Source of the DNA: Lentzea guizhouensis
GTDB taxonomy: Bacteria; Actinomycetota; Actinomycetes; Mycobacteriales; Pseudonocardiaceae
Length of the DNA stretch: 64,000 nucleotides
Assembly (NCBI RefSeq): GCF_001701025.1
Contig: NZ_CP016793.1
Coordinates: 9,858,001 to 9,922,000, forward strand
Direction of reading: 5' to 3'
Each line of letters begins with the position of its first letter. Position 1 is the first letter of the stretch. Below are positions 1 through 64,000 of the stretch, one piece after another. The notes below the pieces were generated by a model, which was given only the letters and a program-made list of their open reading frames with translations, ran no database searches and was not told the origin of the DNA. The position numbers and the translations under genes were made by a program.

Positions 1-360
1 CGTGGACTCCCCGCCGACGAGATCACCGCGTTCCCGTGGATCATGGAACCGCTCGGCATGCCGCAGCGGGTCTTCGGCACGAACTGGTGCCGGCACAACG
101 GTTTCGAGCCGGACGTCCGGTTCGGCTCGACCGACGTGCTGGTGAAGCTGCGGTTCGTGGAACGGGGACTCGCGGTCGCCCTGCTGCCGGACCTGATCTG
201 GTACGACCGCGACGTCACCGTCGACCTGCACGAGCTGCCGGTGCCGCAGTCGCGGCTGCTGTTCACTGCGGCACGGGCAGGACGAGGTCAGCATCCTGCC
301 GTGCACGCTTTCCGCGAGGCGCTGGCGCTGTCCGTAGAGCCGCTCCGACACCTGCCGTGA
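1..360 (+). CDS. LysR-family transcriptional regulator, C-terminal part (partial at window start)
   Basis: The open frame enters from the window edge and gives 119 residues that look like the effector-binding half of a LysR-type regulator: a loop-rich stretch ending in a glycine/leucine-rich segment (FVERGLAVALLPDLIWYD), where LysR proteins normally read 'V..G.Gia.lP', then a conserved-looking tail. The N-terminal helix-turn-helix is outside the window, so target and ligand cannot be judged. Its 3' end overlaps the convergent EamA gene by about 98 bp, an unusually long tail-to-tail overlap. LysR assignment is by pattern only. Confidence 0.7.
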   Translation, partial: RGLPADEITAFPWIMEPLGMPQRVFGTNWCRHNGFEPDVRFGSTDVLVKLRFVERGLAVALLPDLIWYDRDVTVDLHELPVPQSRLLFTAARAGRGQHPAVHAFREALALSVEPLRHLP

Positions 361-1126
361 CCACGACCGCGATGGCGCACAACGAGACCACGCCCAGATG
401 CTGGCCCAGCAGCACCGCACCGGCCAGCGCGGCCGCGGCGGGTTCGAGCGCGAGCACCACGCCGAACGTGTTGGCGGGCAACGTCTTGAGGGCGCGGATC
501 TCCAGCGTGTAGGGGATCGCGGAGGCCAGCAACGCCACCAGCGTGCCCAGCAGCAGGACCTTCGGCTCGAACAACGTCACGCCGGCGGTCGACAACCCGT
601 ACGGCAGGGTCAGCGCCGCCGCGACCAGACTCGCGCCCGCGAGTCCGCCGGTGCCCAGCCCCTCGGTCGCGAGCTTGCGCCCGGCAAGGACGTAACACGC
701 CCAGAACGCCGCCGCGAGCAACGCCAGCAGCACGCCGATCAGGTCGAGGTGGGCGCCGGTGTACTCGCGGACGCCGAGCACGACCACGCCGAGCAGCGCG
801 AGCCCGACCCACACGAAGTCCCTGCCTCTGCGACTCAGGACCGCCGCCAGCCCGAGCGGCCCGAGGAACTCGATGGTGACCGCGACCCCGAGCGGGATCC
901 GCTCGAGCGCGAGGTAGAACGTGCCGTTCATGCCGGCCATGGTCATCCCGAGCACGAGCGTCTCCTGGCGGAACTTCGGCCGCACCACCACCGCGAGCAT
1001 CAACGCCGCTATGCCGAGCCGCAGCGCCGTGGCACCCGGCGCGCCGATCTGCCCGAAGAGCTGACTTGCGAACGCCGCGCCGAACTGCAGTGAGACGACC
1101 GAACCGAGAACCAGGAGAACCGCCAT
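263..1126 (-). CDS. EamA/DMT-family transporter
   Basis: A 287-residue integral membrane protein with about ten hydrophobic segments and the two-fold repeat typical of the drug/metabolite transporter (EamA, RhaT-like) superfamily. Typical EamA signatures visible are the N-terminal GAAFASQLF region, the mid-protein LERIPLGVAVTIEFLGPL segment and, near the C terminus, FGVVLALEPAAAALAGAVLLGQ. Family members export amino acids, nucleosides or other metabolites across the cytoplasmic membrane; substrate cannot be read here. ATG start at 1126 follows a GAGG at normal spacing. Length is normal (about 290). The 3' end overlaps the LysR gene. Confidence 0.88.
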   Translation of the reverse strand: MAVLLVLGSVVSLQFGAAFASQLFGQIGAPGATALRLGIAALMLAVVVRPKFRQETLVLGMTMAGMNGTFYLALERIPLGVAVTIEFLGPLGLAAVLSRRGRDFVWVGLALLGVVVLGVREYTGAHLDLIGVLLALLAAAFWACYVLAGRKLATEGLGTGGLAGASLVAAALTLPYGLSTAGVTLFEPKVLLLGTLVALLASAIPYTLEIRALKTLPANTFGVVLALEPAAAALAGAVLLGQHLGVVSLCAIAVVVTAGVGAALRTAPAPRGKRARQDADLVLPVPQ

Positions 1127-1220
1127 GGCGGCAAGCCTCGCTGACCCGGTCTCTTCGGTAAAGCTCAGGTTTCCGAGCGATGTCGTTCAGTTTTTTCGAA
1201 CGTTTAGACTGGTGGGTGCG

Positions 1221-2129
1221 ATGAGACGCAAACCCTCCTCCCCACTCCCCCAGCGCAACGGCCTGGACGCGGCGCGGCTGAAGCTGCCCTCCGACGGGTC
1301 GTGGCCGTCGCTGCGTGAGCACCTGGTCGCCCGGCTGCCCCGCGTGGCGCCTGAGCGGATCGAGGAGATGCTGCGGGAAGACCGGATCTGGGGCGTCGCC
1401 GGCCCGCTGGGCGTCGACGCGCCGTTCGTGCCGGACAGCTACATCTGGTTCCACCGCGACCTGCCGGTCGAGGTGCCGGTGCCGTTCGACGTCGGGGTGG
1501 TGCACCAGGACGACGACATCGTGGTCGCCGACAAGCCGCACTTCCTCGCGACGATCCCGCGCGGCCAGCACATCATGCAGACGGCGCTGGTGAAGCTGCG
1601 CGAGTCGCTCGGCCTGCCCGACCTCTCCCCCGCGCACCGCCTGGACCGCGTCACGGCGGGCCTCGTGCTGTTCGTGGTGCGCCGGGAGCTGCGCGGCAAG
1701 TACCAGACGATGTTCCGCGACCGGGCCGTGCGCAAGGAGTACGAGGCCATCGCACCGGTGCGTGCCGACCTGGAGCTGCCGCGGGTGGTGCGGTCGCGGA
1801 TCATCAAGGAGCGCGGGATCATCACCGCGTTCGAGGTGGACGGCGAACCGAACGCCGAGACGCACGTGTCCCTGGTGGAGGAACGTGGTGGGCTCGGTCG
1901 TTACCGGCTGAACCCGCTGACCGGGCGCACGCACCAGCTGCGGCTGCACATGTCCGGCCTCGGCGTGCCGATCGTGAACGACGACTTCTACCCGGTGCTG
2001 CGGGACCGGCCGCTGGACGACTTCTCCTCGCCGCTGCAGCTGCTGGCCCGCACGTTGTCCTTTGTGGACCCGGTGTCCGGCGTCGACCGCTCGTTCACCT
2101 CGGGGTTGTCCTTGTCCGCCTGGTCATGA
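1221..2129 (+). CDS. RluA-family pseudouridine synthase
   Basis: 302 residues if translation starts at the ATG at 1221; a longer frame exists to 1125 but that part overlaps the start of the divergent EamA gene and does not look like the family. The catalytic block HRLDRVTAGLVLF (around residue 137) carries the invariant aspartate of RluA-type synthases that isomerise uridine to pseudouridine in 23S rRNA or tRNA. A GRTHQLRLHMSGLG motif near residue 235 is the second family signature. An N-terminal S4-like stretch (SLREHLVARLPRVAPERIEEML) precedes the catalytic domain. Which rRNA/tRNA position it modifies cannot be told. Stop overlaps the convergent kinase stop by 6 bp. Confidence 0.9.
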   Translation: MRRKPSSPLPQRNGLDAARLKLPSDGSWPSLREHLVARLPRVAPERIEEMLREDRIWGVAGPLGVDAPFVPDSYIWFHRDLPVEVPVPFDVGVVHQDDDIVVADKPHFLATIPRGQHIMQTALVKLRESLGLPDLSPAHRLDRVTAGLVLFVVRRELRGKYQTMFRDRAVRKEYEAIAPVRADLELPRVVRSRIIKERGIITAFEVDGEPNAETHVSLVEERGGLGRYRLNPLTGRTHQLRLHMSGLGVPIVNDDFYPVLRDRPLDDFSSPLQLLARTLSFVDPVSGVDRSFTSGLSLSAWS

Positions 2130-3017
2130 GACGTGCGTGCGCCGCGTTCCGATCGGCTGCGGCTCCCACGACTCGTTCATCCTGGCCAGCAGGCGTCGCG
2201 CGAGCGCACTCATGTGCGGGTGCGTCTCGGTGAACGTCGCCACGACCCGCGTCCGGAACATGAGCCGGCCGCGCGCCGTCGTGCTGTACCAGAACCAGTC
2301 CTCGTCGACGACCTTGGCGAGGTAGTCGGTGCCGTTGCGGTCGAAGCGCTGCACCAGCGCGTTGCCCTCCACCAGCCACCGCACGCAGGCGTCCCCGAGC
2401 TCCCCGGTGAACCCGCGCTCGGCGAAGTACGCCTGCTCGGCCGCCTCCACCAGGTCCGCGGGCGTCTCGGTGACGGTCGCACAGGTCGGGAACCCGATGC
2501 GGAGGTAGACGAGCTCGGTCAGCCCGTCACCGAGCGACGCGCCTTCGAGGTCGACGAACCGCGCACCGGCCTCGGTGTACATGTCGTTGCCGGGACACGG
2601 GTCGCCGTGCAGCAGGTCGAACTTCCCGGTGTCGGAGAACTGGAGCTCGGCCTCGGCACCGCCGATGTCGACGCCGAGCGCCCGCACGAGCCGCAGGAAC
2701 GGCTCGGGGTCCGGGATCTCCTGACGTGGCAACAAGCCGGCGTGCTCGGGACCGGTGGCCATGTGCAGCCGGGCGAGGCCGCGGGCGTAGTCGACGACCC
2801 AGTCCTCTTGCGGCGGGTCGGAGCGGAGGCGCTCCAGGACGACGGTCCGGGTGTCCTCGTCGACGTCGAGGATGCGCGGCACCATGCCGGTGTGCTCGGC
2901 CAGGCGCAGGGCGGTGATCTCGCGGGCGAAGGCGGCCGGATCGCCGATGACCTGCTTGACGATCCGGCCGCCGTCAGCCCACACGTTGGACCGCTGGCTG
3001 CTGTGCAGTCGTTCCAC
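2124..3017 (-). CDS. Aminoglycoside-phosphotransferase-like kinase (APH family)
   Basis: About 297 residues of the APH/choline-kinase fold. The catalytic HGDPCPGN motif and downstream VDLEGA metal-binding motif are present, as are a VxKQVIGD lysine-containing strand and a GLARLH helix near the N-lobe. I chose GTG at 3017 because a GGAG lies nine bases upstream; a longer frame to 3074 would begin with a rare TTA leucine codon at its sixth position and has no good ribosome site. Such proteins phosphorylate aminoglycosides, sugars or other small hydroxylated metabolites; the substrate is unknown. Divergent from the inositol-monophosphatase-like gene, with which it may share regulation. Confidence 0.8.
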   Translation of the reverse strand: MERLHSSQRSNVWADGGRIVKQVIGDPAAFAREITALRLAEHTGMVPRILDVDEDTRTVVLERLRSDPPQEDWVVDYARGLARLHMATGPEHAGLLPRQEIPDPEPFLRLVRALGVDIGGAEAELQFSDTGKFDLLHGDPCPGNDMYTEAGARFVDLEGASLGDGLTELVYLRIGFPTCATVTETPADLVEAAEQAYFAERGFTGELGDACVRWLVEGNALVQRFDRNGTDYLAKVVDEDWFWYSTTARGRLMFRTRVVATFTETHPHMSALARRLLARMNESWEPQPIGTRRTHVS

Positions 3018-3130
3018 GCTGGTCTGCTCCAATCGGGTGGGAACAACTTCGCAGCGTAACCAACGAGTCGGCACCGCCGACTCCTCTCACACGCCCCACG
3101 AACTGCTCCCACCACGACGAGGAGGGCGCC

Positions 3131-4132
3131 GTGCCCGATTCGGCCAACACACTCGACCTCTCCGCTGCTCTTGACCTTCCGGGAGGCCTGCGCCGCGTCG
3201 CGGTCCAGGCCGTGCAGTGGCAGTACGAGGCGATCCTCAAGAGTTTGGTGCAGCAGTTCGAGTTCGTCGACGACCAGGACGAGGACCCCATCGGCCCAGT
3301 GCTGAGCCGTCCCGGACACCGGGGTGAACCGACCAGGGACATCGACTTCAAGGCACACAGCGCGTTGAAGGAGTTCCTCAGACGGCGGTGGGTTCTGCCT
3401 CACAACTACTACATCATCGGCGAAGAGGCCAACGAGCCCATCAACCTCAGGGACCAGAACGCCGTGCTCGTCAGGAGCGATCCGTTGGACGGCACGACGA
3501 ACTGCGTCACCTTGCTCGGCAGTTGGGCCACTGTCGTGTGTTTCGACGTGGCGCGCAAGAACCGGCCGGGACGCTTCCGGCACGTCGCGGGCGCGATTGC
3601 GACCTCCGCTGGTTGGTTGCTCAGCTGGAGCGTGTGGAGCGACTACCGACCGGACGGCACCCGCAACTCCTTCGGCAAGACGACCGTGTTCTTGCAGAGC
3701 ATTCCGATTCACTTCTTCTCATCGGGAGAACCAGCTCGCCGTTGGCAGTTGAGCTCGCTCACCAAGGGCAACCCACGTCGTCTCGCTGCTGTGTGCGCCT
3801 CGGCAAGCCGCAGAGCCGAAGTCCTCCAACGGTTCCAGGCCGACATGGACGACACCTGGCTCTGGTCGGGTGCCGGTAACCCGCTCGGTCCAGCCCTGCT
3901 GGCGGGCGAACTGGGCGGCATCCTCGAGCCCAGCGCGGTCACGCTGCACGACTCCGCGTTCCTGATCCCGTTCGAACTGCTCGGCGGCACGACGGTGACT
4001 CTCGACGGCAGCCCGTTCTCCGCTCTCGACGCGTACGAGGCAGCGGCCACGCGTCCCGACGACCAGCCGATACCGCCGTTCCTCGCCTACAAGGAACCGC
4101 GTCTGGCCGGCCGCCTCGGACTTCTTCGCTGA
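3131..4132 (+). CDS. Inositol-monophosphatase-like protein, partly degenerate
   Basis: 333 residues starting at GTG 3131 after GGAGG. The signature metal/phosphate motif DPLDGTTN (residues 117-124) and the upstream GEE (97-99) match the Mg-dependent IMPase/FBPase superfamily, which dephosphorylates inositol phosphates, 3'-phosphoadenosine phosphates or sugar phosphates. The third metal-binding motif, normally W-D-x-A, is not recognisable: the equivalent region reads GNPLGPALLAGELGG, so the aspartate appears lost. The protein is longer than the usual 260-280. Codon use looks slightly less GC-biased than neighbours by eye. It abuts, and may have displaced, the 5' part of the hydrolase remnant just downstream. 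Confidence 0.7.
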   Translation: MPDSANTLDLSAALDLPGGLRRVAVQAVQWQYEAILKSLVQQFEFVDDQDEDPIGPVLSRPGHRGEPTRDIDFKAHSALKEFLRRRWVLPHNYYIIGEEANEPINLRDQNAVLVRSDPLDGTTNCVTLLGSWATVVCFDVARKNRPGRFRHVAGAIATSAGWLLSWSVWSDYRPDGTRNSFGKTTVFLQSIPIHFFSSGEPARRWQLSSLTKGNPRRLAAVCASASRRAEVLQRFQADMDDTWLWSGAGNPLGPALLAGELGGILEPSAVTLHDSAFLIPFELLGGTTVTLDGSPFSALDAYEAAATRPDDQPIPPFLAYKEPRLAGRLGLLR

Positions 4133-4419
4133 CCGCCTGCTTCCTCTTCCACGGCTGCAACCTCGAACAGCTGAGGTTCGCGCTCTCAACGCTGCGCCTC
4201 TTCCAGCCGCAAGGTGTGTTCCAGCAACGGCATCACCACGACGACCTGCCGGAGAGCACGGTGGTCGTGCCCCGGCAGGACCGCACGATCAGGCCGGAGT
4301 GGATGCGCCGAACCGCCCGTGAGCGGCTCGGCGTCACCCCGGTCGAGATCGACGGCGAGCACTGCCCGCACATCCCGCGCGCTCAGGAGCTCGCCGAGAT
4401 CATCCTCAGGCGAGCGTGA
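4123..4419 (+). pseudogene. Alpha/beta-hydrolase C-terminal remnant
   Basis: An open frame without a plausible full gene encodes only the last ~95 residues of an alpha/beta-hydrolase. The reading TVVVPRQDRTIRPEW matches the strand carrying the family's acid residue (usually 'y..c..D.aipp..q') and GVTPVEIDGEHCPHIPRAQE the segment with the catalytic histidine, followed by the usual ELAEIIL terminal helix. No nucleophile elbow (G-x-S-x-G) exists upstream; the frame runs straight into the end of the IMPase-like gene. Likely the leftover of a gene truncated by deletion or by insertion of the upstream gene. Could be expressed as a 67-residue peptide from ATG 4216 but I doubt function. Confidence 0.6.
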
Positions 4420-7400
4420 GCGCGTACAGCTCCACCCGCGGGTCATCGGGCAGCGTCACCGACCGGACCGTCTTCGACGAGTCCAGCCTCAGCGACTGAC
4501 CGAACAGGCGCACCGGCGGCCCGTCGACGCCCTGCCCCGCCTTGATCCGGTGCGGCATCTCCAGCACCGCGAGCCCGCCGCCGGCCCAGTCCGGCACCGT
4601 CGCGGAGACCTCGGAGGAGGTGCCGTCGGTGTACCAGACGGTGAACCCGGCGGACACCGGCCCGTTGTGCGAGGAGCCGACCACGTGCAGCCAGGAGAAC
4701 TGGCCGGACGGGAGCAGCATGCCCTGGCCGCGTGCCTCGACGAAGTTCGCCGCCGTGCCGGTCGGGTCCGGGGCCTGGTAGGTGATGCCGCCCCAGGTCA
4801 CGGGACCGGCAGGCGGTAGCAGGGCCTCGTCGTAGCTCCAGCCGCCGCCGTCGAAGTTGCCCGACGACGACGCGGCGACCGACGCGGTGCCGTCGTGGTT
4901 GCGCTCCGGTGCGATGTCGACCGCGCAGGTCGAGAACGCGCACAGCGCGGCCGGCTTGATCTCGATGACGGCCTTGAGCAGGTCGGACCCGACCGTCACC
5001 AGGACCTCGTAGGACCCCACCGGCGTGCCGGCGGGCACCGAGACGGTCAGCGGCACCGTCTTCTGCGTCGGCAGGCCCCGCGACACGATGGCGAACGGCC
5101 GCGCGCCGCTCACCTTCCAGCCGGCGGGCACCGACACCTCCGGCCGCACCGAGATCGCGGACGGCGTCTGGGCCAGCACGTCGAGCTGCAGCGTCACCGA
5201 CTGCGCCGCGTCGGAGGTCGGCATGACGATCTCGGTGTTGCGCAGCGAGGCGTCCAGCGTGCGCCGCGAGTCCACCTTGCCGTCGTTCAGCGAAGGCGGC
5301 TCGTCACCGCGGCCGGTGCCCCACGACGAAGGCTTCGCCGACACCTCGTACGACAGCCGGCCACCGCGTTCCAGGGCCGACCAGTCGAGCCACGTCTTGC
5401 GCACGTCCCGGCCGTTGAAGGAAGCGGACTTCACGTACCGCACCGAGTCGGAGACGTTGGGCGCGGACACCGTGAGGGTGCCGCCCTGCGACCCGTGCTG
5501 TCCGATTCGGACGGTCGCCGACGGGAACTGCGGCGAGGACAGGGCGAGGAAGCCGGAACCGTTGAACGTCGGGTACAGGCCGAGCGAGGAGAACACGTAC
5601 CACGCCGACATCGTGCCCAGGTCGTCGTTGCCGGTCATGCCGTCCGGCCCGGTCGTGAACAACGTCATCGCCGCCCGCACGACCGTCGCGGCCTTCGACG
5701 GCGTGCCCGTCCACAGGTACATGTACGGCGCCAGCAGGTCAGGCTCGTTGTTCGGGTTGTAGGTCGGCTTGCCGTAGTAGTCGTACGGCTCGGTGATCCA
5801 GTCCTTGCGCGCCGTGCCCGCCGGGTCGACCAGCAGCTTGTCGTAGGCGAAGAACGCGTCGAGCCGCTTCTCGGCCTCGCGCCGGCCACCCATCAGCGAC
5901 ACCAGCCCGGCCGGGTCCTGCGGCACCAGCCACTGGTACTGGTACGCGCCGCCCTCGTGGAACTGGTGCGCGGCGTCGACCGGGTTGTACGGCGTGAGCC
6001 ACGTGCCGGCGACCGTGCGCGGCCGGAAGTGACCGGTCGAGGAGTCCCACAGGTTGCGGTACCACTGGCCGCGGTCGGCGAACAGGCGCGCGTCCGTGCG
6101 GTGGCCCAGCCCCTTGGCCATCAACGCCAGCGAGGCGTCCGCGGCCGCGTACTCCAGGGTCGCCGAGGCCGGGTGCACGCAGTCGTTGTCGCCGCCCTTG
6201 TGCGCGCAGTCCGTGCCGAGCTTGAGCCCGGACGGGATGTAGCCGCGCTCGTTGTAGTACTCGACACCGGAACGCCCGTTGTAGGGCGACTCGGCCGGCG
6301 GCAGGGTGAGGGCGTTCTTGCGCAGCAGCTGGTAGGTCTCCTGCTCGAAGCCCTTCAGCAGCCCCTTGTCCCAGGCCTCGACCAGGAACGGCGTCACGGG
6401 GTCACCGGTCATGATGTTGGTCTCGGACGACGCCAGCGCCCAGCGCGGCAGCCATCCGCCGTCCCGCCCGCTGGCCACGACGGACAGTGCCACGTCCCTC
6501 GCCACCCCGGGTTCCAGGATCTGCAGCAGCTGGTTCTGCGGCCGGTAGGTGTCCCACAGCGAGAAGTTCTGGTACGGCGTGTAGCCCGAGGCCGTTCTGA
6601 CCTTCCCGTCGAACCCGGTGTACTTCCCGTCGACGTCACCGGCGAGGTTCGGGTGCAGCACGGAGTGGTAGAGCGCCGTGTAGAACGCCACCTGCCGCTC
6701 GCGCGTGCCGCCGGAGATCTTCACGGCGTCCAGCTGCTTGCGCCACACCGCCTTCGCCGCGGCCACCGTGGCGTCGAAGTCGAACGCGGGCGCCTCGGCG
6801 GCGAGGTTCTTCCGCGCACCTTCCAAGCCGGTGTAGGACAGGCCCAGCTTCAGCACGACGTCACGGTCGGCCGTCGCGTCGAAGGTGACCCACGCGCCGT
6901 TGCCGCCCGTACCCGCCGCGTCCCGTGATCCCGGCGTGGGCACGTTCCCACGCCACGAGCCGAAGGACGCGAACGGCCGGTCGAACGTCGCCGTGAAGTA
7001 CACGGTGTGCTCGTCCTTGCCCGCGCAGAACCGCCCGTTGCGCACGCGGCCCTCGATGGTCCGGTCGCCGACGACGTGGATCTCCGAGTCGAGCACGGTC
7101 TGGTTGGACTTGCCGGTGTTGAACAGGACGTTCGCGGCACCGTTCGAGGGGAACGTGTATCTCTGCCAGCCGGTCCGCTGCGTGGCGGTGACCTCGGCGT
7201 TCACCCCGTACCGCGACAGCCCGACCCGGTAGTAGCCGGGCTGGGCCGCTTCATCCGAATGGCTGAAGTCGGACTTGTAGGCGTTGATGTCAACGTTGTC
7301 AACGGACCCGACAGTCGGCATCACCGGCAACTCGCCCATGACGCCGCAGCCGACACCGGACAGGTGCGTCTGCGAGAAGCCGTAGATCGACGTGGCCTTG

Positions 7401-7600
7401 TAGTCGTAGCCGCCCTGGCCTCCCGTGTCCGGGCTGACCTGCACCATTCCGAAGGGCACCGACGCTCCGGGGAACGTGTTGCCGAAGTTCTGCGTCCCCA
7501 CGAATGGGTTCACCAATGACGACGGGTCCTCCTCGGCCTGCGCCGCATGCACAGGAACTGTCAGACCCAGTAACAGCCCGGCTACAACCAGTGTCCGCAT
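4406..7600 (-). CDS. Secreted GH92 alpha-1,2-mannosidase-like glycoside hydrolase
   Basis: 1064 residues from ATG 7600, chosen because the first 25 residues (MRTLVVAGLLLGLTVPVHAA) form a signal peptide; an upstream frame extension is not signal-like. GH92 hallmarks follow: NPFVGTQNFGNTFPGA at the mature N terminus, FSQTHLSGVGC, and in the catalytic half YNPNNEPDLLAPYMY, GNDDLGTMSAWYVFSSLGLYP and the acid/base-bearing QYQWLVPQD region. GH92 enzymes are Ca-dependent exo-alpha-mannosidases acting on N-glycans. C-terminal to the catalytic domain are an NEW3-like beta domain (about residues 800-890) and a final beta-sandwich domain of about 160 residues. Probably degrades fungal or plant glycoprotein glycans outside the cell. 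Confidence 0.93.
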   Translation of the reverse strand: MRTLVVAGLLLGLTVPVHAAQAEEDPSSLVNPFVGTQNFGNTFPGASVPFGMVQVSPDTGGQGGYDYKATSIYGFSQTHLSGVGCGVMGELPVMPTVGSVDNVDINAYKSDFSHSDEAAQPGYYRVGLSRYGVNAEVTATQRTGWQRYTFPSNGAANVLFNTGKSNQTVLDSEIHVVGDRTIEGRVRNGRFCAGKDEHTVYFTATFDRPFASFGSWRGNVPTPGSRDAAGTGGNGAWVTFDATADRDVVLKLGLSYTGLEGARKNLAAEAPAFDFDATVAAAKAVWRKQLDAVKISGGTRERQVAFYTALYHSVLHPNLAGDVDGKYTGFDGKVRTASGYTPYQNFSLWDTYRPQNQLLQILEPGVARDVALSVVASGRDGGWLPRWALASSETNIMTGDPVTPFLVEAWDKGLLKGFEQETYQLLRKNALTLPPAESPYNGRSGVEYYNERGYIPSGLKLGTDCAHKGGDNDCVHPASATLEYAAADASLALMAKGLGHRTDARLFADRGQWYRNLWDSSTGHFRPRTVAGTWLTPYNPVDAAHQFHEGGAYQYQWLVPQDPAGLVSLMGGRREAEKRLDAFFAYDKLLVDPAGTARKDWITEPYDYYGKPTYNPNNEPDLLAPYMYLWTGTPSKAATVVRAAMTLFTTGPDGMTGNDDLGTMSAWYVFSSLGLYPTFNGSGFLALSSPQFPSATVRIGQHGSQGGTLTVSAPNVSDSVRYVKSASFNGRDVRKTWLDWSALERGGRLSYEVSAKPSSWGTGRGDEPPSLNDGKVDSRRTLDASLRNTEIVMPTSDAAQSVTLQLDVLAQTPSAISVRPEVSVPAGWKVSGARPFAIVSRGLPTQKTVPLTVSVPAGTPVGSYEVLVTVGSDLLKAVIEIKPAALCAFSTCAVDIAPERNHDGTASVAASSSGNFDGGGWSYDEALLPPAGPVTWGGITYQAPDPTGTAANFVEARGQGMLLPSGQFSWLHVVGSSHNGPVSAGFTVWYTDGTSSEVSATVPDWAGGGLAVLEMPHRIKAGQGVDGPPVRLFGQSLRLDSSKTVRSVTLPDDPRVELYALTLA

Positions 7601-7722
7601 GGTTGAGCAGTATTGCCCGAACGTCGCCGCCCCGACACCCGTGGAGGGCGGTGATGCGCGCTTTTGCGGCGGCGGTGCTGCTTTCTGTCGCGTTTTGTCA
7701 ACCGGTCGCCCAGGAACCCGGT

Positions 7723-7758
7723 CGTGACCGGCACCGGACTCGGCCGGCACCGGTCACG
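7723..7758. terminator. Stem-loop downstream of small secreted protein gene
   Basis: CGTGACCGG at 7723-7731 pairs perfectly with CCGGTCACG at 7750-7758, with additional GGCACCGG complementarity inside. No T-tract. It lies directly after the stop of the minus-strand gene at 7764 and before the GH92 start, so it probably ends that transcript. Confidence 0.45.
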
Positions 7759-7763
7759 CCGAG

Positions 7764-8195
7764 TCAGCAGCGTTTGCCGGAGTAGGCGGTGAAGTTGTCG
7801 TCCTGCTGGACGTTGATCATGCCGTAGGCGGCGGTGCACTTGGACAGGGTGGCGGCCGGCTTGCCCCACAGCTCCACCGGGGCGAACTGGCTGCTGTTGC
7901 CGCCCTTGTAGCTGTCCGGCGTGCTGTCGCCGGCGCTGCCGTAGACGGCGATCGCCGTCTGGGTGCCCCAGTAGCGGCCGGTGGCGCGGAAGCTCTCCCA
8001 GACGTAGACGTACGAGTAGTTCGACCCGCACCCGGCGAACTGCTTGACAGACGCGATGTTGTTGCCACGCCACTTGACGTACCCGGTCGACCCGATCTGC
8101 GCGGCACTCGCGCATCCGGGTGGCGTCTCGGCGTTGGCCACTCCGGGGAAGACGAACCCGAGCAGCACGAAGGCGACGGCGATGATTCCTCTCAT
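7764..8195 (-). CDS. Small secreted protein of unknown function
   Basis: 143 residues from ATG 8195; the first 26 residues form a clear signal peptide (MRGIIAVAFVLLGFVFPGVANA). The mature part of about 117 residues is rich in Tyr, Gly, Ser and Thr and contains four cysteines, including the last residue, so two disulphides are plausible. I do not recognise a catalytic motif. It stands alone with a hairpin behind it. Its position between GH92 and the chitinase genes suggests an extracellular binding or inhibitor role, but that is context only. A much longer in-frame upstream extension lacks a signal and overlaps the VOC gene antisense, so I rejected it. Confidence 0.72.
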   Translation of the reverse strand: MRGIIAVAFVLLGFVFPGVANAETPPGCASAAQIGSTGYVKWRGNNIASVKQFAGCGSNYSYVYVWESFRATGRYWGTQTAIAVYGSAGDSTPDSYKGGNSSQFAPVELWGKPAATLSKCTAAYGMINVQQDDNFTAYSGKRC

Positions 8196-8253
8196 GCGGA
8201 CGATCTTCGGCGTCGCCGCTGACAAGTCGCTGACACCCGAGTAAGCAGGACGC

Positions 8254-8637
8254 ATGCCCGTACAGCTCAACCACACCATCGTCCACAGCAGCGACCAGGA
8301 CCGCTCCGCCCGCTTCCTCACCGGCCTGCTCGGCCTGCCCGACCCGGTCCGCTTCGGCCCCTTCCTCGTCGTCGAGGTCGCCAACGGCGTCTCCCTCGAC
8401 TACGTCACCACCACCGACCCGATCGCCGAGCAGCACTACGCGTTCCTCGTGACCGAGGACGAGTTCGACGAGATCTTCGGCCGCATCCAGGAGCAGGGGC
8501 TCCCCCACTGGGCCGACCCGTTCCACAGCAGGCCCGGCGAGATCAACCGCAACGACGGCGGCCGGGGCGTCTACTGGAGCGATCCGGACGGCCACAACCT
8601 GGAGATCATCACCCGCCCGTACGGTTCCGGCGCCTGA
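8254..8637 (+). CDS. VOC-superfamily (glyoxalase-like) protein
   Basis: 127 residues, one complete beta-alpha-beta-beta-beta pair of the vicinal-oxygen-chelate fold. It starts LNHTIVHSSDQDRSARFLTGLLGL, where the histidine is a usual first metal ligand, and ends GRGVYWSDPDGHNLEIITRP, the standard C-terminal 'DPdGn.iEl' motif with the last metal-binding glutamate. Members include glyoxalases, dioxygenases and antibiotic-sequestering proteins; nothing here decides between them. Divergent from the small secreted protein gene with a short intergenic gap. Confidence 0.88.
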   Translation: MPVQLNHTIVHSSDQDRSARFLTGLLGLPDPVRFGPFLVVEVANGVSLDYVTTTDPIAEQHYAFLVTEDEFDEIFGRIQEQGLPHWADPFHSRPGEINRNDGGRGVYWSDPDGHNLEIITRPYGSGA

Positions 8638-8657
8638 CGAACCGGTTCACACATCTA

Positions 8658-8673
8658 AAAGGTATAGACCACC
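8658..8673. promoter_or_regulatory. DasR-like operator upstream of first GH19 chitinase
   Basis: Core GGTATAGACC (8661-8670) matches the DasR-responsive element core GGTCTAGACC at 9 of 10 positions. It lies about 85 bp before the chitinase ATG, as expected for a GntR-family repressor of chitin and N-acetylglucosamine genes in actinomycetes. Confidence 0.6.
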
Positions 8674-8756
8674 TCTTGTGCTCGGCGTGCTGACCCTGCC
8701 ACCGTGAGAGCGGTAACACACAGTGGGCGCGCAGATGCTCCGAGGAGTTGGTCCCC

Positions 8757-9446
8757 ATGTTCTCCACCCGCGCCGCCGCCCTGATCGTCGCGCTGCTGGG
8801 CGTCTTCACGCTCGTGCAGCCGGCGACGGCGGCGCCGTACATCGTCAGCGAAGCGCAGTTCAACCGGATGTTCCCGTCCCGCAACGGCTTCTACACCTAC
8901 AGCGGCCTGAGCAACGCCATGAGCGCCTTCGGCTCGTTCGCGAACCAGGGCAGCGACACCGTCAAGAAGCAGGAGCTCGCGGCGTTCCTCGCGAACGTGT
9001 CGCACGAGACCGGTGGCCTCGTGCACATCCGCGAGATCAACCAGAGCGGTGACTACTGCGACGAGAGCCAGTCCTACGGGTGCCCGGCGGGCACCAGGGC
9101 GTACTACGGCCGCGGTCCGATCCAGCTGTCGTGGAACTTCAACTACAAGGCCGCGGGCGACTACCTCGGCATCAACCTGCTGAACAACCCCGACCAGGTC
9201 GCCACCAACGCCACCACGTCGTGGAAAACCGCCATCTGGTACTGGATGACGCAGAACGGCCCTGGCACCATGACCCCGCACAACGCGATGGTCAACTCGC
9301 GCGGTTTCGGCCAGACCATCCGCAGCATCAACGGATCGCTGGAGTGCGACGGCAAGAACCCGGGAACGGTGCAAAGCCGCGTCTCGAAGTACCAGCAGTT
9401 CACCGGGATCATCGGTGTCGCGCAGGGGTCGAACCTGTACTGCTGA
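8757..9446 (+). CDS. Secreted GH19 chitinase (catalytic domain only)
   Basis: 229 residues from ATG 8757, which has GAGGAG about ten bases upstream; an alternative TTG at 8748 lies on top of that site. A signal peptide (FSTRAAALIVALLGVFTLVQPATAA) precedes a single GH19 domain. Visible family marks are the SHETGG motif with the catalytic acid glutamate, CDESQSYGCPAGTRAYYGRGPIQLSWNFNY split over the substrate cleft, and the SRVSKYQ C-terminal region. GH19 enzymes hydrolyse beta-1,4-linked N-acetylglucosamine with inversion and act on fungal cell walls. No carbohydrate-binding module. Its catalytic part is closely similar to the next gene, so the two are a tandem duplication. Confidence 0.95.
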   Translation: MFSTRAAALIVALLGVFTLVQPATAAPYIVSEAQFNRMFPSRNGFYTYSGLSNAMSAFGSFANQGSDTVKKQELAAFLANVSHETGGLVHIREINQSGDYCDESQSYGCPAGTRAYYGRGPIQLSWNFNYKAAGDYLGINLLNNPDQVATNATTSWKTAIWYWMTQNGPGTMTPHNAMVNSRGFGQTIRSINGSLECDGKNPGTVQSRVSKYQQFTGIIGVAQGSNLYC

Positions 9447-9457
9447 CACATGACAGA

Positions 9458-9473
9458 ACAGGTCTAGACCCTT
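9458..9473. promoter_or_regulatory. DasR-like operator 1 upstream of second GH19 chitinase
   Basis: GGTCTAGACC (9461-9470) is an exact copy of the DasR-element core. The flanks (ACA/CTT) match the outer consensus less well. Confidence 0.65.
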
Positions 9474-9474
9474 G

Positions 9475-9490
9475 ACTGGTCTGGACCACT
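9475..9490. promoter_or_regulatory. DasR-like operator 2 upstream of second GH19 chitinase
   Basis: ACTGGTCTGGACCACT differs from the published DasR-element form ACTGGTCTAGACCACT at one position. Its centre is 17 bp from operator 1, so two repressor dimers could sit almost side by side. Confidence 0.72.
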
Positions 9491-9553
9491 GATGCCAATC
9501 TCAGCACTGTTCACATCCTTGATTCCTCGGATGCAACAAGACTCCAGGAGTGG

Positions 9554-10624
9554 GTGACCTTGCTGAAAAAACGCATCTTGGCGTCTCTTGCGGCGGGTGT
9601 GGTGGCGGCTTCGCTGGCCGTCATCGCACCGACCGCGTCCTCACAGGCAGAAGTGTCCGCGCAGGCCTGCACCTTCACGGACTGGGTCCAGGGTCAGTGG
9701 TACACCACCGGCTCGATCGTGAAGTTCGAAGGCAACTACTACATCGCCGAGCACGACAACCCCGGCTACAGCCCGACGGTCTCCACCTGGTACTGGGAGC
9801 CGACGAGCTGTGACGGTGGCGGCGGAGGCGGTGGCGCCACCTGCACCAGCGCCACGGACTGGGTCGCGGGGCGGCAGTACTACACCGGCAACATCGTGCG
9901 CTACAACGGTTCTTACTACATCGCCGAGCACGACAACCCCGGTTACGACCCGACGGTCTCCACCTGGTTCTGGGAACCGCACAACTGCAACGGCGGCGGC
10001 AACCCCGGCGGCGGCTTCCCCGTCTCCGAGGCCCAGTTCAACCAGATGTTCCCCGGCCGCAACAGCTTCTACAGCTACCAGGGCTTCGTGGACGCCGCAC
10101 GCACGATCCCCGCGTTCGGCACCACCGGCAGCGACACCGTGAAGAAGCAGGAAGTGGCCGCGTTCCTCGCGAACGCGTCGCACGAGACCGGTGGCCTCGT
10201 GTACATCGAAGAGATCAACAAGAACAACGACCTCTGCGATGAGAGCCAGCCCTACGGCTGCCCGGCCGGCACCTACGCCTACTACGGCCGCGGTCCGATC
10301 CAGCTGTCGTGGAACTTCAACTACAAGGCCGCGGGCGACTACCTCGGCCTGAACCTGCTGCAGAACCCCCACCAGGTGGCGCAGAACTCCACGACCGCGT
10401 GGCGGACGGCGATCTGGTACTGGATGACGCAGCGCGGGCCCGGCACCATGACCCCGCACGACGCGATGGTCAACAGCGCCGGCTTCGGCCAGACGATCCG
10501 CAGCATCAACGGGTCGCTGGAGTGCGACGGCCGCAACCCGGCGCAGGTGCAGAGCCGTGTCTCGAAGTACCAGTCGATCACCGGCATCATCGGTGTGACC
10601 CCTGGCGGCAACCTGTACTGCTAG
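9554..10624 (+). CDS. Secreted GH19 chitinase with two N-terminal chitin-binding modules
   Basis: 356 residues. Start is GTG 9554 or TTG 9560; AGGAG at 9546-9550 fits the TTG better, giving MLKKRILASL as the signal peptide start. After the signal come two near-identical CBM5/12 (ChtBD3) modules, residues 39-86 and 97-145, each with the pattern W(V/A)-G-x-Y-x-x-G and YYIAEHDNPGY, joined by Gly-rich linkers (GGGGGGG). A GH19 domain fills residues 155-356 with SHETGG and YYGRGPIQLSW motifs. The chitin-binding modules should anchor the enzyme on insoluble chitin, complementing the module-free paralogue upstream. Preceded by two DasR-like sites. Confidence 0.95.
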   Translation: MTLLKKRILASLAAGVVAASLAVIAPTASSQAEVSAQACTFTDWVQGQWYTTGSIVKFEGNYYIAEHDNPGYSPTVSTWYWEPTSCDGGGGGGGATCTSATDWVAGRQYYTGNIVRYNGSYYIAEHDNPGYDPTVSTWFWEPHNCNGGGNPGGGFPVSEAQFNQMFPGRNSFYSYQGFVDAARTIPAFGTTGSDTVKKQEVAAFLANASHETGGLVYIEEINKNNDLCDESQPYGCPAGTYAYYGRGPIQLSWNFNYKAAGDYLGLNLLQNPHQVAQNSTTAWRTAIWYWMTQRGPGTMTPHDAMVNSAGFGQTIRSINGSLECDGRNPAQVQSRVSKYQSITGIIGVTPGGNLYC

Positions 10625-10661
10625 GACTTGAGTTGTCCTAGTTCGGCCATAGCTTCAATGC

Positions 10662-11153
10662 ATGACCATGGAGCTGGACGAACTGCTGTACGAGCTGAAC
10701 GACCAACGCAAGACCTTCCGCGTCACGATGCGGGGTCTGACCGCTGCGGAGGCCGTGAAGCGCACGACGGCCAGCGAGCTCACGCTGGGTGGGTTGCTCA
10801 AGCACCTCACCTCGTGTGAGCGCGGCTGGACGCACATCCTGACCGAGCAGCCGCTGCCCCCGCCGGGAATGCTGGACTTCGACCAGTACACCTGGCCCGG
10901 CGGCGACTTCGACGAGCTGCTCGCGTCCTACGACGAAGCGGTGCGCGCGACCGACGAGGCCGTGCGCACCGCTTCGCTCGACCACCTGGTGCCGCTGCCG
11001 TCCGCGCCCTGGGACCCGGACCCGCGGCCCATGTCGATCCGCCGGATCGTGCTGCACCTGATCAGGGAGACCGCGCAGCACGCGGGTCACGCGGACATCA
11101 TCCGCGAGTCGCTCGACGGCCAGTCGACGACGGCCTCCCTGTACGAGAGCTAG
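10662..11153 (+). CDS. DinB-family (DUF664-like) protein
   Basis: 163 residues with the four-helix-bundle DinB pattern: three spaced histidines suitable for metal binding (KHLTSCERGW around residue 46, LHLIRETAQHAGHAD near 128-142) and the typical PLP.APWDPD loop. In actinobacteria DinB proteins include mycothiol-dependent thiol transferases and isomerases; others have no known role. The last metal-binding HAGHAD motif is intact, so it is probably an active mycothiol-linked enzyme or detoxification protein. ATG start. Confidence 0.85.
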   Translation: MTMELDELLYELNDQRKTFRVTMRGLTAAEAVKRTTASELTLGGLLKHLTSCERGWTHILTEQPLPPPGMLDFDQYTWPGGDFDELLASYDEAVRATDEAVRTASLDHLVPLPSAPWDPDPRPMSIRRIVLHLIRETAQHAGHADIIRESLDGQSTTASLYES

Positions 11154-11166
11154 CCCGGTACGCGGC

Positions 11167-11412
11167 TCAGCCCGCGAGCTGTTCCTTCACCTGCGCCAGC
11201 GACGGGTTCGTGAGCGCCTTGCCGTTCGGGAAGTGAACCGTCGGCACCGTGCGGTTGCCGCCGTTCACGCTCATCACGAACTCGGCCGCACCGGGCGTCT
11301 CCTCGATGTTGATCTCCGCGTACTCGATGCCCTCGCGGTCGAGCGAGCTCTTCAGGATGCGGCAGTAGCCGCACCACGAGGTGGAGTAGACGGTCAGCTG
11401 GTCGGGAGCCAT
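11167..11412 (-). CDS. Mycoredoxin (glutaredoxin-like)
   Basis: 81 residues, a compact glutaredoxin fold with the CGYC active site at residues 14-17 after VYSTSW, and the FVMSVNGGNRTVPTVHFPNG segment that is very similar to mycobacterial mycoredoxin-1, including the cis-proline TVP turn. Mycoredoxins reduce mycothiolated proteins and peroxiredoxins in actinobacteria that use mycothiol instead of glutathione. ATG start at 11412. Convergent to the DinB gene, with only 13 bp between stops. Confidence 0.93.
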   Translation of the reverse strand: MAPDQLTVYSTSWCGYCRILKSSLDREGIEYAEINIEETPGAAEFVMSVNGGNRTVPTVHFPNGKALTNPSLAQVKEQLAG

Positions 11413-11738
11413 CAGGCACTCCTCATCGAGTCGTCGGACGTCACCGGTTCCAACGCCGGGCGGGCAGCGCCTGATGCCGGAGTGAGCCCCAGATCACTCC
11501 CCGCCCCGGCAAACCGCCGCGGGCGCGATCGTCAGACAATCGTCAGGTCAATTCCGCTCACCGTCAGCGAGCATGGTTCGCGCACCCCCGAAATCTTCGG
11601 GGAGTGCGATTGATCCTGCATTTGTCGAATCAGCGAAGAACAATTCAGTCACCCGTTCAGCGGCCTAGCGTCACAACGGGTTTCCGATATCGTTTGACCT
11701 CCGTCGCCGCCACCACACCCTGGAAAGAAAGGCTGGCC
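11413..11738. other. Intergenic region upstream of DUF4360 pair
   Basis: 326 bp without a gene. It holds a direct repeat ATCGTCAG twice (about 11529-11546), a hairpin CCCCGAA/TTCGGGG at 11586-11602 with a three-base loop, and the promoter region of the first DUF4360 gene. The left end must contain the mycoredoxin promoter. I see no RNA gene. Confidence 0.4.
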
Positions 11739-12362
11739 ATGCTGAAAACGCTGGCGGCTGCCGCCCTCGCACTGACCGCGGTTCTCACCGCGCCCGCTGC
11801 GAACGCGATTCCCGATGTTCCCGACTACGTCACCATCGACGTGGTCACCGTGAACGGTTCCGGCTGCCCCGCCGGCACCGCCGCCGTCGCGTCGGCGGAC
11901 GACCGCACGGCGTTCACCGTGACCTACAGCCAGTACCTGGCGCAGGCAGGTCAGGGCTCGGCGCCGACCGACTTCCGCAAGAACTGCCAGCTCAACCTGC
12001 GCGTGACCTACCCGCAGGGCTTCACGTTCGGCATCGCCCAGGCCGACTACCGCGGCTTCGCCAACCTGCAGGCAGGAGCCACCGGAACGGAAAAGGGGAA
12101 CTACTACTTCCAGGGCATGTCCCAGACCGCGAGCCGCACCCACACGTTCAACGGCCCGAAGAGCGACAACTGGCAGGCGACCGACCGCGCCCAGGTCGCG
12201 GAAATCATCTACGCGCCGTGCGGCGAAGTCCGGCACCTGAACATCAACACCGAGCTGCGCGTGAACGCGGGAACGGCGTCGAAGGCCCACAGCTTCATGA
12301 CGATGGATTCGACCGACAGCAGTGTCAGCACCAAGTACCAGTTCTCCTGGAAGCGCTGCTGA
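11739..12362 (+). CDS. Secreted DUF4360 protein, copy 1
   Basis: 207 residues from ATG 11739, preceded by AAGAAAGG. A signal peptide (MLKTLAAAALALTAVLTAPAANA) leads to a DUF4360 domain: VNGSGCPAGTAAVA, then FRKNCQLNLRVTYPQGFTFGIA and DYRGFANL, ending with CGEVRHLNINTELRVN and YQFSWKRC. DUF4360 proteins are widespread secreted proteins of actinobacteria and fungi with no assigned activity. Four cysteines are conserved with copy 2. The two copies are 57 bp apart and probably co-transcribed. An in-frame extension upstream to 11604 lacks signal-peptide character. Confidence 0.88.
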   Translation: MLKTLAAAALALTAVLTAPAANAIPDVPDYVTIDVVTVNGSGCPAGTAAVASADDRTAFTVTYSQYLAQAGQGSAPTDFRKNCQLNLRVTYPQGFTFGIAQADYRGFANLQAGATGTEKGNYYFQGMSQTASRTHTFNGPKSDNWQATDRAQVAEIIYAPCGEVRHLNINTELRVNAGTASKAHSFMTMDSTDSSVSTKYQFSWKRC

Positions 12363-12419
12363 CGTCTGCACCGAATGCCGCCGCCGGTCCCAGTTGAAAA
12401 CCTGTCGGAAAGGTGCCTC

Positions 12420-13067
12420 ATGCTCAACACAGTGGCCGCGGCCGCACTCGCGATGTCGACCATCATCGTCCCGCCTGGAGGCGCACCCGGCACCACGCCT
12501 CCGCCGGACCACATCACCATCGACGTCGTGACCATCAACGGCTCAGGCTGCCGGGCCGGCACGGCAGCCGTCGCCGTGTCCCCCGACAACAAGGCCTTCA
12601 CCGTCACCTACAGCGAGTTCATGGCGCAGGTCGGTCCCCAGGCCCTGCCGACCGACTTCCGCAAGAACTGCCAGCTGAACCTGCGCGTCAACGTGCCGTC
12701 CGGCTTCACCTACGGCATCGCCTCGACCGACTACAGAGGCTTCGCCCACCTCGAGCGCGGCGCCACCGCCCTGGAGCGGGCCAACTACTACTTCCAGGGC
12801 ATGTCGCAGACGGAGTACAAGCAGCACAACTACAAGGGCCCGTTCAGCGACGACTGGCAGGCGACCGACACCACCGACGTGGCCGCGATCGTCTACCACC
12901 CGTGCGGCGAGAAGCGGAACTTCAACATCAACACGGAGCTGCGGGTCAGCGCGGGCACGTCCGACCCGAAGAAGACGACCAGCTTCATCTCGATGGACTC
13001 CACCGACGGGGCGATCGAGACGACCTACCACTTCGCGTGGAAGGTCTGCCCGCCACCGAGGCCGTAA
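12420..13067 (+). CDS. Secreted DUF4360 protein, copy 2
   Basis: 215 residues from ATG 12420 with GAAAGG upstream. It parallels copy 1 closely through the whole domain (VNGSGC, FRKNCQLNLRV, DYRGF, YYFQGMSQ, CGE.R.(L/F)NINTELRV) and keeps the same cysteines, so the pair arose by tandem duplication. The N-terminal hydrophobic stretch (MLNTVAAAALAMSTIIVPPGG) is short and proline-ended, weaker as a signal peptide than copy 1. It ends with an extra PPPRP tail. Function unknown; a shared extracellular role with copy 1 is likely. Confidence 0.85.
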   Translation: MLNTVAAAALAMSTIIVPPGGAPGTTPPPDHITIDVVTINGSGCRAGTAAVAVSPDNKAFTVTYSEFMAQVGPQALPTDFRKNCQLNLRVNVPSGFTYGIASTDYRGFAHLERGATALERANYYFQGMSQTEYKQHNYKGPFSDDWQATDTTDVAAIVYHPCGEKRNFNINTELRVSAGTSDPKKTTSFISMDSTDGAIETTYHFAWKVCPPPRP

Positions 13068-13134
13068 CACCCGGTCAGGGGGCTCCGGGTCGCGAACGTG
13101 TGCGGCCCGGGGCCTCCGTTTCCAGGCCATCGGG

Positions 13135-13548
13135 TCAGGACGCGGGCAGGTGGTCGAGCAGCGTCCGCGTCCAGGCCGGCAGGTCCGGCTGCGCTGGGCT
13201 CCGCTCGGCGGTCGCCGAGTACTGCGCCCACACCGCGACGTTCGCGCGCCGGGCGACGACCACCGTCAGATCACCACTGGAGGTGGTCTCCGGCTCCCGG
13301 TCGGGGCCGCGTTCCACCCGGTACCGCACCCGGAACGGCGGAACGGTGCCATGTCCCCACGCGCACTGGACCTCGACGCGCACGCCGTCCTCGTCCAGCC
13401 CGCTGGACGTCCCGAGCGAGTCCGGCAGGCCGACGAGCGACGGGCACGAGGTCGGCAGCGCCACCGGTGCCGGCCGCCACGGCTGCCAGACCAGCACCCC
13501 CGCCGCGACCACGACGACAACGGCGGCCCCCGCCCGCAAGAAACGCAC
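13135..13548 (-). CDS. Small membrane-anchored or secreted hypothetical protein
   Basis: 137 residues with an N-terminal membrane helix (LRAGAAVVVVVAAGVLVW) and an extracytoplasmic domain of about 110 residues with two cysteines (residues 35 and 62), which may form a disulphide. No family recognised; the shape resembles DUF3558-like or other small actinobacterial lipoprotein-like domains but there is no lipobox. It is read in the same direction as, and 18 bp beyond, the threonine ammonia-lyase stop, so it may be a downstream operon member of ilvA. Confidence 0.65.
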   Translation of the reverse strand: MRFLRAGAAVVVVVAAGVLVWQPWRPAPVALPTSCPSLVGLPDSLGTSSGLDEDGVRVEVQCAWGHGTVPPFRVRYRVERGPDREPETTSSGDLTVVVARRANVAVWAQYSATAERSPAQPDLPAWTRTLLDHLPAS

Positions 13549-13566
13549 GCGGCAGGGTAGCGCCCG

Positions 13567-14802
13567 TCAGATCAGGAAGCGGTACGCCGTCGACCCCGGC
13601 TCCACGTGCTGGATCTTGAGCGGCGACTCCTTCATCCGCCCCCACAGCAGGTCGTAGTCCTCGCGCCGGCCCAGCTCGATGCACACCAGCGCGGCGCCGG
13701 TCTCCCGGTTGTCCCGCTTCACGTACTCGAACTGCACGATGTCGTCGTCCTTGCCGAGCACGTCGTCGAGGAACCGCCGCAACGCGCCCGGCTCCTGCGG
13801 GAACTCCACCAGGAACCAGTGCTTGAGGCCGCGGTGGACCATCGACCGCTCGACGATCTCGGCGTAGCGCGACACGTCGTTGTTGCCGCCCGAGAGCAGG
13901 CACACGACCGTCGAGTCCGGTGCCACCGAGATCTCCTCCAGCAGCGCCGCCGAGGCCAGCGCACCCGCGGGCTCGGCGATGATGCCGTCGATCTGGTACA
14001 GCTCCAGCATCTCCGTGCACACCGCGCCCTCGGCCACGGTCAGCAGCTCGGCACCGCTGTCGCGCACCATCGGGAACGTCACCTCGCCCGCCCGCCGCAC
14101 CGCCGCGCCGTCGACGAACGTGTCCACCTCGGGCAGCGTCACCGGGTGGCCCGCGTCCATGGCGGCGATCATGCTCGCCGCGCCCGCCGGTTCCACGCCG
14201 ACGACGCGGGTGCGCGGGAAGCGTTCCTTGAACCACGTGCCGACGCCGGAGAGCAGCCCGCCGCCGCCGACCGGGACGACGACCACGTCCGGGGCGCCGC
14301 CCAGCTGCTGCACGATCTCCAGGCCCACCGTGCCCTGGCCCGCGACCGTGCGCGGGTCGTCGAACGCCGGCACGAGGGTGGCACCGGTGTGCTGGGCGTA
14401 CTCCTTGGCCAGCGCCGCCGCGTCGTCGTAGGTGTCGCCGTCGACGATGAGCTGCACCATGCCCTGGCCCAGCGCCGCGATGCGGTCGCGCTTCTGGCGG
14501 GGCGTGGTGCGCGGCACGTGCACGCGGCCCTCGATGCCCAGGCGGCGGCAGGCGTAGGCCATGCCCTGGCCGTGGTTGCCCGCCGACGCGCACACCGCGC
14601 CACCGAACGCGAACTCGGTCTGGCAGAGCAGGTTGAACGCGCCGCGCAGCTTGTACGAGCGGCCGACCTGGAGATCCTCGCGCTTGAACCAGACCCGCGC
14701 GCCGGTGCGCTCGGACAGCCGCTGGTTCACCTCCAGCGGGGTCGTGCGAGCGACTCCACCGAGCCGGGCTGCGGCCGCGGACACCTCATCAGCGAAGGAC
14801 AT
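13567..14802 (-). CDS. ilvA: Threonine ammonia-lyase (threonine dehydratase)
   Basis: 411 residues. PLP-dependent fold type II enzyme converting threonine to 2-oxobutanoate, the first committed step to isoleucine. The PLP lysine is in SYKLRGAFN (near residue 53), preceded by VWFKREDLQ; the phosphate-binding loop PVGGGGLLSG is near residue 183. A C-terminal ACT-like regulatory domain (about 330-411) includes HWFLVEFPQEPGALRRFL. The length is that of the shorter actinobacterial form with one regulatory domain rather than the two-domain E. coli type. ATG start at 14802, divergent from the LPMO gene. A biosynthetic rather than catabolic role is inferred from the regulatory domain. Confidence 0.94.
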   Translation of the reverse strand: MSFADEVSAAAARLGGVARTTPLEVNQRLSERTGARVWFKREDLQVGRSYKLRGAFNLLCQTEFAFGGAVCASAGNHGQGMAYACRRLGIEGRVHVPRTTPRQKRDRIAALGQGMVQLIVDGDTYDDAAALAKEYAQHTGATLVPAFDDPRTVAGQGTVGLEIVQQLGGAPDVVVVPVGGGGLLSGVGTWFKERFPRTRVVGVEPAGAASMIAAMDAGHPVTLPEVDTFVDGAAVRRAGEVTFPMVRDSGAELLTVAEGAVCTEMLELYQIDGIIAEPAGALASAALLEEISVAPDSTVVCLLSGGNNDVSRYAEIVERSMVHRGLKHWFLVEFPQEPGALRRFLDDVLGKDDDIVQFEYVKRDNRETGAALVCIELGRREDYDLLWGRMKESPLKIQHVEPGSTAYRFLI

Positions 14803-14872
14803 GACATTACATCTTCCGTGAACGACTCGGGTCTGGCACGCGTACCCCTAGAAAGACAGGGGAGGTGCCGGT

Positions 14873-15715
14873 TTGTTTCGCCTTGTGGGCGTGTCAGCGC
14901 TGCTCATGATGCTCTCCGCGGTTCCCGCGCACGCCCATGGCGCGCCCATCGACCCCGCGAGCAGGGCTTTCGTCTGCTCACCCGGTCAGCAGACAGCATC
15001 ATCCTCGCCGTGCCGGACCGCCATCGCGGCGGGGTTGCCGTCCACGGAGTGGGACAACATCCGGCTGGCGAACGTCGCCGGACGCGACACCACGCGTGTT
15101 CCCGACGGCAAGCTGTGCAGCGCCGGGCTGCCGAAGTACGCGGGCCTCGACCAGCCGCGCGCCGACTGGCCGGCCACCCGGCTGGCGAGCACGGCGTTCA
15201 CCTACCGGGCGACGATCCCGCACCAGGGTTCGTTCCGGTTCTACGTCACGCGCGACGGCTTCTCGCCGACCCGGCCGCTGCGGTGGGCGGACCTGGAGCA
15301 GTTCCAGACCGTGCCCACTCCCCCGCTCGTGAACGGCGCGTACGAGTTCAAGGTGCAGCTGCCGCCGCGAGTGGGCAGGCACGTCATCTACACCGTCTGG
15401 CAGAACACGGACACACCGGACACCTACTACTCGTGCACCGACGTGGAGCTCGCGGCCAAGCCGGCACCCGCGAAGTCACCTGCCACGCCGTCCGCCGTAC
15501 CGCCCGCTGTGCCGTCCGCCAAGACGCCGTCGTCCGCCGCTCCTCCGTCCACGGCCGCCGTGAAGTCGTCGGCCCCGAAACCCGTTCCCGTTGCGTCGAG
15601 CGCCGAACAACCACCCTCAGCCACAACGAGGATCGGTCTGTCCGCCGTGATCGGATCGATCGGAGGCCTCGCCGTGCTCGGCGGCTTCCTGTTGTGGCGC
15701 AGAAGAATTCTGTGA
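14873..15715 (+). CDS. AA10 lytic polysaccharide monooxygenase with C-terminal membrane anchor
   Basis: 280 residues, TTG start at 14873 behind GGGAGG. Signal cleavage after Ala-21 leaves His-22 as the mature N terminus, the first copper ligand of LPMOs; His-117 (IPHQGSFRFYVTRDG) fits the second histidine, and the YYSC region near 186 the axial aromatic. These enzymes oxidatively cleave chitin or cellulose. After the ~170-residue catalytic domain comes a Pro/Ala/Ser linker of about 70 residues, then a transmembrane helix (IGGLAVLGGFLLW) and RRRIL, so the enzyme is probably held at the cell surface. No carbohydrate-binding module. Neighbours are chitinases and a lectin-type hydrolase. Confidence 0.9.
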   Translation: MFRLVGVSALLMMLSAVPAHAHGAPIDPASRAFVCSPGQQTASSSPCRTAIAAGLPSTEWDNIRLANVAGRDTTRVPDGKLCSAGLPKYAGLDQPRADWPATRLASTAFTYRATIPHQGSFRFYVTRDGFSPTRPLRWADLEQFQTVPTPPLVNGAYEFKVQLPPRVGRHVIYTVWQNTDTPDTYYSCTDVELAAKPAPAKSPATPSAVPPAVPSAKTPSSAAPPSTAAVKSSAPKPVPVASSAEQPPSATTRIGLSAVIGSIGGLAVLGGFLLWRRRIL

Positions 15716-15730
15716 ACGTCCCGGTCCCCG

Positions 15731-15746
15731 CCTGGTCTGGACCACC
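15731..15746. promoter_or_regulatory. DasR-like operator upstream of ThuA/ricin-B gene
   Basis: CCTGGTCTGGACCACC contains the core GGTCTGGACC and matches the DasR-element consensus strongly (the same core variant as the second chitinase site). It is 54 bp upstream of the ATG at 15800. Confidence 0.7.
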
Positions 15747-15799
15747 CTTACGATGATCTTCGGGCGCGCAACCCTGCTAGCTGTGAGGTGTGTGCCCGC

Positions 15800-17035
15800 A
15801 TGGCTCGAAAACTGTTGGCGTTGCTGGCGATGCTCGCCGCGACACTGGTACCGGTCGCCGTCCCGGCACCGGCCCAGGCCGCCCCGTTCAAGGTGCTGGC
15901 CTTCTACAACGGCACGTGGGACGCGGCGCACATCGCCTTCGTGAACGAGGCCAACCCGTGGCTCACCAGGGCCGGTCAGGAACACGGTTTCACCTATGAG
16001 GCGACGAAGGACTGGAACCGTCTCAGCACCCTCACCCCGGCCCAGGCGCAGGTCGTCGTCTTCCTCGACGACGCACCCACGAGCGCCGCGGCACGCACCG
16101 GCTTCCAGCGCTACGTGGAGGCGGGCGGCGGGTTCTTCGGCTTCCACGTCAGCGCGTTCACCCAGAACGCCGCCGAGTGGTCCTGGTACCACAACACGTT
16201 CCTGGGCAAGGGGAACTTCGTCAGCAACACCTGGGAGCCCACCACCGCGGTGCTGAAGGTCGAGACCCGCACCCACCCCACGACCCTGCGCCTGCCGGAG
16301 CGCTTCACCTCGTCGGTCAGCGAGTGGTACAGCTGGTCCCGCGACCTGCGCACCAACCCGGACATCCAGGTGCTGGCGAGCGTCGACCCGTCGAGCTTCC
16401 CGCTCGGCACCGACCCGAACCAGCAGTGGCGCAGCGGCTACTACCCGATCATGTGGACCAACAAGAACTTCAAGATGGTCTACGCGAACTTCGGCCACAA
16501 CGCCATGGACTACGCGAACAACGTCCCGAAGTCGTCCACCTTCGCCTCCCCCACCCAGAACAACTTCCTCATCGACAGCCTGCTCTGGCTCGCCGGCGGC
16601 ACCCAGCAGCCGCAGCCGGAGTGGAAGACGCTCGTCAACCGCGGCAACGGCAAGTGCGTCGACGCCCGCGCCGCCGGCCTCGTCAACGCGACCGTCATCC
16701 AGCAGTACACCTGCAACGGCACCACCGCCCAGAACTTCCGCGCGGTCGCCACCACCGACGGCCACTCCCGCCTGGAGTACCGCAACAACACGGCCAAGGT
16801 GCTCGACGTGAGCGACGTGTCCACCGCGGACGGCGCCGGCATCCACCTGTGGGACTACGTGGGCGGCACCAACCAGCAGTGGCGCGTGACCACCGGTTCC
16901 GACGGCTACTCGACGATCGTCGCGCGGCACTCCGGCAAGTGCCTGTCGGCGCCGGCCGGGAACACCGCGGACGGCGTGCAGCTGGTGCAGGCGACCTGCA
17001 CCGGGTCGGCGGCGCAGTCGTTCCGCATCGCCTGA
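15800..17035 (+). CDS. Secreted ThuA-like protein with ricin-type lectin domain
   Basis: 411 residues from ATG 15800 (an in-frame GTG lies at 15788). Signal peptide to about residue 28 (ending PAPAQA). A ThuA-like glutamine-amidotransferase-fold domain covers about 30-265: FKVLAFYNGTWDAAH, GGGFFGFHVSAF and the WYSWSRD region are typical; ThuA-type domains occur in trehalose-utilisation and glycoside-cleaving proteins. A C-terminal ricin-B/CBM13 trefoil (about 285-411) shows the repeating Q-x-W / QQWRV and GKC(V/L) pattern. Probably binds and perhaps processes a sugar polymer outside the cell. The DasR-like site puts it with the chitin regulon. Confidence 0.88.
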   Translation: MARKLLALLAMLAATLVPVAVPAPAQAAPFKVLAFYNGTWDAAHIAFVNEANPWLTRAGQEHGFTYEATKDWNRLSTLTPAQAQVVVFLDDAPTSAAARTGFQRYVEAGGGFFGFHVSAFTQNAAEWSWYHNTFLGKGNFVSNTWEPTTAVLKVETRTHPTTLRLPERFTSSVSEWYSWSRDLRTNPDIQVLASVDPSSFPLGTDPNQQWRSGYYPIMWTNKNFKMVYANFGHNAMDYANNVPKSSTFASPTQNNFLIDSLLWLAGGTQQPQPEWKTLVNRGNGKCVDARAAGLVNATVIQQYTCNGTTAQNFRAVATTDGHSRLEYRNNTAKVLDVSDVSTADGAGIHLWDYVGGTNQQWRVTTGSDGYSTIVARHSGKCLSAPAGNTADGVQLVQATCTGSAAQSFRIA

Positions 17036-17041
17036 CGCCGG

Positions 17042-17422
17042 TCAGTCGCGACGGCCCGGCTCCCGCCTGGCCGTCACCGTGACCCGTTCGCCCGGTCTCC
17101 GCTCCCCGGAGACCGGGCCGGACGACGCCAGGAACCCGTACATGTCGTTGAGCTGGTGCAACGCCGCCATCGCGTCCCGCCACACCGGGCAGGGCCAGGC
17201 CCGGTGCCGCCCGTACCAGGTGTGGCACGACTTGCACCGGTGCCGTTCGTCCGGCTCGTGCATCCGCAGCAGCCCGCGCCACCACGGCAGCGCCGACCGC
17301 AGCTGTTCGCGCAGCTCGAAGATCTCCTGGGGCGAGTCCGTCTGCGCGAGCTGGTTCATGGTCCGGTAGACGACCTCGACCACGGTTCGGTGGAAGGACC
17401 CCTGCCGTTCAGCGAGCGCCAT
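17042..17422 (-). CDS. Hypothetical protein with cysteine-rich zinc-ribbon-like motif
   Basis: 126 residues starting at ATG 17422, chosen because GGAGG lies about nine bases upstream; the frame is open to 17464. The middle contains RCKSCHTWYGRHRAWPCPVW, three cysteines and two histidines that could hold one zinc ion. The first half is helical. I do not recognise a named family, though similar short proteins are common next to regulators in actinomycetes. It is divergent from the XRE/ImmA/membrane trio and might be functionally tied to it, but that is only position. Confidence 0.7.
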   Translation of the reverse strand: MALAERQGSFHRTVVEVVYRTMNQLAQTDSPQEIFELREQLRSALPWWRGLLRMHEPDERHRCKSCHTWYGRHRAWPCPVWRDAMAALHQLNDMYGFLASSGPVSGERRPGERVTVTARREPGRRD

Positions 17423-17623
17423 GACCCAGATCCTCCGCGTGAAGATGAGCGCGTGGACTGACATGTCTGCCCGTGGCCACGGGTACCCCGTTCGCGGTTG
17501 AGACAGGCACGGTGGGAGTCTATGTTGGCCCGTGGCGGGCTTTCAACTGGAGAAAATCCCGTCACCCAGATAGCCCTTTCCGTGGGTGGAAACGCTCACT
17601 GCGCGCAACGGGGGGAGCCGGCA

Positions 17624-18061
17624 ATGGCGGGGGAACGGTCCCTGGCTGACAAGCTCAACCACCTCTTCGCCTGTCACACCGCGCGGTCGGGGCAGGAGTA
17701 CAGCAACGAGCAGGTCGCGGCCGCGATCGCGGACACCGGCGTGACCATCTCGCAGAGCTACATCTGGCAGCTGCGCAAGGCGAAGAAGGACAACCCGACT
17801 TTCAAGCACCTGCAGGCACTGGCAGGATTCTTCGGCGTGCCGGTGAGCTACTTCTTCGACGACGAGGTGACCGACCGCGTCGACGAGCAGCTGAAGTCCC
17901 TCAAGGACGAGCAGACCAGGCTGAACGAACTGACGGCGGGAAGTGACGCGCAGCTGATGGCGATGCGCGCGGGTGAGCTGTCGCCGGACCGGCGCAGGCT
18001 CGTCATGGAACTGCTGGACGTCGTCTACCGACAGGAACAGGCCGAGCGCGGCGAAGGATGA
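17624..18061 (+). CDS. XRE-family transcriptional regulator paired with ImmA/IrrE peptidase
   Basis: 145 residues from ATG 17624, after GGGGAG. An N-terminal XRE helix-turn-helix of the atypical actinobacterial type (EYSNEQVAAAIADTGVTISQSYIWQLRKAKKDNPTFKHL split over residues 25-65) is followed by a short C-terminal helical part. The pattern 'SYIWQLR.g...nPt..hl.aLA.FFgVp..YFFd' is typical of regulators partnered with ImmA-like metallopeptidases, as here, with three bases between stop and the next start. In ImmR/ImmA pairs the peptidase cleaves the repressor on a signal; whether that occurs here is inference. Confidence 0.88.
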   Translation: MAGERSLADKLNHLFACHTARSGQEYSNEQVAAAIADTGVTISQSYIWQLRKAKKDNPTFKHLQALAGFFGVPVSYFFDDEVTDRVDEQLKSLKDEQTRLNELTAGSDAQLMAMRAGELSPDRRRLVMELLDVVYRQEQAERGEG

Positions 18062-18064
18062 CTC

Positions 18065-18577
18065 GTGGCCGAACGAGAACTGCGCAAGCGGTGCCGCCGT
18101 TTGTTGAACGAGCTCGACATCCAGCCGCCGCTGGACGTCGAGGAGCTGTGCCGCCGGGTCGGTGACCAGCGCGGGAAACCCATCCGGCTGGTCGCGCACC
18201 CGATTCCGGTGCCGGGGCCGTTCGGGGTGTGGATCGCCACCGCGAAGGCCGACTACATCCTGTACCAGCAGGAGACGTCGAAGGCGCACCAGAACCACAT
18301 CATCCTGCACGAGCTCGGGCACCTGCTGGCCGGGCACACGAGCGACGAGCAGGACGACGGCCTGCTCGCGGGGCTGTACCCGGACCTCGAACCGGACGCC
18401 GTGCGACGAGCTCTGCGACGTACCTCCTACGACTCCGCGCACGAGCGTGAAGCGGAGACGGTCGCGACGATCATCCTCGAGTGGGCGTCGGTGCTGGACA
18501 AGGTCGCACCACGCAACTCGGAGGGCCCGGCGCGCCGGATGGCCAAGTCCCTCGCCGACCGGATCGGGTGGCTGTAG
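18065..18577 (+). CDS. ImmA/IrrE-family metallopeptidase
   Basis: 170 residues, GTG start 18065. Zinc-peptidase motif HELGHLLAGH (about residues 81-90) with the downstream EAETVATIIL helix holding the third ligand candidate, as in the ImmA/IrrE family that cleaves HTH repressors (ImmA on ICEBs1 repressor, IrrE on DdrO). Length and layout are typical. It sits second in a tightly packed trio and its stop codon overlaps the next GTG start by one base, so the three are translationally linked. The likely substrate is the XRE protein encoded directly upstream. Confidence 0.9.
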   Translation: MAERELRKRCRRLLNELDIQPPLDVEELCRRVGDQRGKPIRLVAHPIPVPGPFGVWIATAKADYILYQQETSKAHQNHIILHELGHLLAGHTSDEQDDGLLAGLYPDLEPDAVRRALRRTSYDSAHEREAETVATIILEWASVLDKVAPRNSEGPARRMAKSLADRIGWL

Positions 18578-19686
18578 TGGAGTACCTCAAGGAGACGCAG
18601 GGCATCGTCGCGTTCTCCGCCCTGGCGGTGGTGCTGTACCTGCTGGTCCGGCGCCCGCACGACCCGCGGCTGCACGCCGTCACGGTGCTCGTGGCCGGCT
18701 GGGCGATCGGTTACCCGTTCGGGCGGGCGGCGGCGAACGGGCGCTGGTTCCTCGGGCTCGACCCGATGGTGTGCCAGCTGATCCAGCACTCGATGCTGCA
18801 GGTCGGCGTGTACGGCCTGATCTGCTTCTTCATCTTCTCCGCGCTGGACGACCGCAAGGCGCGCATCCAGGCGTCGATCCAGCTCGTGCCGCTCCTCGCG
18901 TGCATCTCGGTCATGACGTGGGCGGTGCTCTCGATCCCGGACGAGCTGCGGGTGGCCGCGGCGCGCGTGCCGAACTCGCTGGGCGGCGGGCCGACAGGCG
19001 TGCTGGCGATCACCGTGTTCTACGCGCTGGGTAACGGTTACCTGCTCTACGGGTTCGCGACGATGTTCGTGTGGGCCCGCCGGTACGCCCGCGGTGCCGA
19101 ACCGCGGCTGCGCAGAGGTCTGCTGATCACCTCGACCGGCCTCGCGCTGCTGGTGCCGGCCGACGCGATCTTCGTGTCGTCGAACGTCTCGCGCTACTTC
19201 GGCGAGCCGCTCCCCCGCTGGCTGCTCACCACCGCCGTGTGGTTCCTGCTGCCCGGCGTGCTGCTGTGCGTGGTCGGGGTCATCTACCCGATCGCGGCGA
19301 TGCGGGTAGCCGCCACCAAGCTCTGGCTGCGGCACTTGCGCGCCTACCACCGGCTCGGTCCGTTGTGGACGCTGCTCAACCAGTCGTTCCCCGAGGACGC
19401 GCTGCACCGGGTGCCGTCCAAACGGGACGCGCTCTCGCTGCGGGGTGTGCACCGGCGCTACTACCGGCGGGTGATCGAGTGCCGGGACGGGCTGGTGCGG
19501 ATCAGCCCGTACATCGCGGAGACACCGGACGACCTGCCGCTGGCCGACCGGCTGCGAGCGGGCCTCGAGACGCGCAGGGCGGGCGCGGTGACGTTGCGCA
19601 GGCCGTTCGCGCTGGCGATCCCCGAGGACGACGGCATGGACGCGGACGTGCGGGAGCTCGAAAAGCTCGCGGTGTCGTTGCGCTGA
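18577..19686 (+). CDS. MAB_1171c-type integral membrane protein (DUF6545-like)
   Basis: 369 residues from GTG 18577. About seven transmembrane helices fill residues 10-245, followed by a soluble basic C-terminal domain of about 120 residues (LWLRHLRAYHRLGPLWTLLN, then RRYYRRVIECRDGLVRISPYI). This matches the actinobacterial MAB_1171c 'putative transporter' group that is regularly found behind an XRE-ImmA pair. No transport motif is visible and the cytosolic tail, with its conserved-looking RDG-R-S-PY motif, looks like a signalling or effector part. Function unknown; possible sensor or effector of the cell state monitored by the XRE/ImmA pair. Confidence 0.8.
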   Translation: MEYLKETQGIVAFSALAVVLYLLVRRPHDPRLHAVTVLVAGWAIGYPFGRAAANGRWFLGLDPMVCQLIQHSMLQVGVYGLICFFIFSALDDRKARIQASIQLVPLLACISVMTWAVLSIPDELRVAAARVPNSLGGGPTGVLAITVFYALGNGYLLYGFATMFVWARRYARGAEPRLRRGLLITSTGLALLVPADAIFVSSNVSRYFGEPLPRWLLTTAVWFLLPGVLLCVVGVIYPIAAMRVAATKLWLRHLRAYHRLGPLWTLLNQSFPEDALHRVPSKRDALSLRGVHRRYYRRVIECRDGLVRISPYIAETPDDLPLADRLRAGLETRRAGAVTLRRPFALAIPEDDGMDADVRELEKLAVSLR

Positions 19687-19691
19687 CCCGA

Positions 19692-19750
19692 GGCCGTGTC
19701 CTGCCGATCTCGCCCGTGACTCTCATCGAACGGATCGGCAGGACACGGCC
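19692..19750. terminator. 18-bp perfect inverted repeat after membrane protein gene
   Basis: 19692-19709 and 19733-19750 are perfect reverse complements (GGCCGTGTCCTGCCGATC), separated by 23 bases. No T-run follows. It lies 5 bp after the stop of the trio and just before ligC, so it may be a terminator or a protein-binding site. Confidence 0.55.
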
Positions 19751-19762
19751 TAGGCTCCGGAG

Positions 19763-20827
19763 GTGGACCTGCCCGTGATGCCTCCGGTGAAGCCGATGCT
19801 CGCCAAGTCCGTGCCCGAGCTGCCGCGCGGGGACGGGCTGCACTACGAGCCGAAGTGGGACGGCTTCCGCTGCATCGTGTTCCGCGACGGCGACGAGATC
19901 GAGCTCGGCTCCCGCAACGACAAGCCGCTGACCCGCTACTTCCCCGAGGTCGTCGAGCTGCTGCGCGACGCGCTGCCGCCGCGGTGCGTGGTCGACGGCG
20001 AGATCGTGCTGGTCACACCGGACGGGCTGAGCTTCGACGTGCTGCAGCTGCGGCTGCACCCGGCGGCCTCGCGGGTGCGCAAGCTCGCCGTCGAGACCCC
20101 GGCGAGCTTCGTGGCGTTCGACCTGCTGGCCCTCGGCGACGAGGACGTGACCGGGCTGACGCTGGCGCAGCGGCGCGGGATGCTCGAGGAGGCCGTCCGC
20201 GAGGTCCCCGGCGTGTACCTGACACCGTCCACGACGGATCCCGGCGTGGCGCAGGACTGGTTCACCCGGTTCGAGGGCGCCGGGTTCGACGGCGTGATGG
20301 TCAAGGCGGCCGACGGCGTCTACGAGCCCGACAAGCGCGTGATGTGGAAGGTGAAGCACGAGCGCACGGCCGACTGCGTGGTGGCGGGCTACAGGTTGCA
20401 CAAGGACGGCGAGACGGTCGGCTCCCTCGTGCTCGGCCTCCACCAGGACGGCGAGCTGCGCAACGTGGGCGTCGCCAGCAGCTTCACCGCCGCCCGCCGC
20501 CGGGAGCTGGTCGAGGAGCTGAAGCCGCTGCTGAACCCGGCCGAGCACCCGTGGAGCGCGTGGGCGACGTACGAGGGTCCCGGTATGAACAGCCGGTGGA
20601 ACCCGTCGAAGCAGTTGCAGGTCGTGTTGTTGGAGCCGACCCGTGTGGCTGAGGTGCGTTATGAGCACGTGCAGGGCGGACGGTTCCGCCACACCGCACG
20701 GCTCGTTCGGTTCCGTGAGGACAAAACAGCCGCTGAGTGCACCTACGAGCAGCTGGAGGAAGTGCCGCCGGCCGAGCTGGACGCCCTGTTCGGCGAGGCC
20801 GAGAGGCGCAGGACAATCGAACCGTGA
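19763..20827 (+). CDS. ligC: ATP-dependent DNA ligase (LigC type)
   Basis: 354 residues; GTG 19763, with an internal ATG five codons on. The nucleotidyl-transfer lysine is in YEPKWDGFR (KWDG at residues 31-34), and the other covalent-nucleotidyltransferase motifs follow: LGSRNDKPLTRYFPE, VVDGEIV, FDLLAL, DGVMVKAADGVYEPDKRVMWKVK. An OB-fold domain ends the protein. This is the stand-alone form called LigC in mycobacteria, not fused to polymerase or nuclease domains as LigD is. LigC acts in backup or excision repair in mycobacteria. No Ku gene is near. The following gene overlaps by 4 bp. Confidence 0.92.
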   Translation: MDLPVMPPVKPMLAKSVPELPRGDGLHYEPKWDGFRCIVFRDGDEIELGSRNDKPLTRYFPEVVELLRDALPPRCVVDGEIVLVTPDGLSFDVLQLRLHPAASRVRKLAVETPASFVAFDLLALGDEDVTGLTLAQRRGMLEEAVREVPGVYLTPSTTDPGVAQDWFTRFEGAGFDGVMVKAADGVYEPDKRVMWKVKHERTADCVVAGYRLHKDGETVGSLVLGLHQDGELRNVGVASSFTAARRRELVEELKPLLNPAEHPWSAWATYEGPGMNSRWNPSKQLQVVLLEPTRVAEVRYEHVQGGRFRHTARLVRFREDKTAAECTYEQLEEVPPAELDALFGEAERRRTIEP

Positions 20828-21432
20828 AGGTGATCAGGCGGGACGGCACGCACGAGATCGAGATCCAGCGCTCGCGGTTCCTGTGCCACGTCGCCCGCGT
20901 CGCCACCGACCAGGAGGCGTCCGAGTTCTTCGCCCGTGTCCGCAAGGAGCACTGGCAGGCCTCGCACAACTGCACGGCGTTCCGGACCGCGGACACCCAG
21001 CGCTCCTCCGACGACGGCGAACCCGCCGGCACCGCCGGGGTGCCGATGCTGGAGGTGCTCACACGGCGCGATCTGGTCGACACGGCCGTTGTCGTCACCC
21101 GCTACTACGGCGGCATAAAGCTCGGCGCCGGAGGTCTCGTCCGTGCGTACGGACGAGCCGTGTCGGAGGCCATCGACGCGTTGGGCACGTTGACCCGCGA
21201 ACGGCACGAGAGCGTCCTTCTGGCCGTGGACCACGACCAGGCGGGGAAGCTGGAGAACGCGTTGCGCGCGGCCGGGTACCACGTCGCGGACACCGAATAC
21301 GGTCATGACGTCACCTTCACCGTGCTCACGAAGGACCCGGACGACTTCGAGGTCTGGCTCGCCGCGCAGACGGGCGGTGCGGTGACCGCCATCAGGGGCG
21401 AGCCCGTGGACCTCGACACACCCGGCCGCTAG
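20824..21432 (+). CDS. YigZ/IMPACT-family protein
   Basis: 202 residues from GTG 20824, overlapping the ligC stop (GTGA). The N-terminal UPF0029 domain has the family signatures SRFLCHVARV, HNCTAFR, SSDDGEPAGTAGVPMLEVL and VVVTRYYGGIKLGAGGLVRAYG. A C-terminal ferredoxin-like domain of about 60 residues follows. IMPACT proteins bind nucleic acid or ribosome-related factors; the bacterial YigZ role is poorly known. The coupling with ligC suggests co-expression only. Confidence 0.92.
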   Translation: MKVIRRDGTHEIEIQRSRFLCHVARVATDQEASEFFARVRKEHWQASHNCTAFRTADTQRSSDDGEPAGTAGVPMLEVLTRRDLVDTAVVVTRYYGGIKLGAGGLVRAYGRAVSEAIDALGTLTRERHESVLLAVDHDQAGKLENALRAAGYHVADTEYGHDVTFTVLTKDPDDFEVWLAAQTGGAVTAIRGEPVDLDTPGR

Positions 21433-22208
21433 AACTTGTCGGCCCAGGTCAGCGCGTAGTCGGCGACCTCTTCCCAGCCCGGCGTGCCCATGACGAAGTG
21501 CGGCCGGTTCGGGAACTCCTTGATCTCCGTGATCGCGGGCCCCTTGTACCTCCGGGCGTTCTCCCGGTTCATCGACGCGGGCACGACGTTGTCGCCCTCG
21601 CTCGCGATGAACAGCAGCGGCGCGCGGTCCGGGTTCTTCAGGTCGACCTTGGTCGCGTTGTGCGTGGTGAAGTTCGCGGTCGCGGCCTGCCACAGCGGGC
21701 GTCCGGGCGCGGTGATCGCGAACTGCTGCCGCAACGCCTCCGCCTCGTCGGCGGGCAGGGTGTTCGTGAAGGCGTAGTGCCACTCAGCCGGCGAGAGCTC
21801 GACGTTGCGCCGCACGTTGGCCGGGTTCTTCAGCACCGGGAACGCCGCCTTGATCGACGAGAACGGCAGGCCCAGCGTGCCCTTGGCGGGCGCCGAGTGG
21901 ATCGCGACACCGGCCTTGCCCAGGCCCCGGTCCAGCAGCTTCTGCGTGATCAGGCCGCCGAACGAGTGGCCCATGATGATCGCGTCCTCCGCGTTGTGCT
22001 CGCGGATGAACTTCTCGACGTGGTCGGTGATCTCGACGACGCCCAGGCCGTTCGCGACCTCGGGGTGGGCCCGCATCTGCGCCACCTCGCCGTAGCCGGG
22101 CCAGGTCGGGGTGAGCACCTCGTGGCCGGCGGCCTCGAACCGCTCGGCGACGTTCTTCCAGCTGCCCGCGGTGAGCCACAGTCCGTGAACCAGCACGATC
22201 TTCGACAT
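21429..22208 (-). CDS. Alpha/beta-hydrolase
   Basis: 259 residues from ATG 22208 (GGAGACGGAA before it). VLVHGLWLTAGSW is the oxyanion-side HG motif and GHSFGGLIT (around residue 92) the nucleophile elbow; the acid is probably the aspartate in LLFIASEGDNVVP and the histidine in FPNRPHFVMG. Substrate unknown (esterase, lactonase or haloperoxidase-like). The gene is divergent from a TetR regulator with two matching operators between them, so it is probably that repressor's target. Overlaps the yigZ stop by 4 bp. Confidence 0.92.
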   Translation of the reverse strand: MSKIVLVHGLWLTAGSWKNVAERFEAAGHEVLTPTWPGYGEVAQMRAHPEVANGLGVVEITDHVEKFIREHNAEDAIIMGHSFGGLITQKLLDRGLGKAGVAIHSAPAKGTLGLPFSSIKAAFPVLKNPANVRRNVELSPAEWHYAFTNTLPADEAEALRQQFAITAPGRPLWQAATANFTTHNATKVDLKNPDRAPLLFIASEGDNVVPASMNRENARRYKGPAITEIKEFPNRPHFVMGTPGWEEVADYALTWADKF

Positions 22209-22229
22209 TTCCGTCTCCTCCGACTCCGT

Positions 22230-22247
22230 GGAGAACGCTCGTTCTCC
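22230..22247. promoter_or_regulatory. TetR operator copy 1
   Basis: GGAGAACGCTCGTTCTCC, a palindrome of 18 bp, immediately before the hydrolase gene. It matches the reverse complement of copy 2 at 17 of 18 positions. Confidence 0.75.
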
Positions 22248-22264
22248 GGTATGGGTGCTAAGGT

Positions 22265-22282
22265 AGAGAACGAGCGTTCTCC
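22265..22282. promoter_or_regulatory. TetR operator copy 2
   Basis: AGAGAACGAGCGTTCTCC, inverted relative to copy 1 with centres 35 bp apart, and 14 bp before the TetR start codon. Two sites in a divergent promoter suit autorepression plus hydrolase repression. Confidence 0.75.
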
Positions 22283-22295
22283 ACGGCAAGAGGTG

Positions 22296-22856
22296 ATGAG
22301 GGTGACGACGGACACAGAGGTCCGCGAACGGGTCCTGCAAGCCGCTGACCGGCTCTTCTACGCGAAGAGCGCGCACGCGGTCGGCATGGACGAGCTGCGC
22401 GCGGAGGCCGGCGTCTCGCTGAAGAAGCTCTACTCGCTCTTCGACGGCAAGGAGGCGCTGGTCGAGGAGGTGCTGCGCAAGCGGGAGGAGGCCATCACGG
22501 CCGAGACGATGAAGTACGTGCAGCGCGCGTCGACGCCGGTGGAGCAGGTCCTGGCGGTGTTCGACTGGATGGCGGACGCGTCGGGCACGACGGACTTCCG
22601 CGGCTGCGCGTTCATCAACTCCTACGCGGAGCTGGGGCCGTCGTCGGACCGCGTGACGGCGGTCGTGCGCCACCAGAAGTCCGGCGTGCGGGGCGCGATC
22701 GCGGCGATGGTGGCGGGGATGGGCAAGCCGGCGTGGGTGGCGGACTCGATCTTCCTGCTGTTCGAGGGCGCGATGACGAACACGGCGATCACGGTGTCGT
22801 CGGAACCGGCTCGGCAGGCCCAGAAGGCGGCGAGGTTCCTGCTGGAGTCCACATAG
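22296..22856 (+). CDS. TetR/AcrR-family transcriptional regulator
   Basis: 186 residues from ATG 22296 with AAGAGG upstream. N-terminal TetR helix-turn-helix: RERVLQAADRLFYAKSAHAV, GMDELRAEAGVSLKKLYSLF, DGKEALVEEVL. The C-terminal ligand domain includes DFRGCAFINSYAELG, a sequence shared by many TetR proteins regulating a neighbouring hydrolase or oxidoreductase. Length is typical. Divergent from the alpha/beta-hydrolase and probably its repressor. Inducer unknown. Confidence 0.93.
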   Translation: MRVTTDTEVRERVLQAADRLFYAKSAHAVGMDELRAEAGVSLKKLYSLFDGKEALVEEVLRKREEAITAETMKYVQRASTPVEQVLAVFDWMADASGTTDFRGCAFINSYAELGPSSDRVTAVVRHQKSGVRGAIAAMVAGMGKPAWVADSIFLLFEGAMTNTAITVSSEPARQAQKAARFLLEST

Positions 22857-22858
22857 GA

Positions 22859-22894
22859 ACGAGCCCCGCCGGCGAGGGTGCCGGCGGGGCTCGT
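22859..22894. terminator. Bidirectional terminator between TetR and GH3 genes
   Basis: A 15-bp perfect stem (ACGAGCCCCGCCGGC paired with its complement at 22880-22894) closes a six-base loop between two convergent genes. No T-tract, as usual for actinomycetes. Confidence 0.85.
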
Positions 22895-22907
22895 CAAGGG
22901 TTCTGCC

Positions 22908-25511
22908 TCACGTACAGGGCAAGGCGTCCGGGTCGGCGCCCGCCTTGGGCACCCACCGCACGTTCGCGAACGAGGCCTGGAACGCGCCGTCGGTGTAGAC
23001 GAGGAACGGCGTGTTGACGTTCTCCAGGTCCAAGCCCTTGTCGGAGAAGCAGGAGACCGGCACCTTGACGGTCGCCTTCTGCCCGATCGGGAGGTTGCGG
23101 AACGCCTGCGTGGCGTCGATCTCGGCCATGCACGGGTACTGGCAGTGCGTGCTGATGACCGTGCGGTTGGCCGGGGCCGCGTGCACGATCACGTCGAACT
23201 GGATGGCGGCGTTGGCGTTGCCGTAGCCGCGCAGGTCGCTCACGGCCGGGCTCTGCAGGTAGACCTGCGCCGGGCCGGTGCCGGTCCACGTCGTCTTGAG
23301 CGCGTCCTGCTGGACGTTGACGTCGGACTGCACGACGTTGATCTCGGCGTGCGAGGCCTGGCCGTCGGGGCCGATCACGGTGCCGCCCCAGTTCTCCGCG
23401 GAACCGATCATCGACTGGTAGGGCGCGACGTCGGTGCGGTTGAAGACCTCCAGGTCCTCGGTCGCGGTGCCACCGCCGCCACCGGAGCACAGGGCGCCGG
23501 GGCTGGTCTCGTCGAGCGTGCCGACGTTGCCGGTCTGCCAGTCGCGCAGGCCGTAGCCGAGCTTGAACAGCGGCTTCTTGGCGGGCTCACCCGGCAGCGC
23601 CGGGCAGGCCTCGGCCGGCCACGAGTAGGACAGCTTGCCGCTGAACCCGTTGTGCTTGCCGCGGATCAGCAGGTCCGCGATGCCCTGGCCCTCGGTGCCC
23701 GGCAGCCAGGCCGCCACGAACGCGTCGGAGCGGTTGATCTCCTTGTTCATGTACAGCGCGCGGCCACCGACGTAGACGGTGATGACCGGCTTGCCCTTGC
23801 CGGAGACCTTGTCCAGCACGGCGATGTCCTGCGGGTGCAGGCGAGCGGCCTCGAACGAGCGCTTGCCGAGGTCACCCACGCCCTCCGCGTACGGCGTCTC
23901 ACCGATGACGGCGATGACGGCGTCGAACTGGCTCGCGTCGACACCCTCCGCGGTCTCGGCGAACGTGACGTTGGCGGCGCCCAGGCTGTCCTGGATGCCC
24001 TTGAGGATGCTGGTGGCGTTCGGGAAGTCGGCGTTGGTGTTGCCGGTGCCCTGCCAGCTCAGCGTCCAGCCACCGGTCTGGTTGGAGATGCTGTCCGCGC
24101 TCTTGCCGACGACGAGGACCTTGCTGCGCTTGGAGATCGGCAGCACGCGCTTGTCGTTCTTCAACAGCACGGCGGACTCGCGCACGGCCTCGCGAGCGAG
24201 TTCCTTGTGCAGCAACGCCTTCTGCTCACCCGCGTGCTCGCGCTGTGAGGGCTTCGGCGACTCGAACACACCGGCGCGCAGCTTGACGCGCAGAATGCGG
24301 GTGACGGCGTCGTCGATGCGCGCCATCGGGATCTCACCGGCCTCGACCTGGGCGATCGTGTTGGTGATGAGCGCCTTCCAGTCGTTCGGCACCATGAGGA
24401 TGTCCAGGCCGGCGTTGATGGCCGCCGCGCAGCTGCCGTTCGTGCAGCCCGGAACCTGGCCGTGGCCGTTCCAGTCACCGACGAGCAGGCCGTCGAAGCC
24501 CATCTTCCCCTTGAGGATGCCGGTCTGCACGTACTTGGAGCCGTGCACCTTGCCCTCGTTGATGACGTCGTTCGTCCAGCTGTTGAACGAGATCATCACC
24601 GTCTGCGCACCCGCGGCGAGGGCACCGTAGTAGCCCTGGCCATGAATGTTGATCATGTCCTTCTCGGACGAGGCGTTGACGCCCTGGTCCTTGCCGCCGG
24701 TCGTGCCGCCGTCGCCGATGAAGTGCTTGGCGGTGGCGATCACGCCGTCGGAGCCGATGCGCTTCTTCGCGTTGTCCTGCAAGCCCTTCACGGCCTCGTA
24801 GCCGTACGCGCGGGTGATGCGCGGGTCCTCGGAGAAGCCCTCGTACGTGCGGCCCCACCGGTCGTCCTGCACGACGGCGAGCGTCGGCGCGAACGCCCAG
24901 TCCTGGCCCGTGGCACGGATCTGCTCGGCCGTGGCCTCACTGATGTCGCGCACCAGACACGGGTCGTGCGCGGCGCCGAGCCCGATGTTGTGCGGGAAGA
25001 CCGTGGAGCCGAAGACGTTGTTGTTGCCGTGCACCGCGTCGATGCCCCAGATGACGGGGATCTTGGTGCGGCTCGCCTTCGACGCCTCCCAGTAGGCGTC
25101 GGCCAGCGTCAGCCAGTCCTGCGGCGTGGCCCGCTTGTTGCCACCGGGGAAGCTGCCGCCGCCGTTGAGCACCGACCCGAACCCGTAGTTCTTGACGTCC
25201 TCGGCCGTGATCGCGGCGATCTCCGGCTGCGTCATCTGACCGACCTTCTCGGCCAGCGTCATGTCCTTGAGGATCGCCTTGATGCGCGCCTCGTCCCTGC
25301 GGTCGCCATCCAGCTGGCTGTCGACCTTGGGCCAGTCCTTGAGCTCGGGCAAGGACCTCTCGATGCGAGCACACCCGTGCTCGGTCCGGGGCTGCCCGAT
25401 GACCGTCTGCTTCGGCGGCCAGTGCTGCGCTTCCTGCGCGGTGGCCGCCGACGTCGCGCTGGCGGCGAGCGTCAGCCCCAGCACTGCGGCGAGCGTGCTT
25501 CTCCAATGCAT
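22908..25511 (-). CDS. Secreted GH3 beta-glucosidase / exo-beta-glucanase (ExoP-like)
   Basis: 867 residues from ATG 25511, preferred over TTG 25526 because GAGG lies nine bases before it. Signal peptide (MHWRSTLAAVLGLTLAASATSAATA). GH3 N-terminal barrel: KHF (Lys-262, His-263) binding pair, nucleophile Asp-346 in GLLVGDWNGHG. GH3 C-terminal sandwich: GKSADSISNQTGGWTLSWQG. A last galactose-binding-like domain of about 180 residues matches the C-terminal domain of ExoP-type exo-1,3/1,4-beta-glucanases. It removes glucose from non-reducing ends of beta-glucans, such as cellobiose. The upstream CebR-like operator supports cello-oligosaccharide control. Confidence 0.95.
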   Translation of the reverse strand: MHWRSTLAAVLGLTLAASATSAATAQEAQHWPPKQTVIGQPRTEHGCARIERSLPELKDWPKVDSQLDGDRRDEARIKAILKDMTLAEKVGQMTQPEIAAITAEDVKNYGFGSVLNGGGSFPGGNKRATPQDWLTLADAYWEASKASRTKIPVIWGIDAVHGNNNVFGSTVFPHNIGLGAAHDPCLVRDISEATAEQIRATGQDWAFAPTLAVVQDDRWGRTYEGFSEDPRITRAYGYEAVKGLQDNAKKRIGSDGVIATAKHFIGDGGTTGGKDQGVNASSEKDMINIHGQGYYGALAAGAQTVMISFNSWTNDVINEGKVHGSKYVQTGILKGKMGFDGLLVGDWNGHGQVPGCTNGSCAAAINAGLDILMVPNDWKALITNTIAQVEAGEIPMARIDDAVTRILRVKLRAGVFESPKPSQREHAGEQKALLHKELAREAVRESAVLLKNDKRVLPISKRSKVLVVGKSADSISNQTGGWTLSWQGTGNTNADFPNATSILKGIQDSLGAANVTFAETAEGVDASQFDAVIAVIGETPYAEGVGDLGKRSFEAARLHPQDIAVLDKVSGKGKPVITVYVGGRALYMNKEINRSDAFVAAWLPGTEGQGIADLLIRGKHNGFSGKLSYSWPAEACPALPGEPAKKPLFKLGYGLRDWQTGNVGTLDETSPGALCSGGGGGTATEDLEVFNRTDVAPYQSMIGSAENWGGTVIGPDGQASHAEINVVQSDVNVQQDALKTTWTGTGPAQVYLQSPAVSDLRGYGNANAAIQFDVIVHAAPANRTVISTHCQYPCMAEIDATQAFRNLPIGQKATVKVPVSCFSDKGLDLENVNTPFLVYTDGAFQASFANVRWVPKAGADPDALPCT

Positions 25512-25548
25512 GCCGCCGATCCTCAACTCCGTGTTACGCCTGCGTCAA

Positions 25549-25562
25549 TGGGAACGCTCTCA
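25549..25562. promoter_or_regulatory. CebR/LacI-type operator upstream of GH3 gene
   Basis: On the minus strand it reads TGAGAGCGTTCCCA, 12 of 14 identical to the cellulose-utilisation repressor box TGGGAGCGCTCCCA known from Streptomyces. It lies about 38 bp before the GH3 start. Confidence 0.7.
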
Positions 25563-25694
25563 CGAGTTTGTTCCGGAACCTCCCCGGACGAAGTTCTCAT
25601 ACCGGGCCTGTGCGTTTGTGTGGGGTTTTGATCGAGGATTTTGAGGTGGGCGGCGTACGCAGGTGTGCCCTTAGGCGTGTCGATCTGATGGGCG

Positions 25695-26348
25695 TCAGAG
25701 CAGTCGGCTGTCGAAACCCGCCGTGATGAGGTGGTCGTACGCCTCCAGGACGTCGTCCGGCACGTCCTGCTCCACCGCGAAGCCCAGCGCCGGGTACTCG
25801 ATCACACGTTGCAGGTCGCCGACCAGCATGTCCACCACGAGCTTCTCATCGCCGATCGACCGGACGTAGTCGTCGAGTTTCAGCGGTTCGGACGTGCAGG
25901 AGACGTCGACCTCGGGCCACACCTTGCGGCAGGTGGCGTACGCACGACGCTCCATGTACGGCTTGGAGATCAGCAGCACCGAGCGTGGCGCGTGACCGCG
26001 GTCGGCGAGCAGGGCGCGGGTCAGGGAGATGTTCTGGCCGGTGTTGCCTGCCTCCGGCTCGACGAGGATGGCGGCGTCGGGCACGCCGAGCGCCAGGGCG
26101 TGTTCGCGGTAGTGCACGGCCTCGCCGCGTGGAAAACGCGCCGCGGTCGTCGGGCTGTTGCCGCCGGTGAACACGAGAAGTGGAAACCGACCGGCGTGGT
26201 AGAGCTCCGCGGCGAAGGTCGCCACACCCAGGTCGTGGCTGCCGAGGCCGATCGCGACGTCCGCGGGTCGTGGCTCGTGGCCCATCTGGTGGTAGTCCCA
26301 GATGATCTCGGCGGCGCGTCGCTGGTCGTCGCTGAAGGGCTCGGTCAC
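25695..26348 (-). CDS. YdcF/SanA-like protein (DUF218)
   Basis: 217 residues with the DUF218 pattern: AIGLGSHDLGVATFAAELYHAGRFPLLVFTGG near the N terminus, REHALALGVPDAAILVEPEAGNTGQNI with the conserved E-x-x-x-x-T-x-x-N acidic/polar motif, and VLLISKPYMERRAY. YdcF proteins bind S-adenosylmethionine or nucleotides weakly in E. coli; activity is unproven. It is 12 bp downstream of the XRE-TPR regulator on the same strand, so the two form an operon. No signal peptide, unlike SanA proteins, so cytosolic. Confidence 0.9.
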   Translation of the reverse strand: MTEPFSDDQRRAAEIIWDYHQMGHEPRPADVAIGLGSHDLGVATFAAELYHAGRFPLLVFTGGNSPTTAARFPRGEAVHYREHALALGVPDAAILVEPEAGNTGQNISLTRALLADRGHAPRSVLLISKPYMERRAYATCRKVWPEVDVSCTSEPLKLDDYVRSIGDEKLVVDMLVGDLQRVIEYPALGFAVEQDVPDDVLEAYDHLITAGFDSRLL

Positions 26349-26360
26349 GGCGAGGTGCTC

Positions 26361-27437
26361 CTAGTTGACGTACTCGAAGGCACTGCGGACAGCTTCGATG
26401 CTGGTCAGTTGATGAAACATGCCGAACCTGCGGGAGGTGCGCGCCGCCTCATCGAGCAGGCGCAGGCCGTCGGCCGAGGTGGCGTGGTCGGACAGCAGGA
26501 CGTGGGCGTGGGCCGTGTGCAGCCTTACGCGTTGCATCGGCGAGTCGGCGGAGCGGTTCGTGAGTGCCACGTCGAGGTAGCTCGAAGCCGCGCCGAGGGC
26601 GCCGGCACCGCGATGGGCGAGGGCCATCTTCTGATGTGCGACCGACCAGTCCTCGGGCTCTTCGAGCTGTTCGAAGCGATGGATCGCCTCGGTCATGACC
26701 TTGACCGCGTGGACGTTGACACCCTTCTTGCTGAGCGCTGTGCCGACCCACAGAAGCGCGCGGGCGCGATCGCGTGGGCTGAGACGTGCGTCCACCGTCA
26801 GTGCCTCGTACCTGCGAGCAGCGAGATCGAGCCGGCCGTTCATCTCCTCGACGACCGCGAGTGACAGCTCGACCTGTGCCGCACGCCTGGGCACGTCCAG
26901 GTCGCGGAAGAGCTCGTGGGCACAGCGGTAGGTGTGCCGGGCCGACAACGGTCCACGGGTGTCGCCTCGGTCGCGCTGCAGGTCACCGAGCAGCACGAGC
27001 GATCGGGCGTGCAGGTACCGACCCTGGAGGTCGAGTTCCTGCGGGTTGAACCGGTGCAGCCAGCGGTCGATGAGGCTGGCCGCGAACCCGAAGTCCTGGC
27101 GAGCGAGGCACGCAGCAGCGCGTCCGAGGTCGTCAATCCACGTCTCGTAGTCCCATTGACGCGGGCCACTCCGGTAGTACTCACGCGCGGGAACCTCACC
27201 GTCCTGCCGAAGGAGCAGTTCGAACCGCTGCTTCGCCTCGGCGTCCGCGGTGGACAACGCGGTGTCCAGAATGGACTGCATGAACGGGCGCGGTGTGGTG
27301 CCCGTGCCGAGCGACTCCCACTTGGTGACGGTGCGGACGCCGATGCCCAGGTGTTCGGCGAAAGCACGCACGCTGAGGCGAAGTGCCCGACGCAGCACGC
27401 GCGTCTCACGGCCTGTCCAGTGAGCCAGCGACCCCAT
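26361..27437 (-). CDS. XRE-family regulator with TPR-like C-terminal domain
   Basis: 358 residues from ATG 27437, preceded by GGAGG. N-terminal HTH: LRRALRLSVRAFAEHLGIGVRTVTKWES (about 15-42). The rest is helical repeats resembling tetratricopeptide arrays, typical of large Pseudonocardiales XRE regulators that often sense peptides or protein partners. It probably regulates its own operon with YdcF and the divergent GRDP-like and kinase genes (165 bp between). An upstream extension to 27569 is not conserved-looking. Confidence 0.88.
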   Translation of the reverse strand: MGSLAHWTGRETRVLRRALRLSVRAFAEHLGIGVRTVTKWESLGTGTTPRPFMQSILDTALSTADAEAKQRFELLLRQDGEVPAREYYRSGPRQWDYETWIDDLGRAAACLARQDFGFAASLIDRWLHRFNPQELDLQGRYLHARSLVLLGDLQRDRGDTRGPLSARHTYRCAHELFRDLDVPRRAAQVELSLAVVEEMNGRLDLAARRYEALTVDARLSPRDRARALLWVGTALSKKGVNVHAVKVMTEAIHRFEQLEEPEDWSVAHQKMALAHRGAGALGAASSYLDVALTNRSADSPMQRVRLHTAHAHVLLSDHATSADGLRLLDEAARTSRRFGMFHQLTSIEAVRSAFEYVN

Positions 27438-27601
27438 AGCGATGACCTCCCCAGGCCATGCAACCACGGCTCCACGGGTACGTGCGCCGCAAGTGCCACG
27501 GAAGTGCACCACCTGTTCCTTCCCGCTCAGACCGGCGGTGACCAGGCTGTGTGCAGGACAACAGCTCACCAGTCTTGCAGACCTGGACCAGGAGACGACT
27601 C

Positions 27602-28069
27602 ATGACAAAGGCAATCGCCCATCCTCAGGCGGCCATCGCCACGGAGGTGCGGCACCGCCTGCGCCTCCAACTTGCCGTGGATCACTCGATCAACCCGATC
27701 GAGGCAGACCGGATCATCACCGACATGCTCAGCTTCCTCACGGTGTGCGCGGCCAACCCACATCAGCGGTTCCGGCCAAGCAGGCAGGTCGACCTCGGAT
27801 GGCACCAGTTCATCCTCAACACCCACGACTACGCCGAGTTCTGCGAACGGGTGGCCGGCCGGTTCATCCACCACGTGCCGGACGAGTTCGTGGCACCAGA
27901 GCGTCGCGCGACAGCGAACGTCCTCAGGCCTACGGTGGAGGCGATCAAGGCAGCAGGGCTCCCGCTCCACCCGGAGTTGTGGGCGGCCGGCGGCGGACGC
28001 TGCTCGCAGTGCCATTCGGGCTGCACCAGCTGCGGCCAAGGCGACGACCCGTCTCCACACCGGATCTGA
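27602..28069 (+). CDS. Glycine-rich-domain-containing-protein-like (GRDP/DUF1399-like)
   Basis: 155 residues from ATG 27602, AGGAG upstream. The core VDLGWHQFILNTHDYAEFCERVAGRFIHHVP is a GRDP signature with a cluster of histidines (residues near 60, 67, 80-81) that could bind metal. The C terminus ends in a cysteine cluster CSQCHSGCTSCG, four cysteines and one histidine, another metal-site candidate. I know no catalytic activity. Second function clue is position: divergent from the XRE-TPR/YdcF operon and followed by a kinase. Confidence 0.8.
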   Translation: MTKAIAHPQAAIATEVRHRLRLQLAVDHSINPIEADRIITDMLSFLTVCAANPHQRFRPSRQVDLGWHQFILNTHDYAEFCERVAGRFIHHVPDEFVAPERRATANVLRPTVEAIKAAGLPLHPELWAAGGGRCSQCHSGCTSCGQGDDPSPHRI

Positions 28070-28077
28070 GGACGCAG

Positions 28078-28923
28078 ATGAACGACCGCCTCGCCTGGCA
28101 GGCGCTACCCCTGGACGTGCGAGCTGCCGTGCAGGCGCACACCGGCGTCGTAGTTGAGGCGGAAAGTTCCTCTGCTGGACGCAACTCGGCGTTCTCGGCC
28201 TCGTTGCGCACCGCAGACGGCTTGGTGTTCTGCAAAGGCGGCCGCACGAACAGCCCGCAGGCATTCATGCACCGCAACGAGGCACTCGTGAACCCCTTGC
28301 TGCCCCGGGAACTGGCACCGAAGCTGCGGTGGCAGGTCGAACAGGACGGCTGGCTGCTGCTCGGGTTCGAGCACGTGCCAGGCCGGCACGCCGACCTGAC
28401 GCCGAACTCGGCTGACCTGCCGTTGGTGGCGGATGCGGTGAGGCGGATCGGCGCCATCACCGCTCCGACAACCGACCGGAGAATCGCCGATCACTGGGTC
28501 ACGGCGCTCGGCAGGGAGAACGCTGACGGGTTGGCGGCGCGGGCACCGCAGTACATGCACGGCTCGACGCTGGTGCACTCCGACCTCAACCCGTTGAACA
28601 TCCTCATCACCGAATCGGCGCATGTCGTCGACTGGGCGTGGTGGCGGACAGGTGCCGCGTGGATCGACCCGGCGTTCGTCGTCGTGCGGCTCGTGGCGGA
28701 AGGGCACGATCCCGCGCAGGCCGAGGAGTGGGCCGCTGCGCAGTTCGACGCGTTCCGCTCGGCTCCGACCGAGGCAGTCACCGCGTTCGCCGCCTCGCTG
28801 GTGTGCCTGTGGGAACGGAGGTTCGCGGGCACCGACGTCACCGAGGCCGCCCGGAGGTGGGCAGGCTTCCGGACAGCGAACGGCCCTCGGCTCCGCGAGG
28901 ATCCGAGGGCCGCGAACGACTGA
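28078..28923 (+). CDS. APH/Ser-Thr-like small-molecule kinase
   Basis: 281 residues from ATG 28078, eight bases after the GRDP-like stop. APH-fold motifs: LVFCKGGR N-lobe lysine, catalytic HSDLNPLN (about residue 167) and the metal aspartate in HVVDWAWW. DWAWW with tryptophans is usual for this actinobacterial subgroup of phosphotransferase-family proteins found next to XRE-type regulators. Substrate unknown; low similarity to true antibiotic kinases. A hairpin overlaps the 3' end. Confidence 0.82.
   Translation: MNDRLAWQALPLDVRAAVQAHTGVVVEAESSSAGRNSAFSASLRTADGLVFCKGGRTNSPQAFMHRNEALVNPLLPRELAPKLRWQVEQDGWLLLGFEHVPGRHADLTPNSADLPLVADAVRRIGAITAPTTDRRIADHWVTALGRENADGLAARAPQYMHGSTLVHSDLNPLNILITESAHVVDWAWWRTGAAWIDPAFVVVRLVAEGHDPAQAEEWAAAQFDAFRSAPTEAVTAFAASLVCLWERRFAGTDVTEAARRWAGFRTANGPRLREDPRAAND
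28881..28912. terminator. Stem-loop overlapping the end of the kinase gene
   Basis: CGGCCCTCGG pairs with CCGAGGGCCG (10 bp, 12-base loop) just before the kinase stop and between convergent genes. Confidence 0.6.
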
Positions 28924-28932
28924 GACCGAGCG

Positions 28933-30579
28933 TCAGCCGACGAGCGCGCGCACCCGGCGCAGCACCTCGTCCTTGCCCAGCGTCCGCGCGATCGCGTGCA
29001 GGTCCGGGCTCCGCATCGACCCGGTCAGCGCGACGCGGATCAGCTGCGCCGCCTCCTTGATCGAGCCGGGGTACGAGTCCGGGTTCTTCTTGAACTCCCT
29101 GGGGTTCGGCGCGAACCCGTGCTTGGCCGCCAGCTCGCGGATCTGGCCGAACCACTCCTGGCCGTCCTCGAGGTCGGCGTACCCGTCCGCGAAGTCCGCC
29201 GCGAAGGCCGAGATCAGCTCCGGGGACAACCCGCCGAGCCGCTCGTCGGTGCGGTCGGTGACCAGCTCGAACAGCGAGGTGAAGAAGAACCCGTAGGCCG
29301 ACCGGAAGTCGGACCACTTGCGGAGGTCCTTGCGCGGGTTGCTGACCTCCGGGCCGCGCTCGACCTGCAGGGCCGCCAGCGCCTCCTCGCGGGACGACGA
29401 CAGCACCTCGACCAGCTCGGGGTCGTACGCGGCGGCCCACACCGAGATGCGGTCGACGATCTCCTCGCCGGACAGCGTGGCCACGTAGTCGGCGCAGATG
29501 TCGTCGAGCTTCACCAGGTCGACGAGAGGCCCGGCCACACCGCACTCGGCCAGCGACAGCGGCGCCTCCAGGGCCTCCGCCAGCGGCAGCTCGGCCAGGC
29601 GGGCGTTCACCAGGCCGCGCAGGTAGTACTGGACGGCCTCGGCCGGGAAGCCGGCCTCGATGAAGTACTCGACGGAGGCCTCGGGGTCCTTGCGCTTGGA
29701 GAGCTTGCGCCGGGAGCCGCCCTGCTGCTTCATCAGCGGCGCGATGTGGGCGTACTCGACGCGCTCGAAGCCGAGTGCGTCGAACAGCTGCAGGTGGGTG
29801 GGGACCGAGGAGATCCACTCCTCGCCGCGGATCACCAGGTTCACGCGCATCAGGTGGTCGTCGACGGCGTGCGCGAAGTGGTAGGTGGGCAGGCGCGGCG
29901 AGGAGTCGGAGGCCTTGAGGATGACCACGTCGTTGCGGTTGGCCTCGTGCTCCAGCTGACCGCGGATCGCGTCCACGAACGAGGTGCGCTCCCCCGCCTT
30001 GCCCGGCGAGCGGAAGCGGACGACGTACGGGCGGCCGGCGTCCAGCGCCTCCTGGACCTCCTCGGCGGTCTTGTCACGCCACAGCGCCCAGCGGCCGTAG
30101 TAGCCGGTCGGGAGCTTCGTCGCCTGCTGGCGGGCGGTGATGTCGGCGAGCTCCTCCTTCGTGGCGAAGCAGAGGTACGCCTTGCCGGAACGCAGCAGCT
30201 CACGCACGTAGGTCAGGTAGACCTGCTCGCGCTGCGACTGGTGGTACGGGCCGTAGGCGCCGACCTCGTCGGCCTCGTCGGGCTGGATGCCGAAGTAGGC
30301 GAACGCGCGGTTGAACTGGTCGACGGCGCCGGGGACCTCACGGGCCTGGTCGGTGTCCTCGACGCGCACGATGTAGGCGCCGCCCGAGTGGGAGGCGATG
30401 TCGCGGTCGATCATGCCGACGTAGAGGCCGCCGATGTGCAGGAACCCGGTCGGCGACGGCCCCAGACGGGTGACCTTGGCGCCTTCCGCCAGCCCGCGGG
30501 GCGGGTACTGCTCCTCCCAGTGGGACGGCTCGGGCAGGTCCGAGGGGAACAGGGCGTCGACGACGGCACGGTCGAGCAT
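28933..30579 (-). CDS. gltX: Glutamate--tRNA ligase, clostridial-like subtype
   Basis: 548 residues from ATG 30579. Class I synthetase motifs: RLGPSPTGFLHIGGLY (HIGG at 48-51 in place of HIGH/HVGT) and KLSKRKDPEASV (KLSKR 292-296). The ATP-site RVEDTDQARE motif is intact. Actinobacterial GluRS is normally about 490 residues; this one has a different anticodon-binding half and a 50-residue longer length, and the PTGFLHIGG... and DPEASVEYFIEAGFPAEAV segments resemble clostridial enzymes as I know them. It may be a second, transferred copy; I cannot check for another gltX outside the window. Confidence 0.88.
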   Translation of the reverse strand: MLDRAVVDALFPSDLPEPSHWEEQYPPRGLAEGAKVTRLGPSPTGFLHIGGLYVGMIDRDIASHSGGAYIVRVEDTDQAREVPGAVDQFNRAFAYFGIQPDEADEVGAYGPYHQSQREQVYLTYVRELLRSGKAYLCFATKEELADITARQQATKLPTGYYGRWALWRDKTAEEVQEALDAGRPYVVRFRSPGKAGERTSFVDAIRGQLEHEANRNDVVILKASDSSPRLPTYHFAHAVDDHLMRVNLVIRGEEWISSVPTHLQLFDALGFERVEYAHIAPLMKQQGGSRRKLSKRKDPEASVEYFIEAGFPAEAVQYYLRGLVNARLAELPLAEALEAPLSLAECGVAGPLVDLVKLDDICADYVATLSGEEIVDRISVWAAAYDPELVEVLSSSREEALAALQVERGPEVSNPRKDLRKWSDFRSAYGFFFTSLFELVTDRTDERLGGLSPELISAFAADFADGYADLEDGQEWFGQIRELAAKHGFAPNPREFKKNPDSYPGSIKEAAQLIRVALTGSMRSPDLHAIARTLGKDEVLRRVRALVG

Positions 30580-30656
30580 CGCTGAGGGTCTCCAAAACCG
30601 GGGAAAGAAAGTCCTCCCAGGTTATCAATGGGAACGACCGGGGAACGCCAGTGGGC

Positions 30657-31838
30657 ATGAAGGCAGTCACTTGGCACGGCAAACGGGACGTCCGGGTCGA
30701 CAGCGTGCCGGACCCGGCGCTCAAGGAACCAGAGGACGTCATCATCAAGGTGACGTCCAGCGGCATCTGCGGCTCGGACCTGCACCTGTACGAGGTGCTG
30801 GGGCCGTTCCTCACCGAGGGCGACATCCTGGGACACGAGCCCATGGGCATCGTCGAAGAAGTAGGCGCGCAGGTCACCGAGCTCAAACCCGGCGACCGGG
30901 TGGTGATCCCGTTCAACGTCTCGTGCAACCACTGCTTCATGTGCGACCAGGGGTTGCAGTCGCAGTGCGAGACCACCCAGGTGCGCGAGTACGGGTCGGG
31001 AGCGGCCCTGTTCGGGTACACGAAGCTCTACGGCCAGGTGCCCGGCGGTCAGGCCGAGTACCTGCGGGTTCCGTTCGGCAACAGCCTGCCGATCAAGGTG
31101 CCGGAGGGTCCGTCGGACGACCGGTTCGTCTACCTCAGCGACGTGCTGCCCACGGCGTGGCAGGCGGTCGAGTACGCGGGCGTGCGGGAAGGCGGCACGG
31201 TCGCGGTGCTGGGCCTCGGCCCGATCGGTGACATGGCGTGCCGGGTCGCGATGCACCGGGGTGTGCGGGCGATCGGCATCGACCTAGTGCCCGAACGCCT
31301 CGCCCGCGCCAAGGCGAGGGGCGTCGAGACGATCGACCTGCGCGGAGCCGGCAAGCGCATCGCCGAGGTGGTCAGGGACCTCACCGGTGGCCGCGGGCCG
31401 GACGCGGTGATCGACGCGGTCGGCATGGAGGCGCACGGCGCACCGGTCGCGAAGGCCGCGCAGCAGTTCACCGGCCTGCTGCCGGACGTCGTGGCGAAGA
31501 AGTTCATGCTCGAGGCGGGCCTGGACCGGCTCAAGGCGCTGCACACGGCCATCGAGATCGTGCGGCGTGGCGGCACGATCTCCATCTCGGGCGTCTACGG
31601 CGGCATGGCGGACCCCATGCCGATGCTCACGATGTTCGACAAGCAGGTCCAGCTGCGCATGGGCCAGGCGAACGTGTGGCGCTGGGTGCCGGAGATCCTG
31701 CCGCTGCTGACCGACGGCGACCCGCTGGGCGTGGACGACTTCGCCACGCACCGGCTGCCGCTCGCCGAGGCGCCCAAGGCGTACGAGACGTTCCAGAAGA
31801 AGGCCGACGGGATGGTCAAAGTGCTGCTCAAACCTTGA
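30657..31838 (+). CDS. Zinc-dependent alcohol dehydrogenase (formaldehyde-dehydrogenase-like)
   Basis: 393 residues from ATG 30657 (GTG 30651 is in frame; neither has a strong ribosome site). MKAVTWHGKRDVRVDSVPDP is the usual N terminus. The catalytic zinc ligands lie in CGSDLH and GHEPMG; structural-zinc cysteines fall around CNHCFMCDQGLQSQC; the dinucleotide motif GLGPIGDMA is near residue 190. This is the glutathione-independent formaldehyde dehydrogenase or threonine-dehydrogenase-like branch. Oxidises alcohols or hydrated aldehydes with NAD(P). Next gene starts 20 bp after. Confidence 0.92.
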   Translation: MKAVTWHGKRDVRVDSVPDPALKEPEDVIIKVTSSGICGSDLHLYEVLGPFLTEGDILGHEPMGIVEEVGAQVTELKPGDRVVIPFNVSCNHCFMCDQGLQSQCETTQVREYGSGAALFGYTKLYGQVPGGQAEYLRVPFGNSLPIKVPEGPSDDRFVYLSDVLPTAWQAVEYAGVREGGTVAVLGLGPIGDMACRVAMHRGVRAIGIDLVPERLARAKARGVETIDLRGAGKRIAEVVRDLTGGRGPDAVIDAVGMEAHGAPVAKAAQQFTGLLPDVVAKKFMLEAGLDRLKALHTAIEIVRRGGTISISGVYGGMADPMPMLTMFDKQVQLRMGQANVWRWVPEILPLLTDGDPLGVDDFATHRLPLAEAPKAYETFQKKADGMVKVLLKP

Positions 31839-31858
31839 TCGGCCTAGACTGCGCGGCC

Positions 31859-32479
31859 ATGGCGAAGTACCTGGACGTCCACCCGGACAACCCGCAGAAG
31901 CGCGCGATCGACCAGGCCGTGCGGATCCTGCAGGAGGACGGCCTGATCGCGTACCCGACGGACTCCTGTTACGCGCTGGGCTGCCGGCTGGGCAACAAGG
32001 ACGGCATCGACCGGATCCGCTCGATCCGCAAGCTCGACGACAAGCACCACTTCACGCTGATGTGCGAGAACTTCGCGCAGCTCGGGCAGTTCGTGCAGGT
32101 CGACAACGCGGTGTTCCGCGCGGTCAAGGCGTCCACGCCGGGCGGTTACACGTTCATCCTGCCCGCCACCAAGGAGGTGCCGCGCCGGATGATGCACCCG
32201 AAGAAGAAGACGGTGGGTGCACGCATCCCGGACCACGTGGTGACGCAGGCGCTGTTGCAGGCGATGGGCGAGCCGTTGCTGACCTCCACCCTGCTGCTGC
32301 CCGACGAGGCGGAGCCGCTGGTGCAGGGCTGGGAGATCAAGGAACGGCTCGACCACGTGGTGGACGCGGTGATCGACTCAGGCGAGTGCGGCACCACGCC
32401 CACCACGGTGGTGGACTTCTCCGACGGCGAGGCCGCGATCATCCGCTACGGCGCGGGCGACCCCACCCGCTTCGAGTGA
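31859..32479 (+). CDS. Threonylcarbamoyl-AMP synthase-like protein (Sua5/YciO/YrdC)
   Basis: 206 residues from ATG 31859. A YrdC-like domain with the nucleotide-binding signature GLIAYPTDSCYALGCRLGN and KLDDKHHFTLMCENF. The C-terminal part has the YciO-type ending TPTTVVDFSDGEAAIIRYGAGD. Sua5/TsaC makes threonylcarbamoyl-AMP for the tRNA A37 modification; the YciO subgroup's role is less clear, and this protein resembles YciO (SCYALGC rather than TYGL). Probably co-transcribed with the dehydrogenase. Confidence 0.88.
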   Translation: MAKYLDVHPDNPQKRAIDQAVRILQEDGLIAYPTDSCYALGCRLGNKDGIDRIRSIRKLDDKHHFTLMCENFAQLGQFVQVDNAVFRAVKASTPGGYTFILPATKEVPRRMMHPKKKTVGARIPDHVVTQALLQAMGEPLLTSTLLLPDEAEPLVQGWEIKERLDHVVDAVIDSGECGTTPTTVVDFSDGEAAIIRYGAGDPTRFE

Positions 32480-32508
32480 GTGGTCACGCGGGGCCCCCGC
32501 GTGACCAC
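32480..32508. terminator. Strong hairpin after Sua5/YciO-like gene
   Basis: GTGGTCACGCGGG pairs with CCCGCGTGACCAC (13 bp) around a three-base loop. A partly similar G/C-rich repeat (CGCGTGACC, ACGCGGGGG) continues to about 32545. Convergent genes end on both sides. Confidence 0.8.
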
Positions 32509-32591
32509 CAGGCAACGAAGGGCCTCCGCGTGACCGGCACGCGGGGGCCTTTCGTGCGCTTGGAGAGTACGAAAGCTCCCCGCGTGCGCTC

Positions 32592-34418
32592 CTAGGAGAC
32601 GACGAGGGCGTAGTCGGCGTCGGTAGCCGCCGTTTCGCGGTGGCCGTCGACGTTGACCGCCGTCGCGATGACCTCGACGGTCCACGTGCCTGCGGCGGCC
32701 GTCTGGATGAGGACGTTCTCCACGGTGTCGATGGTGTTCGCGGCACCGCCGGACGTGGACCAGTTGCCGGCCAGCAGGCCGTTGTTGCCCCAGTAGACGG
32801 TGCCGTTGGGGGCGGTGACCTTGAGCGTCAGGTCGTTGACGGTCGCCTTCGCCGCGGTCGGGGAACCGGCCGGGTCGGTGTAGGCGAGGGTGGCGCGCAG
32901 CGGCGTCTGGCCGTTCGACGTCACCGTGTACTTGCGCGACTGACCGGTGGTGAGCAGGTCGGTCTCGTTCACCAGCACGGGCAGCTTCCAGCCGCCCGCC
33001 TTCGCGCGGTCGTGGAGGTTGCGCACGGACGCGGTGCCCCAGCCCTGGTGAGTGCGGGTCTGGTCGTGCGTGGTGCCGGAGAACGCGTGCTGGTCGGCGG
33101 TGTTGATCAGCAGCGCCTTGGCCGTGGCCGCGTGCGGGCGCGCGGTGAACACGTCACGGGCCTTGCCGGGACCGCCGTCGAACACGCCGTCGGCCCACAT
33201 CTGGAACAGCAGACCGGCGTTGCCGCAGGTGATCGGCGTGGCACCGGAGGTGCCGCCGAACGAGGTGGTGTACGAGGTGTCCGAAGTGGACGACGTGGTG
33301 TCGATGCGGTCGTAGAAGTTCGACAGCTCCGGCTTGATGCGGCCGTCGGCGGCCGGTCCGATCGACGCGCCGCCGTTCCACCTGTCGTCGGTGCGCGAGG
33401 CGGTGTTGTAGTGGTAGTGGCCGCCGACCGAGAGCACGTTCTTCGCCCACGCCTGCGGACGTGAGCTGCGGGTGCCCGCGTTGCTCTGCGACTGGCAGAT
33501 CAGGATGTCGTGGTCGAACACGATCCGGTCCATCTCCTGCGAGAGGGAGTTGTACGCGGTCGTGAGCGTGCTGCCCCAGCTGTTGCTCTGGAACACCGCC
33601 CGGTACCGCCCGGCCGGGTCGACCAGCCGCGCGGTGTGCGCGTAGCGGTCGCCGGAGTTGTAGACGGCGAAGATGCCCTGCGCCTCGGGCAGCAGACCGC
33701 GCTGCGCCGGCGTGACACCGGAGGCGAAGATCTGGCCGTAGGTCGAGGTGCCGTGCGAGGTGCTCGACGAGTTCGCGGTGTGCATCAACGGCGGCCGGGC
33801 GCGGAACTCCTGGTGCGTGGTGCGCAGGCCGCCGTCCATCACCTCACCGCGCACGCCCTGGCCGCGGTAGCCGCCCGCCGCCTCGACGTGGTTGGCACCG
33901 GACGACTCGCGCGAGATCGCCATGTCGGTCTCCGGCGCGGACACCGGGTCGACGGCGAGCACGGCGGGCAGCTTCGCGACCTTCGCCACCTGACCCGCGT
34001 CGAGGTGGGCCAGGATGTGCTCGCGGCTCGCCGAGACCGTGTCGACGCGGGCGCCCATCGCCTTCAGCTGCGCCACCACGGCGTTCTGGTCGTCGGCGTT
34101 CTGCTCGACCAGCGTGATCAGGTAGTCGGCGGACCCGGACAGCGTCATCACCCGCGGCTGGGCCTCGAACGGCTGCAAGCCCCGCACGTAGCTCAACCGG
34201 GAGACGCGCGCGGTGTTCGTCATCCGCGCGACGTAGGTGCCGTCCTGCACGAACGCGCCCAGCTTCACGCCGAGGCCCTTGAGCTGGTGGCGTTGCGCGT
34301 CGGACAACGTGGTGCGGAACTGGAGCAGATAGGCGCCCTCGACGGGTGCGGCCACCGCGGGCGCAGCACCGCTGATCAGCGCGAACGCCGATACGACTGA
34401 CAGAATTGTGCGCAGCAC
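32592..34418 (-). CDS. Secreted subtilisin-like serine protease (S8 family)
   Basis: 608 residues from GTG 34418, placed by GGAGG eight bases upstream; a longer open frame is not coding-like. Signal peptide (VLRTILSVVSAFALISGAAPAVA), a pro-region (about 25-150), then the S8 domain. Catalytic Asp is in VMDGGLRTTHQ, His in STSHGTSTYG, and Ser in FGGTSGATPITCGN (around residue 400). A C-terminal beta-sandwich of about 150 residues (PLRATLAYTDPAGSP onward) resembles proprotein-type P or pre-peptidase domains. An extracellular scavenging protease, probably. Confidence 0.92.
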   Translation of the reverse strand: MLRTILSVVSAFALISGAAPAVAAPVEGAYLLQFRTTLSDAQRHQLKGLGVKLGAFVQDGTYVARMTNTARVSRLSYVRGLQPFEAQPRVMTLSGSADYLITLVEQNADDQNAVVAQLKAMGARVDTVSASREHILAHLDAGQVAKVAKLPAVLAVDPVSAPETDMAISRESSGANHVEAAGGYRGQGVRGEVMDGGLRTTHQEFRARPPLMHTANSSSTSHGTSTYGQIFASGVTPAQRGLLPEAQGIFAVYNSGDRYAHTARLVDPAGRYRAVFQSNSWGSTLTTAYNSLSQEMDRIVFDHDILICQSQSNAGTRSSRPQAWAKNVLSVGGHYHYNTASRTDDRWNGGASIGPAADGRIKPELSNFYDRIDTTSSTSDTSYTTSFGGTSGATPITCGNAGLLFQMWADGVFDGGPGKARDVFTARPHAATAKALLINTADQHAFSGTTHDQTRTHQGWGTASVRNLHDRAKAGGWKLPVLVNETDLLTTGQSRKYTVTSNGQTPLRATLAYTDPAGSPTAAKATVNDLTLKVTAPNGTVYWGNNGLLAGNWSTSGGAANTIDTVENVLIQTAAAGTWTVEVIATAVNVDGHRETAATDADYALVVS

Positions 34419-34665
34419 GAAAAAGACCTCCACATCGGCAGGGACGCCCGGACAGGAGGTGCAGTCCGGGCCCGTGACCAGCACGTTACCGTGATCGACG
34501 AGGTCGGGACAGCAGTCGTTCGGCGGGAGCGCATCTTGACATACGGTGTAGATCGGCTTCTTTACCCGCCGATATTTCACATTCACCCGGATGGGTGCGT
34601 CCGCGGTAACGCCGGGGCAGGTATGCCCGACATGACCGGCGAACTGAAATCCGCACGGAGGATGG
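34419..34665. other. Divergent promoter region
   Basis: 247 bp between the protease and the hypothetical gene at 34666. A 63-codon plus-strand frame crosses it (34491-34682) but has no ribosome site. It holds AT-richer stretches near 34530-34580 that may be the promoters; I see no clear operator. Confidence 0.4.
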
Positions 34666-35631
34666 ATGTCTGTCTCACCTGAGCAGCTGATGGAAGAACT
34701 GCGCACGTTGTGCCGAGGGCGCGGTGTGCAGACTCCCGGAATCGACCTGCACGTCGGTCCGGCGCTGCGCCAGGTGTGCGGCATCGTGGAGACCGACGGC
34801 GCGGAAGCGGTGCGCACGAAACTGCGCGAGTGGGTCACGAACGCCGCCCGCGGTTTCCCGGTGGAGGTCCGCAACGCCGTTCTGGCGCCGCTCGGGCTGC
34901 ACGAGGACGCGCAGTACCGGTTCCTCAACGAACGCATCGAATGGCTCGCGCGCCAGCAGGACCGCGGCGCGCGCACGGTGCGCAGGCGGATGGAGTCCGG
35001 GTTGCAGCGCCTCGTGGAGGTGGCGCTGCAACCGGCCCCGACGACGGTGCACCTGGCACCGTCCGAACTGTGGCACGTCAAGGAGTTCGACGCGCTGCTG
35101 AAGCTGGACGGCCCGACGCCCGCGTGCACGGAACGCCGGACCGTCGTGGCCGACACCGACGGCGTGAACGAGATCGCGTGGTCCATCACGATCCCGTCCC
35201 CGACGCCCGAGGGCGCGCCTGGCGACCTGGACATCGAGGTGTTGCACGGGGTGGAGCTCATCGGCCACGAACGGCCGTCCCCGCGGCGCTTCCTCATGAA
35301 GCTGCGCTTGCCCCGACCCCTCAACACGGGGCAAACACACCAGTTCGCACTGGAGGTGAGGGTGCCGCGGGGACAGTCGATGCGTCCGACCTACGTGTTC
35401 TGGCCGGAGCGCATGTGCGAGTCGTTCCGGTTGCGGGTGCGGTTCGACCGGGACGACCTGCCCGAATCGGTGTGGCGCGTCGACGAGGCACTGGCGCGCG
35501 ACACCGATGATCTGACGCCGTGGCCCAAGAAACTGCCCGTCGACGAGATCGGTGAGATCGACGTGGAGTTCTCACACCCCCGTCAGGGGCGCGGGTACGG
35601 CGTGCAGTGGGCGCCACGTCCGCGGACCTAG
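34666..35631 (+). CDS. Hypothetical actinobacterial protein
   Basis: 321 residues from ATG 34666, with GGAGG at 34657-34661. No membrane segment or signal. The N-terminal 100 residues look helical (PEQLMEELRTLCRGRGVQ, AEAVRTKLREWV...), the C-terminal half beta-rich, with LDIEVLHGVEL and FALEVRVPRGQSMRPTYVFWPE. I do not know a family name for it; the helical part resembles N-terminal regions of regulator-type proteins that precede XRE-like genes in Pseudonocardiaceae. No catalytic motif can be read. Confidence 0.75.
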   Translation: MSVSPEQLMEELRTLCRGRGVQTPGIDLHVGPALRQVCGIVETDGAEAVRTKLREWVTNAARGFPVEVRNAVLAPLGLHEDAQYRFLNERIEWLARQQDRGARTVRRRMESGLQRLVEVALQPAPTTVHLAPSELWHVKEFDALLKLDGPTPACTERRTVVADTDGVNEIAWSITIPSPTPEGAPGDLDIEVLHGVELIGHERPSPRRFLMKLRLPRPLNTGQTHQFALEVRVPRGQSMRPTYVFWPERMCESFRLRVRFDRDDLPESVWRVDEALARDTDDLTPWPKKLPVDEIGEIDVEFSHPRQGRGYGVQWAPRPRT

Positions 35632-35684
35632 ACGAGCGCGAGCAGCAGAACGGACAGGAATTCGACGAAGAAGTGCGGTTCCAC
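35628..35684 (-). CDS. Possible small hydrophobic peptide (18 residues)
   Basis: GTG 35684 follows GGGAGG with nine bases between; the frame MEPHFFVEFLSVLLLALV is a single membrane helix. In-frame GTG 35693 is an alternative. It follows the 33-residue ORF on the same strand. Too short to call with certainty; conservation and ribosome profiling would decide. Confidence 0.3.
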   Translation of the reverse strand: MEPHFFVEFLSVLLLALV

Positions 35685-35732
35685 GGTTTCCACCTCCCTG
35701 TTGACGAGGGAGAACCGCAGACCGTTGTCGGG

Positions 35733-35834
35733 TCAGATCACCGATACGGTGAGGAAACTTCCGACCGCGAATCCGACCAAGAGGCAGATCGCAGCGACCT
35801 TCACCACGGTGTTGAGTGAGCAGAGGACTCTCAT
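35733..35834 (-). CDS. Possible small membrane protein (33 residues)
   Basis: ATG 35834 behind GAAGG, eight bases apart. Translation gives a short basic/polar start then one transmembrane helix (VAAICLLVGFAVGSFLTV). Together with the peptide above it fills the gap between the hypothetical gene and the NUDIX gene. No named family. Small single-helix proteins like this can be toxins, membrane modulators or chance. Confidence 0.4.
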   Translation of the reverse strand: MRVLCSLNTVVKVAAICLLVGFAVGSFLTVSVI

Positions 35835-35942
35835 CGAGAATTCACCTTCTCATTCCGACTGACTTCGGACTGCGTTTCTCGTGTGCCACAAGAATGCGTC
35901 CGGGCCAATCGGATGAGAACGAGTTTCCTGTTTCCTGCTGGA

Positions 35943-36539
35943 TCAGGAAACAGCGTGCCCGCCGGTGGCGCGCCGCAACGCCATGACGAGCACGGCGTGG
36001 GAGCTGCCGGCGTGCGGGAGCATGCCCTGCTGGACGAGCTCGAGCGCGTGGCGGAACGGGATCGTGCGGACCCTCAGGTCGGACTCGCCGGCTTCGAGGG
36101 CAGCCTCGCCCTGGGTGAGGCCGGTGGCGAGGAAGATGTGGTCGACGTGGTTGCTCAGGCTGTCGGCGCCGTGGATCTGGCCGAGCCGTTCCCACTTGTC
36201 GGCGCGCAGGCCGGTCTCCTCGGCGAGCTCGCGCACGGCGGCCTCGGCGGGACCCGCGTCCGTCTCGTCCATGGCACCGCCGGGTAGTCGCCACTGGGTG
36301 CCGTTGTGGGTGTAGATCCACTGTCTGGTGAGCACGACCTGGTCGTCGTCGCGGATCGCCAGGACCGTCACCGAGGCGGGCGCCACCACGTGCGTGTACA
36401 CACCATGTCCGCCATCAGGTTTGACGACGTCGTCGCTGCGGACTTCGAACCACGGCGAACGGTGCACCACGTTGGTGGCCAAACGTTGCCAGACCATCAC
36501 CACACCAGCCGAGGAGGAGTCGGAACACGTCGTAGCCAT
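35943..36539 (-). CDS. NUDIX hydrolase (ADP-ribose-pyrophosphatase-like)
   Basis: 198 residues from ATG 36539; ATG 36497 (MVWQRLATNVVHRSPWF) is a good alternative because the family homology begins there. The NUDIX box GGAMDETDAGPAEAAVRELAEETGL is nearly ideal (GX5EX7REUXEEXGU). Upstream VLTRQWIY and downstream DHIFLA fit the ADP-ribose/NDP-sugar subfamily. Cleaves nucleoside diphosphate linked to another moiety. Divergent from an XRE-TPR regulator gene with about 120 bp between. Confidence 0.9.
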   Translation of the reverse strand: MATTCSDSSSAGVVMVWQRLATNVVHRSPWFEVRSDDVVKPDGGHGVYTHVVAPASVTVLAIRDDDQVVLTRQWIYTHNGTQWRLPGGAMDETDAGPAEAAVRELAEETGLRADKWERLGQIHGADSLSNHVDHIFLATGLTQGEAALEAGESDLRVRTIPFRHALELVQQGMLPHAGSSHAVLVMALRRATGGHAVS

Positions 36540-36620
36540 GCTTCACATGGAACCATCGCCCACCGTTCCAGATACGCCCAGTTGATCGTCAATGAATGGC
36601 CAAATCGTGGACATCTGCCT

Positions 36621-36635
36621 CGAACAGGTTTGGCG
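36621..36635. promoter_or_regulatory. CGAACAGGTT element upstream of XRE-TPR regulator
   Basis: CGAACAGGTTTGGCG lies 24 bp before the likely GTG. The 10-mer CGAACAGGTT recurs twice, in inverted copies, at the core of the hairpin at 37823-37850. A candidate operator of the XRE protein. Confidence 0.4.
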
Positions 36636-36658
36636 CGCGACAGACTGGCGGGGAGGGG

Positions 36659-37765
36659 GTGAGCCAGGTGTCGCCCACGTTCGCCCAAGAGGTACGCCGC
36701 CTGCGCACCGAGCGCGGGCTGACGCTGACCAGACTCGCCGAACTGGTCCGCTACAGCAAGAGCTACCTCAGCAAGATAGAGAACGGCCAGGTCCGCCCGA
36801 CCCAGGAGATGGCGCAGGCGTTCGAGGACGCCCTGCAGGCCGACGGCCGCCTGATGGCGCTCGCCGACGCGCCGGCCCGCCCGATCCCCGCCGACGACAC
36901 GGTGCTGCTGACCTACGACGCCATGTTCGGCAACGTCCGCATGCTCGGCCACCGCTCCAGCCCGGAGTCGGTGCTGGTGTCGCTGCGGCCGCAGGTGGAG
37001 ACGCTGAGCACGATGGCGCGCTCGGCCGACCACCCCGGCCTGAGCCAGGGCCTGTGGCTGCTGGCCGCGAAGTACGCCGAGTACGCGGGGTGGATGGAGC
37101 AGGAGAACGGTGACGACGCGGCGGGTGCCGAGTTCACCCGGCGGGCGGTGCGGTACGCGACCAAGGGCGGTGACCGCGAGCTGGAGGCGTTCGCGCAGGT
37201 GCGGCTGGCGGAGTTCGCCCTGTACCGCGGTGACGCGAAGCTGACGGTCCACCACGCCCGCCAGGCGGGCCGGTCCCGGTCGCCGGCGGTGCAGGCCGCC
37301 GCGGCACTGCGGGAGGCGCAGGGCTTCGCGCTGGCCGGCGCCGCGAAGTACTGCGAGGAGGCGCTGGAGCGGTCCTCCCGGCTGCAGCAGAAGGCCGGCG
37401 AGGCCCGCTACGGCACGACGAGCGTGCCCGACCAGGTGGCCATCACGACCGCGTGGTCGTTCCACGACCTGGGCCGTTACGCCGAGGCCGCCTCGATCCT
37501 CGACCTCCAGCTGCCGCTGATCGCCCCGGTGGCGTTGCGCGCCCGCACCAGGTTCGGCCTGCGCCGGGCACTCGCGCACGCCATGGCGGGCGACCTGGAA
37601 CACGCCTGCGAGCTGGTCGCCGACCTGCTCGACCACATCCGGCAGGTGCAGTCGGCGACCGTGCACATCGACCTGACCGTGTTCAGCAGCCTGCTGGCCC
37701 GCCACCGTCCGCTGGCGGGCCGTGAGCTGCTGGGCGAGATCAGCGAGATCCTCTTCGCCGGCTAG
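36659..37765 (+). CDS. XRE-family regulator with TPR-like domain
   Basis: 368 residues from GTG 36659 (GTG 36668 is three codons later; a GGGAGG run lies at 36651-36656). The HTH, residues about 8-65, reads FAQEVRRLRTERGLTLTRLAELVRYSKSYLSKIENGQVRPTQEM, a textbook XRE fold. The remaining 300 residues are helical TPR-like repeats, as in many Pseudonocardiaceae regulators. Likely targets are its own promoter (CGAACAGGTT upstream) and the NUDIX gene; inference. A 128-bp hairpin follows the stop. Confidence 0.9.
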   Translation: MSQVSPTFAQEVRRLRTERGLTLTRLAELVRYSKSYLSKIENGQVRPTQEMAQAFEDALQADGRLMALADAPARPIPADDTVLLTYDAMFGNVRMLGHRSSPESVLVSLRPQVETLSTMARSADHPGLSQGLWLLAAKYAEYAGWMEQENGDDAAGAEFTRRAVRYATKGGDRELEAFAQVRLAEFALYRGDAKLTVHHARQAGRSRSPAVQAAAALREAQGFALAGAAKYCEEALERSSRLQQKAGEARYGTTSVPDQVAITTAWSFHDLGRYAEAASILDLQLPLIAPVALRARTRFGLRRALAHAMAGDLEHACELVADLLDHIRQVQSATVHIDLTVFSSLLARHRPLAGRELLGEISEILFAG

Positions 37766-37772
37766 CCGGAAA

Positions 37773-37900
37773 GCGTCTGCAAGTACCACCAGCTACCCCT
37801 CGATCCGCCGCTACCTACCGCCAACCTGTTCGGCGAGGGGCGAACAGGTTGGCGGTAGGTAGCGGCGGGATCCGAGGTGCTTGGTGGTACTTGCAGACGC
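37773..37900. repeat. 128-bp near-perfect palindrome between convergent genes
   Basis: Outer arms 37773-37791 and 37882-37900 (19 nt) are perfect complements; inner arms 37807-37832 and 37841-37866 (26 nt) are perfect complements around an eight-base loop; between them only small bulges. The total arm length is near 60. It fills the gap between stop codons of the XRE gene (37765) and the ParB-like gene (37904). Too long for an ordinary terminator. Confidence 0.92.
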
Positions 37901-37903
37901 CGG

Positions 37904-38797
37904 TCAGACGGCGGCGCGGTTCTCGCGTTCCAGGGCGTCGGCCATCTCGGTCCACGCCTCCGCGCAGCTGCGGGCCATGTCCGCGACCAGCTCCCGGCAG
38001 TGCGACGGCACCCCGTCGACCACCGCGGCCCACTCCCCCGACGACACGGCGTGGGCCTCGAGCCAGCGCAGCACCAGCCGGCCGTGCTCGTTGAACCGCA
38101 ACGACGGGTCGCGCCGCAGGATCGGCAGCGTCGTGTCCGGTGCCCGCACCTCGGCCCGAGCCTGCGGGACGCCCACGCCGGCGCGTTCGGCGGCGCGCAT
38201 GCGTTCCGGCACCGGGTCGAGGCCCAGGCTGAGCCTGCGCCGCACGTCCCGCACGGTGCCCGGCGACACCCCGGCGGCACGGGCGACGTCGCGCAACGAC
38301 GCGGTCGGCCGATCCTGGATCAGCTGACCGGCCAGGCGCCTGCCCGCGGCGCTGTTGACCGGCCGCACCTTGCCGTCGCGGCCGACCCTGCTCGGTGCCA
38401 GCCCGCCGACGGCCCTGCGCAGGACGCCGACCGACTTGGCCGCGAGGCCGGTGACCGCCGCGATCGAGCGGTCCGACCACTCCGGGTGCGACCGGAGCAC
38501 CCGCCTGGCCGCCGCCTCGCGGTCGGCTGTGGACAACGATGTCAGGTTCAGCTCGACGGACAGGACGAACGCGTCCTCCGCCGAACCCTCCACGAACTCG
38601 GCCTCGACCACGCGCTGACCGCGCAGCAAGGCCGCTCTCACCCGATGTGTGCCGTCGATGACCCGCATCGTCGGCCGGTGCACGACGACGGGCGGGATCG
38701 GTGCGTCCGAGGACGCGAGGTCACGAACGTACTCGTCGCTGCAGCCACCAAGGCGCGGAGAATCCGCGGGCTGCAGCACGTCGATGTCAACGCGCAT
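37904..38797 (-). CDS. ParB-domain transcriptional regulator (StrR/NovG-like)
   Basis: 297 residues. The N-terminal ParB/Srx domain includes IPPVVVHRPTMRVIDGTHRVRAALLRG (about 34-62); two helix-turn-helix-like segments follow (SDRSIAAVTGLAAKSVGVLRR; TASLRDVARAAGVSPGTVRDVRR). This is the architecture of StrR-type pathway activators found in aminoglycoside, glycopeptide and aminocoumarin clusters, rather than of chromosome-partition ParB. No partition partner is near. Whether it serves the polyketide cluster 5-25 kb away is unknown. Confidence 0.85.
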   Translation of the reverse strand: MRVDIDVLQPADSPRLGGCSDEYVRDLASSDAPIPPVVVHRPTMRVIDGTHRVRAALLRGQRVVEAEFVEGSAEDAFVLSVELNLTSLSTADREAAARRVLRSHPEWSDRSIAAVTGLAAKSVGVLRRAVGGLAPSRVGRDGKVRPVNSAAGRRLAGQLIQDRPTASLRDVARAAGVSPGTVRDVRRRLSLGLDPVPERMRAAERAGVGVPQARAEVRAPDTTLPILRRDPSLRFNEHGRLVLRWLEAHAVSSGEWAAVVDGVPSHCRELVADMARSCAEAWTEMADALERENRAAV

Positions 38798-38874
38798 GGC
38801 AGAACAAGCCCCCCAGGCTCAGTGCCTCCGAACCCCCAGGTGCCGGAGACGACGAGCGAAGGGTAGTGAAGGAG

Positions 38875-39267
38875 TCAGGGCCCGCGCCACTCGATCGCGG
38901 GACACACGTCCATCACCATCCGCAGACCGGCGTCCTTCGTGCGCCGGAACGCCTCGTCGTCGACCACGCCGAGCTGGAACCAGACGGCCTTTGCGCCGAT
39001 CTCGACGGCTTCGTCGGCGAACTGGCCCGCGTCCTCCGAACGGCGGAACACGTCCACGACGTCGACCTCGAACGGGATGTCCTTGAGCGAGGCATATCCC
39101 TGCTCACCGTGCACGGTCTCGGCCGCGGGGTGCACGGGCACGATGCGCTTGCCGCGTTGCTGCAGGAAGCGGGCGACGCCGTGGGCGGCGCGGGAGGGGT
39201 TGTCGGACAGGCCGACGATCGCCCAGACCTGGGTGTTCTCGAGGATCCACTCGACGTCGTCACGCAT
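38875..39267 (-). CDS. CoA-binding-domain protein (YccU-like)
   Basis: 130 residues; the CoA-binding Rossmann fold reads VWAIVGLSDNPSRAAHGVARFLQQRGKRIVPVHP, then VDVVDVFRRSED and AVWFQLGVVDDEA, a compact YccU-type domain. Some family members bind CoA or regulate acyltransferases; no catalytic role is established. ATG start at 39267, divergent from the YciI-like gene. Confidence 0.9.
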   Translation of the reverse strand: MRDDVEWILENTQVWAIVGLSDNPSRAAHGVARFLQQRGKRIVPVHPAAETVHGEQGYASLKDIPFEVDVVDVFRRSEDAGQFADEAVEIGAKAVWFQLGVVDDEAFRRTKDAGLRMVMDVCPAIEWRGP

Positions 39268-39401
39268 GCTCCCCAGAGTAGTCTCGCAGCTCGGTTGTGA
39301 CGCCGGTCACAATCAGTGCCCGGCTGTCGAAAGTCGCCGACGCCCGATCGACGCGTGGGTAGAAACGCACACCGGACACACGAGTTCACGAGGAGATCGA
39401 C

Positions 39402-39824
39402 ATGCGCTTCATGGTCATCGTCAAGGCGTCCGAGGAGTCCGAGAGCGGCGTCATGCCCACCACGGAGGAGCTGGCCGAGATGGGCGCCTTCAACGAGGAG
39501 CTCGTGAAGGCCGGCGTGATGCTCGCGGGCGAGGGCCTGTACGCGAGCTCCAAGGGCGCCCGTGTGCACTTCGACGAGAAGGGCGCGACGACCGTGATCG
39601 ACGGTCCGTTCGCCGAGACCAAGGAGCTGATCGCCGGGTACTGGATCTGGGAGCTGCCCTCGCTCACCGACGCCGTCGAGTGGCTGAAGAAGGCCCCGTT
39701 CCGCGCCGGCTCGGTCGAGATCCGGCAGGTCCACGGCGCCGAGGCGTTCGAGGAGGTCATGACGCCCGAGCTGAAGGCGCAGGAGGACCGGCTGCGCGAG
39801 CAGGTCGCGGCCCAGCAGCAGTAG
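39402..39824 (+). CDS. YciI-family (DGPF-domain) protein
   Basis: 140 residues from ATG 39402 with GAGGAG in front. MRFMVIVKASEESESG, the conserved FNEELVKAGVMLAGEGL and the DGPFAETKELIAGYWIWE motif mark the DGPF/YCII domain, a ferredoxin-like fold often encoded beside sigma-70-family regulators. No sigma factor is near. Possible metabolite-binding or dehydrohalogenase-like role. Convergent with the PucR-type gene, one base apart. Confidence 0.9.
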   Translation: MRFMVIVKASEESESGVMPTTEELAEMGAFNEELVKAGVMLAGEGLYASSKGARVHFDEKGATTVIDGPFAETKELIAGYWIWELPSLTDAVEWLKKAPFRAGSVEIRQVHGAEAFEEVMTPELKAQEDRLREQVAAQQQ

Positions 39825-39825
39825 C

Positions 39826-40473
39826 TCAGCGGGACCACGAGCAGGCGGTGAGCGCGGTGCTCAGCGTCAGCAACGCGCGCGGTGAGGTCGGACGGCACCC
39901 GGTGAGCCGTTCGACCTGCCGCAGCCGGTGGTCGAGCGTGCTGCGGTGCACGTCGAGGTCACGGGCGGCGGCCGCGCGGTTGCCGTCGTGCGCGATGAAC
40001 GCCCGCAGCGCGCTCACCAACGACGGCTGCGCGACGACGGGTTCGATCATCCGGCTCAGCCTGCGTGCCACGTGCGGCTGACGCAGGACCGCGAAGTCCG
40101 CCAGCACGTTCCGCAGCTCGTAGACGCCAGGCGCCCGGCCGGTCGCGACGCGCAGCACGTCCTCGGCCGTCGCCCGCGCCGGGGCGACGTCGTGCCGCCG
40201 GGCCCGCGCGACACCCATCCACACCTCACCGCCGGCCTTGCCGTGCAAGGTTTTCGCGAGTGCCGCGGGCTCCTGTTCGCACGGCAGCACCAGGCAACCG
40301 CCGCGCCTGCCGTCGAGCACCAGCGGGTCGTCGTACTGCCGTGCCACCGCGACGAGCGCGGCAGCACTGTCCTCAGTGGACGCACGATATGCGATCACGG
40401 CGCAGGTGAGCGCGCTGCCGTCCACCAGCACCGGCCTGTCCAACACCGGCCTGTCCAACACGGTCGTCGTCAC
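39826..40473 (-). CDS. PucR-type helix-turn-helix regulator, short
   Basis: 215 residues if GTG 40473 is used (frame open to 40509; neither start has a clear ribosome site). The C-terminal HTH_30 is clear: ALRAFIAHDGNRAAAARDLDVHRSTLDHRLRQVERLTG. The middle region GVYELRNVLADFAVLRQPHVARRLSRM is the usual PucR linker. It lacks an N-terminal ligand domain of the purine-catabolism type. It resembles the following frameshifted regulator. A 16-bp direct repeat (ACCGGCCTGTCCAACA twice) encodes its DRPVLDRPVL start. Ligand unknown. Confidence 0.8.
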   Translation of the reverse strand: MTTTVLDRPVLDRPVLVDGSALTCAVIAYRASTEDSAAALVAVARQYDDPLVLDGRRGGCLVLPCEQEPAALAKTLHGKAGGEVWMGVARARRHDVAPARATAEDVLRVATGRAPGVYELRNVLADFAVLRQPHVARRLSRMIEPVVAQPSLVSALRAFIAHDGNRAAAARDLDVHRSTLDHRLRQVERLTGCRPTSPRALLTLSTALTACSWSR

Positions 40474-40557
40474 GCGTTCAGACGCTAGGCAACCGCCGCG
40501 GGCCGGCACAGCCGCCTTGGGCAGGTCTTGAGGTTCGGCCGGGGAACGCGACCCCGG

Positions 40558-41480
40558 TCAGCCCCGGGCGTGCGCGCGGCTCATGGCGATCGCGGTGCCC
40601 AGAACGGCCAGGTCACGCGGGTTGACCGGGGACAGCCCGGTGAGCTGCTCCACCTGCCACAACCGGTAGTCGATGGTGCTGCGGTGGATGAACAGCTGCT
40701 TGACAGCTTCCGCGCGGTTGCCGTCCGCGTCGAGCAACGCGACGATCGTCTCGCACAGCACCGGGTTCGCGAGCAGCGGCGCGGCGACCCGGCCCAGCTC
40801 CTCGCGGACCTCCGGCGTCCCGGTGACGGCGGTCTCGAACAGCATGTCGTCGATCCGGTACACGCCCGGTGGCCGCCCGAGCGACAACACCAGCGCGTCG
40901 ATCTCGTCGACCTCCTTGCGGGCCAGCGGAACCCGCGCCGCGGGTCGTTCCGCCACGCACAGCCACACCTCGACGCCGAGCTCCTCCAGCACGTCCCGGC
41001 ACACCGGCAGCGCGGCCACCTCGGGCAGCGGCAGCAGGAGGTGCCCGGATCCGGACACGAGCACGGGTCCCTTGCGGCGGAACGCGGTCGCGACCCGGTC
41101 GAGGATGCCGCCGCGCACGGCGACGACCGTGTAGAAGGGACTGACGTCGGCCTCGGGCGCGGTGCCGGCGAGCAACGCGTCGGCCAGCCCGTCGTCCCCC
41201 GCGCGGAACGCGGCCATCAGCTCGGCCGCCAGCGCGTGCCCGCGGCGGCCAGCGCACGGGCGTCACCGAGCTCGTCGAGCATCGCCTCGGTGAGCAACCG
41301 GTCCGTGCACCGCAGGGCCACGACCACCTGTGCGACGGGCACCTCGGCCGTGCGCAGGCGCGCGCCGACCCGGTGCGCCGTGGCGACGGCGGCGTCCTCC
41401 CAGCCGTCGGAGTCCGCGGCGGCCGCGCGGTAGACGGCGAGGAACTCCTCGTGCAGCAGGCGGCCGACGTCGAACAGCAC
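40558..41480 (-). CDS. PucR-type regulator, frameshifted in this sequence
   Basis: Two frames together make a normal regulator. The N-terminal 87 residues (from GTG 41480, behind GGGGAG) end at 41217; the rest, from MAAFRAGDDGLADALL, runs to 40558 in another frame and ends with IHRSTIDYRLWQVEQLTG (HTH_30). Restoring one base at the CCC run near 41239 gives ALAAAGHALAAELMAAFRAG, as expected. As it stands, stop and ATG overlap (TGATG), so translational coupling of two peptides is conceivable. Divergent from the Crp-type gene with a PAS-LuxR-like operator between. Confidence 0.7.
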
Positions 41481-41527
41481 GGTCTGCTCCCCTCTTTCAC
41501 ACACCTGACAGGGAACCAGGACCGCAC

Positions 41528-41543
41528 CTGGGGAGATCCCCAG
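41528..41543. promoter_or_regulatory. PAS-LuxR (PimM-type) operator candidate
   Basis: CTGGGGAGATCCCCAG matches the PimM-family box CTVGGGAWWTCCCBAG at 15 of 16 positions. It lies 47 bp before the frameshifted PucR-type gene and 93 bp before the Crp-type gene. A PAS-LuxR regulator is encoded 4 kb away. Confidence 0.65.
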
Positions 41544-41636
41544 CGTTCTGCTGCGCCGCGTTCTCCTGCGCCACGCCAGTGTCGGTGGCCTTAACGTCGG
41601 CTGCACGTCCGGTCGCGCAACGAAGTGGAGTCGACG

Positions 41637-42404
41637 GTGGCACCCCAGCTGCTCGCGCCCCAGCCGCCCGCACCCCAGCCGCTCACACCTCAGCGGCTCG
41701 CGGTCCAGCGACCGGTCCTCACCCCCGCGCAGGAGTCGTGGCGCCGGTTCGCCCGCTCGCTGGAGCCGGTGGAGTTCGGCCGCGGCGACGTGCTGCTGCG
41801 GCTGGGCGTGCCCACCGAGGAGCTGTTCGTGCTGCGTTCGGGCAAGGCGAAGACGTGCGTGACCTCCAGCGACGGCCGCGAGCTGGTGCTGGACTTCCAC
41901 TGCGCGAACGAGGTCGTGGTGGAACCGACCCTGTTCGACGCGGCCCCGTCGGTGTCGACGACGGTCGCGATCACGGACGTGCGGGCGGGCCGGATCTCGC
42001 GCGCGGACCTGACGAAGTGGCTCGTGCTGTGCCCGGAGATCACCGAGCGGCTGCTGGGCTGCATCGCCCGCCGGCAGCGCGAGTCGCACCGGATGCGCAT
42101 GGACGTGGTGCAGCTGGACGCGCCCGCCCGCCTCGCGAAGGCGTTGCTGCGCCTGGCCGGCCGGTTCGGCAGCGACCGCTTCGGCACCGACCGCCGCGGC
42201 AGCCTGCTGATGGTCGAGGACCTCACCCAGGAGGAGCTCGGCCAGTACGTCGGCTCGCGGCGCGACACCGTGAACAAGACGCTCGCGGACTTCGCCCAGC
42301 GCGGCTGGATCTCGATCGAGCGCAAGAGCATCTTCCTCACCGACCCGGCGCAGCTCTCCCGCCGGGTGCGCGTCGGCATGCCCGCCGTACCGAAGCAGCG
42401 CTGA
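41637..42404 (+). CDS. Crp/Fnr-family transcriptional regulator
   Basis: 255 residues from GTG 41637, with GGAG six bases before it (GTG 41625 is an alternative). After a Pro/Gln-rich N terminus comes a cyclic-nucleotide-binding-type domain (about 35-150: VEFGRGDVLLRLGVPTEELFVL, GRELVLDFH). The C-terminal Crp HTH reads TQEELGQYVGSRRDTVNKTLADFAQRGWISIERKSIFL. Effector unknown; no Fe-S cysteine pattern of FNR. Divergent from the PucR-type gene, sharing the PimM-type site. Confidence 0.9.
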   Translation: MAPQLLAPQPPAPQPLTPQRLAVQRPVLTPAQESWRRFARSLEPVEFGRGDVLLRLGVPTEELFVLRSGKAKTCVTSSDGRELVLDFHCANEVVVEPTLFDAAPSVSTTVAITDVRAGRISRADLTKWLVLCPEITERLLGCIARRQRESHRMRMDVVQLDAPARLAKALLRLAGRFGSDRFGTDRRGSLLMVEDLTQEELGQYVGSRRDTVNKTLADFAQRGWISIERKSIFLTDPAQLSRRVRVGMPAVPKQR

Positions 42405-42429
42405 CCAACCAACGCAGGGAGATCCGCAC

Positions 42430-42834
42430 GTGACAACAGAAACCCGCACCGGCACGGGCAAGGTCGTGCTCGGGGTCGTCGCCGCCGTCGCGCTCGCGTC
42501 GCTCGGCAACGCCGCCGTGTCGTACCTGGCGCAGGCGCTGGGCGCGGACCCGGACACGGTCGAAGGCCTGAAACCACAGGGTTACGTCGTGCTCACCGCA
42601 CTCGGCGTGATCGTCGCCGCGGTCGCGTGGGCCATGATCCGCAAGCGCGCCAAAGATCCCGCGCGCACGCTCGGCAAAGTCGTCCCCGTCGTGGTCGTGC
42701 TGTCGTTCCTCGCCGACATCCCGGTGTTCTTCCTGCCGGGCGCCTCGGTCATCGGCGTGCTCGCGCTGATGGTCATGCACGTGGTCGTGGCAGCGGTCGC
42801 GGTGCCGATCTTCCGCCGCGTGCTCCCGGTCTGA
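42430..42834 (+). CDS. Small membrane protein (DUF6069-like)
   Basis: 134 residues, GTG start 42430, 25 bp after the Crp-type stop. Four predicted transmembrane helices (VVLGVVAAVALASLGNAAV; VVLTALGVIVAAVAWAMI; VVPVVVVLSFLADIPVFFL; GVLALMVMHVVVAAVAV). It matches the actinobacterial DUF6069 pattern as I know it. Role unknown. Likely co-transcribed with the Crp-type regulator. Confidence 0.8.
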   Translation: MTTETRTGTGKVVLGVVAAVALASLGNAAVSYLAQALGADPDTVEGLKPQGYVVLTALGVIVAAVAWAMIRKRAKDPARTLGKVVPVVVVLSFLADIPVFFLPGASVIGVLALMVMHVVVAAVAVPIFRRVLPV

Positions 42835-42853
42835 CGACCGGTCTGACGACGGC

Positions 42854-42886
42854 GAACGGCCGGGAGGGCACCCCTCCCGGCCGTTC
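42854..42886. terminator. Bidirectional terminator between DUF6069 and fabH-like genes
   Basis: A 15-bp perfect stem (GAACGGCCGGGAGGG and complement) with a three-base loop, 20 bp after the membrane-protein stop and 20 bp before the fabH-like stop. Confidence 0.88.
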
Positions 42887-42906
42887 TCGTCGCCAGTCCG
42901 CCGGAA

Positions 42907-43908
42907 CTAGTCCGCCAGGCTGACGTCCGGCCACACCAGCGTGGTCGCGCCCCACGTGAGCCCGCCGCCGAACGCCGTCAGCAACACCTTCTGCCCCGCC
43001 CGCAGCTCACCGACCCGCACGCCGTGCGCGAGCGCCAGCGGGATCGAGGCCGCCGAGGTGTTGCCGACCTCGGTGATGTTGGAGATGAACTTCTCGCGCG
43101 GCACCCCGAGCTCCTCCGACACCGCGTCGAGGATGCGGGTGTTGGCCTGGTGCGCGACCACCCTGTCCACATCGGACGTCACCCACCCGCTGCGCTTGAT
43201 CGCGGCGCGGGAGGCGGCGGCCATGCGGGTGACCGCGTTGGCGAAGACCTCGCGGCCCTCCATCTGGAAGAACTTGTCGCCGTGCGGCACGACGTCGCGT
43301 GACGACCGCTGCCGGGAACCGCCCGCGGGCACCGTGATGAGGTCCGACAGCTCTCCGTCGGAGCCCAGGTCGAACGGGCCCAGCGCGCCAGGCTCGTCCG
43401 GGCTGCCCGCCCGCAGCACGACCGCGCCCGCGCCGTCGCCGAAGATGACCGACGTGGTGCGGTCCTGCGGGTTGAGGATCGTGGAGTAGGCGTCACCGCC
43501 GATCACCACGAGGCTCTCCACGATCCCGGAGCTGATCAGCCCGGCGCCGACGCCGAGGCCGTACACGAAACCCGTGCACACGGCCGCGATGTCGAACGCG
43601 GGCACGTCGACCAGGCCGAGCCGCGACGCGATCTCCGGCGCCGTGGCCGGGCAGGGCCGGTCCGGTGTCGTGGTGGCGAGGACCACCCCGCCCGCGCCCG
43701 GCACGCCGGCCGAGCGCAGGGCCCGCCTGGCCGCCTCGACGGACAGGTCGGACGTCGCCATCCCGGGTTCGACGACGTGCCGGGTGGCGACGCCGATCCG
43801 GGTGCGGATCCACTCGTCCGTCGTGTCGAGCCTGGCGGTCAGCTCGTCGTTGGTGACCACTCGCGGCGGGAGCCATGACCCGAGTCCCGCGACCACCGCT
43901 GCGCGCAT
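42907..43908 (-). CDS. Beta-ketoacyl-ACP synthase III (FabH/KAS III-like)
   Basis: 333 residues. The active-site Cys-111 is in FDIAAVCTGFVYGL, His-253 in AHQANTRIL, Asn-283 in VGNTSAAS: a complete KAS III triad. FabH starts fatty acid or polyketide chains by condensing acyl-CoA with malonyl-ACP; in antibiotic clusters relatives supply unusual starters or esterify. It is the last gene of the minus-strand cluster set, 13 bp after the aldehyde dehydrogenase stop, and separated from ordinary fatty acid genes (no fabD, acpP or fabF alongside), so a specialised role in the cluster is likely but unproven. Confidence 0.93.
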   Translation of the reverse strand: MRAAVVAGLGSWLPPRVVTNDELTARLDTTDEWIRTRIGVATRHVVEPGMATSDLSVEAARRALRSAGVPGAGGVVLATTTPDRPCPATAPEIASRLGLVDVPAFDIAAVCTGFVYGLGVGAGLISSGIVESLVVIGGDAYSTILNPQDRTTSVIFGDGAGAVVLRAGSPDEPGALGPFDLGSDGELSDLITVPAGGSRQRSSRDVVPHGDKFFQMEGREVFANAVTRMAAASRAAIKRSGWVTSDVDRVVAHQANTRILDAVSEELGVPREKFISNITEVGNTSAASIPLALAHGVRVGELRAGQKVLLTAFGGGLTWGATTLVWPDVSLAD

Positions 43909-43921
43909 TCTCCGACCTTCC

Positions 43922-45397
43922 TCACCGGTTGTCCGCCAGCACTTCCGGGAGGAAGCGGCGGGGAAACCCTTGGAACACCACGGGACGCTGGAACCGTTCG
44001 ACGGCCCGCACGCCGACGGAGGTGTGGAACGGCGACGTCGTCGCGGGCCACGGACCGCCGTGGTGCATGGCGGGCGTGGTCGCGATGTCGTTCGGCCAGT
44101 CGTTCCACACGATCCGGCCCGCGCGCCCGGTCAGCTCATCGACCAGTTCCGGCAGGACGTCGTCGTCCTCGCCGTGCACGGTCGCGGTCAGCTGTCCCGG
44201 CATCGTCGCGGCGAGCTCCAGCAGTTCGGCGCTGGAGCGGTAGGTCGCCACGACTGCGACGGGCCCGAAGCACTCGGTGAGCGCGTCGGTCTGCCCCGCC
44301 AGCACGTCGGCCGCGGTGGTGCGCAACAACGTCGGTGCGTGCCCACCGGCGGTGGATCCGCCCTCCACCAGCACGTCCAGGAAAGCAGTGAGCGCTTCCA
44401 CGGCGGTTTCACACCGCTTCGCCACGAGCCGGTTGAACAGGGGTTCCGCCCGCAGCGCACGCACCTCGGCGGCGACCTGGCCGGCGAAACCCTCTGGTAC
44501 GACGAGAAGTCCGGGTTTGGTGCACAGCTGCCCGCTCGACTGCGCCAGCGCCGCGGCGAAGCCCTTGGCGATCTCCGCGCCCCGCACGGCGGCGGCCTGG
44601 CGCGTCACGAACACCGGGTTGACGCTGCCGAAGCCGCCGTAGAACGGGATCGGCTCCGGCCGGGTGGCGGCGAGGTGGTGCAGCTCGCGGCCGACGCGGG
44701 CGGAGCCGATGAACGCCACGGCCTTGATCCGCGGGTCTCCCACGAGCTCGCGGGCCCTGCGGGTGCCGTGCACCAGCGCGAACACGCCCTTGGGCAGCAC
44801 CGCTTCGACGATCTCGGCCGTGCGGTCGGCGAGGTCGGGATAGCTGTGGCTGGCTTTGAAGACGACCGGGCAGCCGGCGGCGAGCGCGGAGGCGGTGTCG
44901 TTGCCCGCCACGGAGAACGCGAACGGGAACGACGTGGAACCGAACACGGCGACCGGGCCGAGCGGGACGAGCACGCGCCGCAGGTCCGGTCGCGGGCCGG
45001 GCGGCCAGTCGGGGTCGGCGTGGTCGACCACGACCCCGTTGGCCGCGCCGGAACGCAGGTACCCGGCGAACGAGCGCAGCTGGAAGGTGGTGCGCCCCAC
45101 CTCGGCGCGCAACCGGCCGGCGGGCAGCCTGGTCTCCCACTCCGCCAGCGCGACGAGCTCGCCGGTCTCGCGGTCGAGTGCGGCGGCGACGGCGTCGAGG
45201 GCGTCGGCACGTTCGTCCTGGCCGGTGGCGCCCACGCGGGCGGCTCCGGCCGCCCGGTCCAGCACCGCGTCCTGCCACGGGTCCTGCGCTCGCGCGGCCG
45301 CTGTGCCCTCCGCGCGGTCGGGCACCGCGTCCCGTACCCGCGCGGTCACTGCGCCTTCCCCTGGCCCGTCCACCCGGTCGTCCACTGGCGCGTTCAC
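43922..45397 (-). CDS. Aldehyde dehydrogenase (NADP), KGSADH-like, with altered general-base site
   Basis: 491 residues. The nucleophile is Cys-292 (SSGQLCTKPG) and the cofactor strands (PVAVFGSTSFPFAF; KAVAFIGSARVG) resemble alpha-ketoglutaric-semialdehyde dehydrogenases. In that group the general-base glutamate lies in a F-x-G-E-L-x-S-x-N-P motif; here residues 252-261 read FYGGFGSVNP, so the glutamate position holds Gly-255. The codons are GGC GGC TTC and no indel would restore it. Either the enzyme is impaired, uses another base, or does a non-standard reaction. The first 60 residues are Ala/Asp/Arg-rich and poorly conserved-looking. Lies between PAS-LuxR and fabH, apparently in the cluster operon. 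Confidence 0.88.
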   Translation of the reverse strand: MNAPVDDRVDGPGEGAVTARVRDAVPDRAEGTAAARAQDPWQDAVLDRAAGAARVGATGQDERADALDAVAAALDRETGELVALAEWETRLPAGRLRAEVGRTTFQLRSFAGYLRSGAANGVVVDHADPDWPPGPRPDLRRVLVPLGPVAVFGSTSFPFAFSVAGNDTASALAAGCPVVFKASHSYPDLADRTAEIVEAVLPKGVFALVHGTRRARELVGDPRIKAVAFIGSARVGRELHHLAATRPEPIPFYGGFGSVNPVFVTRQAAAVRGAEIAKGFAAALAQSSGQLCTKPGLLVVPEGFAGQVAAEVRALRAEPLFNRLVAKRCETAVEALTAFLDVLVEGGSTAGGHAPTLLRTTAADVLAGQTDALTECFGPVAVVATYRSSAELLELAATMPGQLTATVHGEDDDVLPELVDELTGRAGRIVWNDWPNDIATTPAMHHGGPWPATTSPFHTSVGVRAVERFQRPVVFQGFPRRFLPEVLADNR

Positions 45398-45407
45398 GGG
45401 TCGTGCC

Positions 45408-46091
45408 CTACTTGATGTAGTCCGGGGAGACCCGGGGCGGCCAGCTGGCGACGCTGAGCACGCCGAGGCTGTAGGCGCGCGAGACGAGCGCGGCGCGGTT
45501 GGGGGCCTTGAGCTTCTTCAGCATGGTGCCGACGTGGTACTCGACGCCCTGGCGGGACAGGAAGAGCCGCGAGGCCAGCCGGACGGTCGACTCGCCGGTG
45601 GCGATGCCCTCGAGGATGCGGGCGTCGAGCTCGGTGAGGATGCGGTTGCGGTCGACGACGACGGCGTTGGGCTGCTCGCCCTTCTCCGGGTTCACGACGA
45701 CGACGAACTGCACCAGGTCGCCATGCGCGTCGTGCACCGCGATGCCGGTGATGTCGCCGGTGAAGACGGCGTGGCGCGGGCCGATGCCGGCGAGGTGCTC
45801 GACGAAGCGCTGCCGGCGGCCCTCGGTCAGCCGGTCGAACTGTTTGCGCATGGGGCCGTGCACGCCGGGGTGCAGCAGCTCGTAGAAGCTGCGGCCGACG
45901 AGCGACTCGCGGGAGTGCCCGAACTGCGTCACGAAGTCGTCGTTGGCCTCCACGACGCGCAGCCCGAGGTCGAGGCGGGCGAGGCACAGGCCGGACCGCT
46001 CCAGCAGAGACCGGAACACGTCGGCGTCGGGAACGACGGAAGCGCCGTTGAAGTGGTCGTGTGCGAGAGAACCAGCGGCAACAGTGTGCAT
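45408..46091 (-). CDS. PAS-LuxR transcriptional regulator (PimM-like)
   Basis: 227 residues. An N-terminal PAS domain (about 25-135: LARLDLGLRVVEANDDFVTQFG, GRSFYELLHPGVHGPMRKQF) is joined to a LuxR helix-turn-helix (about 155-215: DARILEGIATGESTVRLASRLFLSRQGVEYHVGTMLKKLKAPNRAALV). This two-domain form is the regulator type found in polyene macrolide clusters (PimM, AmphRIV, NysRIV), where it binds CTVGGGAWWTCCCBAG boxes. The site at 41528 fits that box. ATG start at 46091. Presence of this family strongly suggests the polyketide made here is a polyene or similar macrolide. Confidence 0.93.
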   Translation of the reverse strand: MHTVAAGSLAHDHFNGASVVPDADVFRSLLERSGLCLARLDLGLRVVEANDDFVTQFGHSRESLVGRSFYELLHPGVHGPMRKQFDRLTEGRRQRFVEHLAGIGPRHAVFTGDITGIAVHDAHGDLVQFVVVVNPEKGEQPNAVVVDRNRILTELDARILEGIATGESTVRLASRLFLSRQGVEYHVGTMLKKLKAPNRAALVSRAYSLGVLSVASWPPRVSPDYIK

Positions 46092-46489
46092 CGGAGAGTA
46101 TCCCTCTCGATCTCGTCGAACTCGGTTCCGCGACTCGGAGCGGTGTGAACGAAACTTGAGCGGGTCAGCAGGTGATCTAGGTTTATTTCCCGAATCTCAC
46201 CTTGACACGAATGAATCGTAGGAAGATCTGCCGAAGCCGGTCAACGAGGTGTGAGGGGTGACCCCTAATGTTGTGGTAGGGGGATATCGGGGGTTCGGAG
46301 TGCCGTCCGAGCATTTCGGTCGCACGTTTCGGTCGCGTCTCACCAGATGGCGGTCGAACACCCTGAGCTGGGCGGATACCAGCTGAGACGACGGCACCGC
46401 CACCGCGCGGTCACTCCCCCGTCACTCCACTGTGCCGCAAGACGGTACAAGAAATTCGTAGATGTGTCGGTGGTGTTGCCACAACGCCG
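46092..46489. other. 398-bp intergenic region upstream of PAS-LuxR gene
   Basis: No gene seen. It holds the palindrome AGGGGTGACCCCT (46254-46266), a G-rich stretch with GGATATC (46278-46295), and a direct repeat TTTCGGTCGC (46314-46323 and 46327-46336, 13-bp phase). An AT-rich segment near 46170-46200 could be the PAS-LuxR promoter. All are candidate sites for the LuxR-type regulators nearby. Confidence 0.45.
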
Positions 46490-49185
46490 TCACACCGGCG
46501 GCGGACAGGCCCGGTCGAGCGCACCCGCGAGTTCGGTGCGGCGCCGGATGCCGAGCTTGCGGAACGAGTTCGTGAGGTGCTTCTCGACCGCTCTGCTGGT
46601 CACGGCGAGCGCTTCCGCGATCTCGGCGTTGGTGAGACCCTGGACGACGAGACCGGCGACTTTGAACTCGGCACGGGTCAATGCCACGAGAATGGCGGGC
46701 GAATTCCCGTCGAGTTCCCGCGCGGTTCTTCCGGCAAGCTCGTGCGCACCGCTGCGGGTCGCGAGCCGGTGGGCTTCTTCGAGGTGCTGTCGCGCCGACG
46801 TGTGGCCATCGGCTCGTGCGCGCGCACCGAGCTGAAGCAGCGTCTTGGCGCGTTCGTACGGGTTGGCGTGCAGGGTCTGCACGGACTCGTGGAGCAGGTC
46901 GAGCCCCTTGCGGCCGGGCGTGTAGCGGCCGAGCACGCGCAACGCCCGGCCGATGCCGACCGGCGCACCCCACTCGACCGCGCGTTCCCACGCCTGGGCG
47001 GCTGCGTCCCGTGCGGCATCGAGGTCACCGAGATGGGCATGCAGCCGTGCGGTGGACACGCACCACGGCAGCAGCACGGGATTGCGCCAGCCGACGCCGT
47101 CGAAAACACGCCCGCTCTCTTGTAGCTCCGCGAGTGCTCTGGCGTGGTCTCCGGCCAACGACAGCCCCACGGCGTTGATCATCCGGTAGGTGGCGTCGAC
47201 GCCGGGCAGTTCGTCGCGGTCGGGCCGGGAGGCGAGCAGTTTCCCGATCAGCTCCGGTTCTCGCAGGTCCATCGCGACGGCGCAGAGGGCGATCGGCCCG
47301 GTCGTGGTGTCGCCGCGCCAGTCGAGCACGGCGAGGTCGACCGCGTCCTCGGCGGCGCGGCGGGCTTCTCCCGGCCGGCCGAGGTGCATGAGCACGAACG
47401 ACTGCTGCGCGCGGATCAGCGCCCGTTCGACGGTGTTCGTGGCCGCCTTCAGGGCGTTGTCGAGCCACGGCACGGCCACGTGGGCGGCGTCGGCGGCGGC
47501 GAGTGCCTTGATCAGCAACGGCAGCGCGGTGTGGACGTGCCGGGGGTGCGGTGGTTCCTGGGCGAGAACGGCGCCGGCCAGGCGGGCGATCTCGTGGGCG
47601 GGCAGTTTCGCGGTGACCATGGCCGCGTCGATCAGGACGATCTGCAGCTCCCGTTCGCCGGGGGTCGTGCCGTGGACGTGCTTCAGGCGTTCGACGGCCG
47701 ATGCGAGCAATGCGGGGTCGGAGTGCCACACGCACCGTTGGCGCGCCTCAAGCCGAGGGGCGAGCTCTGTGTCGTGGCCCAGGTCGGCGACGACTTGGTC
47801 GATGAGAGCACGCACTGGCCGTGGCGCGCACCCGAGCGCGGTGGGCGCCAACCGGACGAGGGCTGCCGCTCTCTCTCGTACGTCTGTGAACAGCGGCACG
47901 GCGTAGGAGACGTGCCGGACGGACGCGGCGGGGTCGAAGAACCGTTCGGCGGTGGCGAGGTCGACCAGCAGCCGGGCGCGGTGGGCGGAGTCGCAGGTGA
48001 CCTCGCGCAGGGCTCGCCGCAGGTACCTGGCCGCGGTCTCCGGCGCACCGCGGCGCATCGCGGTGGCCGCCGCCTCGCGCAGCGTGCCGACCGCCCAGTC
48101 GTCCTGGCGGTGGTGACGGCGAGCAGCCGGGCGGCGACCTGTTCGGCCGGCCGGCCGCTGTCGTGCAGCATCCGCACGGCCCTCGCCTGCCAGCACTCGC
48201 GTTCGGCGACCGTCATGGACTCCTCGACGGCGGCGGATGGTGGGCTTGCCGGTGCAGAGCCCGGCGCGTCGAGGACCCGCCTGGCGGTGCGGGCCTCGTC
48301 GGGGTCCAGCCCGGCGAGGGGGCCGGCGAGCTCGTCGTCGTCACCGAGGGTGGCCGCGGCCCTGGCGTAGTCCTGGACCTGCCGCGACTGGGTGGCGAGG
48401 CCGCGGACCAGGCGTTCGATCAGCCGGGCCGGGCGCAGCTCGCGGACGTGCGCGACCTGGTCGGCGGTGGGGCTGGTGACGTGCAGCAGCACCGCGCACA
48501 GGAACAGCGGGGTGCCTCCGGTGGCGGCGAGGCAGGCGGTGACGAACGCGGGGTCCGGCGGCTGGCCGGTGCGGCGTTCGACGAGCTCGGCGACGGCGTC
48601 ACGGGACAACGGCTGCGGACGGATCTCGTTGCGGCGCAACGACTCCAGCACAGGCCGCGGTTCGCCGTCCCTGGTCGTGACGACGACGAGGACCGGCCGC
48701 CCGGCCAGCACGCCGGTGAGCTTCGCGAGCCAGCGCAGCGACGGGTCGTCGGCCCACTGGAGGTCGTCGACCACCACCAACGTCGGCTGGTCGGCGCTGA
48801 TCGCGCAGATGAGCGCGGTGAGGCCCTGGACGGCGGCCTCCTGCACGGCGAACGCGGCGCCGGCGGGCTCGTCGTCGCAGAAGACCACCCGCGCGAGCCC
48901 GGCCGCTCCCCCGAACCACCGTTCCCCGGTCTCGTGCGACGCACCGGACAGCACCGGGTCGAGCAGCTGCCGGGCGACCCCGAACGCGAAGTCGCGTTCC
49001 AGCGCCGCGCAGGTGGCGGTGAGGACGCGGAACCCGTGTGCCCGTGCGGCGAGCGCGTCGAGCAACGCGGACTTGCCGCAGCCGAGCGGGCCGCTGATGA
49101 CGAACTGGTCGCCGTGGCCTGCGCGGGCGCGGTCGAGTGCCTCGGTCAGCAGGCGCAGCTCGCTGGCGCGTTCGAGCAGGACCAT
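46490..49185 (-). CDS. LAL-type LuxR regulator 1 (frameshifted near 48.11 kb)
   Basis: With one frameshift corrected the product is about 898 residues, the normal size for the large ATP-binding LuxR (LAL/MalT-like) activators of polyketide clusters. N-terminal AAA part: Walker A SGPLGCGKSALLDAL, Walker B LVVVDDLQWADDPSL. C-terminal helical repeats end in a LuxR HTH (ALTRAEFKVAGLVVQGLTNAEIAEALAVTSRAVEKHLTNSF..LG). The frame changes where AARLLAVT meets QDDWAVGTLREAA, next to 48106-48115. Start ATG 49185 overlaps the stop of LAL 2 (TGATG), so the two are translationally coupled. Confidence 0.82.
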
Positions 49186-51780
49186 CACGACGCCAGCGCG
49201 TGGGGGAGCTCGGCGCGGCTGGAGATGCCGAGCTTGCGGTAGGACCTCGTCAGGTGCACCTCGACGGTCCGCAGCGTGACGAAGAGGTGGTCGGCGATGG
49301 CCCGGTTCGTCTCCCCGGCCGCGGCCAGCTCGACGACCCTGCGCTCGCTCGCCGTGAGCACGGCCAGTCCGTCCCCGCACGTGAGCGACGGCATCCGCCC
49401 TCCGGCACCGACCAGCAGCTCGCGGGCCGCGTCGGCGAGCAACCGGTTGCCGGCGCGCAGCGCCAGTTCGACCGCGGTGCGCAGGTGCCCGCGGGCGGTG
49501 CGGGTCTCCCCGCGGCGAGCCACCGGCGGCCGAGCTGGAGCTCCGCGCGGGCCTGCTGGACGACCGAGGGCACCGCGGCGAACCCCTCGGCGGCGAGGCG
49601 CAGCAGGTCGAGCGCGGCGAGCCCCGGTGTGGCGAAACCCCGTGCCAGCAACGAGTGCGCGACGGCTTCGCGGGACGGCCACAGCTTGGCGAGCCGGTCG
49701 ACCTCCTCCACGGCACCGCTGGCGTCATGACCGGTCAGCGTCAGGACGTGGACGATGTCGGTCCAGGTGGGCAACGTGCCCGGATCGCTGAGTCCGGTCG
49801 CCAGGATCTCGTCCGCGCACGCCGACATGAGCTCCACCGCGTGGTCGACGTCGTCCCGCAGGTACGCGAGCCATCCCGCGGCGCGCAGGTACTCGCGGTA
49901 CACCGGGGTCCGGTGGCGGATCTGCTCGGCGTCGACCTCGTCGAGCAGCTGCCCGGCCTTGGCGAGGTGGCCGGTCTGCACCGACAGCCACGCCAGCAGC
50001 ACCACCGCGCGGGGCAGGCTCCAGCCTCCGTCGCGCACGGCCCGCACGGCGGTCGACGCGTCCTGGGTCGCCCTGCCCAGGTCGCCCAGGGACATGTGCA
50101 CCAGCGCCCGTTGCACGAGCGAGCGGCAGCGGGCGAGCGAGTCGCCGTTGTGCGCGAAGGCTTCCACGGCCCGGTCGAGCACGGACATGGCCTCGGCGGG
50201 GTGCCCGGCGACGCGCAGCACGGTGGCCGCCGACAGCATCGACCAGTCGGTCACCGCGTCGGTGTCGGCCAGTGCCGCCCGCGCGTACCCGACGGCGGTG
50301 TCGGCCGATCCGCCGCCGCGCAGGGTGGCTTCCGCGACCACGCCGAGCAGACATCGTTGTGCCGTCGTGGTTCCCGCTGGTGGCGGCACGGCGGCGCGCA
50401 CCGCCTCGGCCACGGCCGTCGCGTCCTCGAGGTCGAGCGAGAGCCGCACGGCGTCGAGCAGGGTGGCGAGGTCGCCGGACAGCGCCGGGTCGCGGGCGAT
50501 CCGCAGGAACGTCCTGGTCCGCCCGGTCAGCGCGTGCTTGACCGCGAGCGCCGCGCAGGTCGGGTCGGTGGTGCGGTGGAACGCGGCCGCCAGGTGCTCG
50601 CACGCGCGGCGGGTCGTGGCGGGACAGCTGGTCGCGAGTTCACCCGCAGCTCGACGTCGTCGGGGTCGAGCTCGACCAGCCGGCGCAGGTACCTGGCGGC
50701 GTCGCGGGGCGGGCCACCGGCGGCGGCCTCGTGCAGCACCTGCGACATCCACGGCACGTCGACGGCCGGGAGGTGCACGAGCTGGTCGGCGACCACGCGC
50801 ACGTCGTGGCCGGACTCGTCGAGCACGACGGCCGCGCGGTGCCGCAGGTCGGCGACCTCGGCGGGGCCGAGCACGTCCAGCACCCCGGACCGGTACCACT
50901 CTCGGACGTGGTCGGGCAGGCCTTCGCCGAGCAGGTGTTCGTTCTGCAGCAACGACATCCCGTCCTCGGCGACGCGTGCCGACACCCCGGCGAGCGGTGC
51001 GACCAGCTCCGGCCGGTCCACCACGACGAGTGCGGTGGCGATGGCCCGCAGGTGCTCGGGCCGGTCGCGCAACCGGCGGGCGGCCACCAGCTCGACCGCC
51101 TCGCGGCGCAGTGCCCGCGCCGCGCGGAGGTCGGCCAGCACGGTCGTGAGGTGGCGCGGGTTGCCGCCGGAGAGCCGCAGGCACAGCGCGGTGAACACGG
51201 CGTCGGGCGGGAACCGCAGGGTGGCGGCGATCATGTCGGCGACCTGCGGTGCCGTCAGCGGTGGCAGGTCGACCACGTGGGCCTGGGCGAGGTCGACGGT
51301 GAGCGCGCCGCTCTGGGACAGCACCAGGCTGATCGGCTGGTGCGCGAGCCGGCGCAGCACGAAGTCGGTCCAGCCGACCGTGGCGTCGTCGCACGCGTCG
51401 AGGTCGTCGAGCACCAGGCAGACGGGCGAGCGGTGCGCGAGGGCCACGACATCGCGCCACAGCTGGCAGTAGACGCGGTGGACGTCGGTTTCGCCGGTGA
51501 GCTCGGGGACGGTGATCCCGGCGGGGGCGAGCAGTCTGCGGGCGACGGCGAGCGGGGCGCGTTCCCGTTGTCCCGCCGCGGTGAGCACGGTGGTGCCCGC
51601 GCGGGACTCGGCGGCCGCGGCGGTGCGCAGGACGGACGACTTGCCGCAGCCACGGGCTCCGCGCACGACCACGGCCTGCGCGCCCGCACCGCGACGAGCC
51701 GCGGCCGTGTGGTGCGCCACCGTCGTGAGCGCGCTCTCCCGGCCGAACAGCTCTGTGCCTGAGCCCGCCTGGTCGTCCAC
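49185..51780 (-). CDS. LAL-type LuxR regulator 2 (two frameshifts)
   Basis: Pieces in three frames add up to about 865 residues. N-terminal ATPase (from GTG 51780): Walker A VRGARGCGKSSVLRTA, Walker B LVLDDLDACDD. Middle helical repeats from about 50640 to 49515. LuxR HTH at the C terminus: VLTASERRVVELAAAGETNRAIADHLFVTLRTVEVHLTRSYRKLG. Frame changes near 50641 (DVELR joins GELATSC if one G is added to a GGG run) and near 49515 (LGRRWLAA joins RGETRTA). It is the first of two adjacent LAL regulators; paralogous pairs are common in macrolide and polyene clusters. Confidence 0.78.
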
Positions 51781-51936
51781 CGCCCTACCGCCTCGGACTA
51801 GAAGTGAGCTGGTGCCCCCGAGGATAGGTGCCGGAGGTGACCGATCTGCAAACTCCGCGCGGCGAGTGCCGAAGTCAGGCGCGGGTTTCCGCATTCCGCG
51901 GTGGCGAACCCCAGCTGTGTTCCGGTACCTGGAACG

Positions 51937-52386
51937 CTAATACGCGGCGACCCGGTTCGGCACGACCCGGTAGAGGCTGGGTTTCTCCGGCAGGAACGCG
52001 AGCCCGAACCTGGTCAGGAACTCGCCGAACGGGCCGTCGACGAACTCGTCGTCCGGCCGGCCGTCCCAGGTGTCGGCGGCGGCGCGCGCGACCTCGCCCG
52101 CGGTGCCGTCGTAGACGACCAGGTCCGGCCGGTCGTCGGCGAAGTAGCCGCGGGCCAGCGAGATCGGCGAGCTGCTGTCGTCCAGGAACCCCACCACGTC
52201 CCACCTGCCCTCGGTGGCGTCGCTCAGCGCGAGCCGGGCGGCGACCTCGGAGGAGGTGGCGTAGGTGACGCGGTAGCCGCGCCGCACCAGCTCCTCGATC
52301 ACCGCGAGCGCCGGCAGCGCCTGGCCGCGGCGGGGGTTGGCGAAGATCGCGACGTGCCGCTGCCGGGAACAGAGCTGCTCTGCCAT
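51937..52386 (-). CDS. Truncated MGT-type glycosyltransferase (N-domain only)
   Basis: 149 residues. HVAIFANPRRGQALPALAVIEELVRRGYRVTYAT is the N-terminal Rossmann domain of macrolide-type (MGT, GT1) glycosyltransferases, and DDRPDLVVYDGTAGEVA matches a later conserved strand. After about 115 residues the frame drifts and ends at TAG 51937. The nucleotide-sugar-binding C-domain (about 200 residues) is missing, and only 156 bp separate it from LAL 2, so it was deleted, not frameshifted. Cannot be an active transferase alone. A partner-type helper protein or a decaying gene. Confidence 0.6.
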   Translation of the reverse strand: MAEQLCSRQRHVAIFANPRRGQALPALAVIEELVRRGYRVTYATSSEVAARLALSDATEGRWDVVGFLDDSSSPISLARGYFADDRPDLVVYDGTAGEVARAAADTWDGRPDDEFVDGPFGEFLTRFGLAFLPEKPSLYRVVPNRVAAY

Positions 52387-52396
52387 CGGTGGCGAC

Positions 52397-54096
52397 TCAC
52401 CTTCCGTTGTCCACGAGCCGGAACCCGCTTCCCGTCTTGGTTCCGAGGTGTCCCGCGGCGACCAGCCGGCGCAGTTCCTCCGCGGGTTCCGGTTCGCCGG
52501 TGGGAGAAGCCGCGCTCAGCGTTTCGAGAATGGCCAGGGACACGTCCAGCCCGATGGTGTCGAGGAGCGTGAAGGGGCCCATCGGGTGGTGGTAGGCGGT
52601 GACGACCGCGGTGTCGATCTCGTCGACGGTGACGTCGGTGCGGGCGAGCATGCGGATCGCGTCGTTGAGGTACGGGAAGAGGACGTGGTTGACGATGAAC
52701 CCGACCCGGTCGCCGCAGTCCACAGGGGTCTTGCGCAGCCACCGCACCAGCGCGTGGGCGGTGGCGTGGACGTCGTCGGCGGTGTGGCCGGTGCGGACGA
52801 CCTCGACGAGCCTCATCACCGGTGCGGGGTTGAAGAAGTGCAGCCCGATGACGTCGGCGGGCCGTCCGGTGGCGTTCGCGCACTCGGTCACGGACAGGCT
52901 GGACGTGGTGGTCGCGATGATCGCGCCGGGTTTGAGCGCGGCGTCGATGCCCTGCAGCACAGCACGTTTGGCGCGCATGTCCTCGGCGACGGCTTCGACG
53001 ACGATGTCGGCGTCGGCGAGCGCGTCGTAGCCGGTGGCGACGGTGAGCCTGGCGAGGACGTCCTGGCGGTCCTGTTCGGACATCCGCCCCTTCCGCACGA
53101 GCCGGGTCAGGGAGGCGTGGATGCGGTCGGCGGCTTCGTCGGCTTTGTGTGTGCTGCGGGCGATGAGCGTTGTCGGAATGCCCGCCGCTATCAGGATTTC
53201 GGCGATGCCGCGGCCCATGGTGCCCGAGCCGACGACGCCGGCTCGGCGGATCTCGCGCGGGGTTCCCCCGCTGATGGCGGTGCGGGCGGGCGGGACGATC
53301 TCGCCGCGGTGGTCGTAGCGGTGGAAGCCGCGACCGACCTTGCGGCCCAGCAGGCCTTCCTCGACCATGCGGTCCAGCAGCGGTGAGGGGACGTAGGAGG
53401 CGGAGCCGGTCTGCTCGTGCAGCCGCAGCAGGGCGGACCGGACGGTGTCGAGGCCGATGAGGTCGAGCAGGTGCAGCGGCCCGAACTTCAGGCCGCAGCC
53501 CAGGCGCAGCGCGGTGTCGAGGTCCTCGACGGTCGCGTAGCCCGCGGCGGCGAGGTTCACCGTGCGGTTCACGCAGGCGTAGAGCAGGGCGGTCGCCGCC
53601 TCCGCCGGCCGGCCGCCGAGGCTCACGACCTCGGTGCCGGCCAGCCGGAGCACCGTGCGGCCAGGTGCCGCGCCTCGGGCGCGGTCATGGTGGTGCCGAC
53701 GAGGCTCGCGTGCCGGCCGTGGGGCGGCGGGATGGCGTAGCGCAGCCCGACGACGCGGTCCGGCGCACCGGAGGCGATGGCGAGCCTGGCCACGGACAGC
53801 GTGGAGGTGGTGGTCGCGAAGACCGTGCCGGGCACGCACGCCTCGACGAGCTGGCGCAGCACGGTCTCCTTGACGTCCTGGTCCTCCGGCACCGCCTCGA
53901 TGACGAGGTCGGCGCGTTTGAGGTCGACCAGTTCCGTCGCGAGGGTGAGCTGGGGCCCGCCGAGCCGTTCGTGGACGCGGCCGAGCACGTCCGGGTCGCT
54001 GTCGACGCCGATGACCTCGGCGCCACCCGCGAGCAGGGCGTCCGCCAGGCCTTCGCCCAGTCCGCCGAGCCCCACCACGCCGATCACGAGTGACAT
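52397..54096 (-). CDS. Tandem (two-domain) 3-hydroxyacyl-CoA dehydrogenase, frameshifted
   Basis: With one frameshift near 53655 corrected, about 565 residues form two complete 3-hydroxyacyl-CoA dehydrogenase units. Unit 1: VIGVVGLGGLGEGLADALL, FATTTSTLSVARLA. Unit 2: AGVVGSGTMGRGIAEILI, IATTTSSLSVTECANATGRPADVIGLHFFNPAPVM (catalytic His in HFFNP), and DRVGFIVNHVLFPYLNDAI. In unit 1 the HFFNP-like site is changed (GLRYAIPPPHGR), so it may be inactive. Such enzymes oxidise 3-hydroxyacyl-CoA to 3-oxoacyl-CoA, and in PKS clusters help make extender or starter units. 21 bp after the PKS stop. Confidence 0.82.
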
Positions 54097-54117
54097 GTGG
54101 TCGCCCTCCTGAGGGTG

Positions 54118-54333
54118 CTAGAGACCGAGCTCTTCGTCGAGCAGCGCGAACATCTCGTCGTCGGAGGCCGTCTCGAAGTCCGTCTCCGGCTGGTCGTGGT
54201 GGCGCAGCGACGCCCACCTCGTGCGCAGGACGTCGAGGCGGCCGGCGATCTGCTGGTGCAGTGCGTCGGTGACGCTCGCCGCGGTCAGCGCCTTCTCGAA
54301 CGCGTCGAGGTCGGCCAGCACGGCGGGCAGTCC
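54118..54333 (-). other. C-terminal docking domain of the PKS
   Basis: The last 70 residues after ACP 2 ([20 protein letters not shown], then [17 protein letters not shown]) form helices of the class 1 docking type ending in the usual acidic 'DeE.F.llD.ELG' helix. The chain is therefore handed to another PKS subunit, not released here. Confidence 0.75.
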
Positions 54334-57300
54334 GGCCTCCGGCGCGTCGGCGAGCAGCTCGTCCTTGAGGTGCGCCACCAGGTCGGCCGGGGTCGGGTAG
54401 TCGAACACCAGCGTGGCCGGGAGCCGCAGCCCGGTGGCCGCGCCGAGCCGGTTGCGCAGCTCGACCGCGGTGAGGGAGTCGAAGCCGAGGTCCTGGAACT
54501 GGCGGTCCTCCTCGACGACCTCGCCCTCGGCGTGGCCGAGCACGTCGGCGACCTGGCCGCGCACCAGGTCGAGCAGCGCGTCGGCGCGGCCCTGGTCGGT
54601 GAGCGCGGTGAGGCGATTGACCAGCGAGTCGGCGGTCTCCTGGCCGGCGACCGCCTTCTTCGACCTGGCCCGCACGAGGGCGCGCAGCAGTGGCGCGATC
54701 TCGTTCTGGTTGCGCAGCACGGAGAAGTCGAGCCGGACCGGGACGGTCGCGGCGGCGCCGGTCCGCAGTGCCTCGTCGAGCAGGGTGGTGCCGAGTGCCT
54801 CGGTGATGGCCGGCATGCCGGAGCGGGCCATGCGTTCCGCGTCCTGGGCGCTGAGCATGCCGGTGTCCCAAGCGCCCCAGGCGAGCGAGGTCGCCTCGTG
54901 GCCGCGCGCCTTGCGGTGTGCGGCGAGTGCGTCGAGGAACGCGTTGGCCGCCGCGTAGTTCGCCTGCCCGGCGTTGCCGAACGTGCCGGCGACGCTGCCG
55001 AACAGGACGAGGTTCGCCTCCGGTGCCAGCTCGTGCAGGTGCCAGGCGGCGTCGACCTTGGGCTTGAGCACCTCCGCCAGGCGCTCGGCGGTCAACGCCT
55101 CGACGGTGGCGTCGTCGAGCACACCGGCCGCGTGGACGATCGTCTTCGGCCGGTGGGTGCCGACGAGCTCGGCGAGCGCGGCGCGGTCGCTGACGTCGCA
55201 GGCCGCCACGGTCACGGTCGCACCTCCCGCCTCGAGGTCGGGGACGTCGGCCTGGCCGGTGCGGCTCACCAGCAGCAGGTCGCGCACACCGTGGTGCTCG
55301 ACGAGGTGCCTGGCGACGATCCGGCCGAGCCCGCCCGTGCCGCCGGTGATGAGCACCGGCTCCTGCCAGTCGAGCACACCGTCCTTTCGTTCCGCCCTCA
55401 TCAGGCGACCACCGAGGACCTCGCCGTCGCGGAGGACGACCTGCGGCTCGCCGGCGTTGAGGGCGTGGGCGACGACCGCTCGGCTGCTGGGCAGGTCGTC
55501 GAGGTCGAGCAGCCCGAACGCGCCGGGGTGCTCGGACTGCGCGGTCCTGACGAGGCCCCAGACGGCGGCGCTGGCCGGGTCGGGCCGGTCGCCGGTGGCG
55601 TTCCTCGTGACGAACCAGAGCCGTGCGTTCTCGTCGCCGGTGACCCACTCCTGGATGGTGGCGAGTGCTCCGGCGGTCGCGGTGTGGGTGGCGGTGACGA
55701 CGTCCGCGCCGGTCCTGACCTGGACGAGGACCGTGCCGGCGGCGTCGTCGACGACGAGGTGGTCCCGCAGCCCGAAGTGGTCCTCACCGGTGATGGCGAC
55801 CGCCTTGACCGGCTCGTTCGCGGTGATCTTCGTCCAGTTCAGCGTGAAGAGCGCGTCCCTGGTGTCGTCGAGCTGCTCGGTGCTGATCGGGCGGACGACC
55901 AGCGACCGGACCTCGGCGACCGGGTTGCCCCGCGGGTCGGCGATGACGATGTGCAGCGCCCCGCTGTCGTCCCTGGTCGTCCTGACCCTGGCGGCCGTCG
56001 CCCCGGTGGCGTGGATCTTCACGCCCTCCCAGCTGAACGGCAACCCGGCCGCGCCGTCACCCTCCTGCAGGAGCGCGGTGTGCAGGGCGGCGTCGAGCAA
56101 CGCCGGGTGGATGCCGAACTCCCCGGCCTCCACCGGCAGCGCGACCTCCGCGTGCACCGCGCCGTCGTGCCGCCACGCGGCGCGCAGCCCCTGGAACGCC
56201 TCCCCGTAGGCGAACCCGATCTCGGCGAACCGGTCGTAGACCCCGCCGAGCTCGACCGGCTCCCCCTGCGGCCAGCCCTCGAGCCGCTCACCGGTGGCGT
56301 CCGTCGTGCTGAGGGTGCCGCTGGCGTTCTCGGTCCAGGGCAGGTCGGTGTCCTCCGGCCGGCTGTAGATCGTGACCGCGCGCCGGCCGTTGTCCTCGGC
56401 ACCGACCGCGACCTGCACCTGAACACCGCCCTGCTCGGGCAACATCACCGGCGCCGCGATCGTGAGCTCGTCGAGCGTGTCGAGCCCGAGCTCCTCCGCC
56501 GCCCTGAGCGCCACCTCCACCAGCGCCGCACCGGGCACCAACGTCCGGCCCATGATCACGTGGTCGGCGAGCCACCGGTGCGTCCGGAGCGAGATCCGGC
56601 TGGTGAACAGGTACCCGTCCTGCCCGGCCAGCTGCACCGCCGCCCCGAGCAACGGGTGCCCGACACTGCCGAGCCCCGCGGCCTTGACGTCACCACGGCT
56701 CTCCACGACCTTCGGCCAGTACGACTGCCGCCGGAACGCGTAGGTGGGCAGCGCGATCTTCTTGGCGTTGCCGAGCAACGGCGTCCAGTCGACGTCAACA
56801 CCGTGAACCTGCAGCTGCCCCAATGCCGTGAGCACGGTTCGTTGCTCGTCGGCGTTCCTCTTCGTCGTGGGAATCGCTCCGTCGACAAGTGGCGTGAGCG
56901 CCGCGTCCGGCCCGATCTCCACGAACGTGCAGTCGCCGAGCGCCGTGACGTTGTCGTGGAACCGCACCGCATCCCGCACGTGGTTCACCCAGTAGTCGAC
57001 GCTCGTGACGTCCCCGGCCGCACTCATCCCGATCCGCGGCTCGGTGAACGTGATCCCGCCGATCGCCTCCCGGAAGTCTTCGAGCACCGGCTCCATCAAC
57101 GGCGAGTGGAACGCGTGACTCACCTTGAGCTGCCGGTACTTCCACTGCTTCGCGATCTTGAGGACCTCGTCCTCCTCACCGGCCAGCACCACGGTCCGCG
57201 GCCCGTTGATCGCCGCGATCGACACGTTCCCGGTCAGGTACGGCGTCACTTCCTCTTCGGACGCGATCACCGACACCATGGCCCCACCGCTCGGCAACGC

Positions 57301-60300
57301 CTGCATCAACGCGGCCCGCGCCGTGATCAGCAAGCACGCGTCCTCCAGGCTCAGCACCCCGGCCACGTGCGCCGCCGCAACCTCACCGATCGAGTGCCCC
57401 GCCACCTTGTCCGGCTTCACCCCGAAGCTCTCGACCAACCGGTACAACGCTGTCTCCACCGCGAACAACGCAGGCTGCGCGAACCCGGTCTGGTCGAGCT
57501 TCTCCGCGTCCTCCCCCCACATCACCTCGCGCAACGCCGGGTCCAGGTGCTGCAGCGCCTCGTCGAGGGCCGTCGCAAACACCGGATAGGCCTCGTACAG
57601 CTCCTTGCCCATCCCGATCCGCTGCGCCCCCTGCCCGCTGAACAGGAACGCCACAGGCTTGCGCGCCACCTGCCCACGCGCCACCACCTCACCGCCCAAC
57701 ACGACGGCCCGGTGGTCGAACATCGTCCTGCTCGTCAGCAACGAGTACGCCACGTCCGCCGCGTCGCCGGGCCACGCCTTGATGCGCTCGACCTGGCCTT
57801 CCAGCGCGGCTTCGGACCGCGCCGACACCACCCACGGCACCAGCGCACCACGCCCGCCTCCGTCACGCCCGGCCTCACCGCTTCCGGCCCCGCCTTGGCC
57901 AGCGCCGCCTTGGCCAGCCTCAACACCTCCGGCTCCGCCAAGCCCGGCCTCACCGCTCCCGGCCTTACCGCGTCCGGCCCCGCCATGCTCGGCCCCATCA
58001 CGCCCGGTCCCGCCGCGGCCAGCCCTGTCACGCCTGGCTCCGTCACTCCCGGCCCCGTCACGGCCAGCCTCACCACGCTCGACCCCATCAGACCCGGCGT
58101 CGCCCCTCGGAATCGATACCGACTCACCGGCCCCCTGGGGGGATCCACCCCCCATCCCAATCATCTCAGGCACCACCGACAATTCCGGCCCACCCGGAGC
58201 CTCCAAGATCACGTGCGCGTTCGTCCCCGAGATCCCGAACGACGACACCGCCGCCCGCCGCGCCCGCCCCACCGCCGGCCACGCGGTGTTCTCCTGCACC
58301 AGCGACACCGCACCCTCGCTCCAGTCGACGTGCGTGGACGGCGTCTCCGCGTGCAACGTCCGCGGCAGAACCCCGTGCCGCATCGCCTGCACCATCTTGA
58401 TGATGCCCGCGACACCCGCCGCCGCCTGCGTGTGACCGATGTTCGACTTGATACCGCCCAACAGCAGCGGCACGGATCGCTCCTGCCCGTACACCGCCAT
58501 CAACGCCTGCGCCTCGATGGGATCGCCCAAAGAAGTACCTGTGCCATGAGCCTCAACAGCGTCCACATCAGCAGCAGCCAACCCAGCAGACGCCAACGCC
58601 TGACGAATCACCCTCTGCTGCGACGGCCCGTTAGGCGCCGTCAACCCGTTGGAAGCACCGTCCTGGTTGATCGCAGACCCACGCACGACCGCAAGCACGT
58701 CATGCCCCAGACGCCGTGCATCAGACAGACGCTCCAACACGAGCAGACCCACACCCTCAGACCAACCAACACCATCAGCCGAATCCGAGAAGGCCTTGCA
58801 ACGCCCGTCCTCCGACAACCCACGCTGCCGCGAGAACCCGACGAACGACCCCGGCGTCGACATGACCGTCACACCACCGGCCAGCGCCAACGAACACTCA
58901 CCCGCGCGTAGAGCCTGCATAGCCCAGTGCAACGCCACCAACGACGACGAGCACGCCGTGTCGACCGTGACCGCGGGACCTTCCAGGCCCAGCGTGTAGG
59001 AGACACGTCCGGACACGATGGACGGAGAGGTGCCGGAGCCCTGGAAGCCCTCGAACTCACCGCCGCCGAGCCGCGCGCCGTAGTCGTTGTACATCACACC
59101 GGCGAACACACCCGTTGAGCTGCCACGCAACGATGCCGGCGCAATGCCCGCACGTTCCAACGCCTCCCACGCCGTCTCCAGCATGAGTCGCTGCTGTGAG
59201 TCCGTGGCGACCGCCTCGCGCGGCGACATCCCGAAGAACTCCGGGTCGAACTGGTCCGCGTCGTGCAAGAAGCCACCAGCCCGCACGTACGACGTGCCGG
59301 GGTGGTCGGGGTCCGGGTGGAACAACGTGTCCAGGTCCCAGCCGCGGTTCGTCGGGAACGGCGTGATCGCGTCCCGTCCGTCGAACACCAGCTCCCACAG
59401 CTCTTCCGGCGACGTGACCCCACCGGGATACCGGCAGGCCATGCCCACGATGACGATCGGGTCGTCCGAAGTGGACACCAGCGCGGGCAGGTCCGACACG
59501 TCCGACACCGCTCCGAGCAGCTCGTCCCGCACGTACCCGGCCAGCTGCGCGGTCGACGGGTAGTCGAACACCACCGTGGCCGGCAGTTTCAACCCGGTCA
59601 CCGCCGTGAGCCGGTTGCGCAGCTCGACCGCCGTCAGCGAGTCGAACCCGAGCTCCTGGAACGCCCGCGTCGGATCGACCGCCAGCACGGTGTCGTACCC
59701 GAGCACGGCCGCGACCTCACCGCGCACCAGTTCCACCAACGCATCCAGCTGCCCTGCAGCGTCCAACCCGGACAGTCGCAGCACCAGTCCGGACGCCGTC
59801 TCCGACCCCGCGACCTTGCGCCGCGCCTTCACCCGGATCAGCCCGCGCAGCAACGGCTTCACATCGCCGCTCTTCAGCACGCCCAGGTCCAGCCGCACCG
59901 GCACGACCGCCGCGTCCTCGCCACCGACCGCCGCGTCGAACAACCGCAACCCGAGCTCGGCCGAGATCGCCGGCATCCCCGAGCGCTGCATCCGTTCCGC
60001 GTCCTCGGCCGACAACATCCCGGTGTCCCAAGCGCCCCACGCCAGCGACACACCCGGCAGGCCGCTCGCCCGCCGACGAGCCGCCAGCGCGTCGAGGAAC
60101 GCATTGCCCGCCGCGTAGTTGCCCTGCCCGGCGTTGCCGAACACCCCTGCCGCCGACGAGAACAACACGAACTGCGAAACGTCAGCAGCAAGCTCATGCA
60201 GGTTCAACGCCGCATCGACCTTCGCCCGCAGCACCGCGTCAACGCGCGCCGGCGTGAGCGACTCGATCACCCCGTCGTCCAGCACACCCGCCGCGTGCAC

Positions 60301-63300
60301 AACACCTCGAACCTCGTGCCGCTGCAACACCTCTGCCAACGCCGCCCGGTCCGCGACGTCACATGCCACGACGGAGACTCGTGCCCCCAACGCTTCCAGC
60401 TCGCTCACGTCACCCTGACCGCTGCGGCTGACCAGCACCAGCGAGGTCACGCCGTGCGTCTCGACCAGGTGCCGCGCCACGATCCGGCCCAGCCCACCGG
60501 TACCGCCGGTGATCAGCACCGGACTCTCCCACACCGCACCGGAAGACCCCTGTGCCCGCCCGAGCCGCGCCGCACGCACCTTGCCACCGCGGATCGCCAG
60601 CTGCGGCTCGTCGAGCTCCAGCGCCGCGGGTACCAGCTCCCCACCGTCCACGTCGACCAACCCGAACCGGTCGGGGTGCTCGGTCTGCGCGGTCCGCACC
60701 AGTCCCCACACCGCCGCACCGGCCAGGTCGTCACCCTCGACCGCACCGCGCGTGACGAACACCAGCCGCCCGTCGCGGTCCTCGCGAACCCACTCCTGCA
60801 CCAGTTCCAGCGCCCGGTGGGTGGCAGCACGAACCGACTCGGCGTCCTGCTCCCCGCCCACGGCCGCCAGCACGACGTCCGCGTCCGCCGCGGGAACCTG
60901 CCCGAGCCCGAACTCGTCCGGCCCGAGCACACCGACCGTCCTGGTCGTCTCCGCCGGCACCGCGACCGGCGTCCACCGCACCGCGAACAACGCGTCCAGC
61001 TCCGGCTTCTCCGCCGCGACCGCCCGCATGACCAGCGACTCGACCGAGGCCACCGGGTTGCCCGCCGGGTCGGCCACCGCGATCCGCAGTCCGTTGCCGT
61101 CGCGCGTCATCTTGACCCGCAACGCCGTCGCGCCGGTCGCGTGCAACGACACGTTCTCCCATGCGAACGGCAGCCCGGCCTGCCCGCTCTCGTCCAGCAA
61201 CGAGGCGTGCAGCGCAGCGTCCAGCAACGCCGGGTGCAACCCGAACGGCTTGACGTTCACGTCGTCCGGCAACGCGACCTCGGCATAGGTGGTGTCACCG
61301 TCACGCCACGCCGCCCGCAGCCCCCGGAACAGGCCGCTGTAAGCGAATCCAGCTTCCGCGAACCTCTCGTAACAACCCTCGACGTCGACCGCATCGGCGT
61401 TCGGCGGCCACACCGGCACGTCGAACTCGACCCGCTGCTCCCCCTTGGCCAGCACACCGCTGACGACCTGCGTCCACGGCGCGTCCGCCACCTCGTCCGG
61501 CCGCGCGTGGATGGTGAACGTCCGCCGCTCCTCGCCCGCCGACACCTTCATCTGCAACGCCAGCCCGCCGTGCTCCGGCAGCACGACCGGCGCCGACAAC
61601 GTCAGCTCCTCCAGCCGGTCGCACCCGACCTCGTCACCCGCCCGCATCGCGAGCTCCACGAGCGCCGCACCGGGCACCATCACGCGCCCGGAGACCACGT
61701 GGTTGCCCAGCCACGGATGCGTGCGCAGTGCCAGCCTGCTCGTGAACAGGAACCCTTCCCCGTCAGCGAGTTCCGCCGCGGCGATCAGCAACGGATGCCC
61801 GACCGCGACCATGCCGATCCCGGACGCGTCGTCACCACCGATCCGCACCGCCGGCCAGTACCGCTGGTGGTCGAACGCGTAGGTGGGCAGGTCGATCTTC
61901 CTGCCACCCGCGCAGAACCCGCTCCAGTCAACCCGCACACCGTCGACGTGCAACCGCGCCAACGCCGTCAGCGCCGCCGTCGCCTCGTCCTTGTCCTTGC
62001 GCAGCACCGGAACCGCGTCCTCGACGAGCGCGGACAGCACCCCGTCCGGCCCGATCTCCAGGAACGTCGTGGCCCCGTTCTGCCGCAGCCGCCGCACGTT
62101 CTCCGCGAACCGCACCGCATCCCGCACGTGGTTCACCCAGTACTCGACCGTCGTGACGTCACCGCTCGCAACAACCGGAATCTCCGGCTGGCGCAACGTG
62201 ATCTCCGCGAGTGACTCGCGGAAGTCGTCCAGCATCGGCTCCATCAACGGCGAGTGGAACGCGTGCGACACCTTCAGCCGCTTGCTCTTCCACCTCTGCG
62301 CGATGGCGAACACTTCTTCTTCGTCGCCCGCGATCACCACCGACTGCGGCCCGTTGACCGCCGCCACCGACACGTTCCCGCTCAGATGCGGCAACACTTC
62401 TTCCTCGGACGCAACGACCGACACCATCGCGCCGCCCTCCGGCAACGCCTGCATGAGCGCCGACCGCGCCGTCACCAGCAGGCACGCGTCCTCCAGGCTC
62501 AGCACACCGGCCACGTGCGCCGCCGCGATCTCTCCGATCGAGTGCCCCGCCACCTGCTCGGCTCGCACTCCCCACGACTCGACCAACCGGTGCAGCGCCA
62601 CCTCGACAGCGAAGATCGCCGGCTGCGCAACCCCCGTCTGGTTCAGCGCCTCCGCGTCCTCACCCCACATGACCTCGCGCACCGCGGGATCCAGGTACTG
62701 CAACACACCGTCGAGCGCCTCCGCGAACACGGGGAACCGCGCGTACAGCTCGCGTCCCATCCCGAGTCGTTGCGCCCCTGTCCGGAGAACAACACGCCAG
62801 CGGTGCGCCGCCCGCCGCGCGCGATCTCGCCGTCCAGCACACGGCCCGGTGCTCGAACGCATCCGCTGGTCCAGCAGCGAGTACCCGATGTCAGCGCGCT
62901 GCCGTCCGCCGCCCGACTCGACCTGCGTCGCCGCCGCAACCGCGCCGACACAGCCACGGAATCGATTCCGATTCGCAGGCCCCCTGGGGGGATCCACCCC
63001 CCATCCAATCATCTCAGGCAGGTCTGACAATCCGGCGCGCCGGCGCCTCCAAGATCACGTGCGCGTTCGTCCCGGACAGCCCGAACGACGACACACCAGC
63101 CCGCCGCGGCCGCTCCACCGCAGGCCACGGCGTCGCCTCCGTCACCAGCGAAACCGCGCCCTCCGACCAGTCGACGTGCGACGACGGCGACGTGACGTGC
63201 AGCGTCGGCGGCACCACACCGTGCCGCATCGCCTGGACCATCTTGATCACACCCGCGACACCCGCCGCGGCCTGCGCGTGCCCGATGTTCGACTTGACCC

Positions 63301-64000
63301 CACCGAGCAGCAACGGCACCGACCGGTCCTGCCCGTACGTCGCCAGCAACGCCTGCGCCTCGATCGGGTCACCCAGCGTCGTGCCCGTGCCGTGCGCCTC
63401 CACCGCATCGACATCGGCCACCGACAGACCGGCCGAAGCCAGCGCCTGCCGGATCACCCGCTGCTGCGACGGCCCGTTCGGCGCCGTCAAGCCGTTCGAC
63501 GCACCGTCCTGGTTGATCGCCGACCCCGCGCAGCACCGCCAGCACGGTGTGCCCGTTGCGCACCGCGTCCGACTGCCGCTCCAGCACCAGCAACCCGACG
63601 CCCTCCGACCAGCCGACACCGTCCGCCGAGTCCGAGAACGCCTTGCACCGCCCGTCCTCCGCCAGCCCGCGCTGACGCGAGAACCCGACGAACGCACCCG
63701 GCGTCGACATCACCGTCACACCGCCGGCCAGCGCCAGCGAACACTCACCGGCCCGAAGAGCCTGCGCCGCCAGGTGCATCGCCACCAACGACGACGAGCA
63801 CGCCGTGTCGATCGACACCGACGGCCCCTCGAACCCGAACGTGTATGAAACGCGCCCGGACACCACCGACGGTGACGTACCGGCACCCTGGTGCCCCTCG
63901 GAGTCGGCCTCGAGGATCTGCGCGTAGTCCGAGTACATGACACCGGCGAACACACCGGTCCGCGACCCGCGCAGCGACGTCGGGTCGATGCCCGCCCGCT
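54118..64000 (-). CDS. Modular type I polyketide synthase, two modules visible, runs off window end
   Basis: From the window end the order is KS, AT, DH, KR, ACP, KS, AT, DH, KR, ACP, then a docking tail. Active sites in the second module: KS Cys-1360, His-1495, His-1533 (numbered on the 2970-residue open frame that begins at 63030); AT GHSIGE Ser-1880 with HAFH, so malonyl-specific; DH His-2157 ([14 protein letters not shown]) and Asp-2313; KR GGTGGLG with LDD (B-type), Ser-2679, Tyr-2692, Asn-2696; ACP Ser-2852. The first module has the same sites intact (AT Ser-164, DH His-444, KR LDD 917-919, ACP Ser-1131). Both modules thus install a double bond. No thioesterase. Frameshifts interrupt 62.77-63.53 kb. 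Confidence 0.95.
57844..58110 (-). repeat. Gly/Ala/Arg-rich repeat insertion in KS-AT linker
   Basis: About 89 residues of degenerate pentapeptide repeats (roughly G-x-x-G-A / G-x-G-G-A, e.g. [20 protein letters not shown]) in the linker after the module-B KS. The DNA has a 15-bp periodicity. No comparable run is seen in module A. The linker there is normally short and structured. Confidence 0.85.
58129..58171. repeat. Intermodular direct repeat, copy in module B
   Basis: A 43-44 bp sequence with two C6/G6 runs around GGATCC, repeated at 62978-63020. This copy is in frame ([14 protein letters not shown] on the minus strand). Confidence 0.8.
59515..64000 (-). other. PKS module A: KS (partial)-AT-DH-KR-ACP
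   Basis: KS about 63070 to beyond 64000, with the DTACSSSLV cysteine and HGTGTT motif present but the frame split by an extra G at 63524-63527. AT about 62793-61852 (HAFH, malonyl); its first 60 residues are scrambled by indels. DH about 61803-61015 with [11 protein letters not shown] and [12 protein letters not shown] core about 60522-59881 with LDD motif. ACP about 59754-59515 (LGFDSLTA). All reductive sites read as active. Confidence 0.9.
62978..63020. repeat. Intermodular direct repeat, copy in module A with one base missing
   Basis: Identical to the copy at 58129-58171 except for one lost C (CATCCAATC against CATCCCAATC), which shifts the frame. It shows by internal comparison that a single-base deletion occurred here. 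Confidence 0.8.

Follow-up and report, generated by a model that had tools for sequence, protein, structure and literature searches.

The right end of the window, a stretch of 64,000 nucleotides (9858001-9922000 of the single 9,997,872-base contig of Lentzea guizhouensis), is very probably (about 0.86) the left end of a flavatericin-type gene cluster that makes a glycosylated heptaene macrolide with all-trans double bonds and 3-hydroxybenzoate as its starter. Gene content, domain order and motifs were read from the sequence, and substrates, product and regulation are predicted from them. PMC8944477 includes a prediction for L. waywayandensis and L. xinjiangensis, whose PKS genes it calls incompletely assembled: all-trans heptaenes built by 24 modules and primed with 3-hydroxybenzoate. 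As the class has already been predicted in print for these two sister Lentzea species, the L. guizhouensis cluster is a further case of a known, chemically little characterized family.

Modules 12 and 13 of a polyene PKS lie in the window and are followed by a C-terminal docking-like tail (54118-64000, minus strand), as identified from the translation and from domain profiles seeded from the window protein itself. They form the 3' part of PKS gene C, which extends beyond the window to approximately window-equivalent position 84064; the window ORF matches a 9863-aa PKS of L. waywayandensis at 86% over 1541 aa. In module 12 (all domains of both modules being on the minus strand) the KS lies in two pieces in different frames (63047-63532 and 63522-64310, of which 63047-64000 is inside the window), followed by a malonyl-type AT (HAFH, 61906-62781), a DH with intact catalytic motifs (61108-61797), a B-type KR (LDD, 59926-60876) and an ACP (59518-59742). 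Module 13 has a KS (58201-59466), a malonyl-type AT (HAFH, 56776-57648), a DH with intact catalytic motifs (55981-56658), a B-type KR (54766-55734) and an ACP (54355-54579). KS, ACP and the KR of module 13 were placed by profiles, and the other domains by translation, profiles and a motif pattern; this pattern missed the LDD of the module 13 KR, which was read in the translation. Both ATs have GHSIGE together with HAFH, both DHs have HxxxGxxxxP and both KRs have the Y...N pair in the translation. HAFH, YASH and VASH in ATs, and LDD and W (A-type) in KRs, are taken here in their established meanings. LDD and the geometry of the double bonds formed by DH-KR modules are described in PMC8944477.

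The domain profiles and motifs bear out an earlier note, made from the letters of this DNA, that two consecutive malonyl-type modules have an active DH, a B-type KR and no ER. PF13602, the one ER family searched, had 34 matches in the genome and none between 9912118 and 9997872. The KS of module 12 sits upstream of the ORF at 54118-63030, in other frames, with breaks between 62781 and 63047 and near 63522-63532. The apparent start of this ORF at 63030 was rejected as an artefact of one such break, and out-of-frame sequence precedes the AT of module 12.

Reading on to the contig end confirmed the proposal that the cluster continues to the right of position 64000. The PKS occupies the minus strand from 9977727 to 9912118 (65 kb) and begins with a loading AMP-binding domain (an AMP-ligase; PF00501, 302.8 bits at the N-terminus), a degenerate KR and an ACP. 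These are followed by module 1 (KR), modules 2-4 (DH-KR), modules 5-7 (KR only), modules 8-13 (DH-KR) and the tail. Modules 8-13, six in a row in one protein, are all AT(HAFH)-DH-KR(LDD) by translation, profiles and motif pattern. The final PKS piece (9993370-9997872) is the counterpart of module 23 of the relatives, and 13 modules and one partial module are assembled here. Further type I PKS regions lie on the contig at 6.49-6.52 Mb, 9.389-9.424 Mb and 21 kb, and several KS domains of the 9.39-9.42 Mb region are likewise in pieces.

A gene beside the PKS encodes a chorismatase (TIGR04444, 440 bits against a cut-off of 325). Its best PDB match is 5ag3 (Hyg5), and Cys327 of 5ag3, where FkbO has Ala, is conserved; by its sequence the enzyme is of the Hyg5 type. 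Also beside the PKS is a putative class II DAHP synthase, identified from its sequence (89% to its relative). Pfam and NCBIfam also placed an MhpA-like FAD hydroxylase, a third LAL, a GT, a DegT aminotransferase, a P450, a ferredoxin and a second P450 beside the PKS. The best PDB matches of the DegT protein are perosamine synthetases (3bn1, E 5.6e-89). By family, a P450, the perosamine-synthetase-like DegT and a UDPGT-family GT are candidates for AmphN-, AmphDII- and AmphDI-like proteins.

Intact clusters were read in L. waywayandensis, L. nigeriaca, L. flava and L. xinjiangensis. All four have 24 KS domains in six ORFs (1+6+6+6+4+1 modules, genes A to F) plus an AMP-ligase loading module, and key motifs are alike among them. 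DH motifs are intact in modules 2-4, 9-14 and 22 of the relatives. In each of the five clusters examined, the DH of module 8 has kept His and Asp but has Ala in place of the motif Pro, and a hexaene is therefore possible. The DH of module 20 has no HxxxG stretch, that of module 23 is degenerate, and so are the KRs of module 18 and of the loading module. ATs 4 and 16 have YASH, 5 and 7 have VASH and the rest have HAFH. Module 14, the first of the next protein, is a seventh DH-KR(LDD) module in all four relatives. In L. waywayandensis, where Pfam was applied, module 22 was found to contain an ER and the last protein to carry a TE, the other modules having no ER-sized gap before the KR. This cluster also encodes an ABC transporter, a free-standing thioesterase and a GDP-mannose dehydratase (PF16363, 405.9 bits), the last with orthologues in the other three relatives. 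The PKS ORF pieces of L. guizhouensis match L. waywayandensis at 71-91%.

The earlier proposal of a polyene product agrees with the uninterrupted run of six DH-KR(LDD) modules that one protein contains here and with the seventh in four relatives. Neighbouring modules with an inactive DH or an ER had been named as evidence that would speak against it. In the relatives, modules 20 and 23 (damaged DH) and 22 (ER) are of this kind; since they fall outside the polyene stretch, the objection does not apply.

In the predicted pathway, the chorismatase would form 3-hydroxybenzoate, the loading-module AMP-ligase would activate it and 24 modules would build the chain. Modules 8-14, of which the window holds 12 and 13, would introduce seven conjugated trans double bonds; no cis bonds are predicted because the KRs of these modules are all LDD. 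The hexamodular protein acting after the heptaene modules would form the methyl-branch and hemiketal region, the TE would close the lactone, a P450 would oxidize the methyl branch and the GT would add mycosamine or perosamine. The predicted product has an aryl-CH(OH)-CH2-triene side chain, a heptaene macrolactone with a hemiketal, a carboxyl branch and one aminosugar. Its ring is presumably 38-membered, a size taken from alignment to candicidin numbering.

Whether the polyene is a macrolide or linear had been left as alternatives, and the macrolide is favoured because the relatives have a terminal TE and an AmphI-like hexamodular protein, and because of the aminosugar genes. The hexamodular protein comprises modules 14-19 in all four relatives, with YASH in the AT of module 16 and a degenerate KR in module 18, and the description of AmphI in PMC8944477 fits it. 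That the product is a meijiemycin-like linear polyol, a glycosylated polyene instead of a macrolactone, could be argued from the tail of the window protein, which is docking-like and without a TE, and from the TE matches in the genome, none of whose 19 members lies within the cluster. It is improbable, however, since the last PKS protein of L. waywayandensis has a TE in its module (Pfam) and the other three intact clusters encode a homologue of this protein that matches its TE end. The regulators, GT, aminotransferase, P450 and ferredoxin form a set resembling that of the nystatin cluster, but the nystatin PKS has 18 modules as against 24 in the relatives. Although PMC9120177 gives an antiSMASH label of 'nystatin A1' for L. 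guizhouensis, the AMP-ligase loading module and the adjoining chorismatase make it extremely unlikely that the polyene is of the nystatin type and has an aliphatic starter.

Several smaller genes, all on the minus strand, lie to the left of the heptaene PKS. A double-domain 3-hydroxyacyl-CoA dehydrogenase (52397-54096, family search) has a frame break near 53655 that divides it in two, and is a single 565-aa gene in L. waywayandensis. It is probably not essential, as no such gene is called in the L. xinjiangensis stretch. The 149-aa protein next to the PKS (51937-52386) had been described as a GT fragment. It is not a decayed remnant, being conserved in Lentzea relatives at 143-149 aa, and nor was GT identity upheld, no Pfam family being matched at E 0.001. 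This protein has 16 relatives, 10 of them (itself included) at ≥ 79% over 95-100% of the query, four of these 10 being named Lentzea; three relatives are at 54-61%, one of them from a Streptomyces.

The regulators encoded here are LAL 2 (49188-51780; AAA_16 at the N-terminus, two frame breaks), LAL 1 (46490-49188; GerE at the C-terminus, a frame break near 48268), both from family search and alignment to a relative, and a PAS-LuxR protein (45408-46091; family search on a 203-aa version). The ORF at 49250-51460 in the LAL region is in the wrong frame and matched no family. An aldehyde dehydrogenase family protein (43922-45397) and a FabH-like ketosynthase III (42907-43908), both placed by Pfam/NCBIfam, are of uncertain cluster membership. 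The presence of a PAS-LuxR regulator, two LALs, a FabH and an aldehyde dehydrogenase beside the PKS, as first noticed, was upheld in each case by Pfam/NCBIfam, with both LALs frame-broken. The PAS-LuxR and LAL proteins are likely regulators of the cluster. PAS-LuxR is found at ≥ 85% identity in 11 of 24 Lentzea genomes, L. guizhouensis included, and FabH at ≥ 88% in eight of 24. The two lie side by side in Lentzea genome G246, where the best chorismatase is at ≤ 43%; they may therefore belong to the flank. In the L. xinjiangensis stretch, LAL 1, LAL 2, the aldehyde dehydrogenase and the 3-hydroxyacyl-CoA dehydrogenase are all without a called gene. An extender-unit pathway made up of FabH and the two dehydrogenases was considered and is not supported, because that stretch shows no gene for either dehydrogenase yet has the same AT motifs.

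The L. guizhouensis copy is incomplete. According to PMC9120177, L. guizhouensis DHS C013, presumably the strain analysed here, is alone among 21 Lentzea genomes in being complete in one contig. The contig ends inside module 23, its end best matching module 23 of L. waywayandensis (to 854967) and its start matching from 934999. These ends are approximately 80 kb apart in L. waywayandensis, indicating that the single-contig genome is not closed and that about 80 kb is missing. Joining the contig end to its start was tried, and the KS does not carry on there. Gene D (modules 14-19) and gene F (module 24, TE) were not found in the L. guizhouensis stretch, where gene E is present only from residue 5155 on, and nor were the relatives' genes for a third P450, ADH, ABC transporter, GDP-mannose dehydratase and thioesterase. 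Over the whole contig, itself incomplete, the best matches to the GDP-mannose dehydratase and the gene F TE were at 30% and 51%. A 707-aa protein of the missing stretch, from outside the cluster and by sequence a putative ABC ATPase, is at 91-93% in L. flava and L. xinjiangensis, its best matches here being at 49-61%.

The frame breaks and the missing module-24/TE gene may instead be real, the L. guizhouensis copy being broken and making no macrolide. This is rather unlikely. The site of gene F lies away from the ~80 kb gap: the stop codon of gene E and the start of the P450 gene are 39 bp apart (9993331-9993369), and 14 bp of these are an exact remnant of the 3' end of F. The TE end of gene F was found in seven of eight Lentzea genomes with a close chorismatase (the query's own and six at 73-81%), L. 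guizhouensis having just the 51% match, in another PKS region. Compared with L. waywayandensis, genes A, B and C have a coverage of 0.99-1.00 and one, five and four frame changes by the HSP list (the automatic count for C being three). Together with LAL 2 and the 3-hydroxyacyl-CoA dehydrogenase they have 12 (automatic count) or 13 (HSP list), and LAL 1 has one more.

The third-position comparison, made with a 55% identity cut-off at which genes B and C were under-covered (0.88 and 0.87), the frame counts coming mostly from the other alignment, points both ways. The share of third-position change is below that of L. flava for the aminotransferase (1.94 versus 2.95) and the first P450 (1.47 versus 2.34). 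In contrast, the ratios of the PKS genes against L. waywayandensis (2.10, 1.69 and 1.68) are near those of intact L. flava (1.92, 1.84 and 1.82), as are those of the chorismatase (1.62 versus 1.51) and the second P450 (1.37 versus 1.57). Against decay, too, are the evident incompleteness of the contig and a frame change outside the cluster (one in 26 kb with 31 matched genes, 32 having been examined and one unmatched). The rate within the cluster is 1.0 per 10 kb, or ~1.7 by the HSP list, the events being too few to decide. The defects may come from assembly error or from real decay.

The chorismatase was found at ≥ 86% in eight of 24 Lentzea genomes, and matches of any kind in 68 of 390 genomes of the family. 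The eight named loci comprise seven from Lentzea (86-91%) and one from Streptomyces (71%). Streptomyces pacificus has the run from PKS-A to the ferredoxin at 62-84% in the same gene order, aminotransferase included; section 4.3 of PMC8944477 does not name this genus. Genome G147 has the end with PKS-A, chorismatase, DAHP synthase and FAD hydroxylase. At loci L061 and L062 (chorismatases at 51%) the order was not seen within the 4 kb examined. Genomes G345 and G346, of a genus other than Lentzea (possibly Saccharopolyspora), have flavatericin-like clusters, without an aminotransferase in the 80 and 200 kb stretches read.

Cuevaene-type 3-hydroxybenzoate polyketides involve a Hyg5-type chorismatase and an FAD aromatic hydroxylase, as would the product predicted here, but they are trienes, not macrolides. 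Candicidin and partricin share an aromatic starter, heptaene and aminosugar with the predicted Lentzea product, and candicidin, as described in PMC8944477, has a tetramodular protein and then one module with a TE, like the Lentzea relatives. In contrast, Lentzea has a chorismatase with 3-hydroxybenzoate as the predicted starter instead of p-aminobenzoate, 24 modules instead of 21, modules 2-4 (DH-KR) that predict a side-chain triene, and polyene KRs 8-14 that predict a heptaene without cis bonds. The flavatericin-type clusters treated in PMC8944477 (Saccharopolyspora flava, S. dendrathemae and the Lentzea pair) have in common a Hyg5 chorismatase, CoA-ligase loading, an all-trans heptaene, an AmphN-like P450 and a GT. 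The L. guizhouensis copy differs from them in being incomplete. The account in PMC8944477 gives neither a GDP-mannose dehydratase nor a mycosamine synthase for the two Saccharopolyspora, whereas the Lentzea clusters have both.

In the literature searched there was no report of the isolation of a 3-hydroxyphenyl heptaene that bears both an aminosugar and a side-chain triene. It is very improbable, though conceivable, that such a compound is made in Lentzea and a few other actinomycetes while in L. guizhouensis module 24 and its TE are lost and another enzyme releases a shortened chain. To the account in PMC8944477 the present analysis adds full readings of the six-ORF cluster from four species, the further hosts and the defects of the L. 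guizhouensis copy. Aromatic heptaenes are described in PMC8944477 as potent antifungals, and flavatericin as produced with undetectable antifungal activity. The intact Lentzea clusters and the Streptomyces contig are sources with which to ask if antifungal activity is gained when a flavatericin-type core carries an aminosugar.
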